64,000 nucleotides of DNA, from positions 62,001-126,000 of the forward strand of contig UCMT01000014.1 of the NCBI GenBank assembly GCA_900473795.1, in the 5' to 3' direction. The stretch is from Hyphomicrobiales bacterium. GTDB taxonomy: Bacteria > Pseudomonadota > Alphaproteobacteria > Rhizobiales > Rhizobiaceae. The translations under genes were made by a program, and so were the position numbers. The notes beneath the pieces are model-generated. The model was not told the DNA's origin and did not search any database. It saw nothing but the letters and a program-made list of their open reading frames with translations. Positions 1 to 64,000 of this stretch are shown here, in pieces. Every line of letters begins with the position of its first letter. Within the stretch, counting starts at the first letter, position 1.

Positions 1-105
1 GTTCTGGAAGGCAAGTTCGTGCGTATCCTCTCCTGGTACGACAATGAATGGGGCTTCTCCAACCGCATGGCCGACACGGCGGTTGCAATGGCCAAGCTGA
101 TCTAA
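1..105 (+). CDS. gap: Glyceraldehyde-3-phosphate dehydrogenase, C-terminal end (partial)
   Basis: Only the last 34 codons and the stop are inside the window. The translated end contains [13 protein letters not shown], the conserved C-terminal motif of NAD-dependent GAPDH, followed by an Ala/Met-rich helix ending in AKLI. The enzyme oxidises glyceraldehyde-3-phosphate to 1,3-bisphosphoglycerate, the substrate of the pgk product encoded 0.6 kb downstream, which supports the call. The gene begins outside the window to the left, so its start, promoter and active-site cysteine cannot be seen. Confidence 0.93.
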
Positions 106-109
106 AGAC

Positions 110-676
110 ATGTTCCGCGCCCTTTCCCCAACAACGGTACGCTGGCGTCCGCTTGAGGGGGAAGGGCTCGAACATCTGACGATCAGTCCGGTCGACGGCG
201 CGGGCATCCGCGCGACGAGCGTCCTAATCGGCGAGCGCGGCGGCCGCCCCTATGGCGTCCGCTATGTGATCGACTGTGACCCTCAGTGGACCGTCCTCGC
301 CTTCACGATCGAAACGACCGAAGGCCAGCGGCTTTCGCTCACTTCCGACGCAAAGGGCCACTGGCGCGACGCGGACGGCAACGCCCTCCCCGCCTTCGAC
401 GGCTGCATCGATATCGACCTTGCCGGAACGCCCTTTACCAACACGCTGCCCATTCGCCGCCTTGGCCTGGCGCCTAAGGACGGTACCGTTAAGCTCACCA
501 TGCTCTATGTGCCCTTCGACACGTTCGAGCCCTTTCCCGATGGCCAGAATTACACCTGCCTCATGGAGGACCGGCTCTACCGCTACGAGGCCGAGGACCG
601 TTCCTTCACCGCGGATCTGCCGGTGGACGAGGACGGGCTGGTGACGGACTATCCCACCCTTTTCCTAAGACTGTGA
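110..676 (+). CDS. Putative glycolipid-binding domain protein (DUF1089-like)
   Basis: This 188-aa soluble protein starts 4 nt after the gap stop and ends 13 nt before pgk, so it is almost certainly cotranscribed with both. It has no signal peptide and no membrane segment. Features such as the N-terminal [26 protein letters not shown] and the C-terminal DYPTLFLRL are those of the putative glycolipid-binding family (PF06475, formerly DUF1089), an assignment made by recall of the family pattern. The ATG at 110 lacks a good Shine-Dalgarno sequence, which suggests translational coupling to gap. Its biochemical role is unknown. The position between two glycolytic genes implies co-expression but does not prove a glycolytic function. 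Confidence 0.75.
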
Positions 677-689
677 CCGGAGACCGATC

Positions 690-1889
690 ATGACTTTCAA
701 GACCCTCGACGACCTCACCGACATCGCCGGCAAGCGCGTGCTTGTGCGCGTCGATCTCAACGTTCCGGTCAAGGACGGCAAGGTGACCGACGCGACCCGC
801 ATCGAACGCGTCGTGCCGACCATCCGCGAACTCTCCGAAAAGGGCGCCAAAGTCATCCTGCTTGCCCATTTCGGCCGTCCGAAGGGTGAGCCTGTGGCCG
901 ACATGTCGCTGTCGCTGATCGCGCCCGCCGTCGAAGACATCCTCGACCAGCGCGTCCATTTCGCTGCCGACTGCATCGGCGAGAAGGCGGCCGCTGCCGT
1001 TGCCGGCATGAACGAGGGCGATGTCCTGCTCATGGAAAACACCCGCTTCCACAAAGGCGAGGAAAAGAACGACGCGGAGTTCACCAAGGCGCTCGCCGCC
1101 AATGGCGACATCTATGTCAATGACGCCTTCTCCGCCGCCCACCGCGCGCATGCCTCGACGGAAGGGCTTGCCCATCTGCTGCCCGCCTATGCCGGCCGCA
1201 CGATGCAGGCCGAACTCGAGGCGCTGGAAAAGGGCCTCGGCAATCCGAAGCGCCCGGTCGTCGCCATCGTCGGCGGTGCCAAGGTCTCGACAAAGATCGA
1301 CCTCTTGATGAATCTCGTGAAAAAAGTCGACGCCCTCGTCATCGGCGGCGGCATGGCCAATACCTTTATCGCCGCGCGCGGCACCAATGTCGGCAAGTCC
1401 CTCTGCGAGCATGACCTGGCCGGCACCGCCAAGCAGATCATGACGGAAGCCGCATCCGCCGGCTGCGCCATCGTGCTGCCGGTCGACGGCGTCGTTGCCC
1501 GCGAATTCAAGGCAGGCGCCGACAATGAGGTGGTCGATATCGAAGCGATCCCGGCCGACGCCATGGTGCTCGACGTCGGCCCGAAGTCGATCGCCGCCGT
1601 CAACGACTGGGTGAGCAAGGCCGAGACGCTCGTCTGGAACGGCCCGCTCGGCGCCTTCGAGATCGCACCTTTCGACAAGGCGACCGTCGCCGTTGCCAAG
1701 CACACGGCTGCCCGCACCAAGAGCGGTGCGCTCGTCTCCGTTGCCGGCGGCGGCGATACGGTCTCGGCAATGAACCATGCGGAGGTGGCGGACGACCTCA
1801 GCTACGTCTCCACGGCAGGCGGCGCCTTCCTCGAATGGATGGAAGGCAAGCCGCTGCCGGGCGTCGACATCCTGCACCAGCAGAAGTAA
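690..1889 (+). CDS. pgk: Phosphoglycerate kinase
   Basis: This is a 399-aa protein, the usual length for bacterial PGK. The N-terminal motif [13 protein letters not shown] (about residues 18-30), the basic [12 protein letters not shown] segment, the nucleotide-domain motif VGGAKVSTK (about 193-201) and the C-terminal AGGGDTVSA phosphate-binding loop are all present. It transfers the acyl phosphate of 1,3-bisphosphoglycerate to ADP in the cytoplasm. The ATG is preceded by CGGAGACCG. The gene lies in a gap-orf-pgk unit closed by a hairpin terminator about 40 nt after the stop, and a class I aldolase follows under its own promoter region. A long minus-strand reading frame across this gene is a codon-bias shadow. 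Confidence 0.98.
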
Positions 1890-1929
1890 CAGAGCGCCAC
1901 GGCTGCAACCGCTTGTCCGTTTCCGTCAA

Positions 1930-1957
1930 CCCCTGGCCGCAGCCGGGGGTTTTTCGT
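1930..1957 (+). terminator. Rho-independent terminator after pgk
   Basis: A GC-rich hairpin (CCCCTGGC / GCCGGGG type stem with a short loop) is followed by TTTTT. It lies about 40 nt after the pgk stop and separates the gap-pgk unit from fbaB. Confidence 0.75.
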
Positions 1958-1971
1958 TGCACCGCCTCAAC

Positions 1972-2037
1972 TTTCAAACGATCCACAAAAATAATCCCGA
2001 CATTTCAAACGATTAAATTTATTTCAATCGTTTTAAA
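1972..2037 (+). promoter_or_regulatory. Candidate operator array upstream of fbaB
   Basis: TTTCAAACGAT occurs twice in direct orientation (1972-1982 and 2003-2013). A third copy lies inverted as ATCGTTTTAAA (2027-2037, one mismatch), forming an inverted repeat with the second. The stretch is strikingly AT-rich for this genome and lies 75-140 nt before the fbaB start, where a promoter and repressor site are expected. The regulator cannot be named from the sequence. Confidence 0.5.
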
Positions 2038-2110
2038 CAATTTAACTTTCATTTTCGTTGCCGTATTCTTCTGCTATCGGCGAGCCCGTAGGACAATCAG
2101 GAGAACGCAT

Positions 2111-3136
2111 ATGAGCGAAAGACTTGAAGACATTGCAGCAGCCATGGTCGCGACCGGCAAGGGACTGTTGGCGGCCGACGAATCCACTGCGACGATCGGC
2201 AAGCGCTTCGACACAATCAGCCTTGCATCGACAGAAACATCGCGCCGCGACTATCGCGAGATGCTGTTTCGCGCCGACGAGGCAATGAAGACCTATATTT
2301 CCGGCGTCATCCTGTATGAGGAGACCCTGTTCCAGAAGGCCGCGGACGGCACGCCCGTCGTCGATATCATCCGTGCCGCGGGCGCCGTTCCCGGCATCAA
2401 GGTCGATACCGGCGCCAAGCCGATGGCAAAATTCCCGGGCGAGACGATCACCGAAGGCCTCGACGGCCTGGCCGGCCGCCTGAAGACCTATTATGACGCC
2501 GGCGCCCGTTTCGCCAAATGGCGCGGCGTGATCTCCGTATCCGATGTCCTGCCGAGCTTCGGCGCGATCAAGGCCAATGCGCAGGCACTGGCCCGCTACG
2601 CAGCCCTCTGCCAGGAAGCCGGCATCGTGCCGATCGTCGAGCCGGAAGTGCTGATGGACGGCACGCCGGGCGACCATTCGATCGACCGCGCGGAAGTCGT
2701 CACCGAGGAGACGCTGCGCATCGTGTTTGAGGAACTGAGCGACGCACGCGTCAGCCTGGAAGGCATCATCCTCAAGCCGAGCATGGTCATCGACGGCAAG
2801 AAGGCGCGCAAAGCATCGGTCGCCGAAGTCGCCGAGCGCACGGTGAAAGTCCTCAAGCGCACCGTGCCGGCAGCCGTTCCCGGCATCGCCTTCCTGTCCG
2901 GCGGCCAGTCCACCGAGGAAGCAACGGCCCATCTCTCCGCCATGAGGGCCGGTTACGACCTGCCGTGGGGCCTGACCTTCTCCTATGGCCGCGCATTGCA
3001 GACCGAGGCGCTGGCTGCCTGGGCCGGCAAGCCGGAAAACGTCGCTGCCGGTCAGCGCGCCTTCACCCACCGCGCCAAGATGTGCAGCCTTGCTGCAACG
3101 GGCGGCTGGAAGAAGGAATTCGAAAAGGCTGCCTGA
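2111..3136 (+). CDS. fbaB: Class I fructose-bisphosphate aldolase
   Basis: The 341-aa protein begins at an ATG preceded by CAGGAGAACGCAT. The reading frame extends further upstream, but that extension runs through the AT-rich promoter region and has no ribosome site. The motif LLAADESTATIGKRF (about residues 18-32) and the Schiff-base lysine region EGIILKPSM are typical of metal-independent class I aldolases. It interconverts fructose-1,6-bisphosphate with glyceraldehyde-3-phosphate and dihydroxyacetone phosphate. It follows gap-pgk but is set apart by a terminator and a candidate operator array, so it is probably regulated separately. A strong hairpin terminator closes the transcript. Confidence 0.95.
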   Translation: MSERLEDIAAAMVATGKGLLAADESTATIGKRFDTISLASTETSRRDYREMLFRADEAMKTYISGVILYEETLFQKAADGTPVVDIIRAAGAVPGIKVDTGAKPMAKFPGETITEGLDGLAGRLKTYYDAGARFAKWRGVISVSDVLPSFGAIKANAQALARYAALCQEAGIVPIVEPEVLMDGTPGDHSIDRAEVVTEETLRIVFEELSDARVSLEGIILKPSMVIDGKKARKASVAEVAERTVKVLKRTVPAAVPGIAFLSGGQSTEEATAHLSAMRAGYDLPWGLTFSYGRALQTEALAAWAGKPENVAAGQRAFTHRAKMCSLAATGGWKKEFEKAA

Positions 3137-3161
3137 TTTAAGTTACCAGGGAGGGGAGAAG

Positions 3162-3190
3162 ACCCGGCTCGCGTATGCGGCCGGGTTTTC
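3162..3190 (+). terminator. Rho-independent terminator after fbaB
   Basis: ACCCGGC and GCCGGGT form a seven-pair stem around an 11-nt loop and are followed by TTTTC, 25 nt beyond the fbaB stop. Confidence 0.85.
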
Positions 3191-3327
3191 TTTGTCGCCA
3201 TCTACGTTTGATCTCCGTTTTCGCGAACCCCACACAATTGTCTCTGTGACAAGAATGTGCTTCGCGCGATTTTCGCGCTGCTTTATCTCCTTGAACTGGT
3301 CTCAGCCGGAACAGGAGCAAGCAGCCC

Positions 3328-4248
3328 ATGGACAGCGTCGCCTATGTCACCGTCGATGTTTTCGCCGATGAACGGTTTGCAGGAAACCAGCTTGCGGTGA
3401 TCCCGGATGCACGCGGATTGTCCGATGCACAGATGCAGCTGATCGCCACTGAATTCCGCTATTCCGAAGCTACCTTCGTGCTTCCGCCGGAAGATCCCGC
3501 CAACACGGCGCGGGTGAGGATCTTCACGCCGACGATGGAAATCCCCTTCGCCGGGCATCCGAATGTCGGCACCGCCTTCGTGCTCGGCGGCCAGCCGGAG
3601 ATTTTCGGCAAGGCGCCGGGGGACGTGCTCTGCTTCGAGGAGAAGGCAGGTCTGGTCGAGACGGCATTGATACGCGACGCCAGTGGACGCGTGGCCGGAG
3701 CCGGCATTCTGGCACCGCAGCCGCTGTCGCTCGGACCGCAGGTCGACGCCGACACCGTCGCGCGCTGCGCCTCCATCAGCGTCGGCGACGTTCGTACGGC
3801 AACCCACGCACCTGTTATCGCTTCCGTCGGCCTGCCTTTTGCGGTTGCTGAAGTGGCAGGGCTCGAAACACTCGCGCGCGCCTGCCCCAACACCGCTGCC
3901 TTTGCCGAGGCCGACCGGCGGTTCTCGCGCAACGGCGAGCAATTCGCACTCTTTCTCTATACGCGCCTGCCGGAACGCCCCTGGCAACTGCGCGCCCGAA
4001 TGTTCGCCCCGCTCGACAATCTCATCGAGGATCCGGCGACGGGAAGCGCCTCCGGGGCGCTCAGCGCACTTCTGGCCTCGCTGCAGCCGGATCGCGAACT
4101 CGACATCCATATTACCATCGAGCAGGGCGTCGAGATGGGGCGCCGGAGCCTGATTGAATTGCACGTGCGTAAATCGGACGGTCTGGTCCGCAGCGTACGG
4201 ATCGCCGGACGCTGCGTCGCCGTCATGCGCGGCAGCATCCGTCTCTAG
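3328..4248 (+). CDS. PhzF-family isomerase/epimerase-like protein
   Basis: This 306-aa cytoplasmic protein starts at an ATG behind ACAGGAGCAAGCAGCCC. The N-terminus DVFADERFAGNQLAVI, the FRYSEATFV segment with the conserved catalytic Glu, PFAGHPNVGTAFVLG, and DNLIEDPATGSASGAL near residues 230-247 are hallmarks of the PhzF fold (two diaminopimelate-epimerase-like halves). Characterised relatives isomerise small metabolites, but no phenazine genes are nearby, so the substrate is unknown. The gene stands alone after the fbaB terminator. Its stop overlaps the stop of a small convergent gene by 4 nt. Confidence 0.9.
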   Translation: MDSVAYVTVDVFADERFAGNQLAVIPDARGLSDAQMQLIATEFRYSEATFVLPPEDPANTARVRIFTPTMEIPFAGHPNVGTAFVLGGQPEIFGKAPGDVLCFEEKAGLVETALIRDASGRVAGAGILAPQPLSLGPQVDADTVARCASISVGDVRTATHAPVIASVGLPFAVAEVAGLETLARACPNTAAFAEADRRFSRNGEQFALFLYTRLPERPWQLRARMFAPLDNLIEDPATGSASGALSALLASLQPDRELDIHITIEQGVEMGRRSLIELHVRKSDGLVRSVRIAGRCVAVMRGSIRL

Positions 4249-4400
4249 GGCCGGACCAACACCGTCAGCATCATCACGGCGATCGCAAAGACGGCGATCT
4301 TCCAGAAGTCTCGGCGCTGGCGCAGCCCGGGCAGATCGAGCGGCTTCAGGACCTGGATCACCATGGCCAGAAGCAGGAGCACCGTTAACGCTTTCGACAT
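4245..4400 (-). CDS. Small two-helix membrane protein, 51 aa
   Basis: Reading the minus strand from ATG at 4400 gives 51 codons. The layout is a hydrophobic helix (about residues 5-18), the polar turn KPLDLPGLRQRRDFWK, and a second hydrophobic helix (about 35-48) ending in RP. The LPGL-x-x-RRDFWKIA pattern resembles small conserved rhizobial hypotheticals, though that is recall and not a search. The gene converges on the phzF-like gene, sharing 4 nt at the stops. It is too short for most gene callers. The function is unknown; the two helices with a basic loop suggest an inner-membrane microprotein. Confidence 0.65.
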   Translation of the reverse strand: MSKALTVLLLLAMVIQVLKPLDLPGLRQRRDFWKIAVFAIAVMMLTVLVRP

Positions 4401-4571
4401 TCATTTTTCTCTGTTGTGGAAAAGAACTTGGCAGGACTTCAGGCCGTCACACTTTTGCGCGCGAACAGGGTTAGAACGTCTTTTCCAATCTCACTCAATA
4501 AGAATTTCCGGCTGGCAATTGTGGTGGCATCGCCCTACCTTTCGGCGCAACCCGGAACCAGCGGATTTCAC

Positions 4572-5849
4572 ATGCGAAAAAACCTTCTTCCCGTCGCCTC
4601 TCTTCTGCTTGGCACGCTGTTTCTCTTCCTTGGAAATGGATTGCACAGCCTGTTGCTGCCGGTGCGCGGCACGACGGAAGGCTATTCGACAACGCTGCTC
4701 GGCCTGCTCGGCACCTCCTGGGCGAGCGGCTTCGTGCTCGGCTGCCTGCTGGCGCCGACCATCGTCAAACGCGCCGGCCATGTGCGCGCCTTCAGCTGCT
4801 TTGCCTCCATCCTGGCGATCATCGCGCTTTTGACAGGCATTCTCGTCGATCCGATCTGGTGGGTGGTGCTGCGCGCCTTCACCGGCTTCTCGACGGCCGG
4901 CACCTCGATGATCATCGAAAGCTGGCTGAACGAGCGCGCCACCAATGAGAGCCGCGGCGCGATCTTCTCGCTCTACATCGCCATCACCCTGATGGGCGTC
5001 GTCGGCGGCCAGTTGATGATCCCGTTCGGCGATACGTCGACGACGCTGTTCTTCATGTGCGCCGGCATCGTCTATTGCCTGGCCATGCTGCCGACCCTCC
5101 TGTCGACCGCGGCCTTGCCGCAACCGCTGAAGCAGGTCAGCCTCGACCTTCCGGCGCTCTATCGCAACTCGCCGATCTCCTTCCTCGGCATCCTGCTCGT
5201 TGGCATCGCCAATGGCGCCTACGGGACGCTCGGCGCCGTCTTCGGCCGCCAGGTGGGACTGACCGATAGCGATGTCGCGCTGATGATGAGTACGACGATC
5301 TTCGCGGGTGCCGTGATGCAGTTTCCCGCCGGGCGCCTCTCGGACATGATCGACCGGCGCTACGTCCTGGCCGCCCTTGCGGCCGTTGCCGCAATTGCCG
5401 GCGCACTGATCTTCCTGATCGAGCCGACCGGCGTCGTTCTGCTGATCGCGCTGGTCGGCGTCTACGGCGCGACCGCCAATGCGCTCTATCCGATCGCCGT
5501 CTCGCATGCCAACGACTTCGCCACGCCGGAGGACTTCGTCAAGATTTCAGGCGGCCTGCTCTTGCTTTACGGTATCGGCACGATCATCGGCCCGACCATC
5601 GGCGGCCCGATCATGACCGTCACCGGTCCTTACGGCCTGTTCATGATCACCGCCTGCGCCCATGTGCTGATCACCGCCTATGCGATCTTCCGCAGCCGCA
5701 TGCGCGCCGCCGTCCCGGCATCGGAACGCGACGCCTACTCGACCATAAACCCCGGCACCCTGACGACGCCGGAAAGCCTGCAACTGTCGCCGCGGGCAGC
5801 CCCTTTCGAGGAAAAAAGCGGCGAAGAGCCTGAACGGAGGACCGCATGA
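4572..5849 (+). CDS. MFS transporter (YcaD-like family)
   Basis: The 425-aa integral membrane protein has about twelve hydrophobic helices arranged as two six-helix halves. The reading frame is open upstream to 4416, but MRKNLLPVASLLLG at 4572 begins exactly at the first helix and is chosen as the start. Motifs include the first-half stretch SWASGFVLGCLLAPTIVKR and RAFTGFSTAGTSMIIESWLNE, both close to the YcaD-type MFS subfamily. The last 50 residues form a polar cytoplasmic tail. The substrate is unknown. The stop overlaps the start of the DUF1192 gene by 4 nt (ATGA), so the two are translationally coupled. Confidence 0.88.
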   Translation: MRKNLLPVASLLLGTLFLFLGNGLHSLLLPVRGTTEGYSTTLLGLLGTSWASGFVLGCLLAPTIVKRAGHVRAFSCFASILAIIALLTGILVDPIWWVVLRAFTGFSTAGTSMIIESWLNERATNESRGAIFSLYIAITLMGVVGGQLMIPFGDTSTTLFFMCAGIVYCLAMLPTLLSTAALPQPLKQVSLDLPALYRNSPISFLGILLVGIANGAYGTLGAVFGRQVGLTDSDVALMMSTTIFAGAVMQFPAGRLSDMIDRRYVLAALAAVAAIAGALIFLIEPTGVVLLIALVGVYGATANALYPIAVSHANDFATPEDFVKISGGLLLLYGIGTIIGPTIGGPIMTVTGPYGLFMITACAHVLITAYAIFRSRMRAAVPASERDAYSTINPGTLTTPESLQLSPRAAPFEEKSGEEPERRTA

Positions 5850-6037
5850 GCCTGTTTGACGACGACCGTCCCAAGAAACAGCCGGTCCACGAAATCGGCT
5901 GCGACCTCTCGCTTCTGTCGGCCGACGAGCTTTCCTCGCGTATCGATATGCTGAAACAGGAAATCGCGCGTCTCGAAGCGGAAAGAGCAAACAAGTCGGC
6001 AAGCAAGTCGGAAGCCGAGAAGTTCTTTCGTTCGTGA
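5846..6037 (+). CDS. DUF1192 family protein
   Basis: This 63-aa protein has the DUF1192 signature: an N-terminal MSLFDDDRP segment, a HEIGCDLSLLSADELSSRI core and a C-terminal predicted coiled coil (RIDMLKQEIARLEAERA). It overlaps the upstream MFS gene by ATGA. DUF1192 proteins are small, conserved in alphaproteobacteria and uncharacterised. The coiled coil suggests oligomerisation or partner binding. No membrane segment is present. Confidence 0.88.
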   Translation: MSLFDDDRPKKQPVHEIGCDLSLLSADELSSRIDMLKQEIARLEAERANKSASKSEAEKFFRS

Positions 6038-6134
6038 CGCTGCATTTGCAGAACGCGACCAGAGCCAACTTTAGAAAACAAGACATTACATCGCGCCCGC
6101 CCGGCGGCCATAACGCTTCATTAAGCCTTATAAG

Positions 6135-6246
6135 GTATTACTGAGGCATCCAGATCGCTCTGGACTCAGACAATTTCCCGTTTGGCGAATGGTCTGATTT
6201 TTCTCCCTGTTTTACCTTGAGAGCCGCTTTTGCGGCTCTTTTTTTG
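6135..6246 (+). ncRNA. Candidate trans-acting small RNA
   Basis: The 382-nt gap between DUF1192 and rcdA contains two consecutive structures. The first is a hairpin at 6141-6168 (CTGAG, then TCCAGA-TCGC-TCTGGA, then CTCAG). The second is a textbook terminator at 6220-6246 (AGAGCCGC-TTTT-GCGGCTCT followed by a T run). Between them lies an unstructured pyrimidine-rich linker (TTTCTCCCTGTTTTACC), the usual layout of a bacterial base-pairing small RNA of about 110 nt. No reading frame with a ribosome site fits. The terminator is too far from the DUF1192 stop (180 nt) to be obviously its own. An alternative is a long 3' UTR of the MFS-DUF1192 transcript. Confidence 0.5.
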
Positions 6247-6280
6247 TCTTTTTTCCCAAACCGCCAAAGAATTGTGGAGA

Positions 6281-6295
6281 TTAACCCTTTATTAA
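6281..6295 (+). promoter_or_regulatory. CtrA-type binding box
   Basis: TTAA-N7-TTAA (TTAA at 6281-6284 and at 6292-6295) matches the core of the CtrA consensus TTAA-N7-TTAA(C). It lies 125-140 nt before the rcdA-like gene. CtrA control of rcdA is established in Caulobacter and has been reported for the Sinorhizobium cell cycle, so the placement is biologically sensible. Confidence 0.5.
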
Positions 6296-6419
6296 GAATG
6301 CGCTTGCGCGAAATGCGCTATGGGATCATGTTCCAACTATCGAACGAGCGGCCCGAAACTTTCTGTTAACCCGTTCGTTACCTGTCCGAGTTGATGCGTT
6401 TAACCAGGGAAATCAGACC

Positions 6420-6938
6420 ATGTCCGAACGGGGATTGAATACGGTGAGCTTCGCGGGACACGCTGCGTCTTCGGCGCAGTTCAAGGCTCTCTATGCCGAA
6501 GGCATGGGTCTGGTGGAAGAGACCGCAAGCTATCTCGACGGCCCCGGTCGCGCCGCCTCCAAGGTTCTGCCGCGCATGGCCTCGGTGCTCTATGCCGCAG
6601 AATCGATGCGCCTCACCACCCGTTTGATGCAGATGGCATCCTGGCTGCTGCTGCAGCGCGCCGTCAACAATGGCGAGATGAACCGCGAGCAGGTCCTTTC
6701 GGAAAAGAACAAGGTCCGCCTCGACAGCTTCAATGTCGATCGCACGGCACCGGGCTGGAACGACTTGCCGGAAGGTTTCCGCGATCTGATCGACCGCTCG
6801 CTGCGCCTGCAGAACCGCGTCGCCCTGCTCGACCGCGAAATCTACCGCCCGCAGGAAGCCCAGAACTTCACGCCCGACAACCAGAACGGCGTCAAGGCCC
6901 AGCTCACCCTGCTGCAGACCGCTTTTGGAACCAACTGA
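6420..6938 (+). CDS. rcdA: DUF1465 / RcdA-like ClpXP adaptor
   Basis: The 172-aa protein has the DUF1465 pattern: SFAGHAASSAQFKALYAEGM near the start, LYAAESMRLTTRLMQMASWLLLQRAV (about residues 58-83), and a C-terminal helical region with LQNRVALLDREIYRP. RcdA of Caulobacter belongs to this family and, with CpdR and PopA, delivers CtrA and other substrates to ClpXP at the cell pole. A CtrA-like box upstream agrees with a place in that feedback loop. The family link is from memory. If it is wrong, the gene is simply a conserved alphaproteobacterial helical protein. A terminator follows 30 nt after the stop. Confidence 0.72.
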   Translation: MSERGLNTVSFAGHAASSAQFKALYAEGMGLVEETASYLDGPGRAASKVLPRMASVLYAAESMRLTTRLMQMASWLLLQRAVNNGEMNREQVLSEKNKVRLDSFNVDRTAPGWNDLPEGFRDLIDRSLRLQNRVALLDREIYRPQEAQNFTPDNQNGVKAQLTLLQTAFGTN

Positions 6939-6968
6939 TCGGAGCCGGACAAGGCACCGAATGCTTGA

Positions 6969-6992
6969 AACCCGGCCACCGTGCCGGGTTTT
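6969..6992 (+). terminator. Rho-independent terminator after rcdA
   Basis: AACCCGGC and GCCGGGTT form an eight-pair stem with a 6-nt loop, followed by TTGTGTTT. Confidence 0.8.
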
Positions 6993-7067
6993 GTGTTTAG
7001 AGGATGAAGCGGCGACGAACAAACACCAGTTCACGCACGCTTGAGCGATGCCGGGTCAGGGTTCTTG

Positions 7068-7484
7068 TCACGCTGGCGGCATCTTGTCGAATTTCGGCAG
7101 GGCCGGATCGACGTGGTCCCATGCATAACCACGCACGCCATACGTCACAATCTGGGGCTCGTATCGGCTTGGATCGTCGAGGCTTGCTGCATGCACCGTA
7201 AACAGGTCCGGCATAGCCGTGAACGTCAAATAGACCGGTGATCCGCAGGTTGGGCAGAACGAATGCGTCTTGATATTGCCGCTGTCACCGGCGATGGCCC
7301 AATGCCTTGCTTCGCCGTCAAGTTTCACGCTCCGCTTGTCCGCAAAGGTCAGGTAGGACCCGTGCCCGGTGCCGCTCCTGCGCTGGCAGTCGCGGCACTG
7401 GCAGTCGTTCATCACCAGCGGTTCGGCAGAAATTTCATAGCGGATCGCGCCGCAGGCGCATCCGCCCGTATAGACCTTGCTCAT
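7068..7484 (-). CDS. GFA family (glutathione-dependent formaldehyde-activating-like) protein
   Basis: The 138-aa protein starts at ATG 7484 behind AGGAGAAACG; an upstream in-frame ATG lacks such a site. It has the GFA/CENP-V zinc-binding cysteines: GGCACGAIRYE near residue 8, CQCRDCQRRSGTG at about 32-44, and FCPTCGSPVY at about 80-89. Members bind zinc and some act on glutathione adducts, but most, including this one, have no assigned substrate. No formaldehyde-oxidation genes are nearby, so the family name should not be read as a function. Confidence 0.9.
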   Translation of the reverse strand: MSKVYTGGCACGAIRYEISAEPLVMNDCQCRDCQRRSGTGHGSYLTFADKRSVKLDGEARHWAIAGDSGNIKTHSFCPTCGSPVYLTFTAMPDLFTVHAASLDDPSRYEPQIVTYGVRGYAWDHVDPALPKFDKMPPA

Positions 7485-7690
7485 ATCGTTTCTCCTGTAG
7501 CAAAGCGCGGCTTGCCCACCCGGTAACCAGACTGGGTATTCCGCATAGCGAAAGTGAAAGGAGGCTGACAATCGCCGCTGCGTCAAAGCAACCGCACGAT
7601 GACGCCCGCAAAGGAGACCGGGCCTCCTTTGTTGTCGATGTGTTCAGGCGCATCGCGCCTCCGGACGCGCGACGACAACAGTGTCGTCGT

Positions 7691-8446
7691 TCAGCCGTTG
7701 TCATACTCGTCGTGATGACGCCACCAGATGCCCTTTTCGTTGCGTCCCTTGGGCGCGCGGTCGAGCCACTGGTACATGCCCCAGAGGCCATCCAGTCCGC
7801 GCGCATAGGCGGAATAGGTGTGGTAGGCGACACCGTCGTCGAGGACGAAGGCGCTCATGCCCGGCCTTTCGCGCACGAATGTGGCGGCGTCGGTTCCGCT
7901 CATGGCAGCGGCAGTAGCGGGCCCGTCGGCTGTTTCGCCACCGCCTGAGGGCAATGCAGGCTCGCGCCGGTAGTTGTATTCGACGGTCCCATCACGCTGT
8001 TGTTTCTCGGTGTTCGAAACGTTGAAGTCGAAATTGAAGTCGCTCCCGTGCGAGGACGCCCAGGGAAACGACCATTCCATCCGCCGCTTGTACGCCTGCA
8101 GCTTGCCGAGCGGGGCCCGCGACACGGCCGTAAACGCCACGTCGTGGTTCTCCAGATGGACGACGAAGCCGTCGAAGCCGTCGGCGATTGCCGAACAGGA
8201 CGGGCATCCGGCCGTGTAGTCGGGCCCGAACATGAAGTGGTAGACGAGAAGCTGCGACCGAAGGTCTGCCAGCGTGGCATCCCCTTCGTCGGTCTCGAAA
8301 CGGTATGCCTTGTCGATCCGGACCCACGGCAGGTCCTGTCGTCGCCGCGCGAGCTCGTCGCTGCGTCGCGTCAGCGCCTTTTCTTCCTGAAGCAGTGCGA
8401 CCCGGGCCTTCAGCCACTCGTCGCGCGAAACGACTTGATGTTGCAT
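7691..8446 (-). CDS. DUF899 family thioredoxin-like protein
   Basis: The 251-aa protein is preceded by AGGAGGTTCGTT. It starts with the family hallmark region (HQVVSRDEWLKARVALLQEEKALTR) and has RRQDLPWVRIDKAYRFE (about residues 35-51), FMFGPDYTAGCPSCSA (about 72-87) with a CxxC pair, and the C-terminal IWWRHHDEYD. DUF899 proteins adopt a thioredoxin-like fold and are uncharacterised. The gene lies between GFA and the AHSA1/ArsR pair on the same strand, with gaps of 61 and 206 nt, so it may be independently transcribed. Confidence 0.88.
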   Translation of the reverse strand: MQHQVVSRDEWLKARVALLQEEKALTRRSDELARRRQDLPWVRIDKAYRFETDEGDATLADLRSQLLVYHFMFGPDYTAGCPSCSAIADGFDGFVVHLENHDVAFTAVSRAPLGKLQAYKRRMEWSFPWASSHGSDFNFDFNVSNTEKQQRDGTVEYNYRREPALPSGGGETADGPATAAAMSGTDAATFVRERPGMSAFVLDDGVAYHTYSAYARGLDGLWGMYQWLDRAPKGRNEKGIWWRHHDEYDNG

Positions 8447-8507
8447 AACGAACCTCCTGTTTGTCGAAGTGCGTATCGCATGCGACTGTCAATTCCGGTC
8501 GAACGCG

Positions 8508-8990
8508 TCAGTGCAGTCGCTTCGAGGCATCCTGTTCCGCAGCGACGGCGTCGAGGTTTCGGACAACCTTCTTCCAACCTTCGCTCATGCTGCGGAAGGC
8601 AGTGTCGTTCTTCGGCAGCATGAAACCGGAGTGGACGAGGCGAAGGCGTGTTCCACCGTCAACCCTGGAAAGGATGAAGGTAACGACCGTGTCCAGCCGC
8701 GAGCCATATCCGACGTTTCCCTCATCTCCGCCTTTCCAGGCATAGGCGAAGCGTTCATAAGGCACCACCTCCAGCACCTGGCAGCGAATGATCCCGTCCC
8801 ACGCCCCTGCCGGCGTCGTCTGGAACGTGAAGTGCTTGCCCTCCACAGGCTCGAACCCGGTCGGCGCCATCATCCAGCGCGCGATCAGTTCACCGGATGT
8901 CAGCGCTGTCCAGATCGTCTCCGGCGCATGCGGAAAGACCTCGTCAAGAACGATGTCCTGCGTGTCGGGCTTCAAAGCGGCGTCGGTCAT
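8508..8990 (-). CDS. SRPBCC / AHSA1-domain protein
   Basis: The 160-aa protein has the START-like AHSA1 pattern: VFPHAPETIWTALTSGELIARWMM near the N-terminus, a central beta-rich stretch, and GTRLRLVHSGF followed by SEGWKKVVRNLDAV at the end. ATG 8990 overlaps the stop of the ArsR gene by 4 nt (ATGA), so I use this start rather than the longer frame. ArsR-AHSA1 pairs are common in proteobacteria. The domain binds hydrophobic ligands, but the ligand is unknown. Confidence 0.9.
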   Translation of the reverse strand: MTDAALKPDTQDIVLDEVFPHAPETIWTALTSGELIARWMMAPTGFEPVEGKHFTFQTTPAGAWDGIIRCQVLEVVPYERFAYAWKGGDEGNVGYGSRLDTVVTFILSRVDGGTRLRLVHSGFMLPKNDTAFRSMSEGWKKVVRNLDAVAAEQDASKRLH

Positions 8991-9316
8991 GGATCGATCT
9001 CCTTGAGCAAGGTTCTGAGATTGGCGAAGCGTTCGCGCCAGAAGACACCGTAATGGCTCATCCAATCGACGAGCGGAGCGAGACCCTCGGGCTCAGCTCG
9101 ATAATAGACGTTGCGGCCCTCCGGGCGCTCGGCAACCAGGCCGGCCTGCTTCAATGATTTGAGATGCTGGGAGATGGCGCCCTGCGTCACCCCGCTGCCG
9201 CGCGTCAGTTCGACCACGGTAATCTCGTCGGATCGGACGACCCGCTCGAAAACGGCCCGCCGCGTCGGGTCAGCGAGGGTGCGCAGGACAGCGGTGATGT
9301 TTGCAGCTTCGATCAT
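8987..9316 (-). CDS. ArsR-family transcriptional regulator
   Basis: The 109-aa winged-helix protein contains LRTLADPTRRAVFERVV (about residues 11-27), VTQGAISQHLKSLKQAGLV as the recognition helix region (about 43-61) and a beta-wing EGRNVYYRAEPEGL. It lacks the metal-binding Cys cluster of classical ArsR/SmtB. This group (with C-terminal VDWMSHYGVFWRERF) is usually paired with an AHSA1 protein, as here, and probably autoregulates the pair. The upstream region carries two ACTAAT motifs (around 9333 and 9353) in an AT-rich promoter. Confidence 0.92.
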   Translation of the reverse strand: MIEAANITAVLRTLADPTRRAVFERVVRSDEITVVELTRGSGVTQGAISQHLKSLKQAGLVAERPEGRNVYYRAEPEGLAPLVDWMSHYGVFWRERFANLRTLLKEIDP

Positions 9317-9404
9317 GTATTATCAAATAGCCCATACTAATTGATGAGTCAACACTAATCTTTTACACCGCGGTGCTGCCCGTCCGGCACCTATGCGCCA
9401 AACG

Positions 9405-9430
9405 CAAAAAAGCCCGGCGAACCGGGCTTT
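9405..9430 (-). terminator. Rho-independent terminator of rpmE
   Basis: On the minus strand AAAGCCCGG-TTCG-CCGGGCTTTTTT forms a hairpin with a T run, 29 nt beyond the rpmE stop. Confidence 0.9.
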
Positions 9431-9458
9431 CCCAAAATCAAGATCCAGCAGGAAAAGC

Positions 9459-9680
9459 TTAGAGGCCGAGGCCTTCGAAGCGCTTCTTGAACTTGGAAAC
9501 GCGGCCGCCGCGATCCATGAGCTGCTGGTTGCCGCCGGTCCATGCCGGGTGCGACTTCGGGTCGATTTCGAGGTTCATGGTCTGGCCTTCCGAACCCCAG
9601 GTCGAGCGGGTTTCGTATTCGGTGCCGTCGGTCATGACCACTTTGATCATGTGGTAAGCGGGGTGGATATCAGCCTTCAT
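9459..9680 (-). CDS. rpmE: 50S ribosomal protein L31, cysteine-free form
   Basis: The 73-aa protein beginning [10 protein letters not shown] is a standard L31, a small large-subunit protein at the subunit interface. The [11 protein letters not shown] and [11 protein letters not shown] segments are characteristic. It has no cysteines, so it is the zinc-independent form (the zinc form carries CxxC pairs). ATG 9680 is preceded by AGGAAGATTGTT. It is divergent from the ABC exporter gene with a 206-nt shared promoter region, and a strong terminator follows. Confidence 0.96.
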
Positions 9681-9886
9681 AACAATCTTCCTGCAAGTTC
9701 CAGGGTCCAATTGTCGCAAGCCATTGCGGCAGGGGGACCGAACACGTAAATGAAGCCGCAGACCACATGCGGGACCACGGCTTCCCAATTTGATGCCGTG
9801 CCTATACATGATGGTCACCCGGATAACAAGTACCGCCGGAGAAGACTTGTGCGAGTTTTGCCGCTTCTTCCGGTATTGGAGGTCAT

Positions 9887-11692
9887 GTGTCGAATGAGGT
9901 CGTTCAACCGGCGGGGCGCAAGTCCGTGCGCCCGCTGGCAAAGCTGTTGCCGTATATCCGGCGCTACCGCAATCTCGTTATCGGCGCCGGCATTTCGCTT
10001 GTCGTTGCGGCTGTCACGACGCTGACGCTGCCGATGGCCGTGCGCCGGATGATCGATCACGGATTCTCCGCCTCCGATTCCGGCTTCATCAACACCTATT
10101 TCTCGATGCTGATGGTTCTGGCGATCGTGCTCGCTGTGGCCAGTGCGACCCGTTACTACTTCGTCATCACGCTCGGCGAGCGGATCGTCTCGGATCTTCG
10201 CCGTGACGTCTTCGACCATGTGACCCGGCTCTCGCCCTCCTTCTTCGACGTCAACCAGTCCGGCGAGATCGTCTCCCGGCTGACCGCCGACACGACGCAG
10301 ATCAAATCCGCTGTCGGCGCAACTGCCTCCGTTGCTCTGCGCAACGCCATCCTGTGTCTCGGGGCCATCGGCATGATGGTCTATACCAGCCCGAAGCTGT
10401 CGAGCCTCGTCCTCGTCGCCATCCCGCTCATCGTCTTTCCGCTGGTCGGCTTCGGCCGCTCGGTGCGTCGGCGTTCGCGTGAGGCGCAGGATACGCTGGC
10501 CACTGCTTCGGCCTATGCCGGCGAGGCGATTTCCGCCTCCCGCACCGTCCAGGCCTTCAACGGCGAGGCCGTCGCGCAGGCGCGTTACGGCAGCGCCGTC
10601 GAAAGCGCCTATGAGGCCGCCCGCGCCGCCATCAAGGCCCGCTCGGTCCTCACTGCCTTTGCCATCACCATGATCTTCGGCAGCGTCGTCGCGGTCCTTT
10701 GGTTCGGTGCTCAGGATGTCCTGTCCGGGTCACTGTCGGCCGGCACGCTCGGCCAGTTTCTCCTGTACTCCGTCTTCGCCGCCGGCAGCCTGGGCGCACT
10801 CTCCGAGGTTTGGGGCGAACTCTCGCAGGCCGCAGGCGCTGCCGAGCGCTTGAGCGAATTGCTGGCCGAGCAGCCGGACATCACGGCGCCCGCCAATCCG
10901 GTCGCCATGCCGGAGCCGGCGCAGGGGGCCGTGACCTACGACGACGTTCACTTCGCCTACCCCTCGCGGCCGGGCTACAAGAGCGTCAAGGGCCTGAGCT
11001 TCACCGTCAAGCCCGGCGAGACGGTTGCCATCGTCGGCCCCTCCGGCGCAGGCAAGAGCACCGTCTTTTCGCTGCTTCTGCGCTTCTACGACCCGGCCAA
11101 GGGCTCGGTCCGCGTCGATGGCGTCGACATCCGCTCGGTCGACCCCGAAGCCCTGCGCGGCCGTGTCGCCATCGTTCCCCAGGACGTCACCATCTTCGCC
11201 GCCTCTATCCACGACAACATCGCCTTCGGCCTGCCCACCGCGTCGCGCGATATGGTGCGCGCCGCGGCCATTGCCGCCCAGGCCGACGAATTCATTGCAA
11301 GGCTCGATCAGGGCTACGATACGCAGGTCGGCGAACGCGGCATCACGCTCTCCGGCGGTCAGCGCCAGCGTATCGCCATCGCCCGCGCGATCCTGAAAGA
11401 TGCCCCGGTTCTCCTGCTTGACGAGGCGACGTCCGCCCTCGACGCCGAGAGCGAAACGCTGGTGCAGAAGGCGCTCGACGGCCTGATGCGCGAACGCACG
11501 ACGCTCGTCATCGCCCACAGGCTGGCAACCGTGCTCAAGGCCGACCGCATCCTGGTCATGGATCAGGGCAGGATCGTCGAGGAAGGTACGCACGCGTCGC
11601 TCGTTCGTCAGGGCGGGCTCTATGCCAAGCTCGCGCGACTGCAGTTCGACTATGACAGCCCGGAAGCCAGCAACGTCGTGACGCTGGGCTGA
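9887..11692 (+). CDS. ABC exporter, fused permease/ATPase (MsbA-like)
   Basis: The 601-aa protein starts with GTG at 9887, four bases after GGAGG; the ATG two bases upstream is out of frame. The N-terminal half (about residues 25-330) carries six transmembrane helices of the type I exporter fold. The C-terminal nucleotide-binding domain has Walker [10 protein letters not shown] (about 386-394), the Q-loop, signature LSGGQRQR (about 488-495), Walker [13 protein letters not shown] and H-loop VIAHR. It functions as a homodimer exporting lipids, drugs or glycans; the substrate cannot be predicted. It is monocistronic and divergent from rpmE. Confidence 0.95.
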
Positions 11693-11837
11693 CGCAGCCC
11701 GCTCCAGAATAAAATTGATTGAGGACAACCCTTAATCGTTCTCCCAAGGTTGCCCTTCGGTGCATCGACGCTATTGTTTGCGGCGGAAACGGCTTTCCGC
11801 CGTTTTGCTGATTGGTCGGTCTTGGGAGGAGATTTGA

Positions 11838-12827
11838 ATGGCATTGTCCTTATGGAAACGGCGCACGGCACTGGCGCTCGCCTTGATGGCGACATCGGCG
11901 CTCGCACTCGGCAGTGAAGCAAGGGCGCAGGAATTTCCCGATCGCCCGGTAACGCTGGTCGTGCCCTTCGCAGCCGGCGGCTCGACCGACGTGGTTGCGC
12001 GCATCATCGGCCAGAAGATGTCTGATGATCTCGGCCAACAGGTGGTGGTGGAGAACGTTGCGGGCGCCGGCGGCAATCTCGGCGCCGACCGGGTGGCGCG
12101 GGCCGAGCCCGACGGCTACACGATCCTGATGGGAACGGTTGCGACCCACGCGCTCAATCCGTTGATCCTGAAGACAAAGCCCTACGATCCGGAAAAGGAT
12201 TTTGCGCCGGTCTCGCTGCTGGTCCTTGTGCCAAACGTGCTCGTGGTCAATCCGCAGCTGCCGGTAAAGAACGTCGAGGAGCTTCTGGCGCTTCTGAAGG
12301 CATCGCCCGACCAATATGCCTACGCATCGTCCGGCAACGGCACGCCACTGCATCTCTCCGGTGAACTGTTCAAGAAGATGGCCGGCGTCAGCATGCAGCA
12401 TGTTCCCTACAAGGGTTCAGGTCCGGCGCTGAACGATGTCATCGGCAACCAGGTGCCGATCATGTTCGACAACCTGCCCTCGTCCTCGGGACATATCAAA
12501 TCCGGCACGCTCAAGGCGCTCGCGGTGACGACGAAGGAACGTGCCGCCTCCTTCCCGGATGTGCCGACCATCGCCGAAACCATTCCCGGCTACGAGACCT
12601 ATACCTGGAATGCCCTGTTTGCCCCGGCAGGTACGCCGAAAGACGTGATTGATCGGCTCAACGCGTCCGCCAAGAAGGCGCTCGCGGATCCGGCCGTGGC
12701 CGAAAAGATGAAGGGCTTCAGCGCCACCATCGTCGCCTCGACGCCGGACGAACTGGGCGCGCATGTGACGGCCGAACTGGCGAAGTGGGGCCCAATCGTC
12801 AAGGAAGCCAACGTTCAGATGGATTGA
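11838..12827 (+). CDS. Bug/TctC-family periplasmic tricarboxylate-type binding protein
   Basis: The 329-aa protein has a Sec signal peptide (basic MALSLWKRR, hydrophobic core, cleavage near ARAQEF). The mature part starts with the Bug-family motif FPDRPVTLVVPFAAGGSTDVVAR, followed by GGNLGADRVARAEPDGYT and VPYKGSGPALNDVIG. Bug proteins capture carboxylates or amides for tripartite TctABC transporters, yet no tctA or tctB lies nearby. It is therefore an orphan receptor that may serve a distant permease. The ATG follows GGGAGGAGATTTGA. A perfect 10-bp terminator closes the gene. Confidence 0.92.
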   Translation: MALSLWKRRTALALALMATSALALGSEARAQEFPDRPVTLVVPFAAGGSTDVVARIIGQKMSDDLGQQVVVENVAGAGGNLGADRVARAEPDGYTILMGTVATHALNPLILKTKPYDPEKDFAPVSLLVLVPNVLVVNPQLPVKNVEELLALLKASPDQYAYASSGNGTPLHLSGELFKKMAGVSMQHVPYKGSGPALNDVIGNQVPIMFDNLPSSSGHIKSGTLKALAVTTKERAASFPDVPTIAETIPGYETYTWNALFAPAGTPKDVIDRLNASAKKALADPAVAEKMKGFSATIVASTPDELGAHVTAELAKWGPIVKEANVQMD

Positions 12828-12836
12828 GGCTTCCGG

Positions 12837-12864
12837 GGCTCTCCGGCCATCCGGAGAGCCTTTT
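12837..12864 (+). terminator. Rho-independent terminator after the Bug-family gene
   Basis: GGCTCTCCGG and CCGGAGAGCC form a perfect ten-pair stem with a CCAT loop, followed by TTTT. It lies 9 nt after the stop and just before the convergent flavoprotein gene. Confidence 0.88.
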
Positions 12865-12877
12865 CACCACCCGGAGG

Positions 12878-14521
12878 TCAGGCGCCTATGCTGCGCCCCA
12901 CGATCCTTCCTGAAAAGATGCAGCCACCCAGGAACGTGCCCTCCAGCGCGTTGTAGCCGTGCATGCCGCCGCCGCCGAAACCCGCAACTTCGCCGGCCGC
13001 ATAAAGGCCGGGAACAGGTTCGCCCGAGAGTTCCAGCACACGGCCGTCGAGATCGGTCTGCAGGCCGCCCAGCGTCTTTCGCGTCAGGATATTGAGGCGC
13101 ACGGCGATCAGCGGCCCGACCTTGGGATCAAGCAGCCGGTGCGGTTTGGCCGTCCGCATCAGCCTGTCACCGAGATAGTTGCGCGCGCCGCGGATGGCGG
13201 TGACTTGCGCGTCCTTCGAAAAGGCATTGTCGATCTCGCGATCGCGCGCCTCGATCTGGTGGCGCAGATGTTCGAGCGAAAGGTGCCCCTCGCCGGAAAG
13301 CGCATTCATGCCCTCGACCAGATCTTCCAGCCGGTCGCGGATGACGAAGTCTTCGCCCTTGTCCATGAAGGCCTGCACCGGGCCCGGCGGATTTTTGCCC
13401 AGGCGCTTGAGTAGCAGCGGAATGTCCTTGCCGGTCAGGTCGGGGTTCTGCTCCGACCCCGAAAGCGCGAACTCTCGTCTGATGATCGCCTTGGTCAGGA
13501 TGAACCAGCTATAGTCGGCACCGCTGCTGCGGATCGCCTTCAAGGTGCCGAGCGTGTCGAAGCCCGGCATGGCGGGCGCGGCAAAACGGTTGCCGTCGGC
13601 ATCGCACCAGAAGGAGGATGGCCCGGGCAGGATGCGGATGCCGTGGTTCGGCCAGATCGGATCGAAGTTCCGCAATCCCTCGGTGTAATGCCACATGCGA
13701 TCCTTGTTGATGACGGAACCGCGCGCCTGTTCGGCAATCTCGACCATGCGCCCATCGACATAATCCGGTACGCCGCTGACCATGAAGTTCGGCGGCGGGC
13801 CGAGCCGGTCGACCGGCCACTGCTTGCGCACCAGATCATGATTGCCACCGATACCACCGGACGAGACGACGACGGCGCCGGCCTCGAACCAGAACTCGTC
13901 GACAACCTCGCGCGAACTGCGCTGACCGCGCGGCACGCCGTCGGTCTTCAAAACCGATCCTCTTGCGCCGGTCACGGCACCATTGGTCATGATCAGTTCG
14001 TCCACCCGATGGCGAAAACGGAAGCGGATGCGCCCCCTGCTCTCGGCCGCACGCGCCCGCGCGATGAACGGTGCCAGCACGCCAGGGCCTGTGCCCCATG
14101 TCACATGGAAACGCGGTACCGAATTTCCGTGGCCATGTGCAAGACCACCGCCACGTTCCGCCCAGCCGACAACGGGAAACCAGCGCATGCCCTGGCCATG
14201 CAGCCACGTGCGCTTCTCGCCGGCGGCGAAATCGAGATAGGCCTCCGCCCAGCGCCTTGGCCAATAGTCCTCCGGCCGGTCGAATTGCGCCGACCCCATC
14301 CAGTCCTGCCGCGCCAGTTCGAGCGTATCGCGGATGCGCAGGCGCCGCTGTTCCGGACTATCGACAAACAGCAACCCGCCAAGCGACCAGAAAGCCTGGC
14401 CGCCCAAATTCTGCTCGCCTTCCTGATCAAGCACGATGACCCTGAGACCCCGATCGGCAGCCTCGACCGCCGCGACGAGGCCTGCAAGCCCCGCCCCGAT
14501 CACAAGAACATCACAATCCAT
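12878..14521 (-). CDS. FAD-binding dehydrogenase (fumarate reductase / 3-ketosteroid dehydrogenase-like superfamily)
   Basis: The 547-aa flavoprotein starts at ATG 14521 behind CTGGAGGACGGGC. The dinucleotide-binding fold is at the extreme N-terminus (DVLVIGAGLAGLVAAVEAAD), with GGQAFWSLGGLLFVDSPEQRR at about 40-60. The C-terminal FAD motif GLYAAGEVAGFGGGG continues into MHGYNALEGTFLGGCIFSGR. This is the FAD-binding dehydrogenase family related to KsdD and fumarate reductase flavoprotein subunits. The true acceptor and substrate are unknown. It lies convergent to the orphan carboxylate-binding protein gene and is monocistronic. Confidence 0.88.
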   Translation of the reverse strand: MDCDVLVIGAGLAGLVAAVEAADRGLRVIVLDQEGEQNLGGQAFWSLGGLLFVDSPEQRRLRIRDTLELARQDWMGSAQFDRPEDYWPRRWAEAYLDFAAGEKRTWLHGQGMRWFPVVGWAERGGGLAHGHGNSVPRFHVTWGTGPGVLAPFIARARAAESRGRIRFRFRHRVDELIMTNGAVTGARGSVLKTDGVPRGQRSSREVVDEFWFEAGAVVVSSGGIGGNHDLVRKQWPVDRLGPPPNFMVSGVPDYVDGRMVEIAEQARGSVINKDRMWHYTEGLRNFDPIWPNHGIRILPGPSSFWCDADGNRFAAPAMPGFDTLGTLKAIRSSGADYSWFILTKAIIRREFALSGSEQNPDLTGKDIPLLLKRLGKNPPGPVQAFMDKGEDFVIRDRLEDLVEGMNALSGEGHLSLEHLRHQIEARDREIDNAFSKDAQVTAIRGARNYLGDRLMRTAKPHRLLDPKVGPLIAVRLNILTRKTLGGLQTDLDGRVLELSGEPVPGLYAAGEVAGFGGGGMHGYNALEGTFLGGCIFSGRIVGRSIGA

Positions 14522-14652
14522 GCCCGTCCTCCAGCAGCTCCACCCTGCCGCGACATTACGCACACGTAAACGTCAGGGCAACGAAGAAACGCAACTGGAA
14601 AACACTGTTTGTGATGATTGCCGATCGCGGCGGATAGCCGGGCGGGCTCCGG

Positions 14653-15684
14653 CTATTTCTCGGTCAGCTTCAGTTCGATGCGGCGGTTCTGCGAGCGCGC
14701 ATCCGGACTATCCCCTTCGGCAATGGGCTGGAATTCTCCGAAACCCGCAGCAGCGAGACGATCTGCAGGCACGCCACGGGAGATCAGGAACTTGACGACG
14801 GATGTCGCACGCGCCGACGAAAGTTCCCAGTTGTCGACGTAGCGCCCTGTCCCGGAAAGCGGAACATTGTCCGTATGCCCGTCAACCCGGAGCACCCAGT
14901 TGATCTCCGACGGGATTTCCTTGGCAAGATCGAGCACCGCCGTGGCGAGCTTGGCCATTTCCGCCTGCCCTTCCGGGTTCAGTTCATTGCCGCCGGACGG
15001 AAACAGAACTTCCGACTGGAAGACGAAGCGGTCGCCGACAATACGAATATTTTCACGATCGGACAGGATTTCGCGCAGCCGCCCGAAGAAGTCGGAACGG
15101 TAGCGGTTGAGCTCCTGCACACGCTGCGCCAGTGCCACGTTCAGCCGCCGGCCAAGGTCGGCGATCTTCGTCTGCGACGCCTCGTCCTTGGCTTCGGAGG
15201 CCTGGAGCGCGCCCTCGATGGCAGCGATCTGGCTGCGCAGCGCAGCAATCTGCTGGTTCAACAGGTCGATCTGGCTCATCGCCCGGGCGCTGACCTGTTT
15301 TTCCGCATCCAGCTTCCCCGTGAGGTCACCGATCTGCTGGTTGGCGGTATCGGAGCTGCCGGTTCCCTGGTCGAGCAGTGCCTGCAGCCGCGAGCGCTCG
15401 TCTTCCGATGAAGCCAGGGATGCCTGCAGATTGGCAAGCGAATCCTCGAGATCCTGCTTGCCGCCCTTTTCCAGCGCCAGAAGCTGGGTCAGCTCGTTGA
15501 TCTGGCTGTTCAACCGGTTGAGCACATCCTCCTTGCCGCTGATTTCGCGGCTGAGCAGAAATTGCGCCAGCACGAAAACGGAGAGCAGGAACATGATGGA
15601 CAGGAGCAGCGTCGAAAGGGCATCGACGAAACCCGGCCAATAATCGACTGTTCTCTGTGTCCGGCCCTTGCGCGCAAGCGACAT
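14653..15684 (-). CDS. MotB-like OmpA-domain stator protein
   Basis: The 343-aa inner-membrane protein has one N-terminal helix (about residues 21-46) carrying an Asp in FVDALSTLLLSIMFLLSVF, the position of the proton-conducting Asp of MotB. A long coiled-coil region follows (about 50-190, repeats such as LNRLNSQINELTQLL). The C-terminal OmpA-like peptidoglycan-binding domain has VDGHTDNVPL, WELSSARATSVVKFL and SQNRRIEL. It starts 3 nt after the MotA-like stop, so the pair is cotranscribed. It is not a classical flagellar MotB: the coiled coil is long and no flagellar genes are nearby. See the finding on the pair. Confidence 0.85.
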   Translation of the reverse strand: MSLARKGRTQRTVDYWPGFVDALSTLLLSIMFLLSVFVLAQFLLSREISGKEDVLNRLNSQINELTQLLALEKGGKQDLEDSLANLQASLASSEDERSRLQALLDQGTGSSDTANQQIGDLTGKLDAEKQVSARAMSQIDLLNQQIAALRSQIAAIEGALQASEAKDEASQTKIADLGRRLNVALAQRVQELNRYRSDFFGRLREILSDRENIRIVGDRFVFQSEVLFPSGGNELNPEGQAEMAKLATAVLDLAKEIPSEINWVLRVDGHTDNVPLSGTGRYVDNWELSSARATSVVKFLISRGVPADRLAAAGFGEFQPIAEGDSPDARSQNRRIELKLTEK

Positions 15685-15687
15685 CGG

Positions 15688-16785
15688 TCATTCCCCCCCG
15701 GCGTCTTCGACGCGCGCGAGCTTGTGCGGCCGTTCCGACTGCACGGGTATCTTGTCCGTATGTCCGATCCGCGCCGACAGCTTGTCCAGCGTCTTGCGCA
15801 TCGACTTTGCTTCATCCTGTTGCGCCTCAATCCAGTCACGCAGCATCTGCTGCTCGCCGCGCATGTTCTTCACCAACCCTTGGATGCCCTCGGCAAGGCT
15901 CGCCATGGCGGCGGTCGTGCGCTGGTTCATGCCGCCATCGTGATTGAGGCGAGCGAGTTGCTCGGTCAACTGCCGAAGCTCGTCGCCGGGTGCCACGGCC
16001 GAGGTGCCGGGGGTGATCGTCACATCCGAGCTGACATCGGTCACGGATGACAGCCAGTTTTCGAGTTCGGTATAGAACCGGTTCTGGGCACGCCCGGCTT
16101 GCAGGTCGAGAAAGCCGAGGATCAGCGAACCGGAGAGACCGAAGAGCGACGTGGAAAACGCCGTTCCCATACCGGTCAGCGGAGCGGACAGGCCATTCTT
16201 CAGAGCAGCGAGAATATCCTGCGTGCTTCCCGTCCCGGCATCGAGCGATTGAATGACCGTGTTGATCGACCCGATCGTGCCGAGCAGACCCCAGAAGGTG
16301 CCGAGCAGGCCGAGGAAGACCAGAAGGCCGGTGAGATACCGGGAGGTGTCGCGTGATTCGTCGAGGCGTGTGGCGATCGAATCGAGAATGGACCGCAGCG
16401 CCGTCGTCGAGATCGCCATCGAATGGCGCTGGCCGATGAGGGCCCGCATCGGCGCCAGCAGCACCGGGTCGCGGCCAACCTTCTCGGCACTTCCGGCGGC
16501 ACGGAAGGAATTGAACCAGCGAACCTCCGGCCGCAGCCTGAGCACATGGTTGAAAACCAGAAGGATGCCGATCAGCAGAACGCCGAGAATAAGGCCGTTC
16601 AGCCCGGGATTGCTGGCAAAGGCAGCATGCGCCTGGCGAAACAGGATGGCCGCGACGAACCCGACGATGATGAGGAAGATCACCATCGTCCAGAAGAAAA
16701 CCATCGGGCTCGTCAGCTTGTTGGGATTATACCCCTCGTTCAAAGCTCCGCCGGCATCCCATCCCGACAGTTCCAATTTCGCCAT
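15688..16785 (-). CDS. MotA/TolQ/ExbB-like proton-channel protein
   Basis: The 365-aa protein has four hydrophobic helices at about residues 26-49, 62-82, 151-173 and 197-220. The third and fourth (LTGLLVFLGLLGTFWGLLG and SAPLTGMGTAFSTSLFGLSG) carry the Gly/Thr/Ser-rich pattern of the MotA/TolQ/ExbB channel. The last 120 residues are cytoplasmic and predicted helical, including a basic tail. It precedes the MotB-like gene by 3 nt, suggesting a stator-like proton-driven complex. Flagellar MotA is shorter (about 290 aa) and has a different cytoplasmic loop, so a non-flagellar role is more likely. Confidence 0.85.
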   Translation of the reverse strand: MAKLELSGWDAGGALNEGYNPNKLTSPMVFFWTMVIFLIIVGFVAAILFRQAHAAFASNPGLNGLILGVLLIGILLVFNHVLRLRPEVRWFNSFRAAGSAEKVGRDPVLLAPMRALIGQRHSMAISTTALRSILDSIATRLDESRDTSRYLTGLLVFLGLLGTFWGLLGTIGSINTVIQSLDAGTGSTQDILAALKNGLSAPLTGMGTAFSTSLFGLSGSLILGFLDLQAGRAQNRFYTELENWLSSVTDVSSDVTITPGTSAVAPGDELRQLTEQLARLNHDGGMNQRTTAAMASLAEGIQGLVKNMRGEQQMLRDWIEAQQDEAKSMRKTLDKLSARIGHTDKIPVQSERPHKLARVEDAGGE

Positions 16786-16942
16786 GGGGTTATTCTCCGG
16801 TTTTCATGTGCCGCAGCCTGCCCGCACACGCGGACGCAGCTATGCTTGCGCCGGAGACTAGAGGAAGTTTGTGCCAAATTGAAGGGGAAACAACGGGCAA
16901 CATCAACAGGATGAAACAGCCGTCCGTTCAGGCCTTTCCGGC

Positions 16943-17743
16943 TTATTTTCCCGGCACGGGGCGGTGCAGCACGTCATGCAGCGCCTTGCGGATGTATTCA
17001 TTGCCGGCGACGATCGAGCCGTCGTCCATCGGCTTGTTGCCGCCGTCGATATCGGCGACCCACCCGCCGGCTTCGCGAATCAGCAGGATCCCGGCTGCGA
17101 TATCCCACGGCAGCAGGCCGCGCTCCCAGAAGCCGTCAAAACGGCCGGCAGCGACATAGGCGAGATCGAGGGAGGCAGCGCCCATGCGGCGTACACCGGC
17201 AACCTCGCCCATCACGTGGCGCAGTTCGACGAGATAGGTACCGTGGTTGGCAACACCCAAATGCGGCGTGCCGGTACCGATGACGGCGTCCGACAGGTTC
17301 TTGCGGGCAGCGACGCGCAGACGGCGGTCGTTGAGGAAGGCACCGCCACCGCGCTCGGCCGTGAAAAGCTCGTCTGTCGCCGGGTTCAGCACGACCGCGG
17401 CAACGATCTCGCCCTGACGCTCGAGCGCGACCGAAATTGCGAAATGCGGGATGCCGTGCAGGAAGTTCGTCGTGCCGTCGAGTGGGTCGACGATCCAGCG
17501 GTGGGCGCCGTCCGTGCCGACGATCTCTTCGCTTTCCTCGCCGAGGAAGCCATAGGTCGGGCGGGCCTTCAGAAGCTCTTCCCGGATCAGCTTTTCCGCC
17601 TTGCGATCGGCCTGCGAGACATAGTCGCCCGGCCCCTTCAGCGAGACCTGCAGGTTCTGGACTTCGCCAAAATCACGCGCCAGCGACTTGCCCGCCTTGA
17701 AAGCGGCCTGAACCATGACGTTGAGAAGAGCTGAGCGTGCCAT
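16943..17743 (-). CDS. suhB: Inositol-1-monophosphatase family protein SuhB
   Basis: The 266-aa protein has the metal-binding motifs of the inositol monophosphatase family: FLGEESEE (about residues 67-74), WIVDPLDGTTNFLHG (about 83-97) and LPWDIAAGILLIREAGG near the C-terminus. It hydrolyses inositol phosphates in a Mg-dependent way. SuhB of E. coli also acts in rRNA antitermination. It lies 70 nt downstream of efp on the same strand, an arrangement seen in several alphaproteobacteria (recall), so the two may share a transcript. Confidence 0.92.
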   Translation of the reverse strand: MARSALLNVMVQAAFKAGKSLARDFGEVQNLQVSLKGPGDYVSQADRKAEKLIREELLKARPTYGFLGEESEEIVGTDGAHRWIVDPLDGTTNFLHGIPHFAISVALERQGEIVAAVVLNPATDELFTAERGGGAFLNDRRLRVAARKNLSDAVIGTGTPHLGVANHGTYLVELRHVMGEVAGVRRMGAASLDLAYVAAGRFDGFWERGLLPWDIAAGILLIREAGGWVADIDGGNKPMDDGSIVAGNEYIRKALHDVLHRPVPGK

Positions 17744-17813
17744 TTTGGCTTTCCTTCGAAACAGAAAACCGGCCGCAGCAACGACCGGAGAAATTTAAAC
17801 GTGCCGCCGCGGA

Positions 17814-18377
17814 TCAGTCCGCGCGGCGAAGATAGGCGATTTCGTTGGTGTCGACCAGAATGCGCTCCCCAGCCTCGACGAACGGCGGAACCATGACGCG
17901 CACGCCATTTTCCAGGATCGCCGGCTTGTAGGACGACGCGGCCGTCTGCCCCCTCACCACCGGATCCGCCTCCGCGATCGCCAGAACCACCTGGTCGGGC
18001 AGCGAAATGCCGATCGGCTTTTCGTCGTACAGCTTGACCGAAACCATCATGCCGTCCTGCAGGAAGGTGGCGCGGTCGCCGACAAAGTCCTTCTGCAGTT
18101 CCAGCTGTTCATAGCTCTCGACGTCCATGAACACCAGAGCGTCGCCCTCCTCATAGAGGAATTGGAAGTCCTTGAGATCCAGGCTGACCAGTTCGACGGT
18201 TTCCGACGAGCGGAAGCGTTCGTTGAGCTTGGTACCGTCGATCAGGTTCTTGAGTTCGACCTGGTTGAAGGCACCGCCCTTGCCCGGCTTCACCGTGACG
18301 CTCTTGACCGCAGCCCAAAGACCGCCATTGTGTTCAATGACGCTGCCGGGGCGAATTTCGCTGCCGCTGATTTTCAT
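17814..18377 (-). CDS. efp: Translation elongation factor P
   Basis: The 187-aa protein has the three-domain EF-P layout. KPGKGGAF (about residues 30-37 from this start) contains the tip lysine modified by EpmA-type enzymes, and [23 protein letters not shown] lies in the C-terminal OB folds. EF-P relieves ribosome stalling at proline stretches. I place the start at ATG 18377 because AGGA lies 10 nt upstream; the ATG at 18386 would be only one base from it. The end IAYLRRAD and the PGKGGAF loop differ from the PGKGTP/ERAKD form I remember for most rhizobial EF-P proteins. See findings. Confidence 0.9.
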
Positions 18378-18470
18378 GGGAGGCATGTCCTAAAGAAGTC
18401 CGGGCCGCGCCCGCCGGCCAGCCAATCCGGCGCTTCAAGACCACAAAACCCCCGAAAGTTCAAGTCTTGC

Positions 18471-18588
18471 GCTGGAGTCGGACGATTTTAGGTCGAATCG
18501 ACCTAAAATCTGAGTCCGCTCTAGAATCAAAGAAGTGGAGCACGACGTCGCCCGAAAACCGCATACACTTTCGGCATCATGCTCTAGA
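18471..18588. repeat. RIME-like rhizobial intergenic mosaic repeat
   Basis: A near-palindromic mosaic fills the efp to Sel1-gene gap. GATTTTAGGTCGA-A-TCGACCTAAAATC (18484-18510) is a perfect 13-bp inverted repeat. A second arm follows with GCTCTAG (18519-18525) and, after GTCGCCCGAAAACCGCAT, ends CATCATGCTCTAG (18576-18588). This matches the RIME element I remember as frequent in Rhizobium-type genomes. It has no coding capacity and probably folds as RNA in either strand. Confidence 0.75.
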
Positions 18589-18595
18589 AACTCGC

Positions 18596-19792
18596 TCAGG
18601 ACGACCGGTATTTGTTGGCAGCGCTTAGCGCCGCCTTCTGTTGCGCTTCGGTCAGCCCGAGATAGAAATCCTCCAGCGCCGGATCCTTCAATCCGGCCCG
18701 GCGCGACAGCACGTACCATTTGGCGGCCTCGACCGGATCCGGCCGCGTGCCGATCGCATTGATATAGAGATGCGACAGCTTGTTCTGCGCCACGACATTG
18801 CCGCCCTCGGCCGCCCGCCGCATCCACTTGAAGCCTTCGTCGAGATTGCGATCGCCGCCGATGCCGTCGACCAGCCAGATGGCAAGGTCGAGCTGGGCGG
18901 TATCGAAGCCGGCACGCGCTGCGCGCAGCAGCCAGTCACGCGCCTTTGCCCGCTTGTTGTCGTCGATGCCATCGACGTTCAAATAAATCTGCGACAGCGC
19001 ATATTGCGCATCGGCGATGCCCTGCTCGGCCGACTTCTCATAATAGGGCAGCGCCGCCTTCAAGCCCCTTTCGCCCGGCATGTCAGCGACCAGCAACTGG
19101 CCATAGTTGAACTGGGCAGACGAATTGCCGAGGTCGGCAGCCTTCTTCATCAGCTCTTCCGACCTTTTCCTGTCGCGCGGAACATCGCGCCCTTCCATCA
19201 GCAGAAGCGCGTATTTGAACATGGCGCCGGGATCGCCCGCATTGGCCGCCTGGCCATACCAGAAAGCTGCGTCCTTGGTGTTGCGCGCCACGCCGAGCCC
19301 TTGCGCGAAGATTTCCGCAACCAACGTCTGGGCCGCCGCATCGCCGAGCTGCGCCCGCGGCAAGGCCAGCTCCATCGCGGTCAGATAGTAGCCGCGCTGA
19401 AACGCGCCATAGGCATCGTCGGCCTTGCCGGCGAACGCCTTTTCCTGCGGCAGAGCCGGCAATTCCGCGCCCATCCGATCGAGCACGTTGACGCCACTCG
19501 ATGGCTCGAGTTTTTTTGCATCGACCTTACCGGCATCTTCCGGAGATTGCAGCCTCGGTATTTCGTCTTCCGGCAAGGCGGCGCCGTTGAACGGCGTGAT
19601 CCGGCCGCGTTTGGCAACGGTCCCCTCGTCGATCTCGCCTTGCACCGCCGGCGTGGCCTCCTGTGGCGGCGTTGCCGTGGTCACACCGGGCAACGCATCT
19701 TCCGCGCGCAAGCAGGCGGGCGCGCCAAGCAACGTGGCGCACATCAGGAGAAGCGAAAGACTGTGCCGCGATGGAAAAGGACTGATCAACAT
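18596..19792 (-). CDS. Secreted Sel1-repeat (TPR-like) protein
   Basis: The 398-aa protein starts with a signal peptide (LSLLLMCATLLGAPACLRAEDA) whose Cys27 sits in APAC, so lipidation is possible but the motif is weak. After a linker of about 100 residues, at least six Sel1/TPR-like repeats (about residues 125-380) show the GDAAAQTLVAEIF, GDPGAMFKYALLL, GNSSAQFNYGQLL and GIADAQYALSQIY pattern. These repeats scaffold protein-protein contacts in the periplasm. It starts 9 nt after the ThiE-like stop, so the two are cotranscribed. It should not be equated with the rhizobial regulator ExoR, which is shorter. Confidence 0.88.
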   Translation of the reverse strand: MLISPFPSRHSLSLLLMCATLLGAPACLRAEDALPGVTTATPPQEATPAVQGEIDEGTVAKRGRITPFNGAALPEDEIPRLQSPEDAGKVDAKKLEPSSGVNVLDRMGAELPALPQEKAFAGKADDAYGAFQRGYYLTAMELALPRAQLGDAAAQTLVAEIFAQGLGVARNTKDAAFWYGQAANAGDPGAMFKYALLLMEGRDVPRDRKRSEELMKKAADLGNSSAQFNYGQLLVADMPGERGLKAALPYYEKSAEQGIADAQYALSQIYLNVDGIDDNKRAKARDWLLRAARAGFDTAQLDLAIWLVDGIGGDRNLDEGFKWMRRAAEGGNVVAQNKLSHLYINAIGTRPDPVEAAKWYVLSRRAGLKDPALEDFYLGLTEAQQKAALSAANKYRSS

Positions 19793-19801
19793 GGAAATGT
19801 C

Positions 19802-20455
19802 TTAATCTTCAAACCGTGGCGCTTTTTCGTCAAGGAGCGCGTTGACCTGCCCAACAATGACAGCCGCCTGTTCCGGCTCAGAAAACACGGCGAGACGCAG
19901 CGCAACGAATTCCGCGCCGCTCTCGGCAACGGCGAGCGCCGATTCCGGATCCGTGCCGCCCATGACGATGCAGGGGATTTCGATCATCGAGGCCCACCAT
20001 TCGGCAAGTGCGACGTTCTTCGGATGCGCCTCCGGCTTGATGTCGCCGTCGAGCTTGCCGAAGAAGACATAATCCGGGCGGATCTCGCCCATTTCCAGCG
20101 CATGGTGCCGGTCGGTGGCATTGCCGCCGCCGACGATGAGTTTCGGCGAGAATTTTTCGACTGCCTCGGCCAGCTCCGCCGCATTGCCGGTCACATGCAG
20201 GCCATCGGCCTTGGCGCGGCCGGCAACCCGCGTATCGCCGGCCAGCAGCGCCGCCGCCCCCGCCTTCTGGATCAGCGGCACGAGCGCTTCCGCGTGTTTC
20301 TGGAAGGCATGATCGTCCAGTTCATATTGCGGCAGGATGACCGAGGCCACATCGCCGCCGCGCAGTGCATCGCCGAGGATTTGCACGCGGCTTTCGACAT
20401 CGGCGATGTCAGGCGCAATGAGGACGAGGCGGCAGCGGTTGTCTGTGTTGCTCAT
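19802..20455 (-). CDS. ThiE-like (thiamine-phosphate synthase superfamily) protein
   Basis: The 217-aa protein has a TIM-barrel pattern of the TMP/TENI type, with RCRLVLIAPDI at the first strand, AGAAALLAGDTRVAGRAKADGLHVTG (about 70-95) and RPDYVFFGKL (about 140-150). The expected phosphate/pyrimidine-binding elements of true ThiE are poorly matched, and no thi genes are adjacent. I therefore call it only ThiE-like. The start at 20455 is chosen over a longer frame. It is translationally close to the Sel1 gene (9 nt). Confidence 0.7.
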   Translation of the reverse strand: MSNTDNRCRLVLIAPDIADVESRVQILGDALRGGDVASVILPQYELDDHAFQKHAEALVPLIQKAGAAALLAGDTRVAGRAKADGLHVTGNAAELAEAVEKFSPKLIVGGGNATDRHHALEMGEIRPDYVFFGKLDGDIKPEAHPKNVALAEWWASMIEIPCIVMGGTDPESALAVAESGAEFVALRLAVFSEPEQAAVIVGQVNALLDEKAPRFED

Positions 20456-20558
20456 AGTGTCTTGGTTCCCGGTGAAATGCGCGTTACGCGCCATCCCCTA
20501 CTCGATTTCGATCCGCAAAAGCGATAGACCCTGCAGGCAAAAGGATCAACCGATACCC

Positions 20559-21338
20559 ATGCTTCCCGATTTTCAGTTCTATGCCATCGCCATTCCCGCG
20601 GTTCTGCTTGTCGGATTCAGCAAGGGAGGCATGGGCGAAGCGCTGTCCCTGATGGGCGTACCCCTCCTGTCGCTCGCCGTTTCTCCGGTCCAGGCGGCAG
20701 CGCTGCTGTTGCCGATCCTGATCGCCATGGACCTCGTCTCGCTGTGGATGTGGCGCCAGCACGGCGACACCAAGACGCTGACGATGCTTCTGCCCGGCGC
20801 GCTCGCCGGCATCGCCATCGGCTGGGCGACCTCGGCCTACGTGCCGCGCGATGCGCTGCGGCTGATCATCGGCGTCATCACCATCCTCTTCGTGCTGCGT
20901 TATGTTTACAACGTCTGGCGCGCCCGGCGCGGCATCGTCATTCCAGCCAAGCCGCATCGGCCGCTGCAGGCGAGCTTTCTCGGTTCCTTTGCCGGTTATG
21001 GCAGCTTCGTCGCCCATGCCGGCGGTCCGCCCTTCCAGATCTACGCCCTGCCGCTGAAGCTGCAGCCGCGCGAATATACCGGCACCATGGTGCGCTTTTT
21101 CGCCATCCTCAATGCCGTCAAGCTCATCCCGTATTTCGCGCTCGGGCAACTCGATCTCAGCAATCTGACGACGTCGATGACGCTTTTTCCGCTGGCTATG
21201 CTGGCAACGATGGCCGGCGCCTGGGTCGTGCGGCGCATGCAGCCGCAGGTCTTCTATCCGTTCATGTACACGATGGCGTTCCTCGCCGGCCTGAAACTTG
21301 CCTATGACGGCCTGGTGGTACTTGCCGCGGGATCGTAA
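20559..21338 (+). CDS. TSUP / TauE-SafE family permease
   Basis: The 259-aa membrane protein has about eight hydrophobic helices and the two-fold TSUP pattern: LVGFSKGGMGEALSLMGVPLL at residues 16-36 and ASFLGSFAGYGSFVAHAGGPPFQIYALPL at about 140-168. TSUP carriers move sulfite, sulfoacetate or related organosulfur anions. The start chosen gives a first helix directly after the Met. It is divergent from the ThiE-like gene with 103 nt between the starts. Confidence 0.9.
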   Translation: MLPDFQFYAIAIPAVLLVGFSKGGMGEALSLMGVPLLSLAVSPVQAAALLLPILIAMDLVSLWMWRQHGDTKTLTMLLPGALAGIAIGWATSAYVPRDALRLIIGVITILFVLRYVYNVWRARRGIVIPAKPHRPLQASFLGSFAGYGSFVAHAGGPPFQIYALPLKLQPREYTGTMVRFFAILNAVKLIPYFALGQLDLSNLTTSMTLFPLAMLATMAGAWVVRRMQPQVFYPFMYTMAFLAGLKLAYDGLVVLAAGS

Positions 21339-21482
21339 GGCGCGCCTGCCGCGCTCGGCGGCGGCTTACATTCCCAGCGGAAAGACGACTACACGCCGCG
21401 CTTGCATACCGCAAAGCAAAATTCTATTGCCGCATTGCACAATTTACTTGCCGAGCGCCTTGAATTCTCCTAGCTTTTGCGC

Positions 21483-21743
21483 ATGTCAAACGCTGATCCC
21501 TTTGATGCAATCTCGGATCCGAACCGGCGCTATCTGCTGGAGGAACTGCGGCGTGCGCCGCGGACAGTGAATGAACTCGCGGAAGGATTGCCGATCAGCC
21601 GCCCGGCCGTATCGCAGCATCTGAAGGCCCTGCTGGACTCAAACCTCGTCTCCGTTTCCCCCAGCGGCACGAAACGGATTTACGCGATCAACAAGCCCGG
21701 CTTCGACCGGGTCAATCTGTGGCTGGATCAGTTCTGGTCGTGA
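21483..21743 (+). CDS. Small ArsR-like HTH regulator
   Basis: The 86-aa winged-helix protein has DPFDAISDPNRRYLLEEL (about residues 5-22) and ISRPAVSQHLKALLDSNLV (about 41-59), the ArsR recognition region. It lacks metal-binding Cys residues and ends soon after the wing. TTG two codons earlier is an alternative start. It follows the TSUP permease by 144 nt on the same strand, so regulation of that permease is possible but unproven. No downstream target is adjacent. Confidence 0.8.
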   Translation: MSNADPFDAISDPNRRYLLEELRRAPRTVNELAEGLPISRPAVSQHLKALLDSNLVSVSPSGTKRIYAINKPGFDRVNLWLDQFWS

Positions 21744-21934
21744 TCGTTGTGACCTCGAAAGGTCAGACATCGGGAAACTCGGTACCACGGTACTCCGGCG
21801 AACGTCATGTCCGCACTGAACGCGTTCCGTCTCTCAACAACGCTGCAACCGGATTTGCGAAATTCATTTCGTCTTTTCGGGTGGTTTCTCGCGCTGGAAC
21901 AAAAGTTTCCCGATGAATGAGATTGCTTACCTAA

Positions 21935-22108
21935 TCAGTGAGCGGAAGACCGAATCTTTTCGATTTCGTCTTTCAAGCGCAGCTTCCGACGCTTGATGTC
22001 GGCGATGTGCTGGTCCTGGACCGAGGGCTGCAGGAGAGCAGTGTGGAGCTCCTGCTCCAGAACACCATGTTTTTTCTCAAGCGTTGCAAGATGAGCCTCA
22101 ATGGTCAT
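21935..22108 (-). CDS. DUF465 (YdcH-like) small protein
   Basis: The 57-aa protein starting MTIEAHLATLEKKHGVLEQEL and ending KRRKLRLKDEIEKIRSSAH is a DUF465/YdcH-type helical hairpin. The ATG at 22108 is preceded by AAAGGAAGGGACTGCCAC; longer frames lack such a site. Function is unknown in the family. It is divergent from a second DUF465 gene on the other strand. Confidence 0.82.
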   Translation of the reverse strand: MTIEAHLATLEKKHGVLEQELHTALLQPSVQDQHIADIKRRKLRLKDEIEKIRSSAH

Positions 22109-22316
22109 GTGGCAGTCCCTTCCTTTTGCTTGCACCCGGCGGGGGAATGCCGGATGTTCCACGTTAACCGAGTTAATGTGCCATGCTATTTTTCATTTGT
22201 CGAAGGCGAAATCGTGGCGAAGGATAACTTCCCGTTACCAACAATTCTGTGCTAGAGCGACGCTCGATTTGATGCGGATAGCAGACCATGCTGCCGGCGC
22301 CGACGGGGAAGAATGC

Positions 22317-22520
22317 ATGCCAGATCAGGATCAGGCCGAACTCAGACTGAGCGTAGCGCGGTTGAGGCAGGAACACGAAGATTACGATGTCGCGATCAAT
22401 GCCATGATCCAGACGGGCTGCGATGCGCTGCGCATCCAGCGGATGAAAAAGAAGAAACTGATCATCAAGGACAAGATCACCAAGATCGAGGACCAGATCA
22501 TTCCCGACATCATCGCCTGA
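22317..22520 (+). CDS. Second DUF465-like small protein
   Basis: The 67-aa protein [20 protein letters not shown]... ends [18 protein letters not shown], the same basic-then-helical layout as the divergent DUF465 gene. ATG 22317 has GGGGAAG a few bases upstream; an in-frame ATG at 22272 would add 15 residues. It lies 44 nt before purE and may be cotranscribed with it. Role unknown. Confidence 0.75.
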
Positions 22521-22564
22521 ACCGGCTTTGGGATTTCGACCTCACAACAATCGGAACGAAGAAC

Positions 22565-23065
22565 GTGACGAAAGCATCACCCCCTCCCGTCGCCATCATC
22601 ATGGGAAGCCAGTCCGACTGGGAGACGATGAAGAACGCCGCCGACACGCTCGACGCACTCGACATCGCCTATGATGCCCGCATCGTATCGGCACACCGCA
22701 CGGTCGACCGGTTGATCAATTTTGCCAGGGGTGCGCGCGACGAAGGCTTCAAGGTGATCATCGCCGGCGCCGGCGGTGCCGCCCACCTGCCTGGAATGAC
22801 AGCTGCGATGACGGCACTGCCGGTATTCGGCGTCCCCGTCCAGTCCAAGGCGCTTTCCGGTCAGGACAGCCTTCTTTCGATCGTCCAGATGCCGGCCGGC
22901 ATCCCTGTCGGTACGCTGGCGATTGGCCGTGCCGGCGCCGTCAACGCGGCCCTTCTTGCCGCGGCCGTCCTGGCACTCAGCGACCCCGATCTTGCCGACC
23001 GGCTCGATGAATGGCGCGAACAGCAAAGCGCCGCGGTTGCCGAATTCCCCGTGGACAAGGCATGA
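22565..23065 (+). CDS. purE: N5-carboxyaminoimidazole ribonucleotide mutase
   Basis: The 166-aa protein has [45 protein letters not shown] and the [20 protein letters not shown] loop, all standard for class I PurE. It converts N5-CAIR to CAIR in purine synthesis. The start is GTG at 22565. Its stop overlaps the purK start by ATGA, so the two subunits of the two-step carboxylation are made together. Confidence 0.95.
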
Positions 23066-24111
23066 GAACCATCGGCATTATCGGCGGCGGCCAACTCGGC
23101 CGCATGCTCGCCATGGCCGCCGCCCGGCTCAACTTTCGCACCGTGATCCTCGAGCCTCAGGTCGACTGTCCGGCCGCACAGGTCGCCAACAGCCAGATTA
23201 TCGCCACTTACGACGATGAAACGGCGCTGGCGAAACTCGCGGAAGCCTGCGACGTCGTCACCTATGAGTTCGAGAACGTTCCGGTCGCCGCAGCCGAACT
23301 GCTTGCGCGCTCGCTCCCCGTCTACCCTCCGCCCAAGGCGCTGGAAGTGTCGCAGGACCGGGTGACGGAAAAACAGTTCCTCAATGGCTGCGGCATTGCG
23401 ACCGCGCGTTTTCACGCCGTCGACAGCCAGGATGACCTCGAACGGGCACTTGCCGATTTCTCCGGCGTCGGCGTTTTGAAGACCCGGAGGCTCGGCTATG
23501 ACGGTAAGGGCCAGCGCGTCTTTCGCGACGCGGCGGACGATGCGACAGGCGCCTATATATCGCTTGGCAACGTGCCGCTCATCCTCGAAAGCTTCGTCGC
23601 ATTCGAGCGGGAGATATCGATTATTGCTGCGCGCAGCATCGATGGAAAGATTGCCTGCTTCGATCCGGCGGAGAACGTCCACCGCAACGGCATTCTTCAT
23701 ACATCCACCGTTCCCGCCTCCGTCGGCGAGGCGACCAGGGCAGCGGCACGCACCGCTGCAGGAACCATCCTTGAAGCGCTCGGCTATGTCGGGGTCGTCG
23801 GCGTGGAATTCTTCGTGCTCGCCGATGGCACGCCGATCGTCAACGAAATCGCCCCCCGCGTCCATAATTCCGGCCACTGGACCGAGGCTGCCTGCGTGGT
23901 CTCGCAGTTCGAGCAGCATATCCGTGCGATCACCGGACTGACGCTGTCCGATGGTGCCCGGCATTCCGGCTGCGTGATGCAGAACCTCATCGGCGACGAC
24001 ATCGACGACGTCCCGGAGTGGCTCGCCAAGCCGAACGCGCTGGTCCATCTCTATGGCAAGTCCGAAGCCCGGCCGGGCCGCAAGATGGGCCATGTCACCT
24101 GGCTGATTTGA
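23062..24111 (+). CDS. purK: 5-(carboxyamino)imidazole ribonucleotide synthase
   Basis: The 349-aa ATP-grasp enzyme has [18 protein letters not shown] at the N-terminus, [14 protein letters not shown] (about residues 146-159) and [24 protein letters not shown] (about 252-275). It carboxylates AIR with ATP and bicarbonate to give the substrate of PurE. ATG overlaps the purE stop by 4 nt. A hairpin follows 10 nt after the stop. Confidence 0.96.
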
Positions 24112-24120
24112 CGGATTAAC

Positions 24121-24164
24121 CCACAGAAAAGCCGAAAGCCGGCGTTAAAACCGGCTCTCTGTGG
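24121..24164 (+). terminator. Hairpin after purK
   Basis: CCACAGA and TCTGTGG enclose an inner stem GCCGG/CCGGC. The run of T expected for a strong terminator is missing, so it may be a weak terminator or a 3' stabiliser. Confidence 0.5.
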
Positions 24165-24193
24165 TTGACACTTTTACGATGCCGGGTTATTTG
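24165..24193 (+). promoter_or_regulatory. Sigma-70-type promoter of rpmJ
   Basis: A perfect -35 TTGACA (24165-24170), a 17-nt spacer and a -10 TATTTG (24188-24193) lie about 100 nt before rpmJ. The transcript leader between them holds two hairpins (24206-24246 and 24259-24276). Confidence 0.65.
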
Positions 24194-24295
24194 CCTGCCA
24201 CCCTAAGAGCGCGCTCGGCCCGAACGGTCTGCAAGCGCGCTTTTGATTGTTAAAGACCGGCGAATTCGGATTCGCCAAAACTGCGGATCAGAAAA

Positions 24296-24421
24296 ATGAA
24301 GATCAAAAATTCGCTCAAGTCGCTGAAGGCTCGCCATCGCGAAAACCGTCTCGTGCGCCGCAAGGGCCGCATCTACATCATCAACAAGCTGAACCCGCGC
24401 TTCAAGGCCCGTCAGGGCTGA
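24296..24421 (+). CDS. rpmJ: 50S ribosomal protein L36, cysteine-free form
   Basis: The 41-aa protein [18 protein letters not shown]... ends [12 protein letters not shown] and is the long alphaproteobacterial L36 without the four zinc Cys/His ligands. L36 binds 23S rRNA in the large subunit. It is too short to be called by most length-filtered gene finders. The ATG is preceded by GGATCAGAAAA. It stands alone behind its own promoter. Confidence 0.93.
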
Positions 24422-24570
24422 TCCATTCTGCGGACCGGAAATCGCGGTTTTCGGTCGGTCGGCGAATGGAATGAAAGCGGTTGAGCTCCCTCTTTGGACT
24501 CATGCGGTTCATCGAATTGATGTCTCAAATTTGATTTGATCTTCGGCCATGGCGGACTACCTTATCTGTC

Positions 24571-25176
24571 ATGGCTAAACTCATGTCTGCTTTTTCGATT
24601 CTCGTGATTGCGCTTTCCGCGTCGATCACTGGCGCACCCGCACTTCTCGCAGCAGACACCTCTCAGGCTTCGGCAACATCGGAACTGACGACGCCGAAGC
24701 AGCGGCTCGATGCGCTCTTTTCTGAGCTGAAACGGGAACGCAACCCCGAAAAGGCACGCGAGATTTCCGATCGCATCCGCAGCGAATGGCGGGATTCCGG
24801 CAGCGCCTCCATCAATCTCCTGATGCAATGGGCAACAAAAGCGCTCGAAGCGGATCGCAAGGCGACCGCGCTCGATATCTTCGATCAGGTCATCTATCTC
24901 TCGCCGCAATATGTCGAGGGCTGGAACCAGCGCGCGACGCTGCACTACCGGATGGGCAACTATCGCAAGTCCATGTCGGACATCAACCAGGTGCTGGCGA
25001 TCGAACCCCGCCATTTCGGCGCGCTCGCCGGCATGGCGGCGATCCTCACCGCGGCCGGCAAGGACGAACTGGCGCTGCGGGCCTGGGAACAGTTTCTCGA
25101 GATCTACCCTGCCGATCGCCAGGCACAGGAACAACTCGGCGACCTGGAAGAAAAGCTCGCCGGCAATCGCACGTAA
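24571..25176 (+). CDS. Secreted TPR-repeat protein
   Basis: The 201-aa protein has a signal peptide (MSAFSILVIALSASITGAPALLAADT) and about three TPR-like helical pairs: ALDIFDQVIYLSPQYVEGWNQRATLHY (about 97-123), GNYRKSMSDINQVLAIEPRHFGALAGMAAIL and DELALRAWEQFLEIYPADRQAQ. It is probably a periplasmic scaffold. No operon partner is apparent: the next gene starts 190 nt later past a repeat. Confidence 0.85.
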   Translation: MAKLMSAFSILVIALSASITGAPALLAADTSQASATSELTTPKQRLDALFSELKRERNPEKAREISDRIRSEWRDSGSASINLLMQWATKALEADRKATALDIFDQVIYLSPQYVEGWNQRATLHYRMGNYRKSMSDINQVLAIEPRHFGALAGMAAILTAAGKDELALRAWEQFLEIYPADRQAQEQLGDLEEKLAGNRT

Positions 25177-25214
25177 TTCTGCGCGCCGGAGGGCTAGGTT
25201 TTCTCGCGATATCT

Positions 25215-25325
25215 CCTCTCATTTTTTGATTCAGCGGCCGATTCCGATTTCAGGCCGAATCGACTTTTCACCATCAGGCGAAACCGCGGGCCACTCTTTC
25301 TCGTATCGGACGATGGTGAAACATC
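25215..25325. repeat. Possible diverged RIME-like palindromic element
   Basis: The 190-nt gap before the hydrolase gene contains TTTCACCATC (25266-25275) and its exact inverse GATGGTGAAA (25312-25321). Beside them lies GATTTCAGGCCGAATCGAC, which resembles the GATTTTAGGTCGAATCGAC arm of the RIME at 18.5 kb. I interpret it as a degenerate copy, but the match is partial. Confidence 0.4.
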
Positions 25326-25366
25326 AGATCGGTTGCGCATGCGCGCAAACCGCGAGAGATTGATTG

Positions 25367-26395
25367 ATGTCCTCAACCTACAGGAAAGCCATGCTGTTCG
25401 TCGCATCCGTGTTTCTCGCCCTGCTCGTGACGGGGTTCGGTTTCAGCGCCTATCAGGCAACCGCTTTCGAGAAGAACAATCCGAACAGGGGCGAGCGCAT
25501 AGACGTTGGCGGCTATCGGATGAACAGCGTCTACGTGCCGCGCCCGAACACCGCCGACTTGCCGACCCTCGTCTTCATTCACGGCGCAAGCGCCAATCTG
25601 CATGATCAGATGACCGCCTTCAGAAGCAGGCTCGAAGGGCGAGCCGACATGCTGTTTCTCGACCGTCCGGGGTTCGGCTTCTCCGACCGCGGCGGTCCGC
25701 AAAACGCCTATCCCGACGGCCAGGCCGACGCGATCGCGGCCTTGATGCGCAAGCGCGGCGTCAGCAAGGCGATCATCGTCAGCCACTCGTTCGGCGGGGC
25801 GATCGCCGCGAGCTTCGCACTGAACCACAAGGACATGGTCGCGGGTCTTCTGTTTCTCTCGCCCGCCGCTCATCCCTGGCCGGGTGGCATCGAATGGTAC
25901 TACGACGCTGCCAAAATCCCGGTGCTCGGCTGGCTGTTTTCCTCCCTCGTCGCCCCGCCCGTCGGCATGGCCCTGATCGACAAGGCGACGAAAACCGTCT
26001 TCGAGCCCAACCCGCGACCGGACGACTACGTCGAGCAGACGGCTGCCTATCTGGCGCTCAGGCCGCGCTCCTTCCGCAACAACGCCATCGATGTCGCCAA
26101 TCTGCTGGACTATGTCAAACGCGTGTCGCCGCGCTACAGGGAGATCACGGCGCCGGCCGTGATCATCACGGGCGACGCCGACCGTATCGTTTATCCCGAA
26201 ATCCATTCTCGCCAGTTGCACGAAGACATTGCGGGTTCGACGCTCCTGCGCATTCACAATCTCGGGCACAAACCGGATTATGCCGCAACCGACGTGGTGA
26301 TCGCAGCGCTCGAGATCCTGGCGGGACAGACGCGCGACCTCGAAGACGTGGTGCGCCGGGCGGAGGCCCGTATCGCCGGCGACGGGCCCCAATGA
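25367..26395 (+). CDS. Membrane-anchored alpha/beta hydrolase
   Basis: The 342-aa protein has an N-terminal hydrophobic helix (AMLFVASVFLALLVTGFGFSAY), likely a signal anchor, followed by an alpha/beta hydrolase domain: FIHGASANLHDQ, LDRPGFGFSDR, the nucleophile elbow VSHSFGGAIA (about residues 139-148), GDADRIV as the acid region and HNLGHKPDYA with the catalytic His. The substrate is unknown. ATG 25367 is preferred to the TTG one codon earlier. Confidence 0.88.
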   Translation: MSSTYRKAMLFVASVFLALLVTGFGFSAYQATAFEKNNPNRGERIDVGGYRMNSVYVPRPNTADLPTLVFIHGASANLHDQMTAFRSRLEGRADMLFLDRPGFGFSDRGGPQNAYPDGQADAIAALMRKRGVSKAIIVSHSFGGAIAASFALNHKDMVAGLLFLSPAAHPWPGGIEWYYDAAKIPVLGWLFSSLVAPPVGMALIDKATKTVFEPNPRPDDYVEQTAAYLALRPRSFRNNAIDVANLLDYVKRVSPRYREITAPAVIITGDADRIVYPEIHSRQLHEDIAGSTLLRIHNLGHKPDYAATDVVIAALEILAGQTRDLEDVVRRAEARIAGDGPQ

Positions 26396-26396
26396 A

Positions 26397-26427
26397 AACG
26401 CCGCGCCTCGGCTGAGGGCGCGGCGTT
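26397..26427. terminator. Bidirectional terminator between hydrolase and pyk
   Basis: AACGCCGCGCC and GGCGCGGCGTT form an eleven-pair stem between two convergent genes. On the minus strand it is followed by TTTTC, giving pyk a good terminator. Confidence 0.85.
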
Positions 26428-26450
26428 CGAGAAGATCACGCAGCTGGTAT

Positions 26451-27890
26451 TCAGACGCCGCTGAGGCCGTCCGAACCGATATAGGCGATGCGCAGCATAT
26501 TGGTGGCGCCGGGTGTTCCAAGCGGCACGCCGGCCGAAATGATCACGCGGTCGCCCGGCTTGCCGAAGCCTTCCGCCGCAACGATGCGGCAGGCGCGGTT
26601 GACCATGTCGTCGAGATCGGTCGCATCACTGGTAACGACGCTGTGCAGCCCCCAGACGACCGAAAGGCGGCGGGCCGTCTGGATGACCGGCGAAAGCGCG
26701 ATGACGGGAACCTGGGGGCGCTCGCGCGCGGCCCGCAGGCCGGTGGTTCCGGACGAGGTGTAGCAGACGATGGCGGAGAGCTGCAGCGTCTCGGCGATCT
26801 GGTGGGCTGCCAGCGAGATCGCGTCGGCGCCGGTCGCTTCCGGCGGCGTGCGCTGGGCATAGATGATGCCGGGATAATGCGGGTCGAGCTCGACCTTGCT
26901 GGCGATCGACGCCATGGTCGTGACGGCTTCGACCGGATATTCACCGGAGGCCGATTCCGCCGACAGCATGACGGCGTCGGCACCTTCAAAGACGGCGGTC
27001 GCAACGTCCGACACTTCGGCGCGCGTCGGGACCGGCGCGGAAATCATCGATTCCAGCATCTGGGTGGCGACGACGACAGGCTTGCCGGCGCGGCGACAGG
27101 CTCGGATCAGCTGCTTCTGCAGACCCGGAACCGCTTCAAGCGGCATTTCCACGCCGAGGTCGCCACGAGCAACCATCAGAGCGTCGGAGAGCTCGATGAT
27201 CTCGTCGATCCGCTCGATTGCCTGCGGCTTCTCGATCTTCGACATCAGGCCGACGCGGCCGCGCGAAACCTTGCGGACCTCGGACAGATCTTCCGGCCGC
27301 TGGATGAACGACAGGGCAACCCAGTCGACCTCGTCGGTCTCGAGCACCGCATCCAGATCGGCCCTGTCCTTCTCGGTCAGCGCGCCGACGCCGAGCAGCG
27401 TGTCGGGCAGGCTAACGCCCTTGCGGTCGGAAATCTTGGTGCCGGCGACGACGGTGCAGACGATGCTCTTGCCATCGGTCTTGTCCGCCCGCAAATGCAG
27501 CTTGCCGTCGTCGATCAGCAGCCGGTGGCCAGGCTGGACGGCTTCGAGAATTTCCGGATGCGGCAGGAAGACACGCGTGTTGTCGCCCGGCTCGTCCTTG
27601 TTGTCGAGGGTGAAGGTCTGGCCCGGAACGAGATCGACCTTGCCGTCCGCGAACTTGCCAACGCGCAGCTTCGGCCCCTGAAGGTCGGCGAGAATGCCGA
27701 TCGGCCGGCCGCTGCGCTGCTCGACATTGCGGATACGCTGGATCAGCGTGCGCATCATGTCGTGGCTGGCATGGCTCATGTTGATCCGGAAAAGATCAGC
27801 CCCCGCCTCGTGCAGCTTCTGGATCATCTCTTCTTCGCTGGACGCAGGTCCAAGCGTGGCGAGGATTTTGACTTTTCTGTTCCGCTTCAT
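26451..27890 (-). CDS. pyk: Pyruvate kinase
   Basis: The 479-aa protein starts at ATG 27890 (MKRNRKVKILATLGPASS). It contains LFRINMSHASHDMM with the substrate Arg, ILADLQGPKLRVGKF, the active-site MVARGDLGVEMPLEAVPGLQKQLI (about residues 240-263) and ADAVMLSAESASGEYP. It converts phosphoenolpyruvate and ADP to pyruvate and ATP. The upstream DUF1036 gene overlaps it by one base (TGATG), so translation of pyk is probably coupled. Confidence 0.97.
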   Translation of the reverse strand: MKRNRKVKILATLGPASSEEEMIQKLHEAGADLFRINMSHASHDMMRTLIQRIRNVEQRSGRPIGILADLQGPKLRVGKFADGKVDLVPGQTFTLDNKDEPGDNTRVFLPHPEILEAVQPGHRLLIDDGKLHLRADKTDGKSIVCTVVAGTKISDRKGVSLPDTLLGVGALTEKDRADLDAVLETDEVDWVALSFIQRPEDLSEVRKVSRGRVGLMSKIEKPQAIERIDEIIELSDALMVARGDLGVEMPLEAVPGLQKQLIRACRRAGKPVVVATQMLESMISAPVPTRAEVSDVATAVFEGADAVMLSAESASGEYPVEAVTTMASIASKVELDPHYPGIIYAQRTPPEATGADAISLAAHQIAETLQLSAIVCYTSSGTTGLRAARERPQVPVIALSPVIQTARRLSVVWGLHSVVTSDATDLDDMVNRACRIVAAEGFGKPGDRVIISAGVPLGTPGATNMLRIAYIGSDGLSGV

Positions 27891-28375
27891 CAGTTGTGGC
27901 TTTCCTGGGTCCCTGGGGTATCGGACAACTGAACCATCCAGCTTCCCTGACGCCCCGTGTCGTATTCCTTGAACCCCATCCGCTGGAAACCGCGGGCGAA
28001 GCAATCCTGCACGCCGGTGATCTTGAACTCGTTTTCAGCGACGCACATGTTGACGCCGCCCGTCCAGCGGCCGCCGCGGGCCGCATCCTCAGCGTAGAGG
28101 TAATAGTATCGTGATTGAAGTTCGCCCTGGATCAGGGTGGCGCAGGTGGTCGCGGGAACCTGCCACCAGCCTTCCGTGATCCAGCCCTCCTTGGCCCGAT
28201 AGCCGATGGCCACGCCGACGAGATTCTGGGTGCCGTTGCAGACGCGGAACTCGGCCCGCGCTTCACTCGCCATCAGCACCGGCGAGAACGCCGCCAGAAC
28301 GAAAAGAATGCCGGCGCTCAAGGACCAGCTCCGGACGTTCAGCCTGGAAAGAGGATATCTGGACACGGTTTCCAA
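27890..28375 (-). CDS. DUF1036 family exported protein
   Basis: The 161-aa protein has a signal peptide (LSAGILFVLAAFSPVLMASEARA) and a mature domain with FRVCNGTQNLVGVAIGYRAKEGWITEGWW, YYYLYAEDAA and CFARGFQRMGFKEYDTG, the DUF1036 pattern with four Cys likely forming disulfides. The frame begins with TTG at 28375, behind GGAG; a GTG three codons on is an alternative. Function unknown; it precedes pyk in the same transcript. Confidence 0.85.
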   Translation of the reverse strand: METVSRYPLSRLNVRSWSLSAGILFVLAAFSPVLMASEARAEFRVCNGTQNLVGVAIGYRAKEGWITEGWWQVPATTCATLIQGELQSRYYYLYAEDAARGGRWTGGVNMCVAENEFKITGVQDCFARGFQRMGFKEYDTGRQGSWMVQLSDTPGTQESHN

Positions 28376-28558
28376 TGGGTCTCCATTGTGATTTGTCGTG
28401 GCACTTTCTTGCGACGGTAGGCCCAGAAAGTCAACGCGACTCTAATCGATTATATTCGGCTTTTTGTTGACTGAAATGTCACAAATTCCCCTTTGCCTTG
28501 CGATAAGCGCCACAGCATGCCATCAAATTTCGTCAAGCATGAATCGAGTTGATACTGT

Positions 28559-29353
28559 ATGCCGGAAACATCACCGTTTGAGATCATTGAGGGCAACACT
28601 GCCGCCGGGCTGGTACTCTTGGCGGATCATGCCACCAACCGGCTGCCACCGGAATACGGCAGGCTCGGCCTCCCCGAAAGCGCCTTCGAGAGACACATCG
28701 CCTACGACATCGGTGTCGAGGCCCTTGTCCGGCGGCTCGCGGCCCGGCTCGGCGTTCCCGCCGTCCTCAGCTGCTTTTCGCGGCTGTTGATCGATCCCAA
28801 CCGGGGCGAGGACGATCCGACGCTGATCATGAAGATATCGGACGGCGCCATCGTTCCCGGCAACCATCCGATCTCGCCGGAAGAATGGGAAAGCCGCCTC
28901 AATCGCTTTCACCGGCCATATCACCGCGCCGTCTCCGAGACCATCACGGCTGTCGGTGCGGCAAGCGGCAAAGCACCGCTGGTGATTTCCCTTCATTCCT
29001 ACACGCCGGCCTGGAAAGGCACGCCCCGCCCCTGGCATGCTGCCGTCCTCTGGGATAGCGATCCGCGCGCAGTCAGCCCGCTGATCGAAGCGCTGGAGGC
29101 TTCGGGCGATGTTCTGGTCGGCAACAACGAGCCCTATGACGGCGCCCTGTGCGGTGACACGATGTTCCGCCACTGCATGGAGCCCGGCCTCGCCCACGCG
29201 CTGATCGAGGTGCGGCAGGACCTGATTGGCGACGACATCGGCGTGGCGGAATGGGATGAGCGGCTTGGACCGATTCTCGCCGGCTTGAACGAACGCCCTG
29301 AATTGCACGAAATCCGGCAGTACCCTTCCCGCACCGGGCCGTATGCATCCTAA
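28559..29353 (+). CDS. N-formylglutamate amidohydrolase family protein
   Basis: The 264-aa protein has the family motifs LLADHATNRLPPEYGRLG (about residues 20-37), FERHIAYDIGVEAL, SRLLIDPNRGEDDP and VISLHSYTPAWKG, with likely metal-binding His and Asp residues. True N-formylglutamate amidohydrolase (HutG) releases formate from N-formylglutamate in histidine degradation. No hut genes are nearby, so the substrate is uncertain. It precedes DUF1244 by 21 nt. Confidence 0.88.
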   Translation: MPETSPFEIIEGNTAAGLVLLADHATNRLPPEYGRLGLPESAFERHIAYDIGVEALVRRLAARLGVPAVLSCFSRLLIDPNRGEDDPTLIMKISDGAIVPGNHPISPEEWESRLNRFHRPYHRAVSETITAVGAASGKAPLVISLHSYTPAWKGTPRPWHAAVLWDSDPRAVSPLIEALEASGDVLVGNNEPYDGALCGDTMFRHCMEPGLAHALIEVRQDLIGDDIGVAEWDERLGPILAGLNERPELHEIRQYPSRTGPYAS

Positions 29354-29374
29354 AGACGGCTGAAAGAGACGACG

Positions 29375-29680
29375 ATGACCGAATTGACGCCACAGCAGCA
29401 GCTGGAATTCGAAGCAGCCGCCTTCCGCCGCCTCGTCACCCATCTGCGCGAGCGCAGCGATGTCCAGAACATCGACCTGATGAACCTCGCCGGGTTCTGC
29501 CGCAACTGCCTGTCCAACTGGTATCGCGACGCTGCCAATGCCGCCGGCGTGCCGATGGACAAGGATCAGTCGCGCGAGATCGTCTATGGCATGCCCTATG
29601 ACGAATGGCGGGCGCTTCACCAGAAGGAAGCCTCCAGCGAGCAGCAGGCCGCCTTCGAGGCGAACAAGCCCAGGGAATAG
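29375..29680 (+). CDS. DUF1244 family protein
   Basis: The 101-aa protein contains AFRRLVTHLRERSDVQNIDLMNLAGFCRNCLSNWY (about residues 17-51) and VYGMPYDEWRALHQ, diagnostic of DUF1244. The CRNC pair could bind metal. It is 21 nt after the amidohydrolase gene and probably cotranscribed. The family is conserved in proteobacteria without a known function. Confidence 0.9.
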   Translation: MTELTPQQQLEFEAAAFRRLVTHLRERSDVQNIDLMNLAGFCRNCLSNWYRDAANAAGVPMDKDQSREIVYGMPYDEWRALHQKEASSEQQAAFEANKPRE

Positions 29681-29812
29681 CCCGCCAAGACCCGTTCCTC
29701 CGTGAAAATGGTGCGGCGTTACGCAATGTCACTTGACCTTCAGCCCGCTTCACGGCAGGTCACAGGCCTCGCAAATTCAGTCCCCCAACCAATCCCCAAC
29801 AAGGAGAAGACC

Positions 29813-30076
29813 ATGTCGGATGCCCATGGCGTCGCCCGCGATCAGCTTCGCTCTTTCATCGAGCGGATCGAGCGGCTGGAAGAAGAAAAGAAGACCATCG
29901 CGGACGACATCAAGGATGTGTATGGCGAAGCAAAGGGAACCGGCTTCGACACGAAGATCCTGAAAAAAGTCATCGCCATCCGCAAGCAGGACAAGGACGA
30001 GCGCATGGAGCAGGAAGCGATCCTCGACACCTACCTCGCCGCACTCGGCATGATCGACGCGCCGGAAGCCGAATAA
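29813..30076 (+). CDS. gapR: DUF2312 / GapR-like nucleoid-associated protein
   Basis: The 87-aa protein [37 protein letters not shown] (about residues 10-46) followed by KVIAIRKQD is the DUF2312 (UPF0335) signature. GapR of Caulobacter is in this family and binds overtwisted AT-rich DNA ahead of forks and RNA polymerase. The ATG at 29813 has a strong AAGGAGAAGACC site; the reading frame is open upstream but without one. It is followed by a strong bidirectional terminator. Confidence 0.85.
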
Positions 30077-30092
30077 GGGCCCCGCACCCAAC

Positions 30093-30123
30093 AAAAAACC
30101 CGCCATGCCGGCGGGTTTTTTTA
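30093..30123. terminator. Bidirectional terminator between gapR and the DUF882 gene
   Basis: AAAAAACCCGCC and GGCGGGTTTTTTT form a perfect stem with A and T runs on both sides, serving both convergent transcripts. Confidence 0.92.
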
Positions 30124-30141
30124 TGCCTTGTGTTCGGAAGA

Positions 30142-32097
30142 TCAGTTCGTGCTGAACTTCTTCACTTCCAGGAAATTGACCGCACTGCCGCTGAACCGTG
30201 CCGTGTCGACGGAAACGGCATCGTTCGAGAAGCCGGCCGAATAGACGGTTGTCGGTGAGGCCCGCAGTGTCTTGCTGACGAAGCGCGGCGCCTTCACCGG
30301 CTTGGACAAGGTCGCCATGCGGCCATTCGACAGCGCCCAGTTGGAAATGATCTGCTGGGTCAGCTTCGGCTCGGTGCGCACCGACGAACGGGTGGCCGCA
30401 TCAGCCTCCTGCTTGTTCGGACGCTTGCCCTTGGCGGGCGCATCTGCATTCGCATCGAAGGCATCCTCGAAGATCGCCGCGCGCGCCTCGGCGCTCGACG
30501 GCGGCACGTAGGCCGCAAGCTCAACAGGCCGCTCCTGCGGCGTCGGCTGTGCGAGCGCCACCCGTGTCTGCGCTTCGGCGACCGCCTCGACCGGCTGCTC
30601 CGCCTCGGCCACGGCCTGTGGCTGTTGCTCAGTCCGTTCGGCAAAGGACGGCACGACGACATTGGCGTCGGCGACGGCCATCAACGAAGCCTCGTCAGCC
30701 GGGCGCATGGCCGGCACGGGAACAAAACCAAGCGCTGCGACATCCTCGCCAAGCACCGCAGCGTTCGGATCGGTCGAAGCCATCAGCGTGTCGCTGCCGG
30801 CATCACCGTTCAGGCCGCGCTTGCCAAGCATCTGCGGCACCGGAATCTTGTAGGCGCTCAGATCGGCATATTCGCCTTCGGTGGCGGTCTGTTCAGGCAA
30901 GGCCGCAGCCCAGGCAGCCTGCGCCGTCTCCTTGGTCGGAGCAACGAGTGCCGTCTGGACGCCAGCATCAGCCGGTGCATCCTTGAAGGCTGGCCGGGCG
31001 CCGGGAACGGGAGCGGCGACTTCTTTCTCCGCGGCCTGCTGCGAACCATCGACACCGGGAAGAGCCTGCTCGGCCTCGGCAACGGCGACTTCAGTGACCT
31101 TGGCCTTGGCAGCCGGCTGCTCATCCGCACCCTCCAGCTCGCTGCTGGCAATGGCATTGGGTTCCTCGTCTTCGTCACCGCCGCCAAACAGCATGGCGAA
31201 GAGATTGCCCTTGCGCTTGGTGTCCTTGTCGCCCGGCCCCTTGGCACCGCCGCCGGCCACTTCGATGGCATCGGCACCGACCCGGCGCTTGTAGTCGGCG
31301 AGCGCCTGCTGGTAACCCGGCAGCGGTCCACCGCCGTCGGCCGGCATATGTATGGTCTTGCCGTCGGGGAAGAGGCGGGCGAGTTCGCTGCGGCTCATGC
31401 GCGGCCAGGCGCGAACGCCGCCGACATCCATGTGCACGAAAGGCGAGCCCGAGGTCGGGTAGTAACCGACACCGCCGACCTGGAACTTCATGCCGATTTC
31501 GCGCAGCGTCTTCAGCTTGACGTCGGGCAGATAGAAATCCATCGCCTTGCCGAGCATGTGCTGGCTCTTCTTGGCGACGCCCTTGGAGCGCGACCGCAGC
31601 ATGCCGTTGGTGGCCGGCGAGCGGTAGGCGGAAACCACATGGATGTAATCGTGCGAACCGCTCTTCTGGTAGACTTCCCAGACGAGGTCGAGAAGGCGCG
31701 GGTCCATCTTCGTCGGCTCGTTGCGGCGCCAGTCGCGCAGGAAGCGATTGATCTGCTGCAGACCCTTGGAATCATAGCGACCATTGCGCTTGAACGTGAT
31801 CGACGCCTTTTCCTGGGTATGGATGAAATAGAGTTTGAGCGTGCGGGTCTGGCCGGCCGCCTCGACCGGGGGAGCCATGCCGGGCGTGACCATCGAGGCT
31901 GCGATCAGGAGCGATGCGAGGACGCGCGGTGCCCTTCGGGCTGCCGCGGCGCAAAAGCGGGCTATCACGGAGCCGTTAGGCTTCTTGAATCCGAACAAAT
32001 TTTGCAAACTCAATCCCCGTCCGGCGGACAAAGCGTCCCGTGGCTGCTCAGATGACTGCGAATTGCGGTCACAGCATGGCAAATATGCCACAGTCAT
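30142..32097 (-). CDS. DUF882 / M15-like murein endopeptidase with long tail
   Basis: The 651-aa protein has an N-terminal membrane segment (VLASLLIAASMVTPGMAP) and a catalytic domain with IHVVSAYRSPATNGML, QHMLGKAMDFYLPD and FVHMDVGGVRAWPRMSR. The His and Asp positions match zinc ligands of M15/MepK-type endopeptidases that cleave peptidoglycan crosslinks. Residues about 300-600 are low-complexity Ala/Glu/Pro-rich and probably disordered. ATG 32097 is preceded by AAGGATAACCG. A 7-3-7 palindrome overlaps its promoter. Confidence 0.82.
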   Translation of the reverse strand: MTVAYLPCCDRNSQSSEQPRDALSAGRGLSLQNLFGFKKPNGSVIARFCAAAARRAPRVLASLLIAASMVTPGMAPPVEAAGQTRTLKLYFIHTQEKASITFKRNGRYDSKGLQQINRFLRDWRRNEPTKMDPRLLDLVWEVYQKSGSHDYIHVVSAYRSPATNGMLRSRSKGVAKKSQHMLGKAMDFYLPDVKLKTLREIGMKFQVGGVGYYPTSGSPFVHMDVGGVRAWPRMSRSELARLFPDGKTIHMPADGGGPLPGYQQALADYKRRVGADAIEVAGGGAKGPGDKDTKRKGNLFAMLFGGGDEDEEPNAIASSELEGADEQPAAKAKVTEVAVAEAEQALPGVDGSQQAAEKEVAAPVPGARPAFKDAPADAGVQTALVAPTKETAQAAWAAALPEQTATEGEYADLSAYKIPVPQMLGKRGLNGDAGSDTLMASTDPNAAVLGEDVAALGFVPVPAMRPADEASLMAVADANVVVPSFAERTEQQPQAVAEAEQPVEAVAEAQTRVALAQPTPQERPVELAAYVPPSSAEARAAIFEDAFDANADAPAKGKRPNKQEADAATRSSVRTEPKLTQQIISNWALSNGRMATLSKPVKAPRFVSKTLRASPTTVYSAGFSNDAVSVDTARFSGSAVNFLEVKKFSTN

Positions 32098-32114
32098 CGG
32101 TTATCCTTATAATA

Positions 32115-32131
32115 TAGTGAATGGTTCACTA
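32115..32131. promoter_or_regulatory. Perfect palindrome over the DUF882 promoter
   Basis: TAGTGAA-TGG-TTCACTA is a 7-3-7 perfect inverted repeat, adjacent to the AT-rich TATATTATAAGG that could serve as a -10 on the minus strand. It lies 18-34 nt before the DUF882 start. Such spacing is typical of a repressor operator. The cognate regulator is unknown. Confidence 0.55.
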
Positions 32132-32191
32132 ACAAGGTCTAAACGACAACAGCCAAATGCGACGGATCGTTACGCTTTGTTATCCCTGGTT

Positions 32192-33742
32192 TTACGCGGC
32201 CTCGCTGAACGGATCGTCCGGATTAATGCCATAATCCTTGAGTTTGCGGTACAAAGTCGACCTGCCGATTCCCAGTTTTCGGGCCACCTGGCTCATCTGA
32301 CCGCGGTAGAACTTGAGCGCAAAGCGAATCAGTTCCTCTTCAACGTCGGCCAGCTTACGGACGTTGCCGCCGTCATCGACGCTGGCAATCGCATTTTCGG
32401 GTTGATGATCCACCACCATGGCATTGCGCACGTCCGCCCTCTCGGCCGGGGCGAAATGCGGATAGACCGGCGGCAGGTGACCGGCATCGGCCACCGGGAT
32501 TTTTGAAGGCCCGGTCTCCTCCCAGGTGAAGCCCGACTTCTCGGCAACGACATAGCCGGGGATCTGGGTGGCGATCTGCGGAAAGTCCTTGACCGTCAGT
32601 TCCGCACCTTCGGCAAGGACGACCGCCCGGAAGATGGCGTTCTCCAGCTGGCGGATATTGCCCGGCCAATCATAGGCGGTCAGCAATGCCATTGCTCCGC
32701 TGGAGACGGCGAGCGGTGCCGTAAGCCTCTGTTCCAGGGCGAAACGTTCGACAAAGGTGCGCACCAGAACGGGAATGTCTTCCTTGCGCTTGCGCAGTGC
32801 CGGAATGGCGATAGGGAAAACATTCAGCCGGTAGTACAGGTCTTCGCGGAAGCGACCTTCGCGCACCTCGTTGATCAGGTCCTTGTTGGTCGCCGAAATC
32901 AGCCGGACATTGACCTTCTGCGGATGCCGCGCGCCGATCGTCTCGATCTCGCCCTGCTGCACCGCGCGCAGGAGCTTCACCTGCACTTCCACCGGCAGGT
33001 CGCCAATCTCGTCCAGGAACAGCGTGCCGCCATCGGCATCGGCGAACTTGCCGGAATGCTTTTCGGTGGCGCCGGTAAAGGCGCCCTTCTCATGGCCGAA
33101 GAGAATGCTCTCGACCAGGTTTTGCGGAATCGCGCCGCAGTTGACGGTGACGAACGGCTTGCCGGCGCGCTCGCTGGCGTGCTGGATAGCGCGGGCGACC
33201 ATTTCCTTGCCGACCCCGGATTCGCCTTCGAGCACGATCGGAATATTCGACTGCGCAGCTCGGCGCGCGAGATCGAGCACCCGGATCATTGCAGGGCTCG
33301 CGGACACCACGTCATCGAAGGCAACGGTGCCGCTGCGCGACCGCTTCGATGCGCGCCCACGGTTTTCGCGATGGTCCAGCTTCAGGGCGTTGGTGATCGC
33401 GACATTGAGCCGTTCGGGCGAAACCGGCTTGACTACGAAATCGAAGGCGCCGGCCTGCATGGCAAGGACGACCGTCTCGATGCCGCCCTGCCCTGTCTGC
33501 ACGATGACCGGCGTATCGATACCGCGCTCGGCGATCGCTTCGAGGAAGCCAAGGCCGTTCATTTCCGGCATCATCAGATCGAGCAGGATGACGCTGATCA
33601 GGCCGCGCTTGCGCTCCAGCAGTTCAAGGCCGCTGCGGCCGTTGTCGGCCAGATGGGCGATATGCCCGAGGCGCTCGATCATGTTCGTCAGCAGCCGGCG
33701 TTGGACCGGATCATCGTCGATGACGAGAATTTGGGATGTCAT
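32192..33742 (-). CDS. Sigma-54-dependent NtrC-type response regulator
   Basis: The 516-aa protein has a receiver domain (ILVIDDDPVQRRLL, ILLDLMMPEMNG with the phosphoacceptor Asp, and the VVKP Lys), an AAA+ domain with GESGVGKEMVARA (Walker A), GAFTGA for sigma-54 contact and TLFLDEIGDLPVEVQ (Walker B). It ends in a Fis-type helix-turn-helix (QVARKLGIGRSTLYRKLKDYG). It activates sigma-54 promoters after phosphorylation. No histidine kinase is adjacent. It lies upstream of the DUF882 gene on the same strand. Confidence 0.94.
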   Translation of the reverse strand: MTSQILVIDDDPVQRRLLTNMIERLGHIAHLADNGRSGLELLERKRGLISVILLDLMMPEMNGLGFLEAIAERGIDTPVIVQTGQGGIETVVLAMQAGAFDFVVKPVSPERLNVAITNALKLDHRENRGRASKRSRSGTVAFDDVVSASPAMIRVLDLARRAAQSNIPIVLEGESGVGKEMVARAIQHASERAGKPFVTVNCGAIPQNLVESILFGHEKGAFTGATEKHSGKFADADGGTLFLDEIGDLPVEVQVKLLRAVQQGEIETIGARHPQKVNVRLISATNKDLINEVREGRFREDLYYRLNVFPIAIPALRKRKEDIPVLVRTFVERFALEQRLTAPLAVSSGAMALLTAYDWPGNIRQLENAIFRAVVLAEGAELTVKDFPQIATQIPGYVVAEKSGFTWEETGPSKIPVADAGHLPPVYPHFAPAERADVRNAMVVDHQPENAIASVDDGGNVRKLADVEEELIRFALKFYRGQMSQVARKLGIGRSTLYRKLKDYGINPDDPFSEAA

Positions 33743-33947
33743 GAAGGCCTCCTGCTCTCTGCATAGAACCAAAACGACACCTCATGTGCCGCATCATGGG
33801 AAGCATTCGTGTCACAAAGGCCTGAAAATCCTCTTTTGAGAAATGCTTGCATTTTAACCATTGCCGACGTTAGGTCATGGCCCCATATCCGCCCTCTGCT
33901 TCGCCGCCCGAATCCGGGCCGGCGCCCGTTGAAAAGAGTGAACGTTC

Positions 33948-35807
33948 ATGCGCCATCTTCCTTCTTTCCGGACATCTTTCCGCATCGCCCATGCGACCGC
34001 GTCAGGCGCTGCGGAAGCGGCGCCGCTCAGCGACCTGCCGTCCTGGAAACTCGAGGATCTCTACCCGTCGGCAACGTCCCAGGAATATCTCGGCGACCTC
34101 GTGAAGGCCGAGGCTGCAGCCAAGGCCTTCGAAGCGAAATGGAAGGGCAAGCTCGCCGATGCAGCGACGCGCAGCGCTGACGAGGGCATCGGCGCGGCCG
34201 TGCGCGAATACGAGGCACTGGAAGACCTGATGGGCAAGATCGGCTCCTTTGCCGGCCTCACCTATTTCTCCGATACGTCCAATCCGGCCAACGGCAAGCT
34301 CTATGGTGACGCCCAGTCGAAGCTGACGGATATGGCGAGCCATCTGTTGTTCTTCTCGCTGGAAATGAACCGGATCGACGATGCCGTCATCGATGCGGCA
34401 CTGGAAGGCGATCCGTTGGCCGCGCACTACAAGCCATGGATCGTCGATCTGCGCATGGACAAGCCCTACCAGCTCGACGACAAGCTGGAGCAGCTCTTCC
34501 TCGAAAAATCCATGACCGGCGCCAGTGCCTTCAACCGCCTGTTCGACGAGACGATGGCGTCGCTGACCTTCAATGTCGACGGCGAGGAGCTGCCGCTCGA
34601 AGTGACGCTGAGCATGCTGCAGGAGGCCGATCCAGCCACCCGGAAAAAGGCAGCGGAGGCGCTGGCCAAAACCTTCAAGACCAACATCCGCACCTTCACC
34701 CTGATCACCAACACGCTCGCCAAGGACAAGGATATCTCCGATCGCTGGCGCGGTTTTGAGGATATCGCCGACAGCCGCCATCTGGCCAACCGGGTCGAGC
34801 GCGACGTGGTCGATGCGCTCGCCGCTGCCGTGAAGGACGCCTATCCGCGCCTGTCCCACCGCTATTACGCGATGAAGGCGAAGTGGCTCGGCATGGAACA
34901 GATGGAATTCTGGGACCGCAACGCGCCGCTGCCGGAAACCCCGACCTCGCTCATTCCCTGGAGCGAGGCCAAGGAGACCGTGCTTTCCGCCTACGGCAAT
35001 TTCGACCCCGAAATGGCAGCGATCGCTCAGCGTTTCTTCGACGGCGGCTGGATCGACGCGCCGGTCCGCCCCGGCAAGGCGCCGGGCGCCTTCGCGCATC
35101 CGACGGTGCCGTCTGCGCATCCCTATGTGCTCGTCAACTACATGGGCAAGCCGCGCGACGTGATGACGCTCGCCCATGAGCTCGGCCACGGCGTGCATCA
35201 GGTTCTCGCCGGCGCTCAAGGGGCGCTGATGGCCTCGACGCCGCTGACCCTTGCAGAGACCGCCTCCGTCTTCGGCGAAATGCTGACCTTCCGCGCCCTT
35301 CTCGACAAGACGAAGGACAAGCGCGAGCGCAAGGCCATGCTCGCCCAGAAGGTCGAGGACATGATCAATACGGTCGTGCGCCAGATCGCCTTCTACGAAT
35401 TCGAGCGCAAGGTCCACACGGCCCGCAAGAACGGCGAACTGACCGCCGACGACATTGGCGAACTCTGGCTGTCCATTCAGACGGAAAGCCTCGGGCCGGC
35501 GATCCGGATTTCCGAGGGCTACGAGACCTATTGGGCGTATATCCCCCACTTCATCCATTCGCCCTTCTATGTCTACGCCTATGCCTTTGGCGATTGCCTG
35601 GTGAATTCGCTGTACGCCGTCTACAGACAAGCCGAAACCGGCTTCCAGCAGAAGTATTTCGAGCTGCTCAAGGCCGGCGGCACCAAACATCATTCGGAAC
35701 TGCTCGCCCCGTTCGGCCTCGACGCCACGGATCCGTCGTTCTGGGCACAGGGCCTGTCGATGCTGGAAGGACTGATCGACGAACTTGAGGCGCTTGATAG
35801 GGCATAA
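33948..35807 (+). CDS. M3-family oligoendopeptidase F
   Basis: The 619-aa protein contains LAHELGHGVHQVL (about residues 405-417), the HExxH zinc site, plus ETASVFGEMLTF (the third ligand Glu) and PHFIHSPFYVYAYAFG near the C-terminus. These are hallmarks of PepF-like oligopeptidases, which degrade cytoplasmic peptides. It is divergent from the sigma-54 regulator gene with about 200 nt between. The following 190 nt hold a palindromic repeat. Confidence 0.94.
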   Translation: MRHLPSFRTSFRIAHATASGAAEAAPLSDLPSWKLEDLYPSATSQEYLGDLVKAEAAAKAFEAKWKGKLADAATRSADEGIGAAVREYEALEDLMGKIGSFAGLTYFSDTSNPANGKLYGDAQSKLTDMASHLLFFSLEMNRIDDAVIDAALEGDPLAAHYKPWIVDLRMDKPYQLDDKLEQLFLEKSMTGASAFNRLFDETMASLTFNVDGEELPLEVTLSMLQEADPATRKKAAEALAKTFKTNIRTFTLITNTLAKDKDISDRWRGFEDIADSRHLANRVERDVVDALAAAVKDAYPRLSHRYYAMKAKWLGMEQMEFWDRNAPLPETPTSLIPWSEAKETVLSAYGNFDPEMAAIAQRFFDGGWIDAPVRPGKAPGAFAHPTVPSAHPYVLVNYMGKPRDVMTLAHELGHGVHQVLAGAQGALMASTPLTLAETASVFGEMLTFRALLDKTKDKRERKAMLAQKVEDMINTVVRQIAFYEFERKVHTARKNGELTADDIGELWLSIQTESLGPAIRISEGYETYWAYIPHFIHSPFYVYAYAFGDCLVNSLYAVYRQAETGFQQKYFELLKAGGTKHHSELLAPFGLDATDPSFWAQGLSMLEGLIDELEALDRA

Positions 35808-35856
35808 GTTCTGGGCGGATGCAGGATATGGAAGCGCGTTTTGCAGGTCCCGGCAT

Positions 35857-35977
35857 GGATCCTCGGGTCAGGCGCGAGGATGACGATCCGGAGACCTGGC
35901 GAGCGAAAAGACTGACGCTAGCATCCCGCGGACGCCCCTGTTCTCCGCCATCCTCGGGCGTGACCCGGGGATCGAGG
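35857..35977. repeat. Inverted rhizobial intergenic repeat upstream of pabB
   Basis: ATCCTCGGGTCAGGCGCGAGGATGACG at 35859-35885 and CCATCCTCGGGCGTGACCCGGGGATC at 35948-35973 are inverted copies (about 90% identical) separated by about 60 nt. CCTCGGGTCA-type repeats are frequent in rhizobial chromosomes. The right copy ends some 20 nt before the pabB start and could fold within its leader. Confidence 0.7.
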
Positions 35978-35997
35978 CGGACACCGACGTGAGCAGC

Positions 35998-37155
35998 ATG
36001 ACCGACACCGGCCCCTTTGTCCTTTTCCGCGACGACAGCGAAGACAGGACGACCGTCTTCGCCGAGCCTTCGCATGTCATCACGGCGCGGACGAAGGCTG
36101 AGTTCTGGCGCGGGCTCGAGGACATGGAAGCCGCACACCACGCCGGAAAATGGCTTGCGGGCTTCATGAGCTACGAGGCCGGCCATCTCTTCGAAAGGAA
36201 GCTCGCTCCCTTTGCCGAGGAAAACCGCCGCACGCCGCTGATGTCCTTCGGCGTCTTCGAGGGGCCGGCCGAGGCACACCCGCTTTCCGAGCCCCGGCGG
36301 CGCATCGAGAACGAGCCCTTCATCACCGAGCCTCGTGCAAGCTGGAACTTCGACGCCTACAGGCGGCGCTTCGACCGCCTGCATCAGCACTTGCGACAGG
36401 GCGATTGTTACCAGGCCAACCTCACCATGCCGGTCACCGCCCGCTGGAACGGCAATCCGCTCGCCGCCTTCTGGTCGCTGATCGAGCGGCAGCCGGTGAA
36501 ATATGGCGCGCTCGTCTCGCTCGACGGCCCAACCCTGTTGTCCCGCTCACCGGAACTCTTCTTCAAGGTCGACAAGCAAGGCTGGATCGAGACCCATCCG
36601 ATGAAGGGCACCGCGCGGCGCGGCGCAAGCCCGGCGGAGGACGAAGAGATCATCCGCGAGATGCAGGCCGATCCGAAGTCCCAGGCGGAGAACCGGATGA
36701 TCGTCGATCTCTTGCGCAACGACATCTCCCGCATCACCGAGGTCGGCACCCTCGAAGTGCCACGCCTGTTCGACGTCGAGACCTATCCGACCGTGCACCA
36801 GATGGTGAGCCACGTCCGGGCGAAACTGCTGCCCGATGTCGGCATCACTCAAATCTTCGAAGCATTGTTCCCCTGTGGCTCGGTCACCGGCGCGCCAAAA
36901 ATGCGGGCGATGGAAATCCTGCATGATCTGGAAGCCGGCCCGCGCGACGCCTATTGCGGCTCGATCGGCTTCATCGCGCCGGATGGCACCATGCGCTTCA
37001 ACGTCGCCATCCGCACCCTGTCGCTCTTTCCGGATGGCGAAGCCGTCTTCAACGTCGGCGGCGGCATCGTCTTCGATTCGACCGCCGAAGCGGAATATGA
37101 GGAATGCCTGCTAAAAGCCCGCTTTGCGGTCGGCGACGCTTGGATCGAGCGATGA
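35998..37155 (+). CDS. pabB: Aminodeoxychorismate synthase component I
   Basis: The 385-aa chorismate-binding enzyme has QGDCYQANLTMPV, THPMKGTARRGASPAEDEEI, NRMIVDLLRNDISRI and the catalytic PCGSVTGAPKMRAMEILHDLE (about residues 299-319). It forms 4-amino-4-deoxychorismate from chorismate with ammonia from a PabA subunit that is not in the window. A GTG three codons upstream is an alternative start. The stop overlaps pabC by 4 nt. Confidence 0.94.
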   Translation: MTDTGPFVLFRDDSEDRTTVFAEPSHVITARTKAEFWRGLEDMEAAHHAGKWLAGFMSYEAGHLFERKLAPFAEENRRTPLMSFGVFEGPAEAHPLSEPRRRIENEPFITEPRASWNFDAYRRRFDRLHQHLRQGDCYQANLTMPVTARWNGNPLAAFWSLIERQPVKYGALVSLDGPTLLSRSPELFFKVDKQGWIETHPMKGTARRGASPAEDEEIIREMQADPKSQAENRMIVDLLRNDISRITEVGTLEVPRLFDVETYPTVHQMVSHVRAKLLPDVGITQIFEALFPCGSVTGAPKMRAMEILHDLEAGPRDAYCGSIGFIAPDGTMRFNVAIRTLSLFPDGEAVFNVGGGIVFDSTAEAEYEECLLKARFAVGDAWIER

Positions 37156-38015
37156 CGGATTTTTCCCTGATCGAAACGATGCGATGGGAGCCCGGCACCG
37201 GCATCGCCCGCCTGCGGCTGCACCTCGCCCGCCTGAAGCGATCGGCCGGACGGCTGGGATTTGCCGGGGCGGATCAGGTTGAAAGCGCGTTGGAGGAAGC
37301 GTTTGGAGCCCCTCTTTCCTCTTCGCCAAACAGGTCCTTGGAAGATAAGCGTATGAACATGGACATCGCCGCGCCCTCCCTCTTCTCCCCTGCGGGGAGA
37401 AGTGCCGAGCGCAGCGAGGCGATGAGGGGGTCTGTCGGCGAACTCGGCGCCAGTATTCCCCCCTCATCCGGCGGCCACCTTCTCCCCGCTGGGGAGAAGA
37501 GGGAGCAAGCGCGGGGCGATTCGAAAACAGGAACCACCGAAAGTTTGGATCAACCATCGCCATTGCGCGTTCGCCTGACGCTCAGCCCTTCCGGTGAAAT
37601 CGCCATCACCACCGCGCCCTTCACGCCGCTTCCCGAAAACACCGTCTGGCGCGTCGCGGTCGCCGCCACCCGTCTCGATTCGGCCAACAGGCTCCTGCGC
37701 CACAAGACCACCCGGCGCGAGATCTACGAGGCGGCGCGCGGTGAATATCCGCCGGCGGCTGCCGACGAGGTCCTGCTGCTCAACGAGAAGGGCGAGCCTT
37801 GCGAGGGCACGATCACCTCGCTTTTCCTCGACGACGGCTCGGGCGTCCTGAAAACGCCGCCGATTTCCTGCGGGCTGCTTGCCGGCGTGCTCAGGACCGA
37901 ATTGATCTGCGCCCGCCGCGCCCGCGTGCAGCGCTTGACGCTTCAAGACCTGCGCAAAGGAACGTTGTTCATGGGCAATTCGCTGCGCGGCCTGATCCGG
38001 GCCGAGCTGGTTTAG
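37152..38015 (+). CDS. pabC: Aminodeoxychorismate lyase-like class IV aminotransferase with repeat insert
   Basis: The 287-aa protein starts SLIETMRWEPGTGIARLRLHLARLKRSAGRLGF and ends with RLLRHKTTRREIYEAARGEYP (HK being the likely PLP lysine), NEKGEPCEGTITSLFLD and FMGNSLRGLIRAELV, all of the fold-type IV lyase. It splits aminodeoxychorismate to p-aminobenzoate and pyruvate. Residues about 54-135 match no enzyme segment; they are encoded by a palindromic repeat inserted in frame (see separate entry). Most rhizobial relatives are about 210 aa by memory. The ATG overlaps the pabB stop. Confidence 0.88.
   Translation: MTDFSLIETMRWEPGTGIARLRLHLARLKRSAGRLGFAGADQVESALEEAFGAPLSSSPNRSLEDKRMNMDIAAPSLFSPAGRSAERSEAMRGSVGELGASIPPSSGGHLLPAGEKREQARGDSKTGTTESLDQPSPLRVRLTLSPSGEIAITTAPFTPLPENTVWRVAVAATRLDSANRLLRHKTTRREIYEAARGEYPPAAADEVLLLNEKGEPCEGTITSLFLDDGSGVLKTPPISCGLLAGVLRTELICARRARVQRLTLQDLRKGTLFMGNSLRGLIRAELV
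37374..37503. repeat. Palindromic rhizobial repeat inserted in frame within pabC
   Basis: CTTCTCCCC-TGC-GGGGAGAAG (37382-37402) and CTTCTCCCC-GCT-GGGGAGAAG (37479-37499) are two palindromes with 9-bp stems. Between them GATGAGGGGG (37421-37430) and CCCCCCTCATC (37458-37468) form a second inverted pair. CTTCTCCCCGC...GGGGAGAAGG with CCCCTCATCC is a repeat family I remember as frequent between genes in Rhizobium and Agrobacterium. Here it lies inside the pabC reading frame and keeps it open, adding roughly 40 to 80 codons. Confidence 0.8.
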
Positions 38016-38944
38016 CGCAGGCTGACCGCGATCCGGTCGCGGCCGGAATGCTTGGCCTCGTAGAGCGCGGCATCCGCGCGCGAATAGAGCGACCTTGCGG
38101 TATCGCCCGGCTCCAGCACGGCAATGCCGGCGGAGCAGGTATAGAAAAACTGCGGCGCCGACGGCAGGGGGCGCGCGGTGCGTACCTTGTCCAGCACCCG
38201 ATCGACGATCTTGCGGCCATCCGGCAATGTCGTCTCCGGAAAGATCAGCATGAACTCCTCGCCACCGACGCGCCCGAAGCAATCGTGACGCCGTACGACC
38301 GGATGCACCCTGCGCGCAAAATCGAGGAGAATGTCGTCGCCCGTCTGATGGCCGTACAGGTCATTGATGCCCTTGAAAAAATCGATGTCGAGAATGCAGA
38401 TACAGCCTCTCCCCGCGCCAATCGCAGCCTGTTTCTGCACCATCTCCTCGAGCTTCGACATCATGTAGCGGCGGTTGGAGATGCCGGTCAGCTCGTCGGT
38501 CTGGGAGGCTTTCACGGCGAAGTCGCGGTCCTGCCGCAACGTGCGCTCATCGGCACGCAGATGGGTGATGTCGTTGGCAATGCACAGCATCCAGCCGTTG
38601 CGGTCGACGGTCTCGGTCATCCACAGCCAGCGGCCACCGACGACATCGGTCTCGAAGGCTCGAAACGGCACCTTGCCGCGGCGCGACTGGGCCGAGACCA
38701 CCCAGGCCTCGAAGTCGGGCACGCTGATGACGGTGCCGCGGCCGAGAGCATGATTGCGCCGCATCAGATCCGGCCAAATCGGCGTCTCATCGTCGTCAAG
38801 ATGGAAGGTCGAGCGGAAGGCCCGGTTGGCGTAGCGCAGGCGATCGTCATGATCGTAGAGCGCGATGAGGACTTCGGTGTCGTCTCGCAATGACGCCAGG
38901 CTGGCCGCTATTTCATCCATCGCACCGATTCCGTATTGCCGCAT
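38012..38944 (-). CDS. PAS-GGDEF diguanylate cyclase
   Basis: The 310-aa soluble protein has an N-terminal PAS-like domain (about residues 18-130, with LYDHDDRLRYANRAFRSTFHLD) and a GGDEF domain (about 146-308) with DELTGISNRRYM, DIDFFKGINDLYGHQTGDDIL and the active-site FGRVGGEEFMLIFPE. It makes cyclic di-GMP; the GGEEF variant is catalytically competent in known enzymes. The start may instead be Met9. Its stop overlaps the pabC stop by 4 nt. Confidence 0.93.
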   Translation of the reverse strand: MRQYGIGAMDEIAASLASLRDDTEVLIALYDHDDRLRYANRAFRSTFHLDDDETPIWPDLMRRNHALGRGTVISVPDFEAWVVSAQSRRGKVPFRAFETDVVGGRWLWMTETVDRNGWMLCIANDITHLRADERTLRQDRDFAVKASQTDELTGISNRRYMMSKLEEMVQKQAAIGAGRGCICILDIDFFKGINDLYGHQTGDDILLDFARRVHPVVRRHDCFGRVGGEEFMLIFPETTLPDGRKIVDRVLDKVRTARPLPSAPQFFYTCSAGIAVLEPGDTARSLYSRADAALYEAKHSGRDRIAVSLR

Positions 38945-39163
38945 TCATTGTAGGGCGGGCGTAAGACAGCACCATCGCGAAATATGGCGAGTCGGGCCGA
39001 TTGGCAGCGCGCCACTCGCGTGCTTCATGAAATACGAAAATATGTCCGAAGAAGGAACATCGCAAAAGAATCACAGGATCGACGGCAGCCCGCTTATGCA
39101 CGGCGGGCTCCCGGCAATGCCTTTGCCGCTTCACGAAGAACGAAAGGTCGTGGCCAAATAGAC

Positions 39164-39194
39164 AAAAGCCCCGCCGGCGCGAAGCCGGCGGGGC
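39164..39194 (-). terminator. Rho-independent terminator of hpd
   Basis: GCCCCGCCGGC and GCCGGCGGGGC form an eleven-pair stem with GCGAA loop. On the minus strand it is followed by TTTTGTC, 28 nt after the hpd stop. Confidence 0.9.
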
Positions 39195-39221
39195 CTGGGA
39201 TCAAGCTGTGTGGACGTTCTC

Positions 39222-40334
39222 TTATTCGGCCGCCGCCGGATGGAGAACGCCGCGACGGATCTGGTCGGCCTCGATCGATTCGAACAAAGCCCGGAAGTTT
39301 CCTTCGCCGAAGCCTTCATCGCCCTTGCGCTGGATGAACTCGAAGAAGATCGGGCCGATCACGGTCTTCGAGAATATCTGCAGCAGGATGCGGGTCATGC
39401 CGCCATCCACCACGCCCTCGCCGTCGATCAGGATGCCGTGCTGCTTCATCCGCTCGATCGGTTCGTCGTGTCCGTGCACGCGGTCATGCGAGAGTTCGTA
39501 ATAGGTATCCGGCGGGCCTGGCATGAATTTCAGGCCATTGGCCGCCAGCTTGTCGGTGGCGTCGTAGATGCCCTCCGTTCCAACGGCGATGTGCTGGATG
39601 CCCTCGCCCTTGTACTTGCGCAGATATTCCTCGATCTGGCTCGTATCGTCCTTGGATTCGTTCAGCGGAATCCGGATCTTGCCGCAGGGCGAGGTGATCG
39701 CCCGGCTCGTCAGACCCGTGATGCGGCCATCGATGTTGAAGAAGTGGATCTGCTTGAAACCGAAGAGCTCGCGGTAGAAGTCCCACCACTTGTCCATGTT
39801 GCCGCGATAGACATTGTGGGTCAGGTGATCGAGATAATAGAAGCCGACACCCTGCGGCTTCGGATCGCGCTCGCCCAGCCATTCGAACTCGGCCTCATAG
39901 GGCGAGCCCTTCTTGCCGTAGGTTTCGATGAAATAGAGCAGCGACCCGCCGATGCCGACGATGGCCGGAACGTCAAGCGCTTTGTCCTTGCCTTCATAAG
40001 GCGTCGCGCCCTTCGATACGGCGTGCTCGAAAGCATGTTTGGCATCGACGACGCGCCAGGCCATGGACGGCGCGCAGGGGCCGTGATCGGCGACGAAACC
40101 CATGGCATGGCTGCCCGGCTCTGCATTGATGAGATAGTTGATGTCGCCCTGGCGCCAGACCGTGAGGTCCTTCGTGCGGTGCTTGGCAACGCAGGTGTAG
40201 CCCATGCGGGTAAACAGCTCTCTCAGCTGTTCCGGCTCGGGATGGGCGAACTCGACAAACTCGAAACCGTCGGTGCCTGCCGGGTTCTCGGTGGTAATGC
40301 CGGACGGGGGTGCATCATGCGGGAAGGGTCCCAT
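39222..40334 (-). CDS. hpd: 4-hydroxyphenylpyruvate dioxygenase
   Basis: The 370-aa protein starts at ATG 40334 behind AGAGGAGAGAACC. It contains FYYLDHLTHNVYRGNMDKWWDFYRELFGF, GIQHIAVGTEGIYDATDKL and the C-terminal GPIFFEFIQRKGDEGFGEGNF, giving the two His and one Glu iron ligands of HPPD. It converts 4-hydroxyphenylpyruvate to homogentisate. An Lrp-type gene lies divergently 131 nt away and may control it. A strong terminator follows. Confidence 0.96.
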   Translation of the reverse strand: MGPFPHDAPPSGITTENPAGTDGFEFVEFAHPEPEQLRELFTRMGYTCVAKHRTKDLTVWRQGDINYLINAEPGSHAMGFVADHGPCAPSMAWRVVDAKHAFEHAVSKGATPYEGKDKALDVPAIVGIGGSLLYFIETYGKKGSPYEAEFEWLGERDPKPQGVGFYYLDHLTHNVYRGNMDKWWDFYRELFGFKQIHFFNIDGRITGLTSRAITSPCGKIRIPLNESKDDTSQIEEYLRKYKGEGIQHIAVGTEGIYDATDKLAANGLKFMPGPPDTYYELSHDRVHGHDEPIERMKQHGILIDGEGVVDGGMTRILLQIFSKTVIGPIFFEFIQRKGDEGFGEGNFRALFESIEADQIRRGVLHPAAAE

Positions 40335-40385
40335 GGTTCTCTCCTCTGAACTCATCGACTGTTGAGGCGATCATGACGCAAATCC

Positions 40386-40434
40386 TGTGCATTGTGCTTG
40401 CATTCTTGCGTGCTATAACCAGATCAATGCACGA
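40386..40434. promoter_or_regulatory. Candidate Lrp-type operator between hpd and its regulator
   Basis: TGTGCATTG (40386-40394) and CAATGCACG (40426-40434) form an inverted pair (8 of 9) with a GTGC-rich stretch between, and further GTGC/GCAC copies occur before the regulator's ATG. The TATAAC at about 40414 could be a -10 for the Lrp gene. Lrp proteins often bind such repeated, spaced half-sites. Confidence 0.45.
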
Positions 40435-40465
40435 TCTGTGCGATATTTGACGAAGGTATGCACGA

Positions 40466-40945
40466 ATGGAACAGATGGATGGCTATGATCTGAAGATCCT
40501 TGCTGAACTGCAGAAAGACGGCCGCCTGACCAACAATGAACTCTCGGATTTGATCGCCCTGTCGCCGTCGCAATGTTCCCGCCGCCGCGCCCGGCTGGAG
40601 GCGGAAGGCTTCATTCACGGCTACCGCGCCGTGCTCGATCGCGGCCGGCTCGGGCTCGATCTGATGGTCGTGATCGCCGTCACTCTCGCCACCCACAACC
40701 GCGACAATGCCAAGCGCTTCGCCGCCCTGATCGCCGATCTGCCGGAGGTGCTCGAATGCTACGCACTGACCGGTGAAATGGACTATCACCTCAAGGTCGT
40801 CACCTATGACCTGGCCGGCCTGTCGCACTTCGTCAACGACGTGCTGCTGCCGCATGACAGCGTGCAACATGTGAAAACATCGATCGTGCTGGCGACACTG
40901 AAGGATTTTCAGGGACTGCCGGTCCGCCAACGCGGCAGGCATTGA
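40466..40945 (+). CDS. Lrp/AsnC-family regulator
   Basis: The 159-aa protein has an N-terminal HTH (MDGYDLKILAELQKDGRLTNNELSDLIALSPSQCSRR) and a C-terminal RAM ligand domain (VVIAVTLATHNRD, ECYALTGEMDYHLKVV). It is divergent from hpd, so a phenylpyruvate, tyrosine or homogentisate sensor is a reasonable guess. The ligand is not visible. Confidence 0.93.
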   Translation: MEQMDGYDLKILAELQKDGRLTNNELSDLIALSPSQCSRRRARLEAEGFIHGYRAVLDRGRLGLDLMVVIAVTLATHNRDNAKRFAALIADLPEVLECYALTGEMDYHLKVVTYDLAGLSHFVNDVLLPHDSVQHVKTSIVLATLKDFQGLPVRQRGRH

Positions 40946-40952
40946 GCGTGCC

Positions 40953-41414
40953 TCAGCGGCGCGTTTGTGCCATGGCGTTTTCAACGGCAGTCAGCCCGGA
41001 CGACAGGGCCTGCAGGCCGTCCCTTCCCAGAAGCTTTTCCAGCTCTGCCGAATAGGCGCGCGCAAGCCGCGTCAGCTCCTGATAGGCCTTGGTTCCGGCC
41101 GCCGTCAGCTCCAGATGTTCGACCCGGCGGTCGTCCTCATGCTGCGTCCGCTTCAGCCAGCGGCGCTCCTCCAGCGCGAAGACGGCGCGGCTGACCTTGG
41201 TCTTGTGCATGGTCGAATGAACGCCCACCTCGGTCGCCGTCATGCGCCCGGAGCTCCCGAGCGCCGCCAGCGTCCGCCACTCCGGCCGCGTCAGGCCGTA
41301 CTCGGCCTTGTAGGCGGCCGCAAAGCGCAGGGCGATGAATTCCGCCGCGCGATTGAGACGAAATGGCAGGAACTGCTCAAGATCGAAGTCGCTCATGACA
41401 TCATCAGCGTCCAT
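40953..41414 (-). CDS. MarR-family regulator of the homogentisate operon
   Basis: The 153-aa protein has a winged helix with [49 protein letters not shown] and a [14 protein letters not shown] wing, typical MarR. The start is ATG 41414 ([10 protein letters not shown]), with AAGGAAGCC upstream. Divergent from hmgA, it likely represses that operon through the inverted repeat in between and is released by a pathway intermediate. Confidence 0.92.
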
Positions 41415-41427
41415 GGCTTCCTTGATA

Positions 41428-41456
41428 GTTACAAAATTGACAGTTACGTTTGTAAC
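41428..41456. promoter_or_regulatory. MarR-type operator between marR and hmgA
   Basis: GTTACAAA (41428-41435) and TTTGTAAC (41449-41456) are perfect inverse copies with a GTTAC half-site between. This 29-bp palindrome sits in the 67-nt space between the two divergent starts and so covers both promoters. Confidence 0.65.
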
Positions 41457-41481
41457 CATATCTACGGAGGAGGTGCAAGCC

Positions 41482-42837
41482 ATGCTGGAGAAAGCCAAGA
41501 GGATCGCGGTCGATGCCGTGGCGAACAGCCCGCAATACATGCCGGGCTTCGGCAACGACTTCGAGACCGAATCTTTGCCCGGTGCGCTGCCGCAGGGACA
41601 GAACAGTCCGCAGAAATGCAATTATGGTCTCTATGCCGAACAACTCTCCGGTTCCCCCTTTACCGCGCCACGCGGCACCAACGAGCGCTCATGGCTCTAC
41701 CGCATCCGCCCGAGCGTGCGCCACACCCGCCGTTTCTCCAATGCGAGCTATCCCTTCTGGAAATCGGCCCCGTGCCTGGACGATCACTCCCTGCCGCTTG
41801 GCCAGCTGCGCTGGAACCCGATCCCGGCGCCAACGGAAAAGCTCAACTTCCTCGCCGGTATCCGAACGATGACGGCTGCGGGCGACGTCATGACCCAGGT
41901 CGGCATGGCGGCGCATGCCTATGTCTTCAACGACGACATGGTCGACGACTATTTCTTCAATGCCGATGGCGAACTGCTGGTCGTGCCGCAGCTCGGCGCC
42001 ATCCGGGTCTTCACCGAAATGGGCATCATCGATGTCGAGCCATCCGAGATCTGCCTCATCCCGCGCGGCATGATGTTCAAGGTTTCGCGCCTCGGCGAGG
42101 GGCCTGAATGGCGCGGCTATATCTGCGAAAACTACGGCGCCAAGTTCACGCTGCCGGATCGCGGCCCGATCGGCGCCAACTGCCTTGCCAATCCGCGCGA
42201 CTTCAAGACGCCGGTTGCCGCCTATGAGGACAAGGAGACGCCGTGCCGCGTGCATGTCAAATGGTGCGGCAAGTTCTACGTCACCGAGATCGGCCATTCG
42301 CCGCTCGACGTCGTCGCCTGGCACGGCAACTACGCCCCGTTCAAATATGATCTCCGGACTTTTTCGCCGGTCGGCGCCATCCTGTTCGACCATCCCGATC
42401 CGTCGATCTTCACCGTGCTGACGGCGCCGACGGAGGAATCGGGCACCGCCAATGTCGATTTCGTCATCTTCCCGCCGCGCTGGCTGGTCGCCGAACATAC
42501 GTTCCGCCCGCCCTGGTACCACCGCAACATCATGAGCGAGTTCATGGGCCTGATCCATGGCCAGTACGACGCCAAGGAAGAGGGGTTCGTGCCGGGCGGC
42601 ATCAGCCTGCACAACATGATGCTGCCGCACGGCCCGGATGCCATGGGTTTCGAAAAGGCCTCCAATGTCGAGTTGAAACCGGTCAAGCTCGACCACACCA
42701 TGGCCTTCATGTTCGAGACCCGCTACCCGCAGCAACTGACGCGCTACGCCGCCGAACTCGAGACGCTGCAGGACAATTATCTCGAATGCTGGGACGGGCT
42801 GGAGCGCAAGTTCGACGGGACGCCCGGTATCAAGTGA
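41482..42837 (+). CDS. hmgA: Homogentisate 1,2-dioxygenase
   Basis: The 451-aa protein begins [30 protein letters not shown]; the ATG has GGAGGAGGTGCAAGCC upstream. The region [16 protein letters not shown] with [15 protein letters not shown] gives the Fe(II) ligands of the family (His, Glu, His). It cleaves homogentisate to maleylacetoacetate. It is the first of three genes that follow in order of the pathway except that fah precedes maiA. Confidence 0.97.
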
Positions 42838-42891
42838 GCCCATTGCACGGGGCGCGACGAGTAGAACCGATCATCAGATACGGATTAAACC

Positions 42892-43908
42892 ATGAAACTT
42901 GCAACCCTCAAGGATAGCACTCGCGACGGCCGGCTGGTCGTCGTCTCCCGGGATCTCACCCGCTGCTCCGAAGTCGGCCATATCGCCCGCACGCTGCAGG
43001 CGGCGCTGGACGACTGGGAACATGCCGCGCCGCGTCTCGCCGCGGTGGCCGAAGGGCTGGAAACCGGCGCCCAGCCGGCCGCACGGTTTCATGAACACGA
43101 GGCCGCCTCGCCGCTGCCGCGCGCCTATCAGTGGGCGGATGGCTCGGCCTATGTCAATCACGTCGAACTGGTGCGCAAGGCCCGCAACGCCGAGATGCCG
43201 GTGACGTTCTGGACCGACCCGCTGATGTATCAGGGCGGTTCGGACAGCTTTATCGGCCCGCGCGACCCGATCATGATGGCCGACGAATCCTGGGGCATCG
43301 ACATGGAGGCAGAAATCGCCGTCGTCGTCGACGACGTGCCGATGGGAGCGACGATCGACGAAGCCCGCGCCGCGATCCGGCTCGTCATGCTCGTCAACGA
43401 CGTGTCCCTGCGCGGGTTGATCCCGGCCGAACTCGCCAAGGGCTTCGGCTTCTTCCAGTCCAAACCCTCGTCCGCCTTCTCGCCCGTTGCCGTCACACCG
43501 GATGAACTGGGCAGCGCCTGGGACAGCGGCAAGCTGCACCTGCCCCTGCTCGTCGATCTGAACGGCAAACCTTTCGGCCGCGCCGATGCCGGCGTCGACA
43601 TGACCTTCGACTTCGGTCAGCTCATCGCCCATGCGGCCAAGACCCGGCCACTCTGCGCCGGAACCATCATCGGCTCGGGCACGGTTTCCAACAAGCTCGA
43701 CGGCGAGCCGGGCAAGCCGGTGTCGGAAGGTGGTGTCGGCTATTCCTGCATCGCCGAACTCCGCACGATCGAAACCATCGAAACCGGTACTGCCGTCACG
43801 CCGTTCATGCAGTTCGGCGATACTGTCCGCATCGAGATGAAGGACAAGGCCGGACATTCGATTTTCGGGGCGATCGAGCAGACCGTCACGCAATACGAGA
43901 AGCGCTGA
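42892..43908 (+). CDS. Fumarylacetoacetate hydrolase family protein
   Basis: The 338-aa protein of the FAH superfamily has ESWGIDMEAEIAVVVDDVPMG, VMLVNDVSLRGLIPAELAKGFGFFQSKPSSAFSP (about residues 164-197) and GTIIGSGTVSNK. With hmgA and maiA alongside, its role is hydrolysis of fumarylacetoacetate to fumarate and acetoacetate. It starts 54 nt after hmgA, without an intervening terminator. Confidence 0.93.
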   Translation: MKLATLKDSTRDGRLVVVSRDLTRCSEVGHIARTLQAALDDWEHAAPRLAAVAEGLETGAQPAARFHEHEAASPLPRAYQWADGSAYVNHVELVRKARNAEMPVTFWTDPLMYQGGSDSFIGPRDPIMMADESWGIDMEAEIAVVVDDVPMGATIDEARAAIRLVMLVNDVSLRGLIPAELAKGFGFFQSKPSSAFSPVAVTPDELGSAWDSGKLHLPLLVDLNGKPFGRADAGVDMTFDFGQLIAHAAKTRPLCAGTIIGSGTVSNKLDGEPGKPVSEGGVGYSCIAELRTIETIETGTAVTPFMQFGDTVRIEMKDKAGHSIFGAIEQTVTQYEKR

Positions 43909-43918
43909 GGGCATCGTC

Positions 43919-44575
43919 ATGAGCGACACGGTTCTGTTCGACTACTGGCGTTCCTCGGCCAGCTACCGGGTGCGGATCGCGCTCAATATGCTGGCGATCC
44001 CCTACCGGTCCGTAGCCGTCGATCTTTTGGCCGGAGAACACAAGCAAGCGGAGCATCGCACCCGCAATCCGCAAGGCCTGGTTCCGGCGCTTTCGATCGA
44101 TGGGCAAATGCTGACACAGTCGCTGGCGATCATCGAATATCTGTCGGAGACGCGGCCAGGTTCCGGCCTCCTGCCCTCCGACCCTGCGGCGCGCCAGCGC
44201 GTCCGGGCGCTGTCCTACGCGATTGCCATGGACATCCACCCGATCTGCAATCTCGGCGTCGTCTTCCATGTCATGCAGCAATCGCAAGACCCGGATGCGG
44301 CGCGATCGGCATGGATGCAGAAGTTCATCGGCGAGGGTCTGAGTGCCTTCGAGCGGATGCTGGACACGCCCGAAGCCGGCGAATTCTGCCACGGCGACCA
44401 GCCGACCATGGCTGATCTCTGCCTCGTGCCGCAGATCTACAATGCCCGCCGGTGGAACGTTGATCTTTCCGCCTGCCCGCGTGCCGCAGCGATCGCCGGA
44501 AAATGCGAGCAACTTCCGGCATTTGCGCGAGCCCACCCGGATCAGGTCGCGTCATCGAAGGCAAAGCCGCTGTGA
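43919..44575 (+). CDS. maiA: Maleylacetoacetate isomerase
   Basis: The 218-aa GST-fold protein has FDYWRSSASYRVRIALNMLAI (SSxSxRVRIAL is typical of zeta-class GST/MAAI), GLVPALSIDG, QSLAIIEYLSE and GDQPTMADLCLVPQIYNARRWNVD. It isomerises maleylacetoacetate to fumarylacetoacetate with glutathione. It follows fah by 10 nt. Confidence 0.95.
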   Translation: MSDTVLFDYWRSSASYRVRIALNMLAIPYRSVAVDLLAGEHKQAEHRTRNPQGLVPALSIDGQMLTQSLAIIEYLSETRPGSGLLPSDPAARQRVRALSYAIAMDIHPICNLGVVFHVMQQSQDPDAARSAWMQKFIGEGLSAFERMLDTPEAGEFCHGDQPTMADLCLVPQIYNARRWNVDLSACPRAAAIAGKCEQLPAFARAHPDQVASSKAKPL

Positions 44576-44638
44576 CATTGCCGTCGCCAGGCGCGATTGC
44601 ACCGCAGCCGGACCGGTCCCCAAGGTCCTAATAATATT

Positions 44639-44667
44639 TTGAAAAATAATGAATTTTCTGCGATAAT
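44639..44667 (+). promoter_or_regulatory. Sigma-70-type promoter
   Basis: TTGAAA (44639-44644), a 17-nt AT-rich spacer and GATAAT (44662-44667) make a good housekeeping promoter in the 215-nt gap after maiA. It would give about a 117-nt leader before the next gene. Confidence 0.6.
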
Positions 44668-44790
44668 GCGTGCGTGGCGGCACCGTTTGCGCGTGTCGCG
44701 TGAGGTTCCGACCATGGCAATGCCGGCCCCGGCAGGACGGGTCAAACCAATCTCCTTTTCCGCCAGGCTACCGGCGAAAGGAGGTGCCTT

Positions 44791-45102
44791 ATGGCACGCA
44801 AGCTGATCCGCATCCTCACCGGGGCCGCTCTTTTGGCGCTTGTACTGGCGGTGCAACCCGCAGCGGCGGAACCGATATTCAACTGTGCCGAACATTCCAA
44901 GATCGTCGAATTCCTCGGCTCGCACTATTCCGAGACGCTTCTGGCAGTCGGCCTCATCAACGAGGCCGCCATTCTTGAGGTTTATGTCTCCGAGTACGGC
45001 AGCTGGACCATCCTGGTGACGAACGTCAGCGGTCGCAGCTGCGTGGTCTTTGCCGGCCAGAACTGGGAGACGATCCCGGTTGGCCCCGGCGTGAAAACAT
45101 GA
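44791..45102 (+). CDS. Small secreted protein, unknown
   Basis: The 103-aa protein starts with a signal peptide (RKLIRILTGAALLALVLAVQPAAAEP) and has two mature Cys (FNCAEH and RSCVVF) that may pair. The body contains YSETLLAVGLINEAAILEVYVSEYGSWTILVT. ATG 44791 has a good AAAGGAGGTGCCTT site. No family is recognised with certainty; it looks like a conserved periplasmic protein of rhizobia. Confidence 0.75.
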   Translation: MARKLIRILTGAALLALVLAVQPAAAEPIFNCAEHSKIVEFLGSHYSETLLAVGLINEAAILEVYVSEYGSWTILVTNVSGRSCVVFAGQNWETIPVGPGVKT

Positions 45103-45395
45103 ATGTGCAGCAGCGCCTGCAGCATTTCGCGTGTCCGAAAGACGCCAAACGCGTAGCGCGTTGAAGCGTCGCCCTTTCTTCTCCTTCATCACATGAGGTT
45201 GCCGAAACTGCGCACCGCCGCGATCGGCGTCGCATGGCCACCCCGCAACGCCTGCTGGCAGCGTCGAGAGCTCCCTCCGCGCGCTTTCCGGCTCTTTATT
45301 GTGACAGAAATCTATGCTCTAGGGCCATTCGAAGCATGACAGGGCGATATCCGCTCGCTAAACAGTCAAAAACCCGTCCCAGGAGAAAAAGCAAA

Positions 45396-46847
45396 ATGAC
45401 AGAAACAACCTACCCGGTTTACGGCGAGATCACCGGGCCGATCGTGATGATCGGTTTCGGCTCCATCGGCCGCGGCACACTGCCCCTGATCGACCGCCAC
45501 TTCAAATTCGACAAGAGCCGGATGGTTGTCATCGACCCGCGCGACGACGGGGCCGATATGGAAATTCTGGCGAAGCATGGCGTCCGGCACATCAAGGAAT
45601 ATGTTACCAAGGACAACTACAAGGACCTCTTGAAGCCGCTTTTGACCGAAGGTGGTGGCCAGGGCTTCTGCGTCAATCTCTCGGTCGACACCGGCTCGCT
45701 CGACATCATGAAGCTGTGCCGCAAGCTCGACGTTCTCTATATCGATACGGTCGTCGAGCCCTGGCTCGGCTTCTATTTCGACAAGAACCTGAAGAATGCC
45801 GACCGCACCAACTATGTCCTGCGTGAAACCGTCCGCAAGGAAAAGGCGAAGAACCCCGGCGGCGCCACGGCCGTTTCCACCTGCGGCGCAAATCCGGGCA
45901 TGGTCTCCTGGTTTGTCAAGCAGGCGCTGCTCAACCTCGCAAACGATCTCGGCGTGAAATACGAAGAGCCGGATCAGCATGACCGCGAAGGCTGGGCCAA
46001 GCTGATGAAGAAGGTCGGCGTCAAGGGCATCCATATCGCCGAACGCGACACCCAGCTCACCAAGAAGCCGAAGCCGCTCAACGTCTTCTGGAACACCTGG
46101 TCGGTGGAAGGCTTCATCTCGGAAGGTCTGCAGCCGGCCGAACTCGGCTGGGGCACGCATGAAAACTGGATGCCGAAGAACGCCAAGAAGCACAAGAAGG
46201 GCTGCCAGGCGGCCATCTATCTCGAGCAGCCGGGCGCCAACACCCGCGTTCGTACCTGGTGCCCGACCCCCGGTCCGCAATACGGCTTCCTCGTCACCCA
46301 CAATGAATCCATCTCGATCGCCGACTACTTCACCGTCCGCGACAAGGATGGCGACGTGACCTACCGCCCGACCTGCCACTATGCCTATCATCCGGCCAAT
46401 GACGCCGTCCTGTCGCTGCACGAAATGTTCGGCAACGGCGGCAACGCGCAGCCGATCCATCACGTGCTTGACGAAAATGAGCTGGAGGACGGCATCGACG
46501 AACTCGGCGTGCTGCTCTACGGCCACGACAAGAATGCCTACTGGTATGGTTCGCGCCTGTCGCTGGAAGAAACCCGCCGCATCGCGCCCTACCAGAACGC
46601 GACCGGCCTGCAGGTGACCTCCGCCGTGCTCGCCGGCATGGTCTGGGCGATCGAAAATCCGACGGCCGGCATCGTCGAAGCCGACGAGATCGACTACAAG
46701 CGCTGCCTCGAAGTGCAGACGCCCTATCTCGGTCCGGTTGAAGGCCACTACACCGACTGGACCCCGCTCGACGGCCGTCCGGGCCTGTTTCCGGAAGAGC
46801 TCGACACGAAGGACCCATGGCAGTTCAAGAACATCCTGTTTCGCTGA
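45396..46847 (+). CDS. hss: Homospermidine synthase
   Basis: The 483-aa protein has a Rossmann NAD site (GPIVMIGFGSIGRGTLPL at about residues 14-31), VIDPRDDGADMEIL and the conserved NPGGATAVSTCGANPGMVSWFVKQAL (about 150-175) of bacterial Hss. It makes sym-homospermidine from putrescine, a major polyamine in many rhizobia. ATG 45396 follows AGGAGAAAAAGCAAA. It is monocistronic, with a terminator 27 nt after the stop. In the 293 nt before it I see no gene, only a short GCGTAGCGCG inverted repeat near 45153. Confidence 0.95.
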   Translation: MTETTYPVYGEITGPIVMIGFGSIGRGTLPLIDRHFKFDKSRMVVIDPRDDGADMEILAKHGVRHIKEYVTKDNYKDLLKPLLTEGGGQGFCVNLSVDTGSLDIMKLCRKLDVLYIDTVVEPWLGFYFDKNLKNADRTNYVLRETVRKEKAKNPGGATAVSTCGANPGMVSWFVKQALLNLANDLGVKYEEPDQHDREGWAKLMKKVGVKGIHIAERDTQLTKKPKPLNVFWNTWSVEGFISEGLQPAELGWGTHENWMPKNAKKHKKGCQAAIYLEQPGANTRVRTWCPTPGPQYGFLVTHNESISIADYFTVRDKDGDVTYRPTCHYAYHPANDAVLSLHEMFGNGGNAQPIHHVLDENELEDGIDELGVLLYGHDKNAYWYGSRLSLEETRRIAPYQNATGLQVTSAVLAGMVWAIENPTAGIVEADEIDYKRCLEVQTPYLGPVEGHYTDWTPLDGRPGLFPEELDTKDPWQFKNILFR

Positions 46848-46873
46848 ACTGTCTGATTAGGCTTTAAAATTCG

Positions 46874-46904
46874 ACGCCCGGGGAACGATCTCCGGGCGTT
46901 TTTC
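46874..46904 (+). terminator. Rho-independent terminator after hss
   Basis: ACGCCCGG and CCGGGCGT form an eight-pair stem, followed by TTTTTCG. Confidence 0.88.
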
Positions 46905-47020
46905 GTTGACCTGCGAATAATCCCGCCGTGCTCGTGCCCCACTCTTGCATTCAACTCCTGATCACGGCATGGTTTTTTCAACTGAAAGACAGCTTTCCGC
47001 GCAGCATCCGGGAGACATAT

Positions 47021-47389
47021 ATGAAGCCGACCACCATCCTGACCCTTCTGTCCGCAGCGGCAGCGCTGGCCTCCTGCATGGGGCCGCGCGAAGTGCGCCA
47101 ACAGCCGCCCGCTCAGATGGCACCGGCTGGCGTCGAAGGCGCATGGGTCGACCCGAACGGCATCGTCTCGACCTTCGCGGCGGGCACCTTCACCACGCGC
47201 ACGACCGACACCAATCAGGTCCTGGCCTCCGGCAACTACACCAATCTTTCGCCGAAGCTGGTCGAGATCAACATGACCTCGATGGTCCGCAACACCCAAT
47301 CCAAGGTCAATTGCGCCATGGTCAGCCAGACCCAGCTCAACTGCACCACGGATTCCGGCGCGCAATTCTCGCTCGCCCGCAAGAGCTGA
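47021..47389 (+). CDS. Omp10-type outer-membrane lipoprotein
   Basis: The 122-aa protein has a lipoprotein signal (MKPTTILTLLSAAAALASC with LASC as the lipobox). The mature region GVEGAWVDPNGIVSTFAAGTFTTRTTDTNQVLASGNY continues into LVEINMTSMVRNTQSKVNCAMVSQTQLNC, closely recalling Brucella Omp10. The start is ATG 47021 with GGGAGACATAT; longer frames are not plausible. It is flanked by terminators and so is monocistronic. Confidence 0.88.
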   Translation: MKPTTILTLLSAAAALASCMGPREVRQQPPAQMAPAGVEGAWVDPNGIVSTFAAGTFTTRTTDTNQVLASGNYTNLSPKLVEINMTSMVRNTQSKVNCAMVSQTQLNCTTDSGAQFSLARKS

Positions 47390-47406
47390 GCCGGCACAAG
47401 ACAGGA

Positions 47407-47432
47407 AAAGCCTCCCTTCGCGGAGGCTTTTT
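47407..47432 (+). terminator. Rho-independent terminator after the lipoprotein gene
   Basis: AAAAGCCTCC and GGAGGCTTTTT form the stem around CTTCGC, followed by the T run. Confidence 0.92.
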
Positions 47433-47610
47433 CGGTTTAAACCCTTGGTTTTTAACCTTGCGGGAAAATGGTTGCAAAGAGTGGATTTTGCCGCTTGATG
47501 TCTGCAGCGTCTGATGAAACCATCACCGTCGACACCGCTGTCACGGAACACGCACTGGTCTGGTCTGTTCCGCTGCCGGCAGACCGAACCCGCCGAAACA
47601 GGAGATATTC

Positions 47611-49476
47611 ATGATCAGACATTTGCGAACCGGGCTGATGACGGCCTCGATCCTTGCGCTTTCGACCAGTGCCGCCTTCGCCGATTATGAATTGAACATC
47701 CTGCACATCAACGATTTCCACTCGCGCATCGAATCGATCAACAAGTTCGATTCCACCTGCACGGCCGAGGAAGAAGGCAAGAACGAATGCTTCGGCGGCG
47801 CTGCCCGGCTCAAGGTGGCGATCGACCAGAAGCGCCAGGAATTGACCGGCAAGAACGTGCTGCTTCTGAATGCCGGCGACAACTTCCAGGGCTCGCTGTT
47901 CTTCACGACCTACAAGGGTGCCGCCGAAGCGGAATTCCTCAACCTGATGAAGTTCGACGCCGTGACCATCGGCAACCACGAATTCGATGAAGGCGAAGAC
48001 GGCCTGGCGACCTTCCTCGACAAGGTCACCTTCCCGGTCATCTCCTCCAACGTGCTGGCCGGCTACAAGTCGAAGCTGATCGACCGCATCAAGCCCTCGC
48101 TGGTGCTTGATGTCGGCGGCCAGAAGGTCGGCATCGTCGGCGCGGTCACCAACGACACGGCCGAAATCTCCTCGCCGGGCGACAATGTGCTGATCGGGAT
48201 CGACGTCGATACCATCACCACCGCTGTCCAGGACCTGAAGAAGCAGGGCGTCGACAAGATCATCGCGCTCACCCATGTCGGCTATCCGCGCGACCTCGCC
48301 GTCATTGCAAAAATCCCGGACGTCGACGTGGTCGTCGGCGGCCACTCGCACAGCCTGCTGTCCAACACCGACGAGAAGGCCGAAGGCCCCTATCCGACGA
48401 TGGTCGACAATCCCGGCGGCTACAAGGTGCCCGTCGTTCAGGCCGGATCCTACAGCAAGTATCTCGGCGATCTCGTCGTCACTTTCGATGACAGCGGCGT
48501 CGTCAAGTCGGCCAAGGGCGATCCGATCCTGATCGATTCCAAGATCAAGCCGGACGAAGCGGTCCTCGCCCGCATCAAGGAACTGGGCAAGCCGATCGAG
48601 GAGCTGAAGACCAAGATCATCGGCAAGACCGACGCGCCGATCGATGGAAGCCGCGAATCCTGCCGCGCCCGCGAATGCCAGATGGGCGACCTCGTGACCG
48701 ACGCCATGCTTGACCGCGTCAAGGGCCAGGGCGTCACCATCGCCATCACCAACGGCGGCGGTCTCCGGGCCTCGATCGATGCCGGCGACGTCTCGATGGG
48801 CGAAGCGATCACCGTGCTGCCGTTCCAGAACACGGTTTCGACCTTCCAGATCAAGGGCGCCGATATCGTTGCCGCACTTGAAAACGGAGTAAGCCAGATC
48901 GAGGAAGGCGGCGGTCGCTTCCCGCAGGTGGCCGGCCTGAAGTTCGCCTTCGACAAGTCCAAGCCCGTCGGCAGCCGTATTTCGAACGTCGAGGTCAAGG
49001 AAGGCGAAGCCTTCGTCGCGCTTGATCCGGCCAAGGCCTACAATGTCGTCTCCAACAACTATATGCGCAATGGCGGCGACGGCTACAGCATCTTCAAGAC
49101 CAAGGCCGAGAACGCCTATGACTACGGTCCGGGGCTCGAGACGGTGCTCGCCGACTACCTGACGGCGCACAACCCCTACAAGCCGCTGACCGACGGTCGC
49201 ATCACCGAAATCGCCGCTGCGACCGGGACCCAGCCCTCGGCGCAGGCAAGCACCGACACGGCCGCACAGACCGTCACCCCGGATGCAAAGCCGGCAGCAG
49301 AAACTGCGGCAACGACAGAGACCAAGCACGTCATTGCCAAGGGCGATACGCTCTGGGGCCTGGCCAAGGCCATCTACGGCAACGGCGAACTCTGGAAGAC
49401 GATTGCTGCTGCCAACGGCAATCCGGTTCCGGAAAAGCTGGAAATCGGCAAGGAACTGCAGATCCCCGCCAAGTAA
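47611..49476 (+). CDS. Periplasmic 5'-nucleotidase/metallophosphatase with C-terminal LysM
   Basis: The 621-aa protein has a signal peptide (MTASILALSTSAAFADYE) and a calcineurin-like metallophosphatase domain with ILHINDFHSRIE, LNAGDNFQGSLFF, TIGNHEFDEGEDGL and VVVGGHSHSLL. The 5'-nucleotidase C-terminal domain follows (ITNGGGLRASIDAGDVSMGE, NNYMRNGGDGY). After a low-complexity Ala/Thr linker a LysM domain (HVIAKGDTLWGLAKAIYGNGELWKTIAAAN) closes the chain. The LysM would hold it to peptidoglycan. It removes phosphate from nucleotides outside the cytoplasm. Confidence 0.93.
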   Translation: MIRHLRTGLMTASILALSTSAAFADYELNILHINDFHSRIESINKFDSTCTAEEEGKNECFGGAARLKVAIDQKRQELTGKNVLLLNAGDNFQGSLFFTTYKGAAEAEFLNLMKFDAVTIGNHEFDEGEDGLATFLDKVTFPVISSNVLAGYKSKLIDRIKPSLVLDVGGQKVGIVGAVTNDTAEISSPGDNVLIGIDVDTITTAVQDLKKQGVDKIIALTHVGYPRDLAVIAKIPDVDVVVGGHSHSLLSNTDEKAEGPYPTMVDNPGGYKVPVVQAGSYSKYLGDLVVTFDDSGVVKSAKGDPILIDSKIKPDEAVLARIKELGKPIEELKTKIIGKTDAPIDGSRESCRARECQMGDLVTDAMLDRVKGQGVTIAITNGGGLRASIDAGDVSMGEAITVLPFQNTVSTFQIKGADIVAALENGVSQIEEGGGRFPQVAGLKFAFDKSKPVGSRISNVEVKEGEAFVALDPAKAYNVVSNNYMRNGGDGYSIFKTKAENAYDYGPGLETVLADYLTAHNPYKPLTDGRITEIAAATGTQPSAQASTDTAAQTVTPDAKPAAETAATTETKHVIAKGDTLWGLAKAIYGNGELWKTIAAANGNPVPEKLEIGKELQIPAK

Positions 49477-49499
49477 GACAATATGTCTCTTGTCCAAGG

Positions 49500-49529
49500 A
49501 CCGGTCCGGGCTTTCCCGGGCCGGTTTTT
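49500..49529 (+). terminator. Rho-independent terminator after the 5'-nucleotidase gene
   Basis: ACCGGTCCGGG pairs with CCCGGGCCGGT around a CTTT loop, followed by TTTTC. Confidence 0.88.
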
Positions 49530-49606
49530 CTTTTTAAGAACGGCATGAACCGCAGGGCTGCCTCACCATATAGGAGGCACGCCAACCTTACCCGCAGGAT
49601 ATCCGC

Positions 49607-50638
49607 ATGACCGCGACCGACATCACCGCCCCGAGCCACCCTCCTGTCAAATTCGGGAAAGTGGGCGTTCTGCTGGTCAATCTCGGCACCCCCGACGGCA
49701 CCGACAAGGTCTCGATGCGGCGCTACCTCAAGGAATTCCTGATGGATCGGCGCGTCATCGAATGGTCGCCGTTCTTCTGGTATCCGATCCTCTTCGGCAT
49801 CGTTCTCAACACCCGTCCTGCCAAGGTCGGCAAGGCCTATGAGACGATCTGGAACAAGGACCTGAACGAGAGCTACCTGCGCACCTACACCCGCAACCAG
49901 GCAGAACTGATGGCGAAATCCTTCGCCGATCTGCCTGATGTCCGTGTCGACTGGGCCATGCGCTACGGCCAGCCGTCGATCCGGTCGAAGATGGTGGAAC
50001 TGCAGAAGGACGGCTGCGAGAAGATCCTCGTCGTCCCGCTCTACCCGCAATATGCGGCGGCGACGACGGCGACCGTCAATGACGAAGCCTTCAAGGCACT
50101 GCTGAAAATGCGCTGGCAGCCGGCCCTGCGCACGGCAGCGCCCTATCACGACGATCCCGTCTATATCGACGCTTTGGCCAACTCGATCACCAGCCACCTT
50201 GCCACGCTCGATTGGCAGCCGGAGGTGGTGCTCGCCTCCTTCCACGGCATCCCGCAATCCTATTTCGACAAGGGTGACCCCTATTACTGTCAGTGTCAGA
50301 AGACCGCCCGGCTGCTGCGCGAAAAGCTCGGCTGGCCGAAGGAAAAGCTGCAGGTCACCTTCCAGTCGCGCTTCGGGCCTGAGGAATGGCTGCAGCCCTA
50401 TACCGACAAGACGGTCGAGCAACTCGCGAAGGACGGCACCAGGCGCATCGCCGTCATCAATCCCGGCTTCGTCTCGGACTGCCTGGAAACGCTGGAGGAA
50501 ATCGCCGAACAGGCGGCCGAGAGCTTCCATCACAACGGCGGCGAGAAATTCACGCATATCCCCTGCCTCAACGACGGCGCCGACGGCATGAAGGTGCTGG
50601 AGACCGTGGTGCGCCGGGAGCTGCAGGGCTGGGTCTGA
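49607..50638 (+). CDS. hemH: Ferrochelatase
   Basis: The 343-aa protein has GVLLVNLGTPDGTDKVSMRRYLKEFL, VPLYPQYAAATTATVND, ASFHGIPQSYFDKGDPYYCQCQKTARLL with the metal-binding His, and INPGFVSDCLETLEEI. It inserts Fe(II) into protoporphyrin IX, the last step of heme synthesis. It is monocistronic and followed by a rhizobial repeat. Confidence 0.97.
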   Translation: MTATDITAPSHPPVKFGKVGVLLVNLGTPDGTDKVSMRRYLKEFLMDRRVIEWSPFFWYPILFGIVLNTRPAKVGKAYETIWNKDLNESYLRTYTRNQAELMAKSFADLPDVRVDWAMRYGQPSIRSKMVELQKDGCEKILVVPLYPQYAAATTATVNDEAFKALLKMRWQPALRTAAPYHDDPVYIDALANSITSHLATLDWQPEVVLASFHGIPQSYFDKGDPYYCQCQKTARLLREKLGWPKEKLQVTFQSRFGPEEWLQPYTDKTVEQLAKDGTRRIAVINPGFVSDCLETLEEIAEQAAESFHHNGGEKFTHIPCLNDGADGMKVLETVVRRELQGWV

Positions 50639-50641
50639 CCA

Positions 50642-50730
50642 CCTTCCCCTTGGGGGAATGGTCCGGGGTGGGTGACCGTGGCGTCACCCGAGGGATCGCC
50701 CCACCCCGCGACTTCGTCGCGAGCTCCCCT
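50642..50730. repeat. Rhizobial intergenic palindromic repeat after hemH
   Basis: CGGGGTGGG (50664-50672) pairs with CCCACCCCG (50700-50708). Inside it GGGTGAC pairs with GTCACCC, and outside, CGCGAC-TTC-GTCGCG forms a third small stem. This is an intergenic repeat of a type commonly seen in rhizobial chromosomes. No gene is present in the 212 nt between hemH and the SPFH gene. Confidence 0.6.
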
Positions 50731-50850
50731 AAAACAGAACCAAAACAGCGCCGAAGAAATTCCACCAATCCTTGCAAATAACCCTGCCAACTGCCACGTC
50801 TTGTCCTAGAGTGCATCAACAACAGGATGCGCCCAACAGGAGAACACCCA

Positions 50851-51855
50851 ATGCCACTGGCCGGACTGGATATCGCCGTTATTGTACTTGTGGTCCTCGC
50901 CGTTCTTGTCATTTTCAAAGGCGTAAAAACCGTCCCGCAAGGCTATCGCTACACTGTCGAACGTTTCGGCCGATACACGAAAACCCTTGAGCCCGGCCTG
51001 AACATCATCATCCCCTTCATCGACGGCATCGGCGCCAGGATGAACGTGATGGAACAGGTGCTCGATGTGCCGACGCAGGAGGTCATCACCCGCGACAACG
51101 CGAGCGTCTCGGCCGACGCCGTCGCCTTCTACCAGGTGCTGAACGCCGCCGAGGCCGCCTATCAGGTCTCCGATCTGCAGAGCGCCATTCTGAACCTCAC
51201 CATGACCAATATCCGTTCCGTCATGGGTTCGATGGATCTTGACGAGCTGCTGTCGAACCGCGACACGATCAACGACAAGCTCTTGCGGGTCGTCGATGAA
51301 GCCGTCGGCCCCTGGGGCATCAAGGTCACCCGGGTCGAGATCAAGGACATTCAGCCGCCGAAGGATCTGGTCGACGCGATGGCGCGGCAGATGAAGGCGG
51401 AGCGCGAAAAGCGCGCCCAGGTGCTGGAAGCCGAAGGCTCGCGCAACGCCCAGATCCTGCGCGCCGAGGGCGCCAAACAATCGGCGATCCTGCAGGCCGA
51501 GGGGCAGCGAGAAGCAGCTTTCCGCGATGCCGAAGCGCGCGAACGCCTGGCGGAAGCCGAAGCCAAAGCGACGAAGATGGTCTCTGAAGCCATTGCCGCC
51601 GGCGACGTGCAGGCGATCAACTACTTCGTCGCACAGAAATACACCGAAGCGATGGCCTCGATCGGCACCGCCCCGAATTCGAAGATCGTGCTGATGCCGA
51701 TGGAAGCCTCGTCGCTGATCGGCTCGCTCGGCGGCATCGGCGCGATCGCCAGGGAGGTGTTCGGCGACGGCGGTACGCCGGCCCCCGTGCGGCAAGCGAC
51801 GCCACGCACGACGCCCGTGCGCAATCCCTTCGCAACGCCCCAGCAGGAAAGCTGA
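50851..51855 (+). CDS. SPFH/band-7 (stomatin-like, QmcA) protein
   Basis: The 334-aa protein has an N-terminal helix (LDIAVIVLVVLAVLVIF) and an SPFH domain (VPQGYRYTVERFGRYTKTLEPGLNIIIPFIDGI, VLDVPTQEVITRDNASVSADAV) followed by a long charged coiled coil with AEREKRAQVLEAEG. It forms membrane-microdomain scaffolds. It is 3 nt before the NfeD gene; SPFH-NfeD pairs are a classic arrangement. Confidence 0.94.
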   Translation: MPLAGLDIAVIVLVVLAVLVIFKGVKTVPQGYRYTVERFGRYTKTLEPGLNIIIPFIDGIGARMNVMEQVLDVPTQEVITRDNASVSADAVAFYQVLNAAEAAYQVSDLQSAILNLTMTNIRSVMGSMDLDELLSNRDTINDKLLRVVDEAVGPWGIKVTRVEIKDIQPPKDLVDAMARQMKAEREKRAQVLEAEGSRNAQILRAEGAKQSAILQAEGQREAAFRDAEARERLAEAEAKATKMVSEAIAAGDVQAINYFVAQKYTEAMASIGTAPNSKIVLMPMEASSLIGSLGGIGAIAREVFGDGGTPAPVRQATPRTTPVRNPFATPQQES

Positions 51856-51858
51856 TCC

Positions 51859-52314
51859 ATGATCGAGCGCATCATCCTTGAACTGGGTCCCTGGGGTTGG
51901 TGGGCGTTGGGTCTGGTGCTGCTGGCAGCCGAAGTCGTGGCGCCTGGCATGTTCCTCGTCTGGATCGGCATAGCCGCCATCCTGACCGGTGCCGTCTCGC
52001 TGCTGCTCTGGGAGACCAGCTTCTGGGTCTGGCAGGTGCAGCTGGTATTCTTCGCCCTCCTTGCCGTCGCCGCGGTTTTTGCGGGGCGCCGCCTGCTTGC
52101 CGGCTCCGACGCGTCAGACGAGCCGCTCCTCAACCAGCGTGGTGCCCGCCTGATCGGCCGTACCGCCGTGCTGGAAAAGCCGATCAGCGAAGGTCGCGGC
52201 CGGATCCGGCTCGACGACACGACATGGACCGTCAGCGGACCGGACCTGCCCGCCGGCGCGCGCGTCAAGGTAACGGGCAGCAGCGGCGGCCGGCTGACCG
52301 TGGAAAGCGCCTGA
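51859..52314 (+). CDS. NfeD-family membrane protein
   Basis: The 151-aa protein has three transmembrane helices (WWALGLVLLAAEVVAPGMFLVWIGIAAILTGAV and WQVQLVFFALLAVAAVFAG) and a C-terminal OB-like NfeD domain (GARLIGRTAVLEKPISEGRGRIRLDDTTWTVSGPDLPAG). It partners the SPFH protein encoded immediately upstream. Confidence 0.92.
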   Translation: MIERIILELGPWGWWALGLVLLAAEVVAPGMFLVWIGIAAILTGAVSLLLWETSFWVWQVQLVFFALLAVAAVFAGRRLLAGSDASDEPLLNQRGARLIGRTAVLEKPISEGRGRIRLDDTTWTVSGPDLPAGARVKVTGSSGGRLTVESA

Positions 52315-52321
52315 AACTAAA

Positions 52322-52406
52322 GCCGAATGCCGTCTCGGAAAGGAACGGTTAACCACATCCGTTTACGGTTGCTCAACACTGGTAAACGGATTTCCGGGCA
52401 TTCGGC
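52322..52406. repeat. Nested inverted repeat upstream of the barrel gene
   Basis: GCCGAATGCC (52322-52331) pairs with GGCATTCGGC (52397-52406), and within it ATCCGTTTAC (52357-52366) pairs perfectly with GTAAACGGAT (52382-52391). A short CGGAA/TTCCG segment lies between. The 85-nt structure ends two bases before the barrel gene ATG, where a ribosome site would be expected, and no T run follows. Confidence 0.7.
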
Positions 52407-52408
52407 AG

Positions 52409-53911
52409 ATGACGCCAATCTTTCCACGAACGAAGAGGACTTGCGTCCCGCGCCCGGCCGCGGTTGCGTGGCTCGTCGCCGGCTGTACGCTGCTTTCGCC
52501 GCATCTGGTTTTCGCCCAGGCTCTTCTTCCGGCATCTGACGACGCCGACACGACAACCGTCAGCAGCACTGCAACGACAGCAACCGGCACCGCCGCCACC
52601 AATGCGGCCACACCGGGCTCCGCGGCCGGCCAGGACCCTGCAGCCACGCTGACCACCGGTTCGATCAGCACCGATGCCGGCGAACCGCTGCTCAACGATC
52701 CCGCCATCGACGAAGATATGGCCCGCACCAATCTGCGCGAAAACACCGTCGATGGCCTGCGGTCGCAGCTCGATCTCGACCGCAATGATGCGGCCGGCGT
52801 CCGGCTTGGCAGCTTCATCCTGAAGCCGACCCTCGGCCAGACCTTCAATTACGAGAGCACCAAGACCGGCAGTTCGAAAGAAAGCCGCAGCTATCTCGAA
52901 ACCGGTCTGAAGGGCACGCTGACCTCCGACTGGTCGCGCCACCAGTTGACCGTCACCGGCGAAGGCACCTGGCAGCGCAACGTCTCCGGCTCCGGCGAGA
53001 CCGAACCGACCGCCGACATCGAGGCTGCCCTTCGCCTCGACATCGGCAACGACACCACGGGGACGCTGAAGGCCGGCTATCGTTTCGAGCGCGAGGATGC
53101 GACCGATCCGAACGCGATCAGCGACGCGAGCACGCAGTCGGGCGTCAACCAATATACGCTCGGCGCCGGCATTGCGCATGATTTCGGTATCCTGCGCGGC
53201 TCTGCCAAGGTGGATTATGACCGCTACATCTATGGCGATGTGGATCTCAGCGACGGCTCGACATTGTCGCAGGAAGACAGGAACCGCAACGCAGGCGCCG
53301 TCACGGTGCGCGTCGGCTACGAGCTTTCACCGGCGCTCATCCCGTTCATCGAAGCCTCGGCCGGAAAATCGATCTATGATCTGCGCACGGACACGTCCGG
53401 CTTCGAGCGATCCTATGACAGCTATGGCGGCCGGGCCGGCGTCGAGGTCGATCTCGGCGAAAAGCTCAACGGCGAAATCGCGCTCGGCTACGAAACCTAC
53501 CGGTTCGACGACAATCGCCTCGACAACCTGGATGGCGTCACCATCGACGGCCTGCTCAACTGGTCGCCGCAGCGCGGCACCAACATAACCTACGGCATTT
53601 CCACCGGTATCGAACCCTCGACCACGGCCGGCGACAGCGGTGCGCTCGCCTATACGCTCAGCAGCAGGGCGACGCATGAATTGCGCTCAAACCTCGTGGC
53701 CCGCCTGTCGAACAGCCTGACCTTCCGCAACTATCCGTCCGGCAGCGTTTCGGAAGATCAGAGGGTCTGGCTCGCAGGCGCCGGTTTGACCTGGGACCTG
53801 AACCGTTATCTCGCCCTCACCGGCGATGTCGGATACGAACGCACCACGCAGGATACCGGCCCCTCGACCAATGTTGCGCGCGTGGGCGTCGGCCTGACGC
53901 TGCGGCGCTAG
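52409..53911 (+). CDS. Outer-membrane beta-barrel protein
   Basis: The 500-aa protein has a signal peptide (AAVAWLVAGCTLLSPHLVFAQA), a Ser/Thr/Ala-rich linker (about residues 45-75) and a beta-barrel of alternating patterns from about residue 130 to the end (GTLTSDWSRHQLTVTGEGTWQ, GAGIAHDFGILRGSAKVDYDRYIY) ending in VARVGVGLTLRR. It resembles the BBP2-type barrels of exopolysaccharide loci. Its upstream hairpin may control it. The following gene (galU) is convergent. Confidence 0.87.
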   Translation: MTPIFPRTKRTCVPRPAAVAWLVAGCTLLSPHLVFAQALLPASDDADTTTVSSTATTATGTAATNAATPGSAAGQDPAATLTTGSISTDAGEPLLNDPAIDEDMARTNLRENTVDGLRSQLDLDRNDAAGVRLGSFILKPTLGQTFNYESTKTGSSKESRSYLETGLKGTLTSDWSRHQLTVTGEGTWQRNVSGSGETEPTADIEAALRLDIGNDTTGTLKAGYRFEREDATDPNAISDASTQSGVNQYTLGAGIAHDFGILRGSAKVDYDRYIYGDVDLSDGSTLSQEDRNRNAGAVTVRVGYELSPALIPFIEASAGKSIYDLRTDTSGFERSYDSYGGRAGVEVDLGEKLNGEIALGYETYRFDDNRLDNLDGVTIDGLLNWSPQRGTNITYGISTGIEPSTTAGDSGALAYTLSSRATHELRSNLVARLSNSLTFRNYPSGSVSEDQRVWLAGAGLTWDLNRYLALTGDVGYERTTQDTGPSTNVARVGVGLTLRR

Positions 53912-53917
53912 ACAACA

Positions 53918-53952
53918 AAACCCCCGCCTGCCCAGCAGCAGACGGGGGTTCT
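53918..53952. terminator. Bidirectional terminator between the barrel gene and galU
   Basis: AACCCCCG and CGGGGGTT, with an inner CTG/CAG, form a hairpin between the convergent genes. A and T runs flank it weakly. Confidence 0.75.
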
Positions 53953-53967
53953 ATTCATGTCCAATGG

Positions 53968-54855
53968 TTACTGCAGCTTCGAAACGAGCGCCTTTAACTG
54001 GGCTTCGACGGCCGGGCGGATATCGGCGCGCTCGAGCGCGAAAGCAACGTTGGCAAGAATGAAACCGTCCTTGGCGCCACAGTCATAGGTCTCGCCGCGG
54101 AACAGATAGCCGGCGAAATCCTGGGACTTGAGCAGCTTCAGCATGCCGTCCGTGAGCTGGATTTCATTGCCAGCGCCGCGCTCCTGGTTTTCCAGGATGG
54201 AGAAGATTTCCGGCTGCAGGATATAGCGGCCGTTGATGAAGAAGTTGGATGGTGCCGTGCCCTTGGCCGGCTTTTCGACCATGCCGGTGATGCGGAAGCC
54301 GTCACCGACCTTCGCGCCGACGCCGACGATGCCGTATTTGTGCGCCTGGTCCGGTTCGCACTCCTCCACGGCGATGATATTGCCGCCGCTTTCAGAATAG
54401 AGATCCATCATGCCCTTCATGCAACCCGGCTCGCCGCGCATGATCATGTCGGGCAGGAGCAGTGCGAAGGGCTCATTGCCGACGATCTCGCGGGCGCACC
54501 AGACGGCGTGCCCAAGCCCCAGCGGCTCCTGCTGGCGCGTGAAGCTCACCGAGCCGGCCTTGGGCAGTTGCTGCGCCAGAAGCGTCATCTCGGCCTTCTT
54601 GCTGCGCTCGCGCAACGTCTGCTCGAGCTCGAAATGAATGTCGAAATAGTCCTCGATCACGTGCTTGTTGCGGCCGGTGACGAAAACGAAATGTTCGATG
54701 CCTGCCTCCAGCGCCTCGTCGACGACATACTGGATGATGGGCTTGTCGACGACCGTCAGCATTTCCTTGGGTACGGCCTTGGTTGCTGGGAGGAATCTCG
54801 TTCCAAGACCGGCCACGGGGAATACGGCCTTACGAACCTTACGCTTGTCAGTCAT
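53968..54855 (-). CDS. galU: UTP-glucose-1-phosphate uridylyltransferase
   Basis: The 295-aa protein has [23 protein letters not shown] at the nucleotide-binding site, [27 protein letters not shown] and [15 protein letters not shown]. It makes UDP-glucose for cell-surface polysaccharides. ATG 54855 has GGAG six nt upstream; a second ATG six bases earlier is an alternative. Confidence 0.95.
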
Positions 54856-54892
54856 TGACATCTCCAGAATCACGATACTGCGATTTTAAACG

Positions 54893-54934
54893 GGGCAAAT
54901 TGTTATCAATAGGCATTAAAGGGCAAATTGCTAT
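54893..54934. promoter_or_regulatory. Direct repeats upstream of galU
   Basis: GGGCAAATTGTTAT (54893-54906) and GGGCAAATTGCTAT (54921-54934) are 14-bp copies, one mismatch, spaced 28 bp. They lie 38-79 nt before galU in an AT-rich 304-nt divergent region, where no gene is seen. A further CATGCGTG direct pair is at 55052-55072 on the mltB side. Confidence 0.45.
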
Positions 54935-55159
54935 TTTTTTGAGAAGGAAGACGGTACCACCCATTCATGGTAAAGAATTTGTTGACTTCATTTTCGTAAG
55001 ATTCCCACTCTGGCGGTTGCCTTTTGGCTGAACGGCCCGAAAATGGAACCACATGCGTGTAACCCATGCGTGAAGCTGGCTCTAAGACTGTAAATTTGCG
55101 CACCGCCGATCAGACCACATGATCTTGTGCGGAGCGCCGACCAACGGAAACGACAGCTG

Positions 55160-56380
55160 ATGACAAAGACCCGAAAAAATCTCCTTTGCCGTGCCGCAGC
55201 CGCGTTCATCACAGCCACAGCCTTGTTTGCCTCGTCCCCCGCCTCGGCGGATGCCGGTTTCGAGACCTGGATCAACAGCTTCTATGCCACCGCCGCAAAG
55301 AGCGGCATCAGCAAGGCCACCTATCGCCAGGCCTTCGCCGGTATCAAGACGCCCGATCCGGACGTGCTTGAGAAAGCACGCTATCAGCCCGAATTCAAGC
55401 ACAAGATCTGGGAATATATCGATAGCCGCGTAAACCCGTATACGCGCAAGATCGGACAGGAAATGGCGGTCAAGCATGGCCGCACACTTGCTGCCCTCGA
55501 GCGCCACTTCGGCGTCGACAAGACCATTCTTCTGGCGATCTGGTCGATGGAATCCAACTATGGCGCGGTCCTGGCAAAGGACGAGCGCCTCCATTATGTT
55601 CCGCGCGCCTTGGCCACCCTTGCCTATGCCGATCCGAAACGGGCCAAATATGCCAAGACGCAGCTGATCGCCGCCCTGAAGATCCTGCAGAACGGCGACG
55701 TCGGCCCGCGCGACCTGAACGGCTCCTGGGCTGGCGCCATGGGCCACACGCAATTCATTCCGACCAGCTATCTGCTCTACGCCATCGACGCCGACGGCAA
55801 TGGCCACAAGGACATCTGGAACTCCGTGCCGGATGCACTGGCAACCGCTGCCAATCTGTTGAAGAAGAATGGCTGGCAGCCGGGTCAGACCTGGGGCTAT
55901 GAAGTGGCCCCGCCCCGCGACGGCAGCCAGTATGCCGGCCAGACGAAGACGCTGGCACAGTGGGCCGCCCTCGGCTTCACCCGCCCGAACGGCAAGGGCT
56001 TCCGCAACGGCGACCAGCGCGCGGAGCTGAAAATGCCCGGCGGCGTAGGCAGCCCGGGCTTCCTGATGACCAAGAACTTCTTCGTCATCAAGCGCTACAA
56101 CGCGTCGGATTCCTATGCGCTCGGCGTCGGTCTGCTTGCCGACGAAATCGCCGGTTACGGCGGCATGCAGCAGGCCTGGAGCCGTCCGGACGGCTCGCTC
56201 GACATCAAGCAGAAGTTCGAGCTGCAGTCGCGCCTGAAATCACTCGGCTATTATGACGGCGAGGTCGACGGCAATTTCGGCTCCGGCTCCAAGGCCGCCA
56301 TCCAGGCCTTCCAGAGCCGCAACGGCCTCGCCCCCGATGGTGAGCCGACCCAGCATCTGTTGAAGGCGCTGCAGGACTAG
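55160..56380 (+). CDS. MltB-family lytic murein transglycosylase
   Basis: The 406-aa protein has a signal peptide (AAAAFITATALFASSPASADA), an MltB-type catalytic domain with LLAIWSMESNYGAVL (catalytic Glu), NGSWAGAMGHTQFIPTSYLLYAID and WQPGQTWGYEV. A C-terminal peptidoglycan-binding domain (LQSRLKSLGYYDGEVDGNFGSGSKAAIQAFQ) follows. It cleaves glycan strands with 1,6-anhydro ends. ATG 55160 is the start nearest the signal peptide. Confidence 0.94.
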   Translation: MTKTRKNLLCRAAAAFITATALFASSPASADAGFETWINSFYATAAKSGISKATYRQAFAGIKTPDPDVLEKARYQPEFKHKIWEYIDSRVNPYTRKIGQEMAVKHGRTLAALERHFGVDKTILLAIWSMESNYGAVLAKDERLHYVPRALATLAYADPKRAKYAKTQLIAALKILQNGDVGPRDLNGSWAGAMGHTQFIPTSYLLYAIDADGNGHKDIWNSVPDALATAANLLKKNGWQPGQTWGYEVAPPRDGSQYAGQTKTLAQWAALGFTRPNGKGFRNGDQRAELKMPGGVGSPGFLMTKNFFVIKRYNASDSYALGVGLLADEIAGYGGMQQAWSRPDGSLDIKQKFELQSRLKSLGYYDGEVDGNFGSGSKAAIQAFQSRNGLAPDGEPTQHLLKALQD

Positions 56381-56437
56381 GTCAGGCCCTCAATTGCGGC
56401 GCATTCCTGCGCCACGATCGGCCGATACAAAAAGGCT

Positions 56438-56465
56438 GCCAATGCGCATCCCCATGCGCATTGGC
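56438..56465. other. Perfect 12-bp hairpin between the transglycosylase and SGNH genes
   Basis: GCCAATGCGCAT and ATGCGCATTGGC pair perfectly around CCCC. Only three T follow, so it is a poor terminator. It may stabilise the 3' end of the transglycosylase mRNA or act in the leader of the next gene. Confidence 0.65.
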
Positions 56466-56493
56466 TTTAGCGCGAAAGACGCTGGACAGTTTC

Positions 56494-57720
56494 ATGAGCA
56501 CGAAGACGGCATTCAGACGTGGCGTGAAGTGGCTGCTCAACGGCCTGATCGTCATTGCGGTCGGCGTCACGGCATTCGTGATCGAGCCGCCACGCCAGGC
56601 CGGCGCCCAGGAACGCCGGTCGATCCTCGACATGCTGTTCGGCTTCGGCCGGCGGCGACCGCCGCCGGTCTATGAAGACGTTCCGATCTACGAGCCCCGG
56701 CAGAGGCAGCCTCAGCAACAGCGGCAGAGGCCGAAAAAAGTAAAGCAGAAGGCCAAGCCAGCGCCGGTCGAACCCGCTCCTGTCGTGGTCGAAAAACTGG
56801 ACACTGCCAAGAAGGTGCTGGTCGTTGGCGATTTCATGGCAGGCAGCCTCGGCGACGGGCTGAAGACCGCTTTTGAAACAACCCCCGGCATTGTCATCGA
56901 AACGCGCGCCAACGGTTCCTCCGGCCTGGTGCGCGAGGATTATTTCAACTGGCCGGAAAGCCTGCCGGCCTATGTCGCCGAGGTAAAACCGTCGATCGTC
57001 ATCGTCAGCCTCGGCGCCAACGAACGCCAGCAGATGTCGATCGATGGGGAAAAGGAAAAATTCCGCACCGACCGCTGGCTTGCCGAATATACCCGCCGGA
57101 CCGGCGCCTTTGCGGCACTCGCCCGCAGCGAGAATATCCCCCTGCTCTGGGTCGGCATGCCGCCCTTCCAGTCCACCGCGATGACCGCCGACATGGTCAC
57201 GTTGAACGGTATCTTCCGCACGGAAACGGAAAAGGCCGGCGGCACCTTCATCGACATCTGGGACGGCTTCGTCGACGAGGGCGGCAAATTCGTCATGACC
57301 GGCTCGGACATCAACGGCCAGCAGGTCCGCCTGCGCGGCTCGGACGGCATCAACCTGACCAAGGCCGGCAAACGCAAGCTTGCCTTCTACGTCGAGAAGG
57401 ATATCCGCAAGCTGCTCGGCGATGCCGCCGCCTCGACGCTGGACGTTCCGGGTGCCGACGGCCTGAAAGACCTCGTCGTCGCCCCCCCGACCGCCAATGA
57501 AGACATCATCCAGACCCAGCCGATCAGTCTCGACGACCCCAATCTCGACGGCGGCGCAAGCCTTCTCGGCGGCACGACGGCACTCACCAGCAACGGCAAA
57601 AGCCCGCGCGACCGCCTCGTCGAAAAAGGCGAGGTCGCCAATGCTCCGATCGGACGCGTCGATGACTTCCGGCTGGCGAAACCGGAGACGGTGATCAGCA
57701 ATCCGGTGATCCGGAATTAG
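56494..57720 (+). CDS. DUF459 / SGNH-hydrolase-like protein
   Basis: The 408-aa protein has an N-terminal helix (GLIVIAVGVTAFVIEPP), a basic/Gln-rich linker (about residues 55-95) and a domain starting KKVLVVGDFMAGSLGDGL with SIVIVSLGANERQQ and LLWVGMPPFQS, typical DUF459. SGNH enzymes are esterases or acetyltransferases on polysaccharides. ATG 56494 is nearest the helix. Its last 26 nt overlap the convergent TetR gene. Confidence 0.87.
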   Translation: MSTKTAFRRGVKWLLNGLIVIAVGVTAFVIEPPRQAGAQERRSILDMLFGFGRRRPPPVYEDVPIYEPRQRQPQQQRQRPKKVKQKAKPAPVEPAPVVVEKLDTAKKVLVVGDFMAGSLGDGLKTAFETTPGIVIETRANGSSGLVREDYFNWPESLPAYVAEVKPSIVIVSLGANERQQMSIDGEKEKFRTDRWLAEYTRRTGAFAALARSENIPLLWVGMPPFQSTAMTADMVTLNGIFRTETEKAGGTFIDIWDGFVDEGGKFVMTGSDINGQQVRLRGSDGINLTKAGKRKLAFYVEKDIRKLLGDAAASTLDVPGADGLKDLVVAPPTANEDIIQTQPISLDDPNLDGGASLLGGTTALTSNGKSPRDRLVEKGEVANAPIGRVDDFRLAKPETVISNPVIRN

Positions 57721-58345
57721 GGAGAGGCAGCGGGTCTGCGGCTGGATCGGCAGCTTTGACGAGAAATCCCGAGGCCAAGACGCGGAAAGCCTCGACGGCC
57801 TTCGGCAACACGTCCTGCGGATTGTCGCTGGCAGCGATCCATAGTGCCGCATTCAGCGCCGCGCCACTGAGAAGCCGCGCCGCGGCTTCGGCATCAACCG
57901 GTTTGACGACCCCCTGTGTAATCAGTCGCTCCACCGCCCGCTTGGTGACCTGCAGGCAGCTGTTCTGACTGGGCCATCGAGACGGATCGCCCAGCACGGC
58001 AGGTCCGTCCAGCAGGACAATACGCTGGACTTCCGGATCAAGCGCCATCTCGATATAGGCCGCCCCTTCCGCAAGCAGGCTCTGCCAATCATCTCCCGCG
58101 CGAGCTCCAATTTCCTGCGCGCGCGATGCCATTTCCGAATCGATCTGGTCGACGACCGCCGCCAGAAGCCCGCGCTTGTCTCCAAAGTTGTGATAGAGCG
58201 CGCCGCGGGTCAGTCCGACATCGGCGGTCAGGTCATCCATCGACGCAGCAGAATATCCTTTTTCGGCAAAGGCCTTGCGACCGGCGGCAATCAACTTTGC
58301 CCGGTTCTGTTCCATTGTCTCGGCGCGCTTATTCGCCATTTCCAT
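57695..58345 (-). CDS. TetR-family regulator
   Basis: The 216-aa protein has an HTH (AGRKAFAEKGYSAASMDDLTADVGLTRGALYHNFGDKRGLL) at the N-terminus and a ligand domain. It is divergent from the RidA-family gene; three palindromes CATACG-NNN-CGTATG-like between them are surely its operators. The ligand is unknown. Its 3' end overlaps the DUF459 gene by 26 nt. MEM or MAN (six bases later) may be the true start. Confidence 0.92.
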   Translation of the reverse strand: MEMANKRAETMEQNRAKLIAAGRKAFAEKGYSAASMDDLTADVGLTRGALYHNFGDKRGLLAAVVDQIDSEMASRAQEIGARAGDDWQSLLAEGAAYIEMALDPEVQRIVLLDGPAVLGDPSRWPSQNSCLQVTKRAVERLITQGVVKPVDAEAAARLLSGAALNAALWIAASDNPQDVLPKAVEAFRVLASGFLVKAADPAADPLPLPNSGSPDC

Positions 58346-58351
58346 AATTCC

Positions 58352-58419
58352 ACATACGCGTCGTATATTAATTTGACATACGGTTCGTATGTCAGTTATT
58401 TTACATACGCACCGTATAT
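58352..58419. promoter_or_regulatory. Three TetR operators between tetR and ridA
   Basis: ACATACG-CGT-CGTATAT (58352-58368), GACATACG-GTT-CGTATGTC (58375-58393, perfect 8-bp arms) and ACATACG-CAC-CGTATAT (58403-58419) share the core ATACG-N3-CGTAT. Centres are 24 and 27 bp apart. They cover the promoters of both divergent genes. Confidence 0.85.
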
Positions 58420-58489
58420 CAAAGGGAGCCGCGTGTGAAGCTTAGTCCCTCCTCCTCAGGTCGCGCTCCCCAAAAAGGAAAGATCAGAC

Positions 58490-58888
58490 ATGACTGAACG
58501 ACAGGCAATCTTCCCCGCCAACCGGCACGCTCTCTACGAGGCGCATGGCTATTCGGCGGCAATCCGTTCCGGTGACCTCCTGTTCGTTTCCGGGCAGGTC
58601 GGCAGTCGCGCCGATGGAACACCAGAACCGGATTTCGAACAGCAGGTAAAATTGGCTTTCGATAACCTCAAGGCGACGTTGAACGCGGCGGGTTGCACGT
58701 TCGACGATCTGGTGGATGTGACCACGTTCCACACCGACCCCGAGAATCAATTCGGGGCGATCATGGCCGTCAAGCAGTCGATTTTCGAAGAGCCGCCCTA
58801 CCCGAACTGGACGGCAGTCGGCGTAAACTGGCTCGCGGGATTCGATTTCGAGATCAAGGTCATCGCCCGTATTCCTTCGAAATCATGA
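58490..58888 (+). CDS. RidA-family protein lacking the catalytic Arg
   Basis: The 132-aa protein has the RidA fold pattern (GYSAAIRSGDLLFVSGQVGS, FDDLVDVTTFHTD, NWTAVGVNWLAGFDFEIKVIARIP). By hand alignment the position of the catalytic Arg of E. coli RidA (P-x-R-S/T-x-V) is Trp107 in PNWTAVGV, so it is not expected to be an imine deaminase. It is controlled by the divergent TetR. Function unknown. Confidence 0.85.
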   Translation: MTERQAIFPANRHALYEAHGYSAAIRSGDLLFVSGQVGSRADGTPEPDFEQQVKLAFDNLKATLNAAGCTFDDLVDVTTFHTDPENQFGAIMAVKQSIFEEPPYPNWTAVGVNWLAGFDFEIKVIARIPSKS

Positions 58889-58947
58889 CGCTTATACATC
58901 CCGATTTTCGGGAGAGAGCCGCAGACTTCCAGAATTGACGAGAAGCC

Positions 58948-58983
58948 TGCCGCAAACCGGTCGAACAAACCCGGTTTGCGGCA
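58948..58983. terminator. Hairpin at the gltD 3' end
   Basis: TGCCGCAAACCGG and CCGGTTTGCGGCA are perfect 13-bp arms around TCGAACAAAC in the 143-nt space between the convergent ridA and gltD. No clear T run follows on either strand, so efficiency is uncertain. Confidence 0.6.
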
Positions 58984-59031
58984 GTTCGCTTCTTTAGCCG
59001 GCGCCCGGTATCACCGGATAGCCGCCCCTTA

Positions 59032-60486
59032 TCAGCGCGGCAGCACCGTCGACCCCATCAGCGCCTCGTCGATGGCGCGGGCCGCCTGGCGGCCCTCGCG
59101 GATCGCCCAGACGACCAGTGACTGACCGCGGCGCACGTCGCCGGCCACCCAGAGCTTGTCGACCGAGGTACGGTAGTCCTTGTCGTTGGCAACGACATTG
59201 GTCGAGCCGCGGCCGTCGGTGTTGATCTTCAGCTTGTCGCCGAGATCCTTCAGCACGCTGTCGGTGAACGGGCCGCTGAAGCCGATGGCGATGAAGGCGA
59301 GATCGGCCTTGATGACGAATTCCGTGCCGGCGATCGGCTTGCGGCGCTCATCGACCTGACAGCATTTGACACCGGTCAGCATGCCGTCTTCGCCGACGAA
59401 TTCGAGCGTTGCCACCTGGAACTCGCGCACCGCGCCTTCGGCCTGGGAGGACGAGGTGCGCATCTTCGTCGCCCAGAACGGCCAGACGGCAAGCTTGTCC
59501 TCCTTTTCCGGCGGCATAGGGCGAATGTCGAGCTGGGTCACCTTGACGGCGCCCTGGCGGAAGGCGGTGCCGACGCAGTCGGAGGCGGTATCGCCGCCGC
59601 CGACGACGACGACATGCTTGCCGCCGGCGAGGATCGGATCGGACGGCCAGCCGACGCTGTCGATGTTCTCGCGGCCGACGCGGCGGTTCTGCTGGACGAG
59701 ATAGGGCATCGCGTCGTGCACACCGGCGAAATCGACGCCCGGAATGCCGGCATTGCGCGGCGTTTCCGAACCGCCGCAATAAAGCACGGCATCATGGTCA
59801 GCCAGCAGGCTGTCGACGGTCCGGTCGACGCCGATATTGACGCCGCAATGGAAGGTGACGCCCTCGCCGCGCATCTGGTCGATGCGGCGGTCGATGAAGT
59901 TCTTCTCCATCTTGAAGTCCGGAATGCCGTAGCGCAGCAGGCCGCCGGGCTTGCTTTCGCGCTCATAGACATGAACTTCGTGGCCGGCGCGGGCGAGTTG
60001 CTGTGCCGATGCCATGCCGGCCGGGCCGGAACCGATGATCGCCACCTTCTTGCCGGTCTTCACGACGGCCGGATGCGGCACGATGTAGCCCATCTCATAG
60101 GCCTTGTCGGCGATCGCCTGCTCGACGGTCTTGATCGCGACCGGCGCGTCCTCGAGGTTCAGCGTGCAGGCTTCCTCGCAGGGAGCGGGGCAGATACGGC
60201 CGGTGAACTCCGGGAAGTTGTTGGTCGAATGCAGGTTGCGGATCGCCTCGTCCCAGTTGCCGTTGTAGACGAGATCGTTCCAGTCGGGGATCTGGTTGTG
60301 CACCGGGCACCCGGTCGGGCCGTGGCAATAGGGGATGCCACAGTCCATGCAGCGCGCGGCCTGTTTCTGCACTTCCGGGTCCGACATCGGGATTGTGAAT
60401 TCGCGGAAATGCCGAATGCGGTCCGACGCCGGCTGGTATTTCGCCAGTTGCCGGTCGATTTCCATGAAACCTGTAACCTTACCCAT
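59032..60486 (-). CDS. gltD: Glutamate synthase small (beta) subunit
   Basis: The 484-aa protein has the N-terminal cysteine-rich AARCMDCGIPYCHGPTGCPVHNQIPDWND and CPAPCEEACTLN of the [4Fe-4S]/GltD domain, two Rossmann motifs (KVAIIGSGPAGMASAQQLARAG and VVVGGGDTASDCVGTAFRQGAV) and a C-terminal WVAGDVRRGQSLVVWAI. It passes NADPH electrons to GltB. ATG 60486 has AAGGGACGAAAC upstream. It is the last gene of gltB-orf-gltD. Confidence 0.96.
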   Translation of the reverse strand: MGKVTGFMEIDRQLAKYQPASDRIRHFREFTIPMSDPEVQKQAARCMDCGIPYCHGPTGCPVHNQIPDWNDLVYNGNWDEAIRNLHSTNNFPEFTGRICPAPCEEACTLNLEDAPVAIKTVEQAIADKAYEMGYIVPHPAVVKTGKKVAIIGSGPAGMASAQQLARAGHEVHVYERESKPGGLLRYGIPDFKMEKNFIDRRIDQMRGEGVTFHCGVNIGVDRTVDSLLADHDAVLYCGGSETPRNAGIPGVDFAGVHDAMPYLVQQNRRVGRENIDSVGWPSDPILAGGKHVVVVGGGDTASDCVGTAFRQGAVKVTQLDIRPMPPEKEDKLAVWPFWATKMRTSSSQAEGAVREFQVATLEFVGEDGMLTGVKCCQVDERRKPIAGTEFVIKADLAFIAIGFSGPFTDSVLKDLGDKLKINTDGRGSTNVVANDKDYRTSVDKLWVAGDVRRGQSLVVWAIREGRQAARAIDEALMGSTVLPR

Positions 60487-60501
60487 GTTTCGTCCCTTAT
60501 A

Positions 60502-60668
60502 TCATAGAGGAGGCCACGAGGGACCCCAGTACCAGTAGGCGAAGCCGATCAGCGCCCCCAGCACAATGAATTCCATATTGATCTCGCCGTTCGCCATGAG
60601 CGCGATCGCCGGAACAGCGACCGCGACACCCGCCGAAATCACCCGATGAACGGCAGCGCCGCGCGGCA

Positions 60669-60669
<1 letters not shown>
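60502..60669 (-). CDS. Small membrane protein between gltB and gltD, 55 aa
   Basis: Reading from ATG 60669 the frame gives 55 codons ending PSWPPL. The first hydrophobic helix is about residues 10-25 (VISAGVAVAVPAIALM) and the second about 33-48 (EFIVLGALIGFAYWYWG). The ATG overlaps the gltB stop (TAATG), and 15 nt separate its stop from gltD. The arrangement indicates translation with both glutamate synthase subunits. No family name is known to me. Its size hides it from many gene finders. Confidence 0.7.

Positions 60670-64000
<3,331 letters not shown>

Follow-up and report, generated by a model that had tools for sequence, protein, structure and literature searches.

The window, i.e., the whole stretch of 64,000 nucleotides analyzed here, comes from a source genome of 6.39 Mb in 101 contigs and contains a gene of the folate pathway, pabC, with a palindromic repeat inserted in frame (Table 1). 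Read from the open reading frames, pabC starts with an ATG at 37152 that overlaps the stop codon of the upstream frame, and ends at 38015. Judged by its sequence, the upstream frame is putatively pabB-like. A Pfam scan matches the C-terminal part of the pabC product to PF01063 (Aminotran_4; 4.7e-26), and the best solved relative of PabC, both by sequence and by fold, is 3qqm.

Table 1. Positions of the pabC gene, its upstream frame and the parts of its variable linker in the window.
Feature	Position	Strand	Remarks
pabB-like frame	35989..37155	+	directly upstream, overlaps pabC by ATGA
pabC, aminodeoxychorismate lyase-like fold-type IV enzyme, 287 aa	37152..38015	+	open frame, in-frame repeat inside
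Variable linker with repeat, codons 41-137	37272..37562	+	from linker lengths; identity to sister species drops locally
Palindromic repeat, family A, 130 bp	37376..37505	+	27-nt terminal inverted repeat; encodes PabC residues ~75-118 of 287
Left end palindrome CTTCTCCCCTGCGGGGAGAAG	37382..37402	+	pattern search
Inner arm GATGAGGGGG	37421..37430	+	read from sequence; paired in RNA fold
Inner arm CCCCCCTCATC	37458..37468	+	read from sequence; paired in RNA fold
Right end palindrome CTTCTCCCCGCTGGGGAGAAG	37479..37499	+	pattern search

Structure of the repeat in pabC

Both end palindromes are parts of one 27-nt inverted repeat (37376-37402 and 37479-37505) that is 96% complementary. Repeat A thereby has the terminal inverted repeat that is looked for in MITEs; the arms of a second family, B (see below), were read by eye. 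A search with the 21-nt palindrome pattern, allowing up to 3 mismatches, gives two matches in the 64-kb window, while two matches were found in 0 of 100 dinucleotide shuffles. The predicted RNA fold of 37374-37507 is very stable (-91.2 kcal/mol, z -7.59) and is equalled by 0 of 200 shuffles, and the pabC reading frame is open across the whole repeat. No Rfam family reached its gathering threshold when the window was scanned. No clean target-site duplication was seen when the flanks of 19 A and 18 B copies were inspected by eye, none of which was constant. The preliminary description of this DNA had placed the repeat at 37374..37503; the palindromes, the inner pair and the open frame are as it described them, but the element proper spans 37376-37505.

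The pabC linker is 291 nt long here versus 48-72 nt in the 11 measured genomes of the genus in which it is empty, and the parts of the linker outside the repeat (the rest of residues ~41-137) are also far longer than in the empty relatives. Residues ~54-135 had been proposed as the insert, and such an extra segment is indeed absent from the empty relatives, but the repeat itself accounts only for residues ~75-118 and the rest is linker. In relatives without the repeat the pabC products are 206-218 aa long. Together with the confidently modelled core and the purifying selection described below, this agrees with the earlier suggestion that PabC has grown from about 210 to 287 aa without being broken.

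Copies of repeat A elsewhere

Family A has at least 22 dispersed copies of 97-153 bp in the source genome, most of them with similar ends (40 of 99 candidates were scored). Among 23 loci, only pabC has the element flanked on either side by supported coding sequence, as judged by codon scoring and, for 10 frames of 7 loci, a Pfam scan. At L142, L143 and L158 the element is located in front of the first domain, within a stretch free of stop codons. The simplest view is that it precedes the start codon; N-terminal fusions may be present there. Long frames cross the element in L147 and L158; none of them matches a Pfam family, and they face frames with better scores. L146, L149, L153 and L159 are cut by contig ends, which makes the label of a spanning frame meaningless at these loci. 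Additionally, 20 loci hand-picked among the element matches listed (18 in relatives and 2 in the source genome) gave no in-frame case with a convincing codon score on both sides. Plasmids served as a control with a gene table that is incomplete by its own description: of the 40 records listed among 114 matching A, 38 have annotation but show no gene at the match, and 2 are unannotated; of the 30 listed among 161 matching B, 23 have annotation and show no gene there either, and 7 are unannotated.

Most copies of A would survive inside pabC, as 15 of 17 (pabC included, L159 left out) are open in the pabC phase, although this is suggestive only. Copies of the two families also cluster: a B arm lies within 49 bp of 3 of 22 A copies, compared with an expectation of 0.05 (P = 2e-5). 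On the assumption that 13% of the genome harbors all copies, the expectation rises to 0.38 (P = 0.007). These 22 copies exclude a 115-nt match on contig C46 and a split match on C58.

Occupancy of the linker

A pabC match is present in all 26 genomes of the genus, which we take to be the Pararhizobium group, soil bacteria with kinship to Rhizobium. The loop contains a palindromic repeat in 14 of the 26 species and is empty in the other 12. Family A occupies it in six species (G000, G008, G022, G024, G025 and G010), of which G008 is presumably Rhizobium giardinii H152, and family B in eight. Of the latter, G020, G001, G012 and G019 have the ends TTACCCCCCTCTG and CAGAGGGGGGTAA, with one full and one partial copy in G012; G017, G003 and G016 apparently have the opposite arm order, and G004 has a remnant. 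The opposite order is a reading and not a proof, as the left arm of B scores higher reversed in all three species and the right arm is tied in G017 and G016; for the remnant in G004 the scores decide neither way. B matches occur in 25 of the 26 genomes, several per genome. A local alignment of A and B scores 9 against a shuffle mean of 8.0, with 121 of 500 shuffles as high, and by this comparison the two families are unrelated. Close relatives sharing the inserted residues without repeat character had been named as a possible argument against an insertion; R. giardinii H152, as we assume G008 to be, shares both the residues and the repeat character.

The reading phase is identical in every A carrier, and likewise in B carriers of several genera. 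Multiple-of-three linker lengths are not evidence by themselves, since the linkers were cut from one translated frame. Both core motifs and one stop-free frame are found in 12 of the 13 carriers with pabC on a single contig, i.e., 12 of the 14 carriers in the genus have a clean single open frame. G024 was left out of this check because its pabC is split over two contigs, and in G019 (87% complete assembly) the gene remains open, although its frame is shifted near the C-terminal motif.

Two of these genes deserve a separate remark. The pabC of G019 (L028) contains mutually cancelling frame shifts near the start of the C-terminal core, beside the B copy, which could be a sequencing error or real compensation. 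In G024 (L013, G024:C62 and G024:C10:1-387) the assembly breaks within the pabC palindrome, and draft genomes may therefore hide filled alleles.

Outside the genus, a sample of 394 genomes of the family was searched, of which 208 have a pabC match, 8 of these within the genus and 200 outside. The match is unbroken in 194 of the 200 genomes and split in 6, and a one-piece match is compatible with short inserts or with an N-terminal piece below the threshold. Among 80 of 185 relatives, all 61 pabC loci outside the genus likewise give one unbroken match of 609-627 bp. Family B occupies the linker of G424 and also that of G291, in which it encloses an arm of a third repeat. The two score 37 and 38 against B, respectively, which 0 of 300 shuffles reach. 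The copy in G424 is absent from a listing for which 40 of 117 candidates were scored, and was confirmed by direct alignment. In G256 the linker contains the third palindromic repeat, of which three nearly full-length copies (73-76%) occur elsewhere in that genome and parts occur in G291 and G424. Its score against B is weak, with 32 of 300 shuffles reaching it. In G424, G291 and G256 alike, the reading frame remains open through the linker. In all, the pabC loop is filled by at least three repeat families across four genera. Split matches also drew attention to G193, G309 and G400 (86% complete), none of which was accepted as a carrier. In the first two the linker is longer but no palindromes are visible in it, and in G400 pabC is broken in frame. 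The locus in G291 (L262, minus strand) is a nested composite in another genus, with an arm of the third repeat between two B arms in one open pabC frame.

Enzyme core

The C-terminal core of PabC is under purifying selection, with pN/pS of 0.17-0.26 in six species pairs, compared with 0.32-1.14 in the linker and 0.08-0.45 in the short N-terminal part (from 27 rows, of which G014, G024 and G028 were dropped). The lowest linker value, 0.32 for G000 and G008, represents 3 silent and 3 replacement changes. Across PabC and 40 relatives, 45 columns are invariant. A structure model built from 41 sequences has a mean pLDDT of 80 and a pTM of 0.72. Its closest structure is 3qqm of Mesorhizobium loti, with TM scores of 0.89-0.94 over four chains when normalized by target length. 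In the model, a helix (40-51) precedes the insert and a strand (138-144) follows it. The pLDDT is mostly below 50 in the insert and mostly above 90 in the core. Modelling had been recommended together with the initial proposal, and its outcome, a disordered loop next to an intact core, is in favor of it. PabC has the fold and the conserved residues of a fold type IV aminodeoxychorismate lyase, and the filled enzyme looks intact in sequence and model. The gene is the sole ortholog found in the source genome; four other class-IV aminotransferase matches there might substitute for it. An inactive gene would have spoken against the proposal, and we see no sign of inactivity in the sequence.

History of the linker

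Two trees were compared, one of rpoB (25 species) and one of the end of the upstream gene plus pabC without the linker (25 species and 2 outgroups, which do not form one side of a branch). G014 was dropped from both due to a broken rpoB and a frame-shifted pabC. On either tree, the repeat states require at least 8 changes when four states are counted, at least 7 when the B arm orders are merged, and 5 for filled versus empty. Both trees join G008 (A) and G017 (B) as sisters at 100% bootstrap, while G000 (A) lies outside this pair, and pabC cores of sister species with different repeats are ~92% identical. The rpoB data reject a clade of G000 and G008 (p-AU 1.2e-4), as do the pab flanks, though weakly (0.039). 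The pab flanks also reject a single clade of the six A carriers (p-AU 9e-17). In a tree of 42 A copies, based on 130 nt, one origin of the pabC copies is compatible with the data (p-AU 0.57), and all of them could descend from one insertion.

Identity between the sisters G017 and G008 is lost abruptly. It amounts to 100/111 nt before the linker, 29/48 at its start (p = 3e-5) and 423/456 after it, and since the break begins upstream of the repeat, whole linkers have probably been swapped by recombination. At the start of the linker G017 is identical to G004 at 42/48 nt. G000 and G008 show the opposite pattern, with 6/291 differences in the linker versus 31/570 in the core (p = 0.02, uncorrected, with a 6-nt gap excluded). 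As the linker is elsewhere less constrained than the core, its closer similarity in this pair is best explained by a local exchange of the whole linker. G022 was considered as the donor of the A linker, but is a weak candidate, as G000 and G022 share only 33/48 nt at the start of the linker.

The sequence 3' of pabC varies as well. About 300 nt (window position 38016 onwards) are common to G008, G017 and G002 and absent from the other six species compared, i.e., the neighborhood changes right after pabC.

Probable origin and exchange of the inserts

Since related species carry different repeats or no repeat in the same loop, the segment looks repeatedly invaded and swapped while the core is kept. 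We consider it quite likely that a dispersed palindromic repeat that is normally intergenic entered the PabC linker in frame and would be translated as a disordered loop, with the enzyme core retained. Within the Rhizobiaceae, this linker would have received inserts on more than one occasion, from at least three unrelated families of palindromic repeats, and some inserts may have been lost again. Whole linkers, repeat included, probably move between species through local homologous recombination in the conserved pabC flanks, and not by fast point change. The best reading of these data is that a tolerant loop acts as a recurrent landing site for repeats that are otherwise intergenic, in which case the translated insert is presumably tolerated rather than useful and the filled enzyme would work. 

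Tolerance of the loop accounts for the survival of inserts, not for why pabC stands out. A first palindrome may turn the site into a landing pad for later ones, and the clustering of A and B copies is a hint in this direction, albeit suggestive only. It is possible, but rather doubtful, that the linker goes further and is a targeted landing site and exchange cassette, where the palindrome attracts other repeats and provokes local recombination, e.g., by hairpin cleavage and repair from incoming DNA. In that case a single housekeeping gene would continually exchange unrelated stretches of peptide among species, with no change to its core.

A single ancient insertion that was inherited and later modified by divergence and loss only would fit the shared reading phase within A and within B across genera, as well as a possible single clade of the A copies in pabC. 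This is nevertheless unlikely. A, B and the third repeat show no similarity above shuffles except for the weak score between G256 and B; in both trees, carriers of A are mixed with carriers of B, with the changes counted above; the test on the pab flanks rejects the six A carriers as one clade; and the match is unbroken at all 61 loci and in 194 of 200 genomes outside the genus. For A versus B, one ancient insertion is already hard to keep. Recurrence at one site in one housekeeping gene, along with the very strong RNA fold, might instead point to a selected role of the inserted peptide or of the mRNA hairpin, e.g., in tuning translation of PabC relative to PabB. The low divergence of the linker between G000 and G008 would fit such a role, but is equally explained by recent exchange. 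As the site is filled by unrelated peptides or, in 12 of 26 species, by none, and the linker has pN/pS of 0.32-1.14 and little structure in the model, a selected role appears quite improbable. Least probable, and very much so, is that the repeat marks a decaying gene. A 130-bp hairpin looks costly in a coding frame, but the single frame without stops in 12 of the 13 carriers that could be checked, the constrained C-terminal core with its 45 invariant columns and the status of pabC as sole ortholog found in the genome all argue against a pseudogene.

The pabC loop offers related empty and filled natural alleles of pabC side by side, which is a ready comparison for studying target choice of repeats. 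These alleles also bear on whether palindromic repeats can seed new protein segments, and on how the ribosome handles a very stable hairpin within a coding frame.

Relation to known repeats

Rickettsia provides the best-known examples of palindromic repeats within protein genes; many genes contain them there. For the Rhizobium-specific intergenic mosaic elements (RIMEs), the defining paper is reportedly Osteras 1995. The accessible parts of the Rickettsia palindromic element (RPE) literature describe elements in frame in many genes (PMC10969869) and one further case (PMC5656822). Compared by description and not by RPE sequence, the pabC repeat is alike in being a dispersed palindrome of ~100-150 bp that is open in the frame used and sits in frame inside a metabolic gene. 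However, RPEs occur in frame in many unrelated genes, whereas pabC is the sole supported coding copy among 23 loci and has one site that is used by different families. The likeness to Rickettsia elements in the preliminary description thus applies to the mode of working but not to membership, as one site instead of many genes argues against the pabC repeat being an RPE.

Enterobacterial RU-1, RU-2 and RU-3 are MITE-like intergenic repeats with open frames that are also found inside annotated genes, according to the excerpted text of PMC2759123. They resemble the pabC repeat in this respect, but have other hosts, and the excerpt, on which the comparison by description is based, mentions no single recurrent site with exchange of families. 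RIMEs are named among the repeats of rhizobial intergenic regions in the sections available of PMC2573895 and PMC2245857. Recurrent filling of one loop is not described in the portions at hand of these RPE, RIME and RU sources (PMC10969869, PMC5656822, PMC2573895, PMC2245857 and PMC2759123), and a search of the literature, conducted largely outside subscription papers, gave no report of this pabC site filled by palindromic repeats. Judged from the same RIME passages, family A is similar to RIMEs and other rhizobial intergenic repeats in being rhizobial, dispersed, multi-copy, palindromic and, with the exception of pabC itself, intergenic. It also shares a mosaic structure, with two end palindromes and an inner pair, and with B arms near three of the 22 A copies. 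It differs in that the pabC copy is intragenic and in frame, and its likeness to RIME1 and RIME2 is one of description and not of sequence. Some B copies (L233, L248 and L223) have mutually complementary flanks when inspected by eye, as if they had been inserted in the loop of a longer hairpin.
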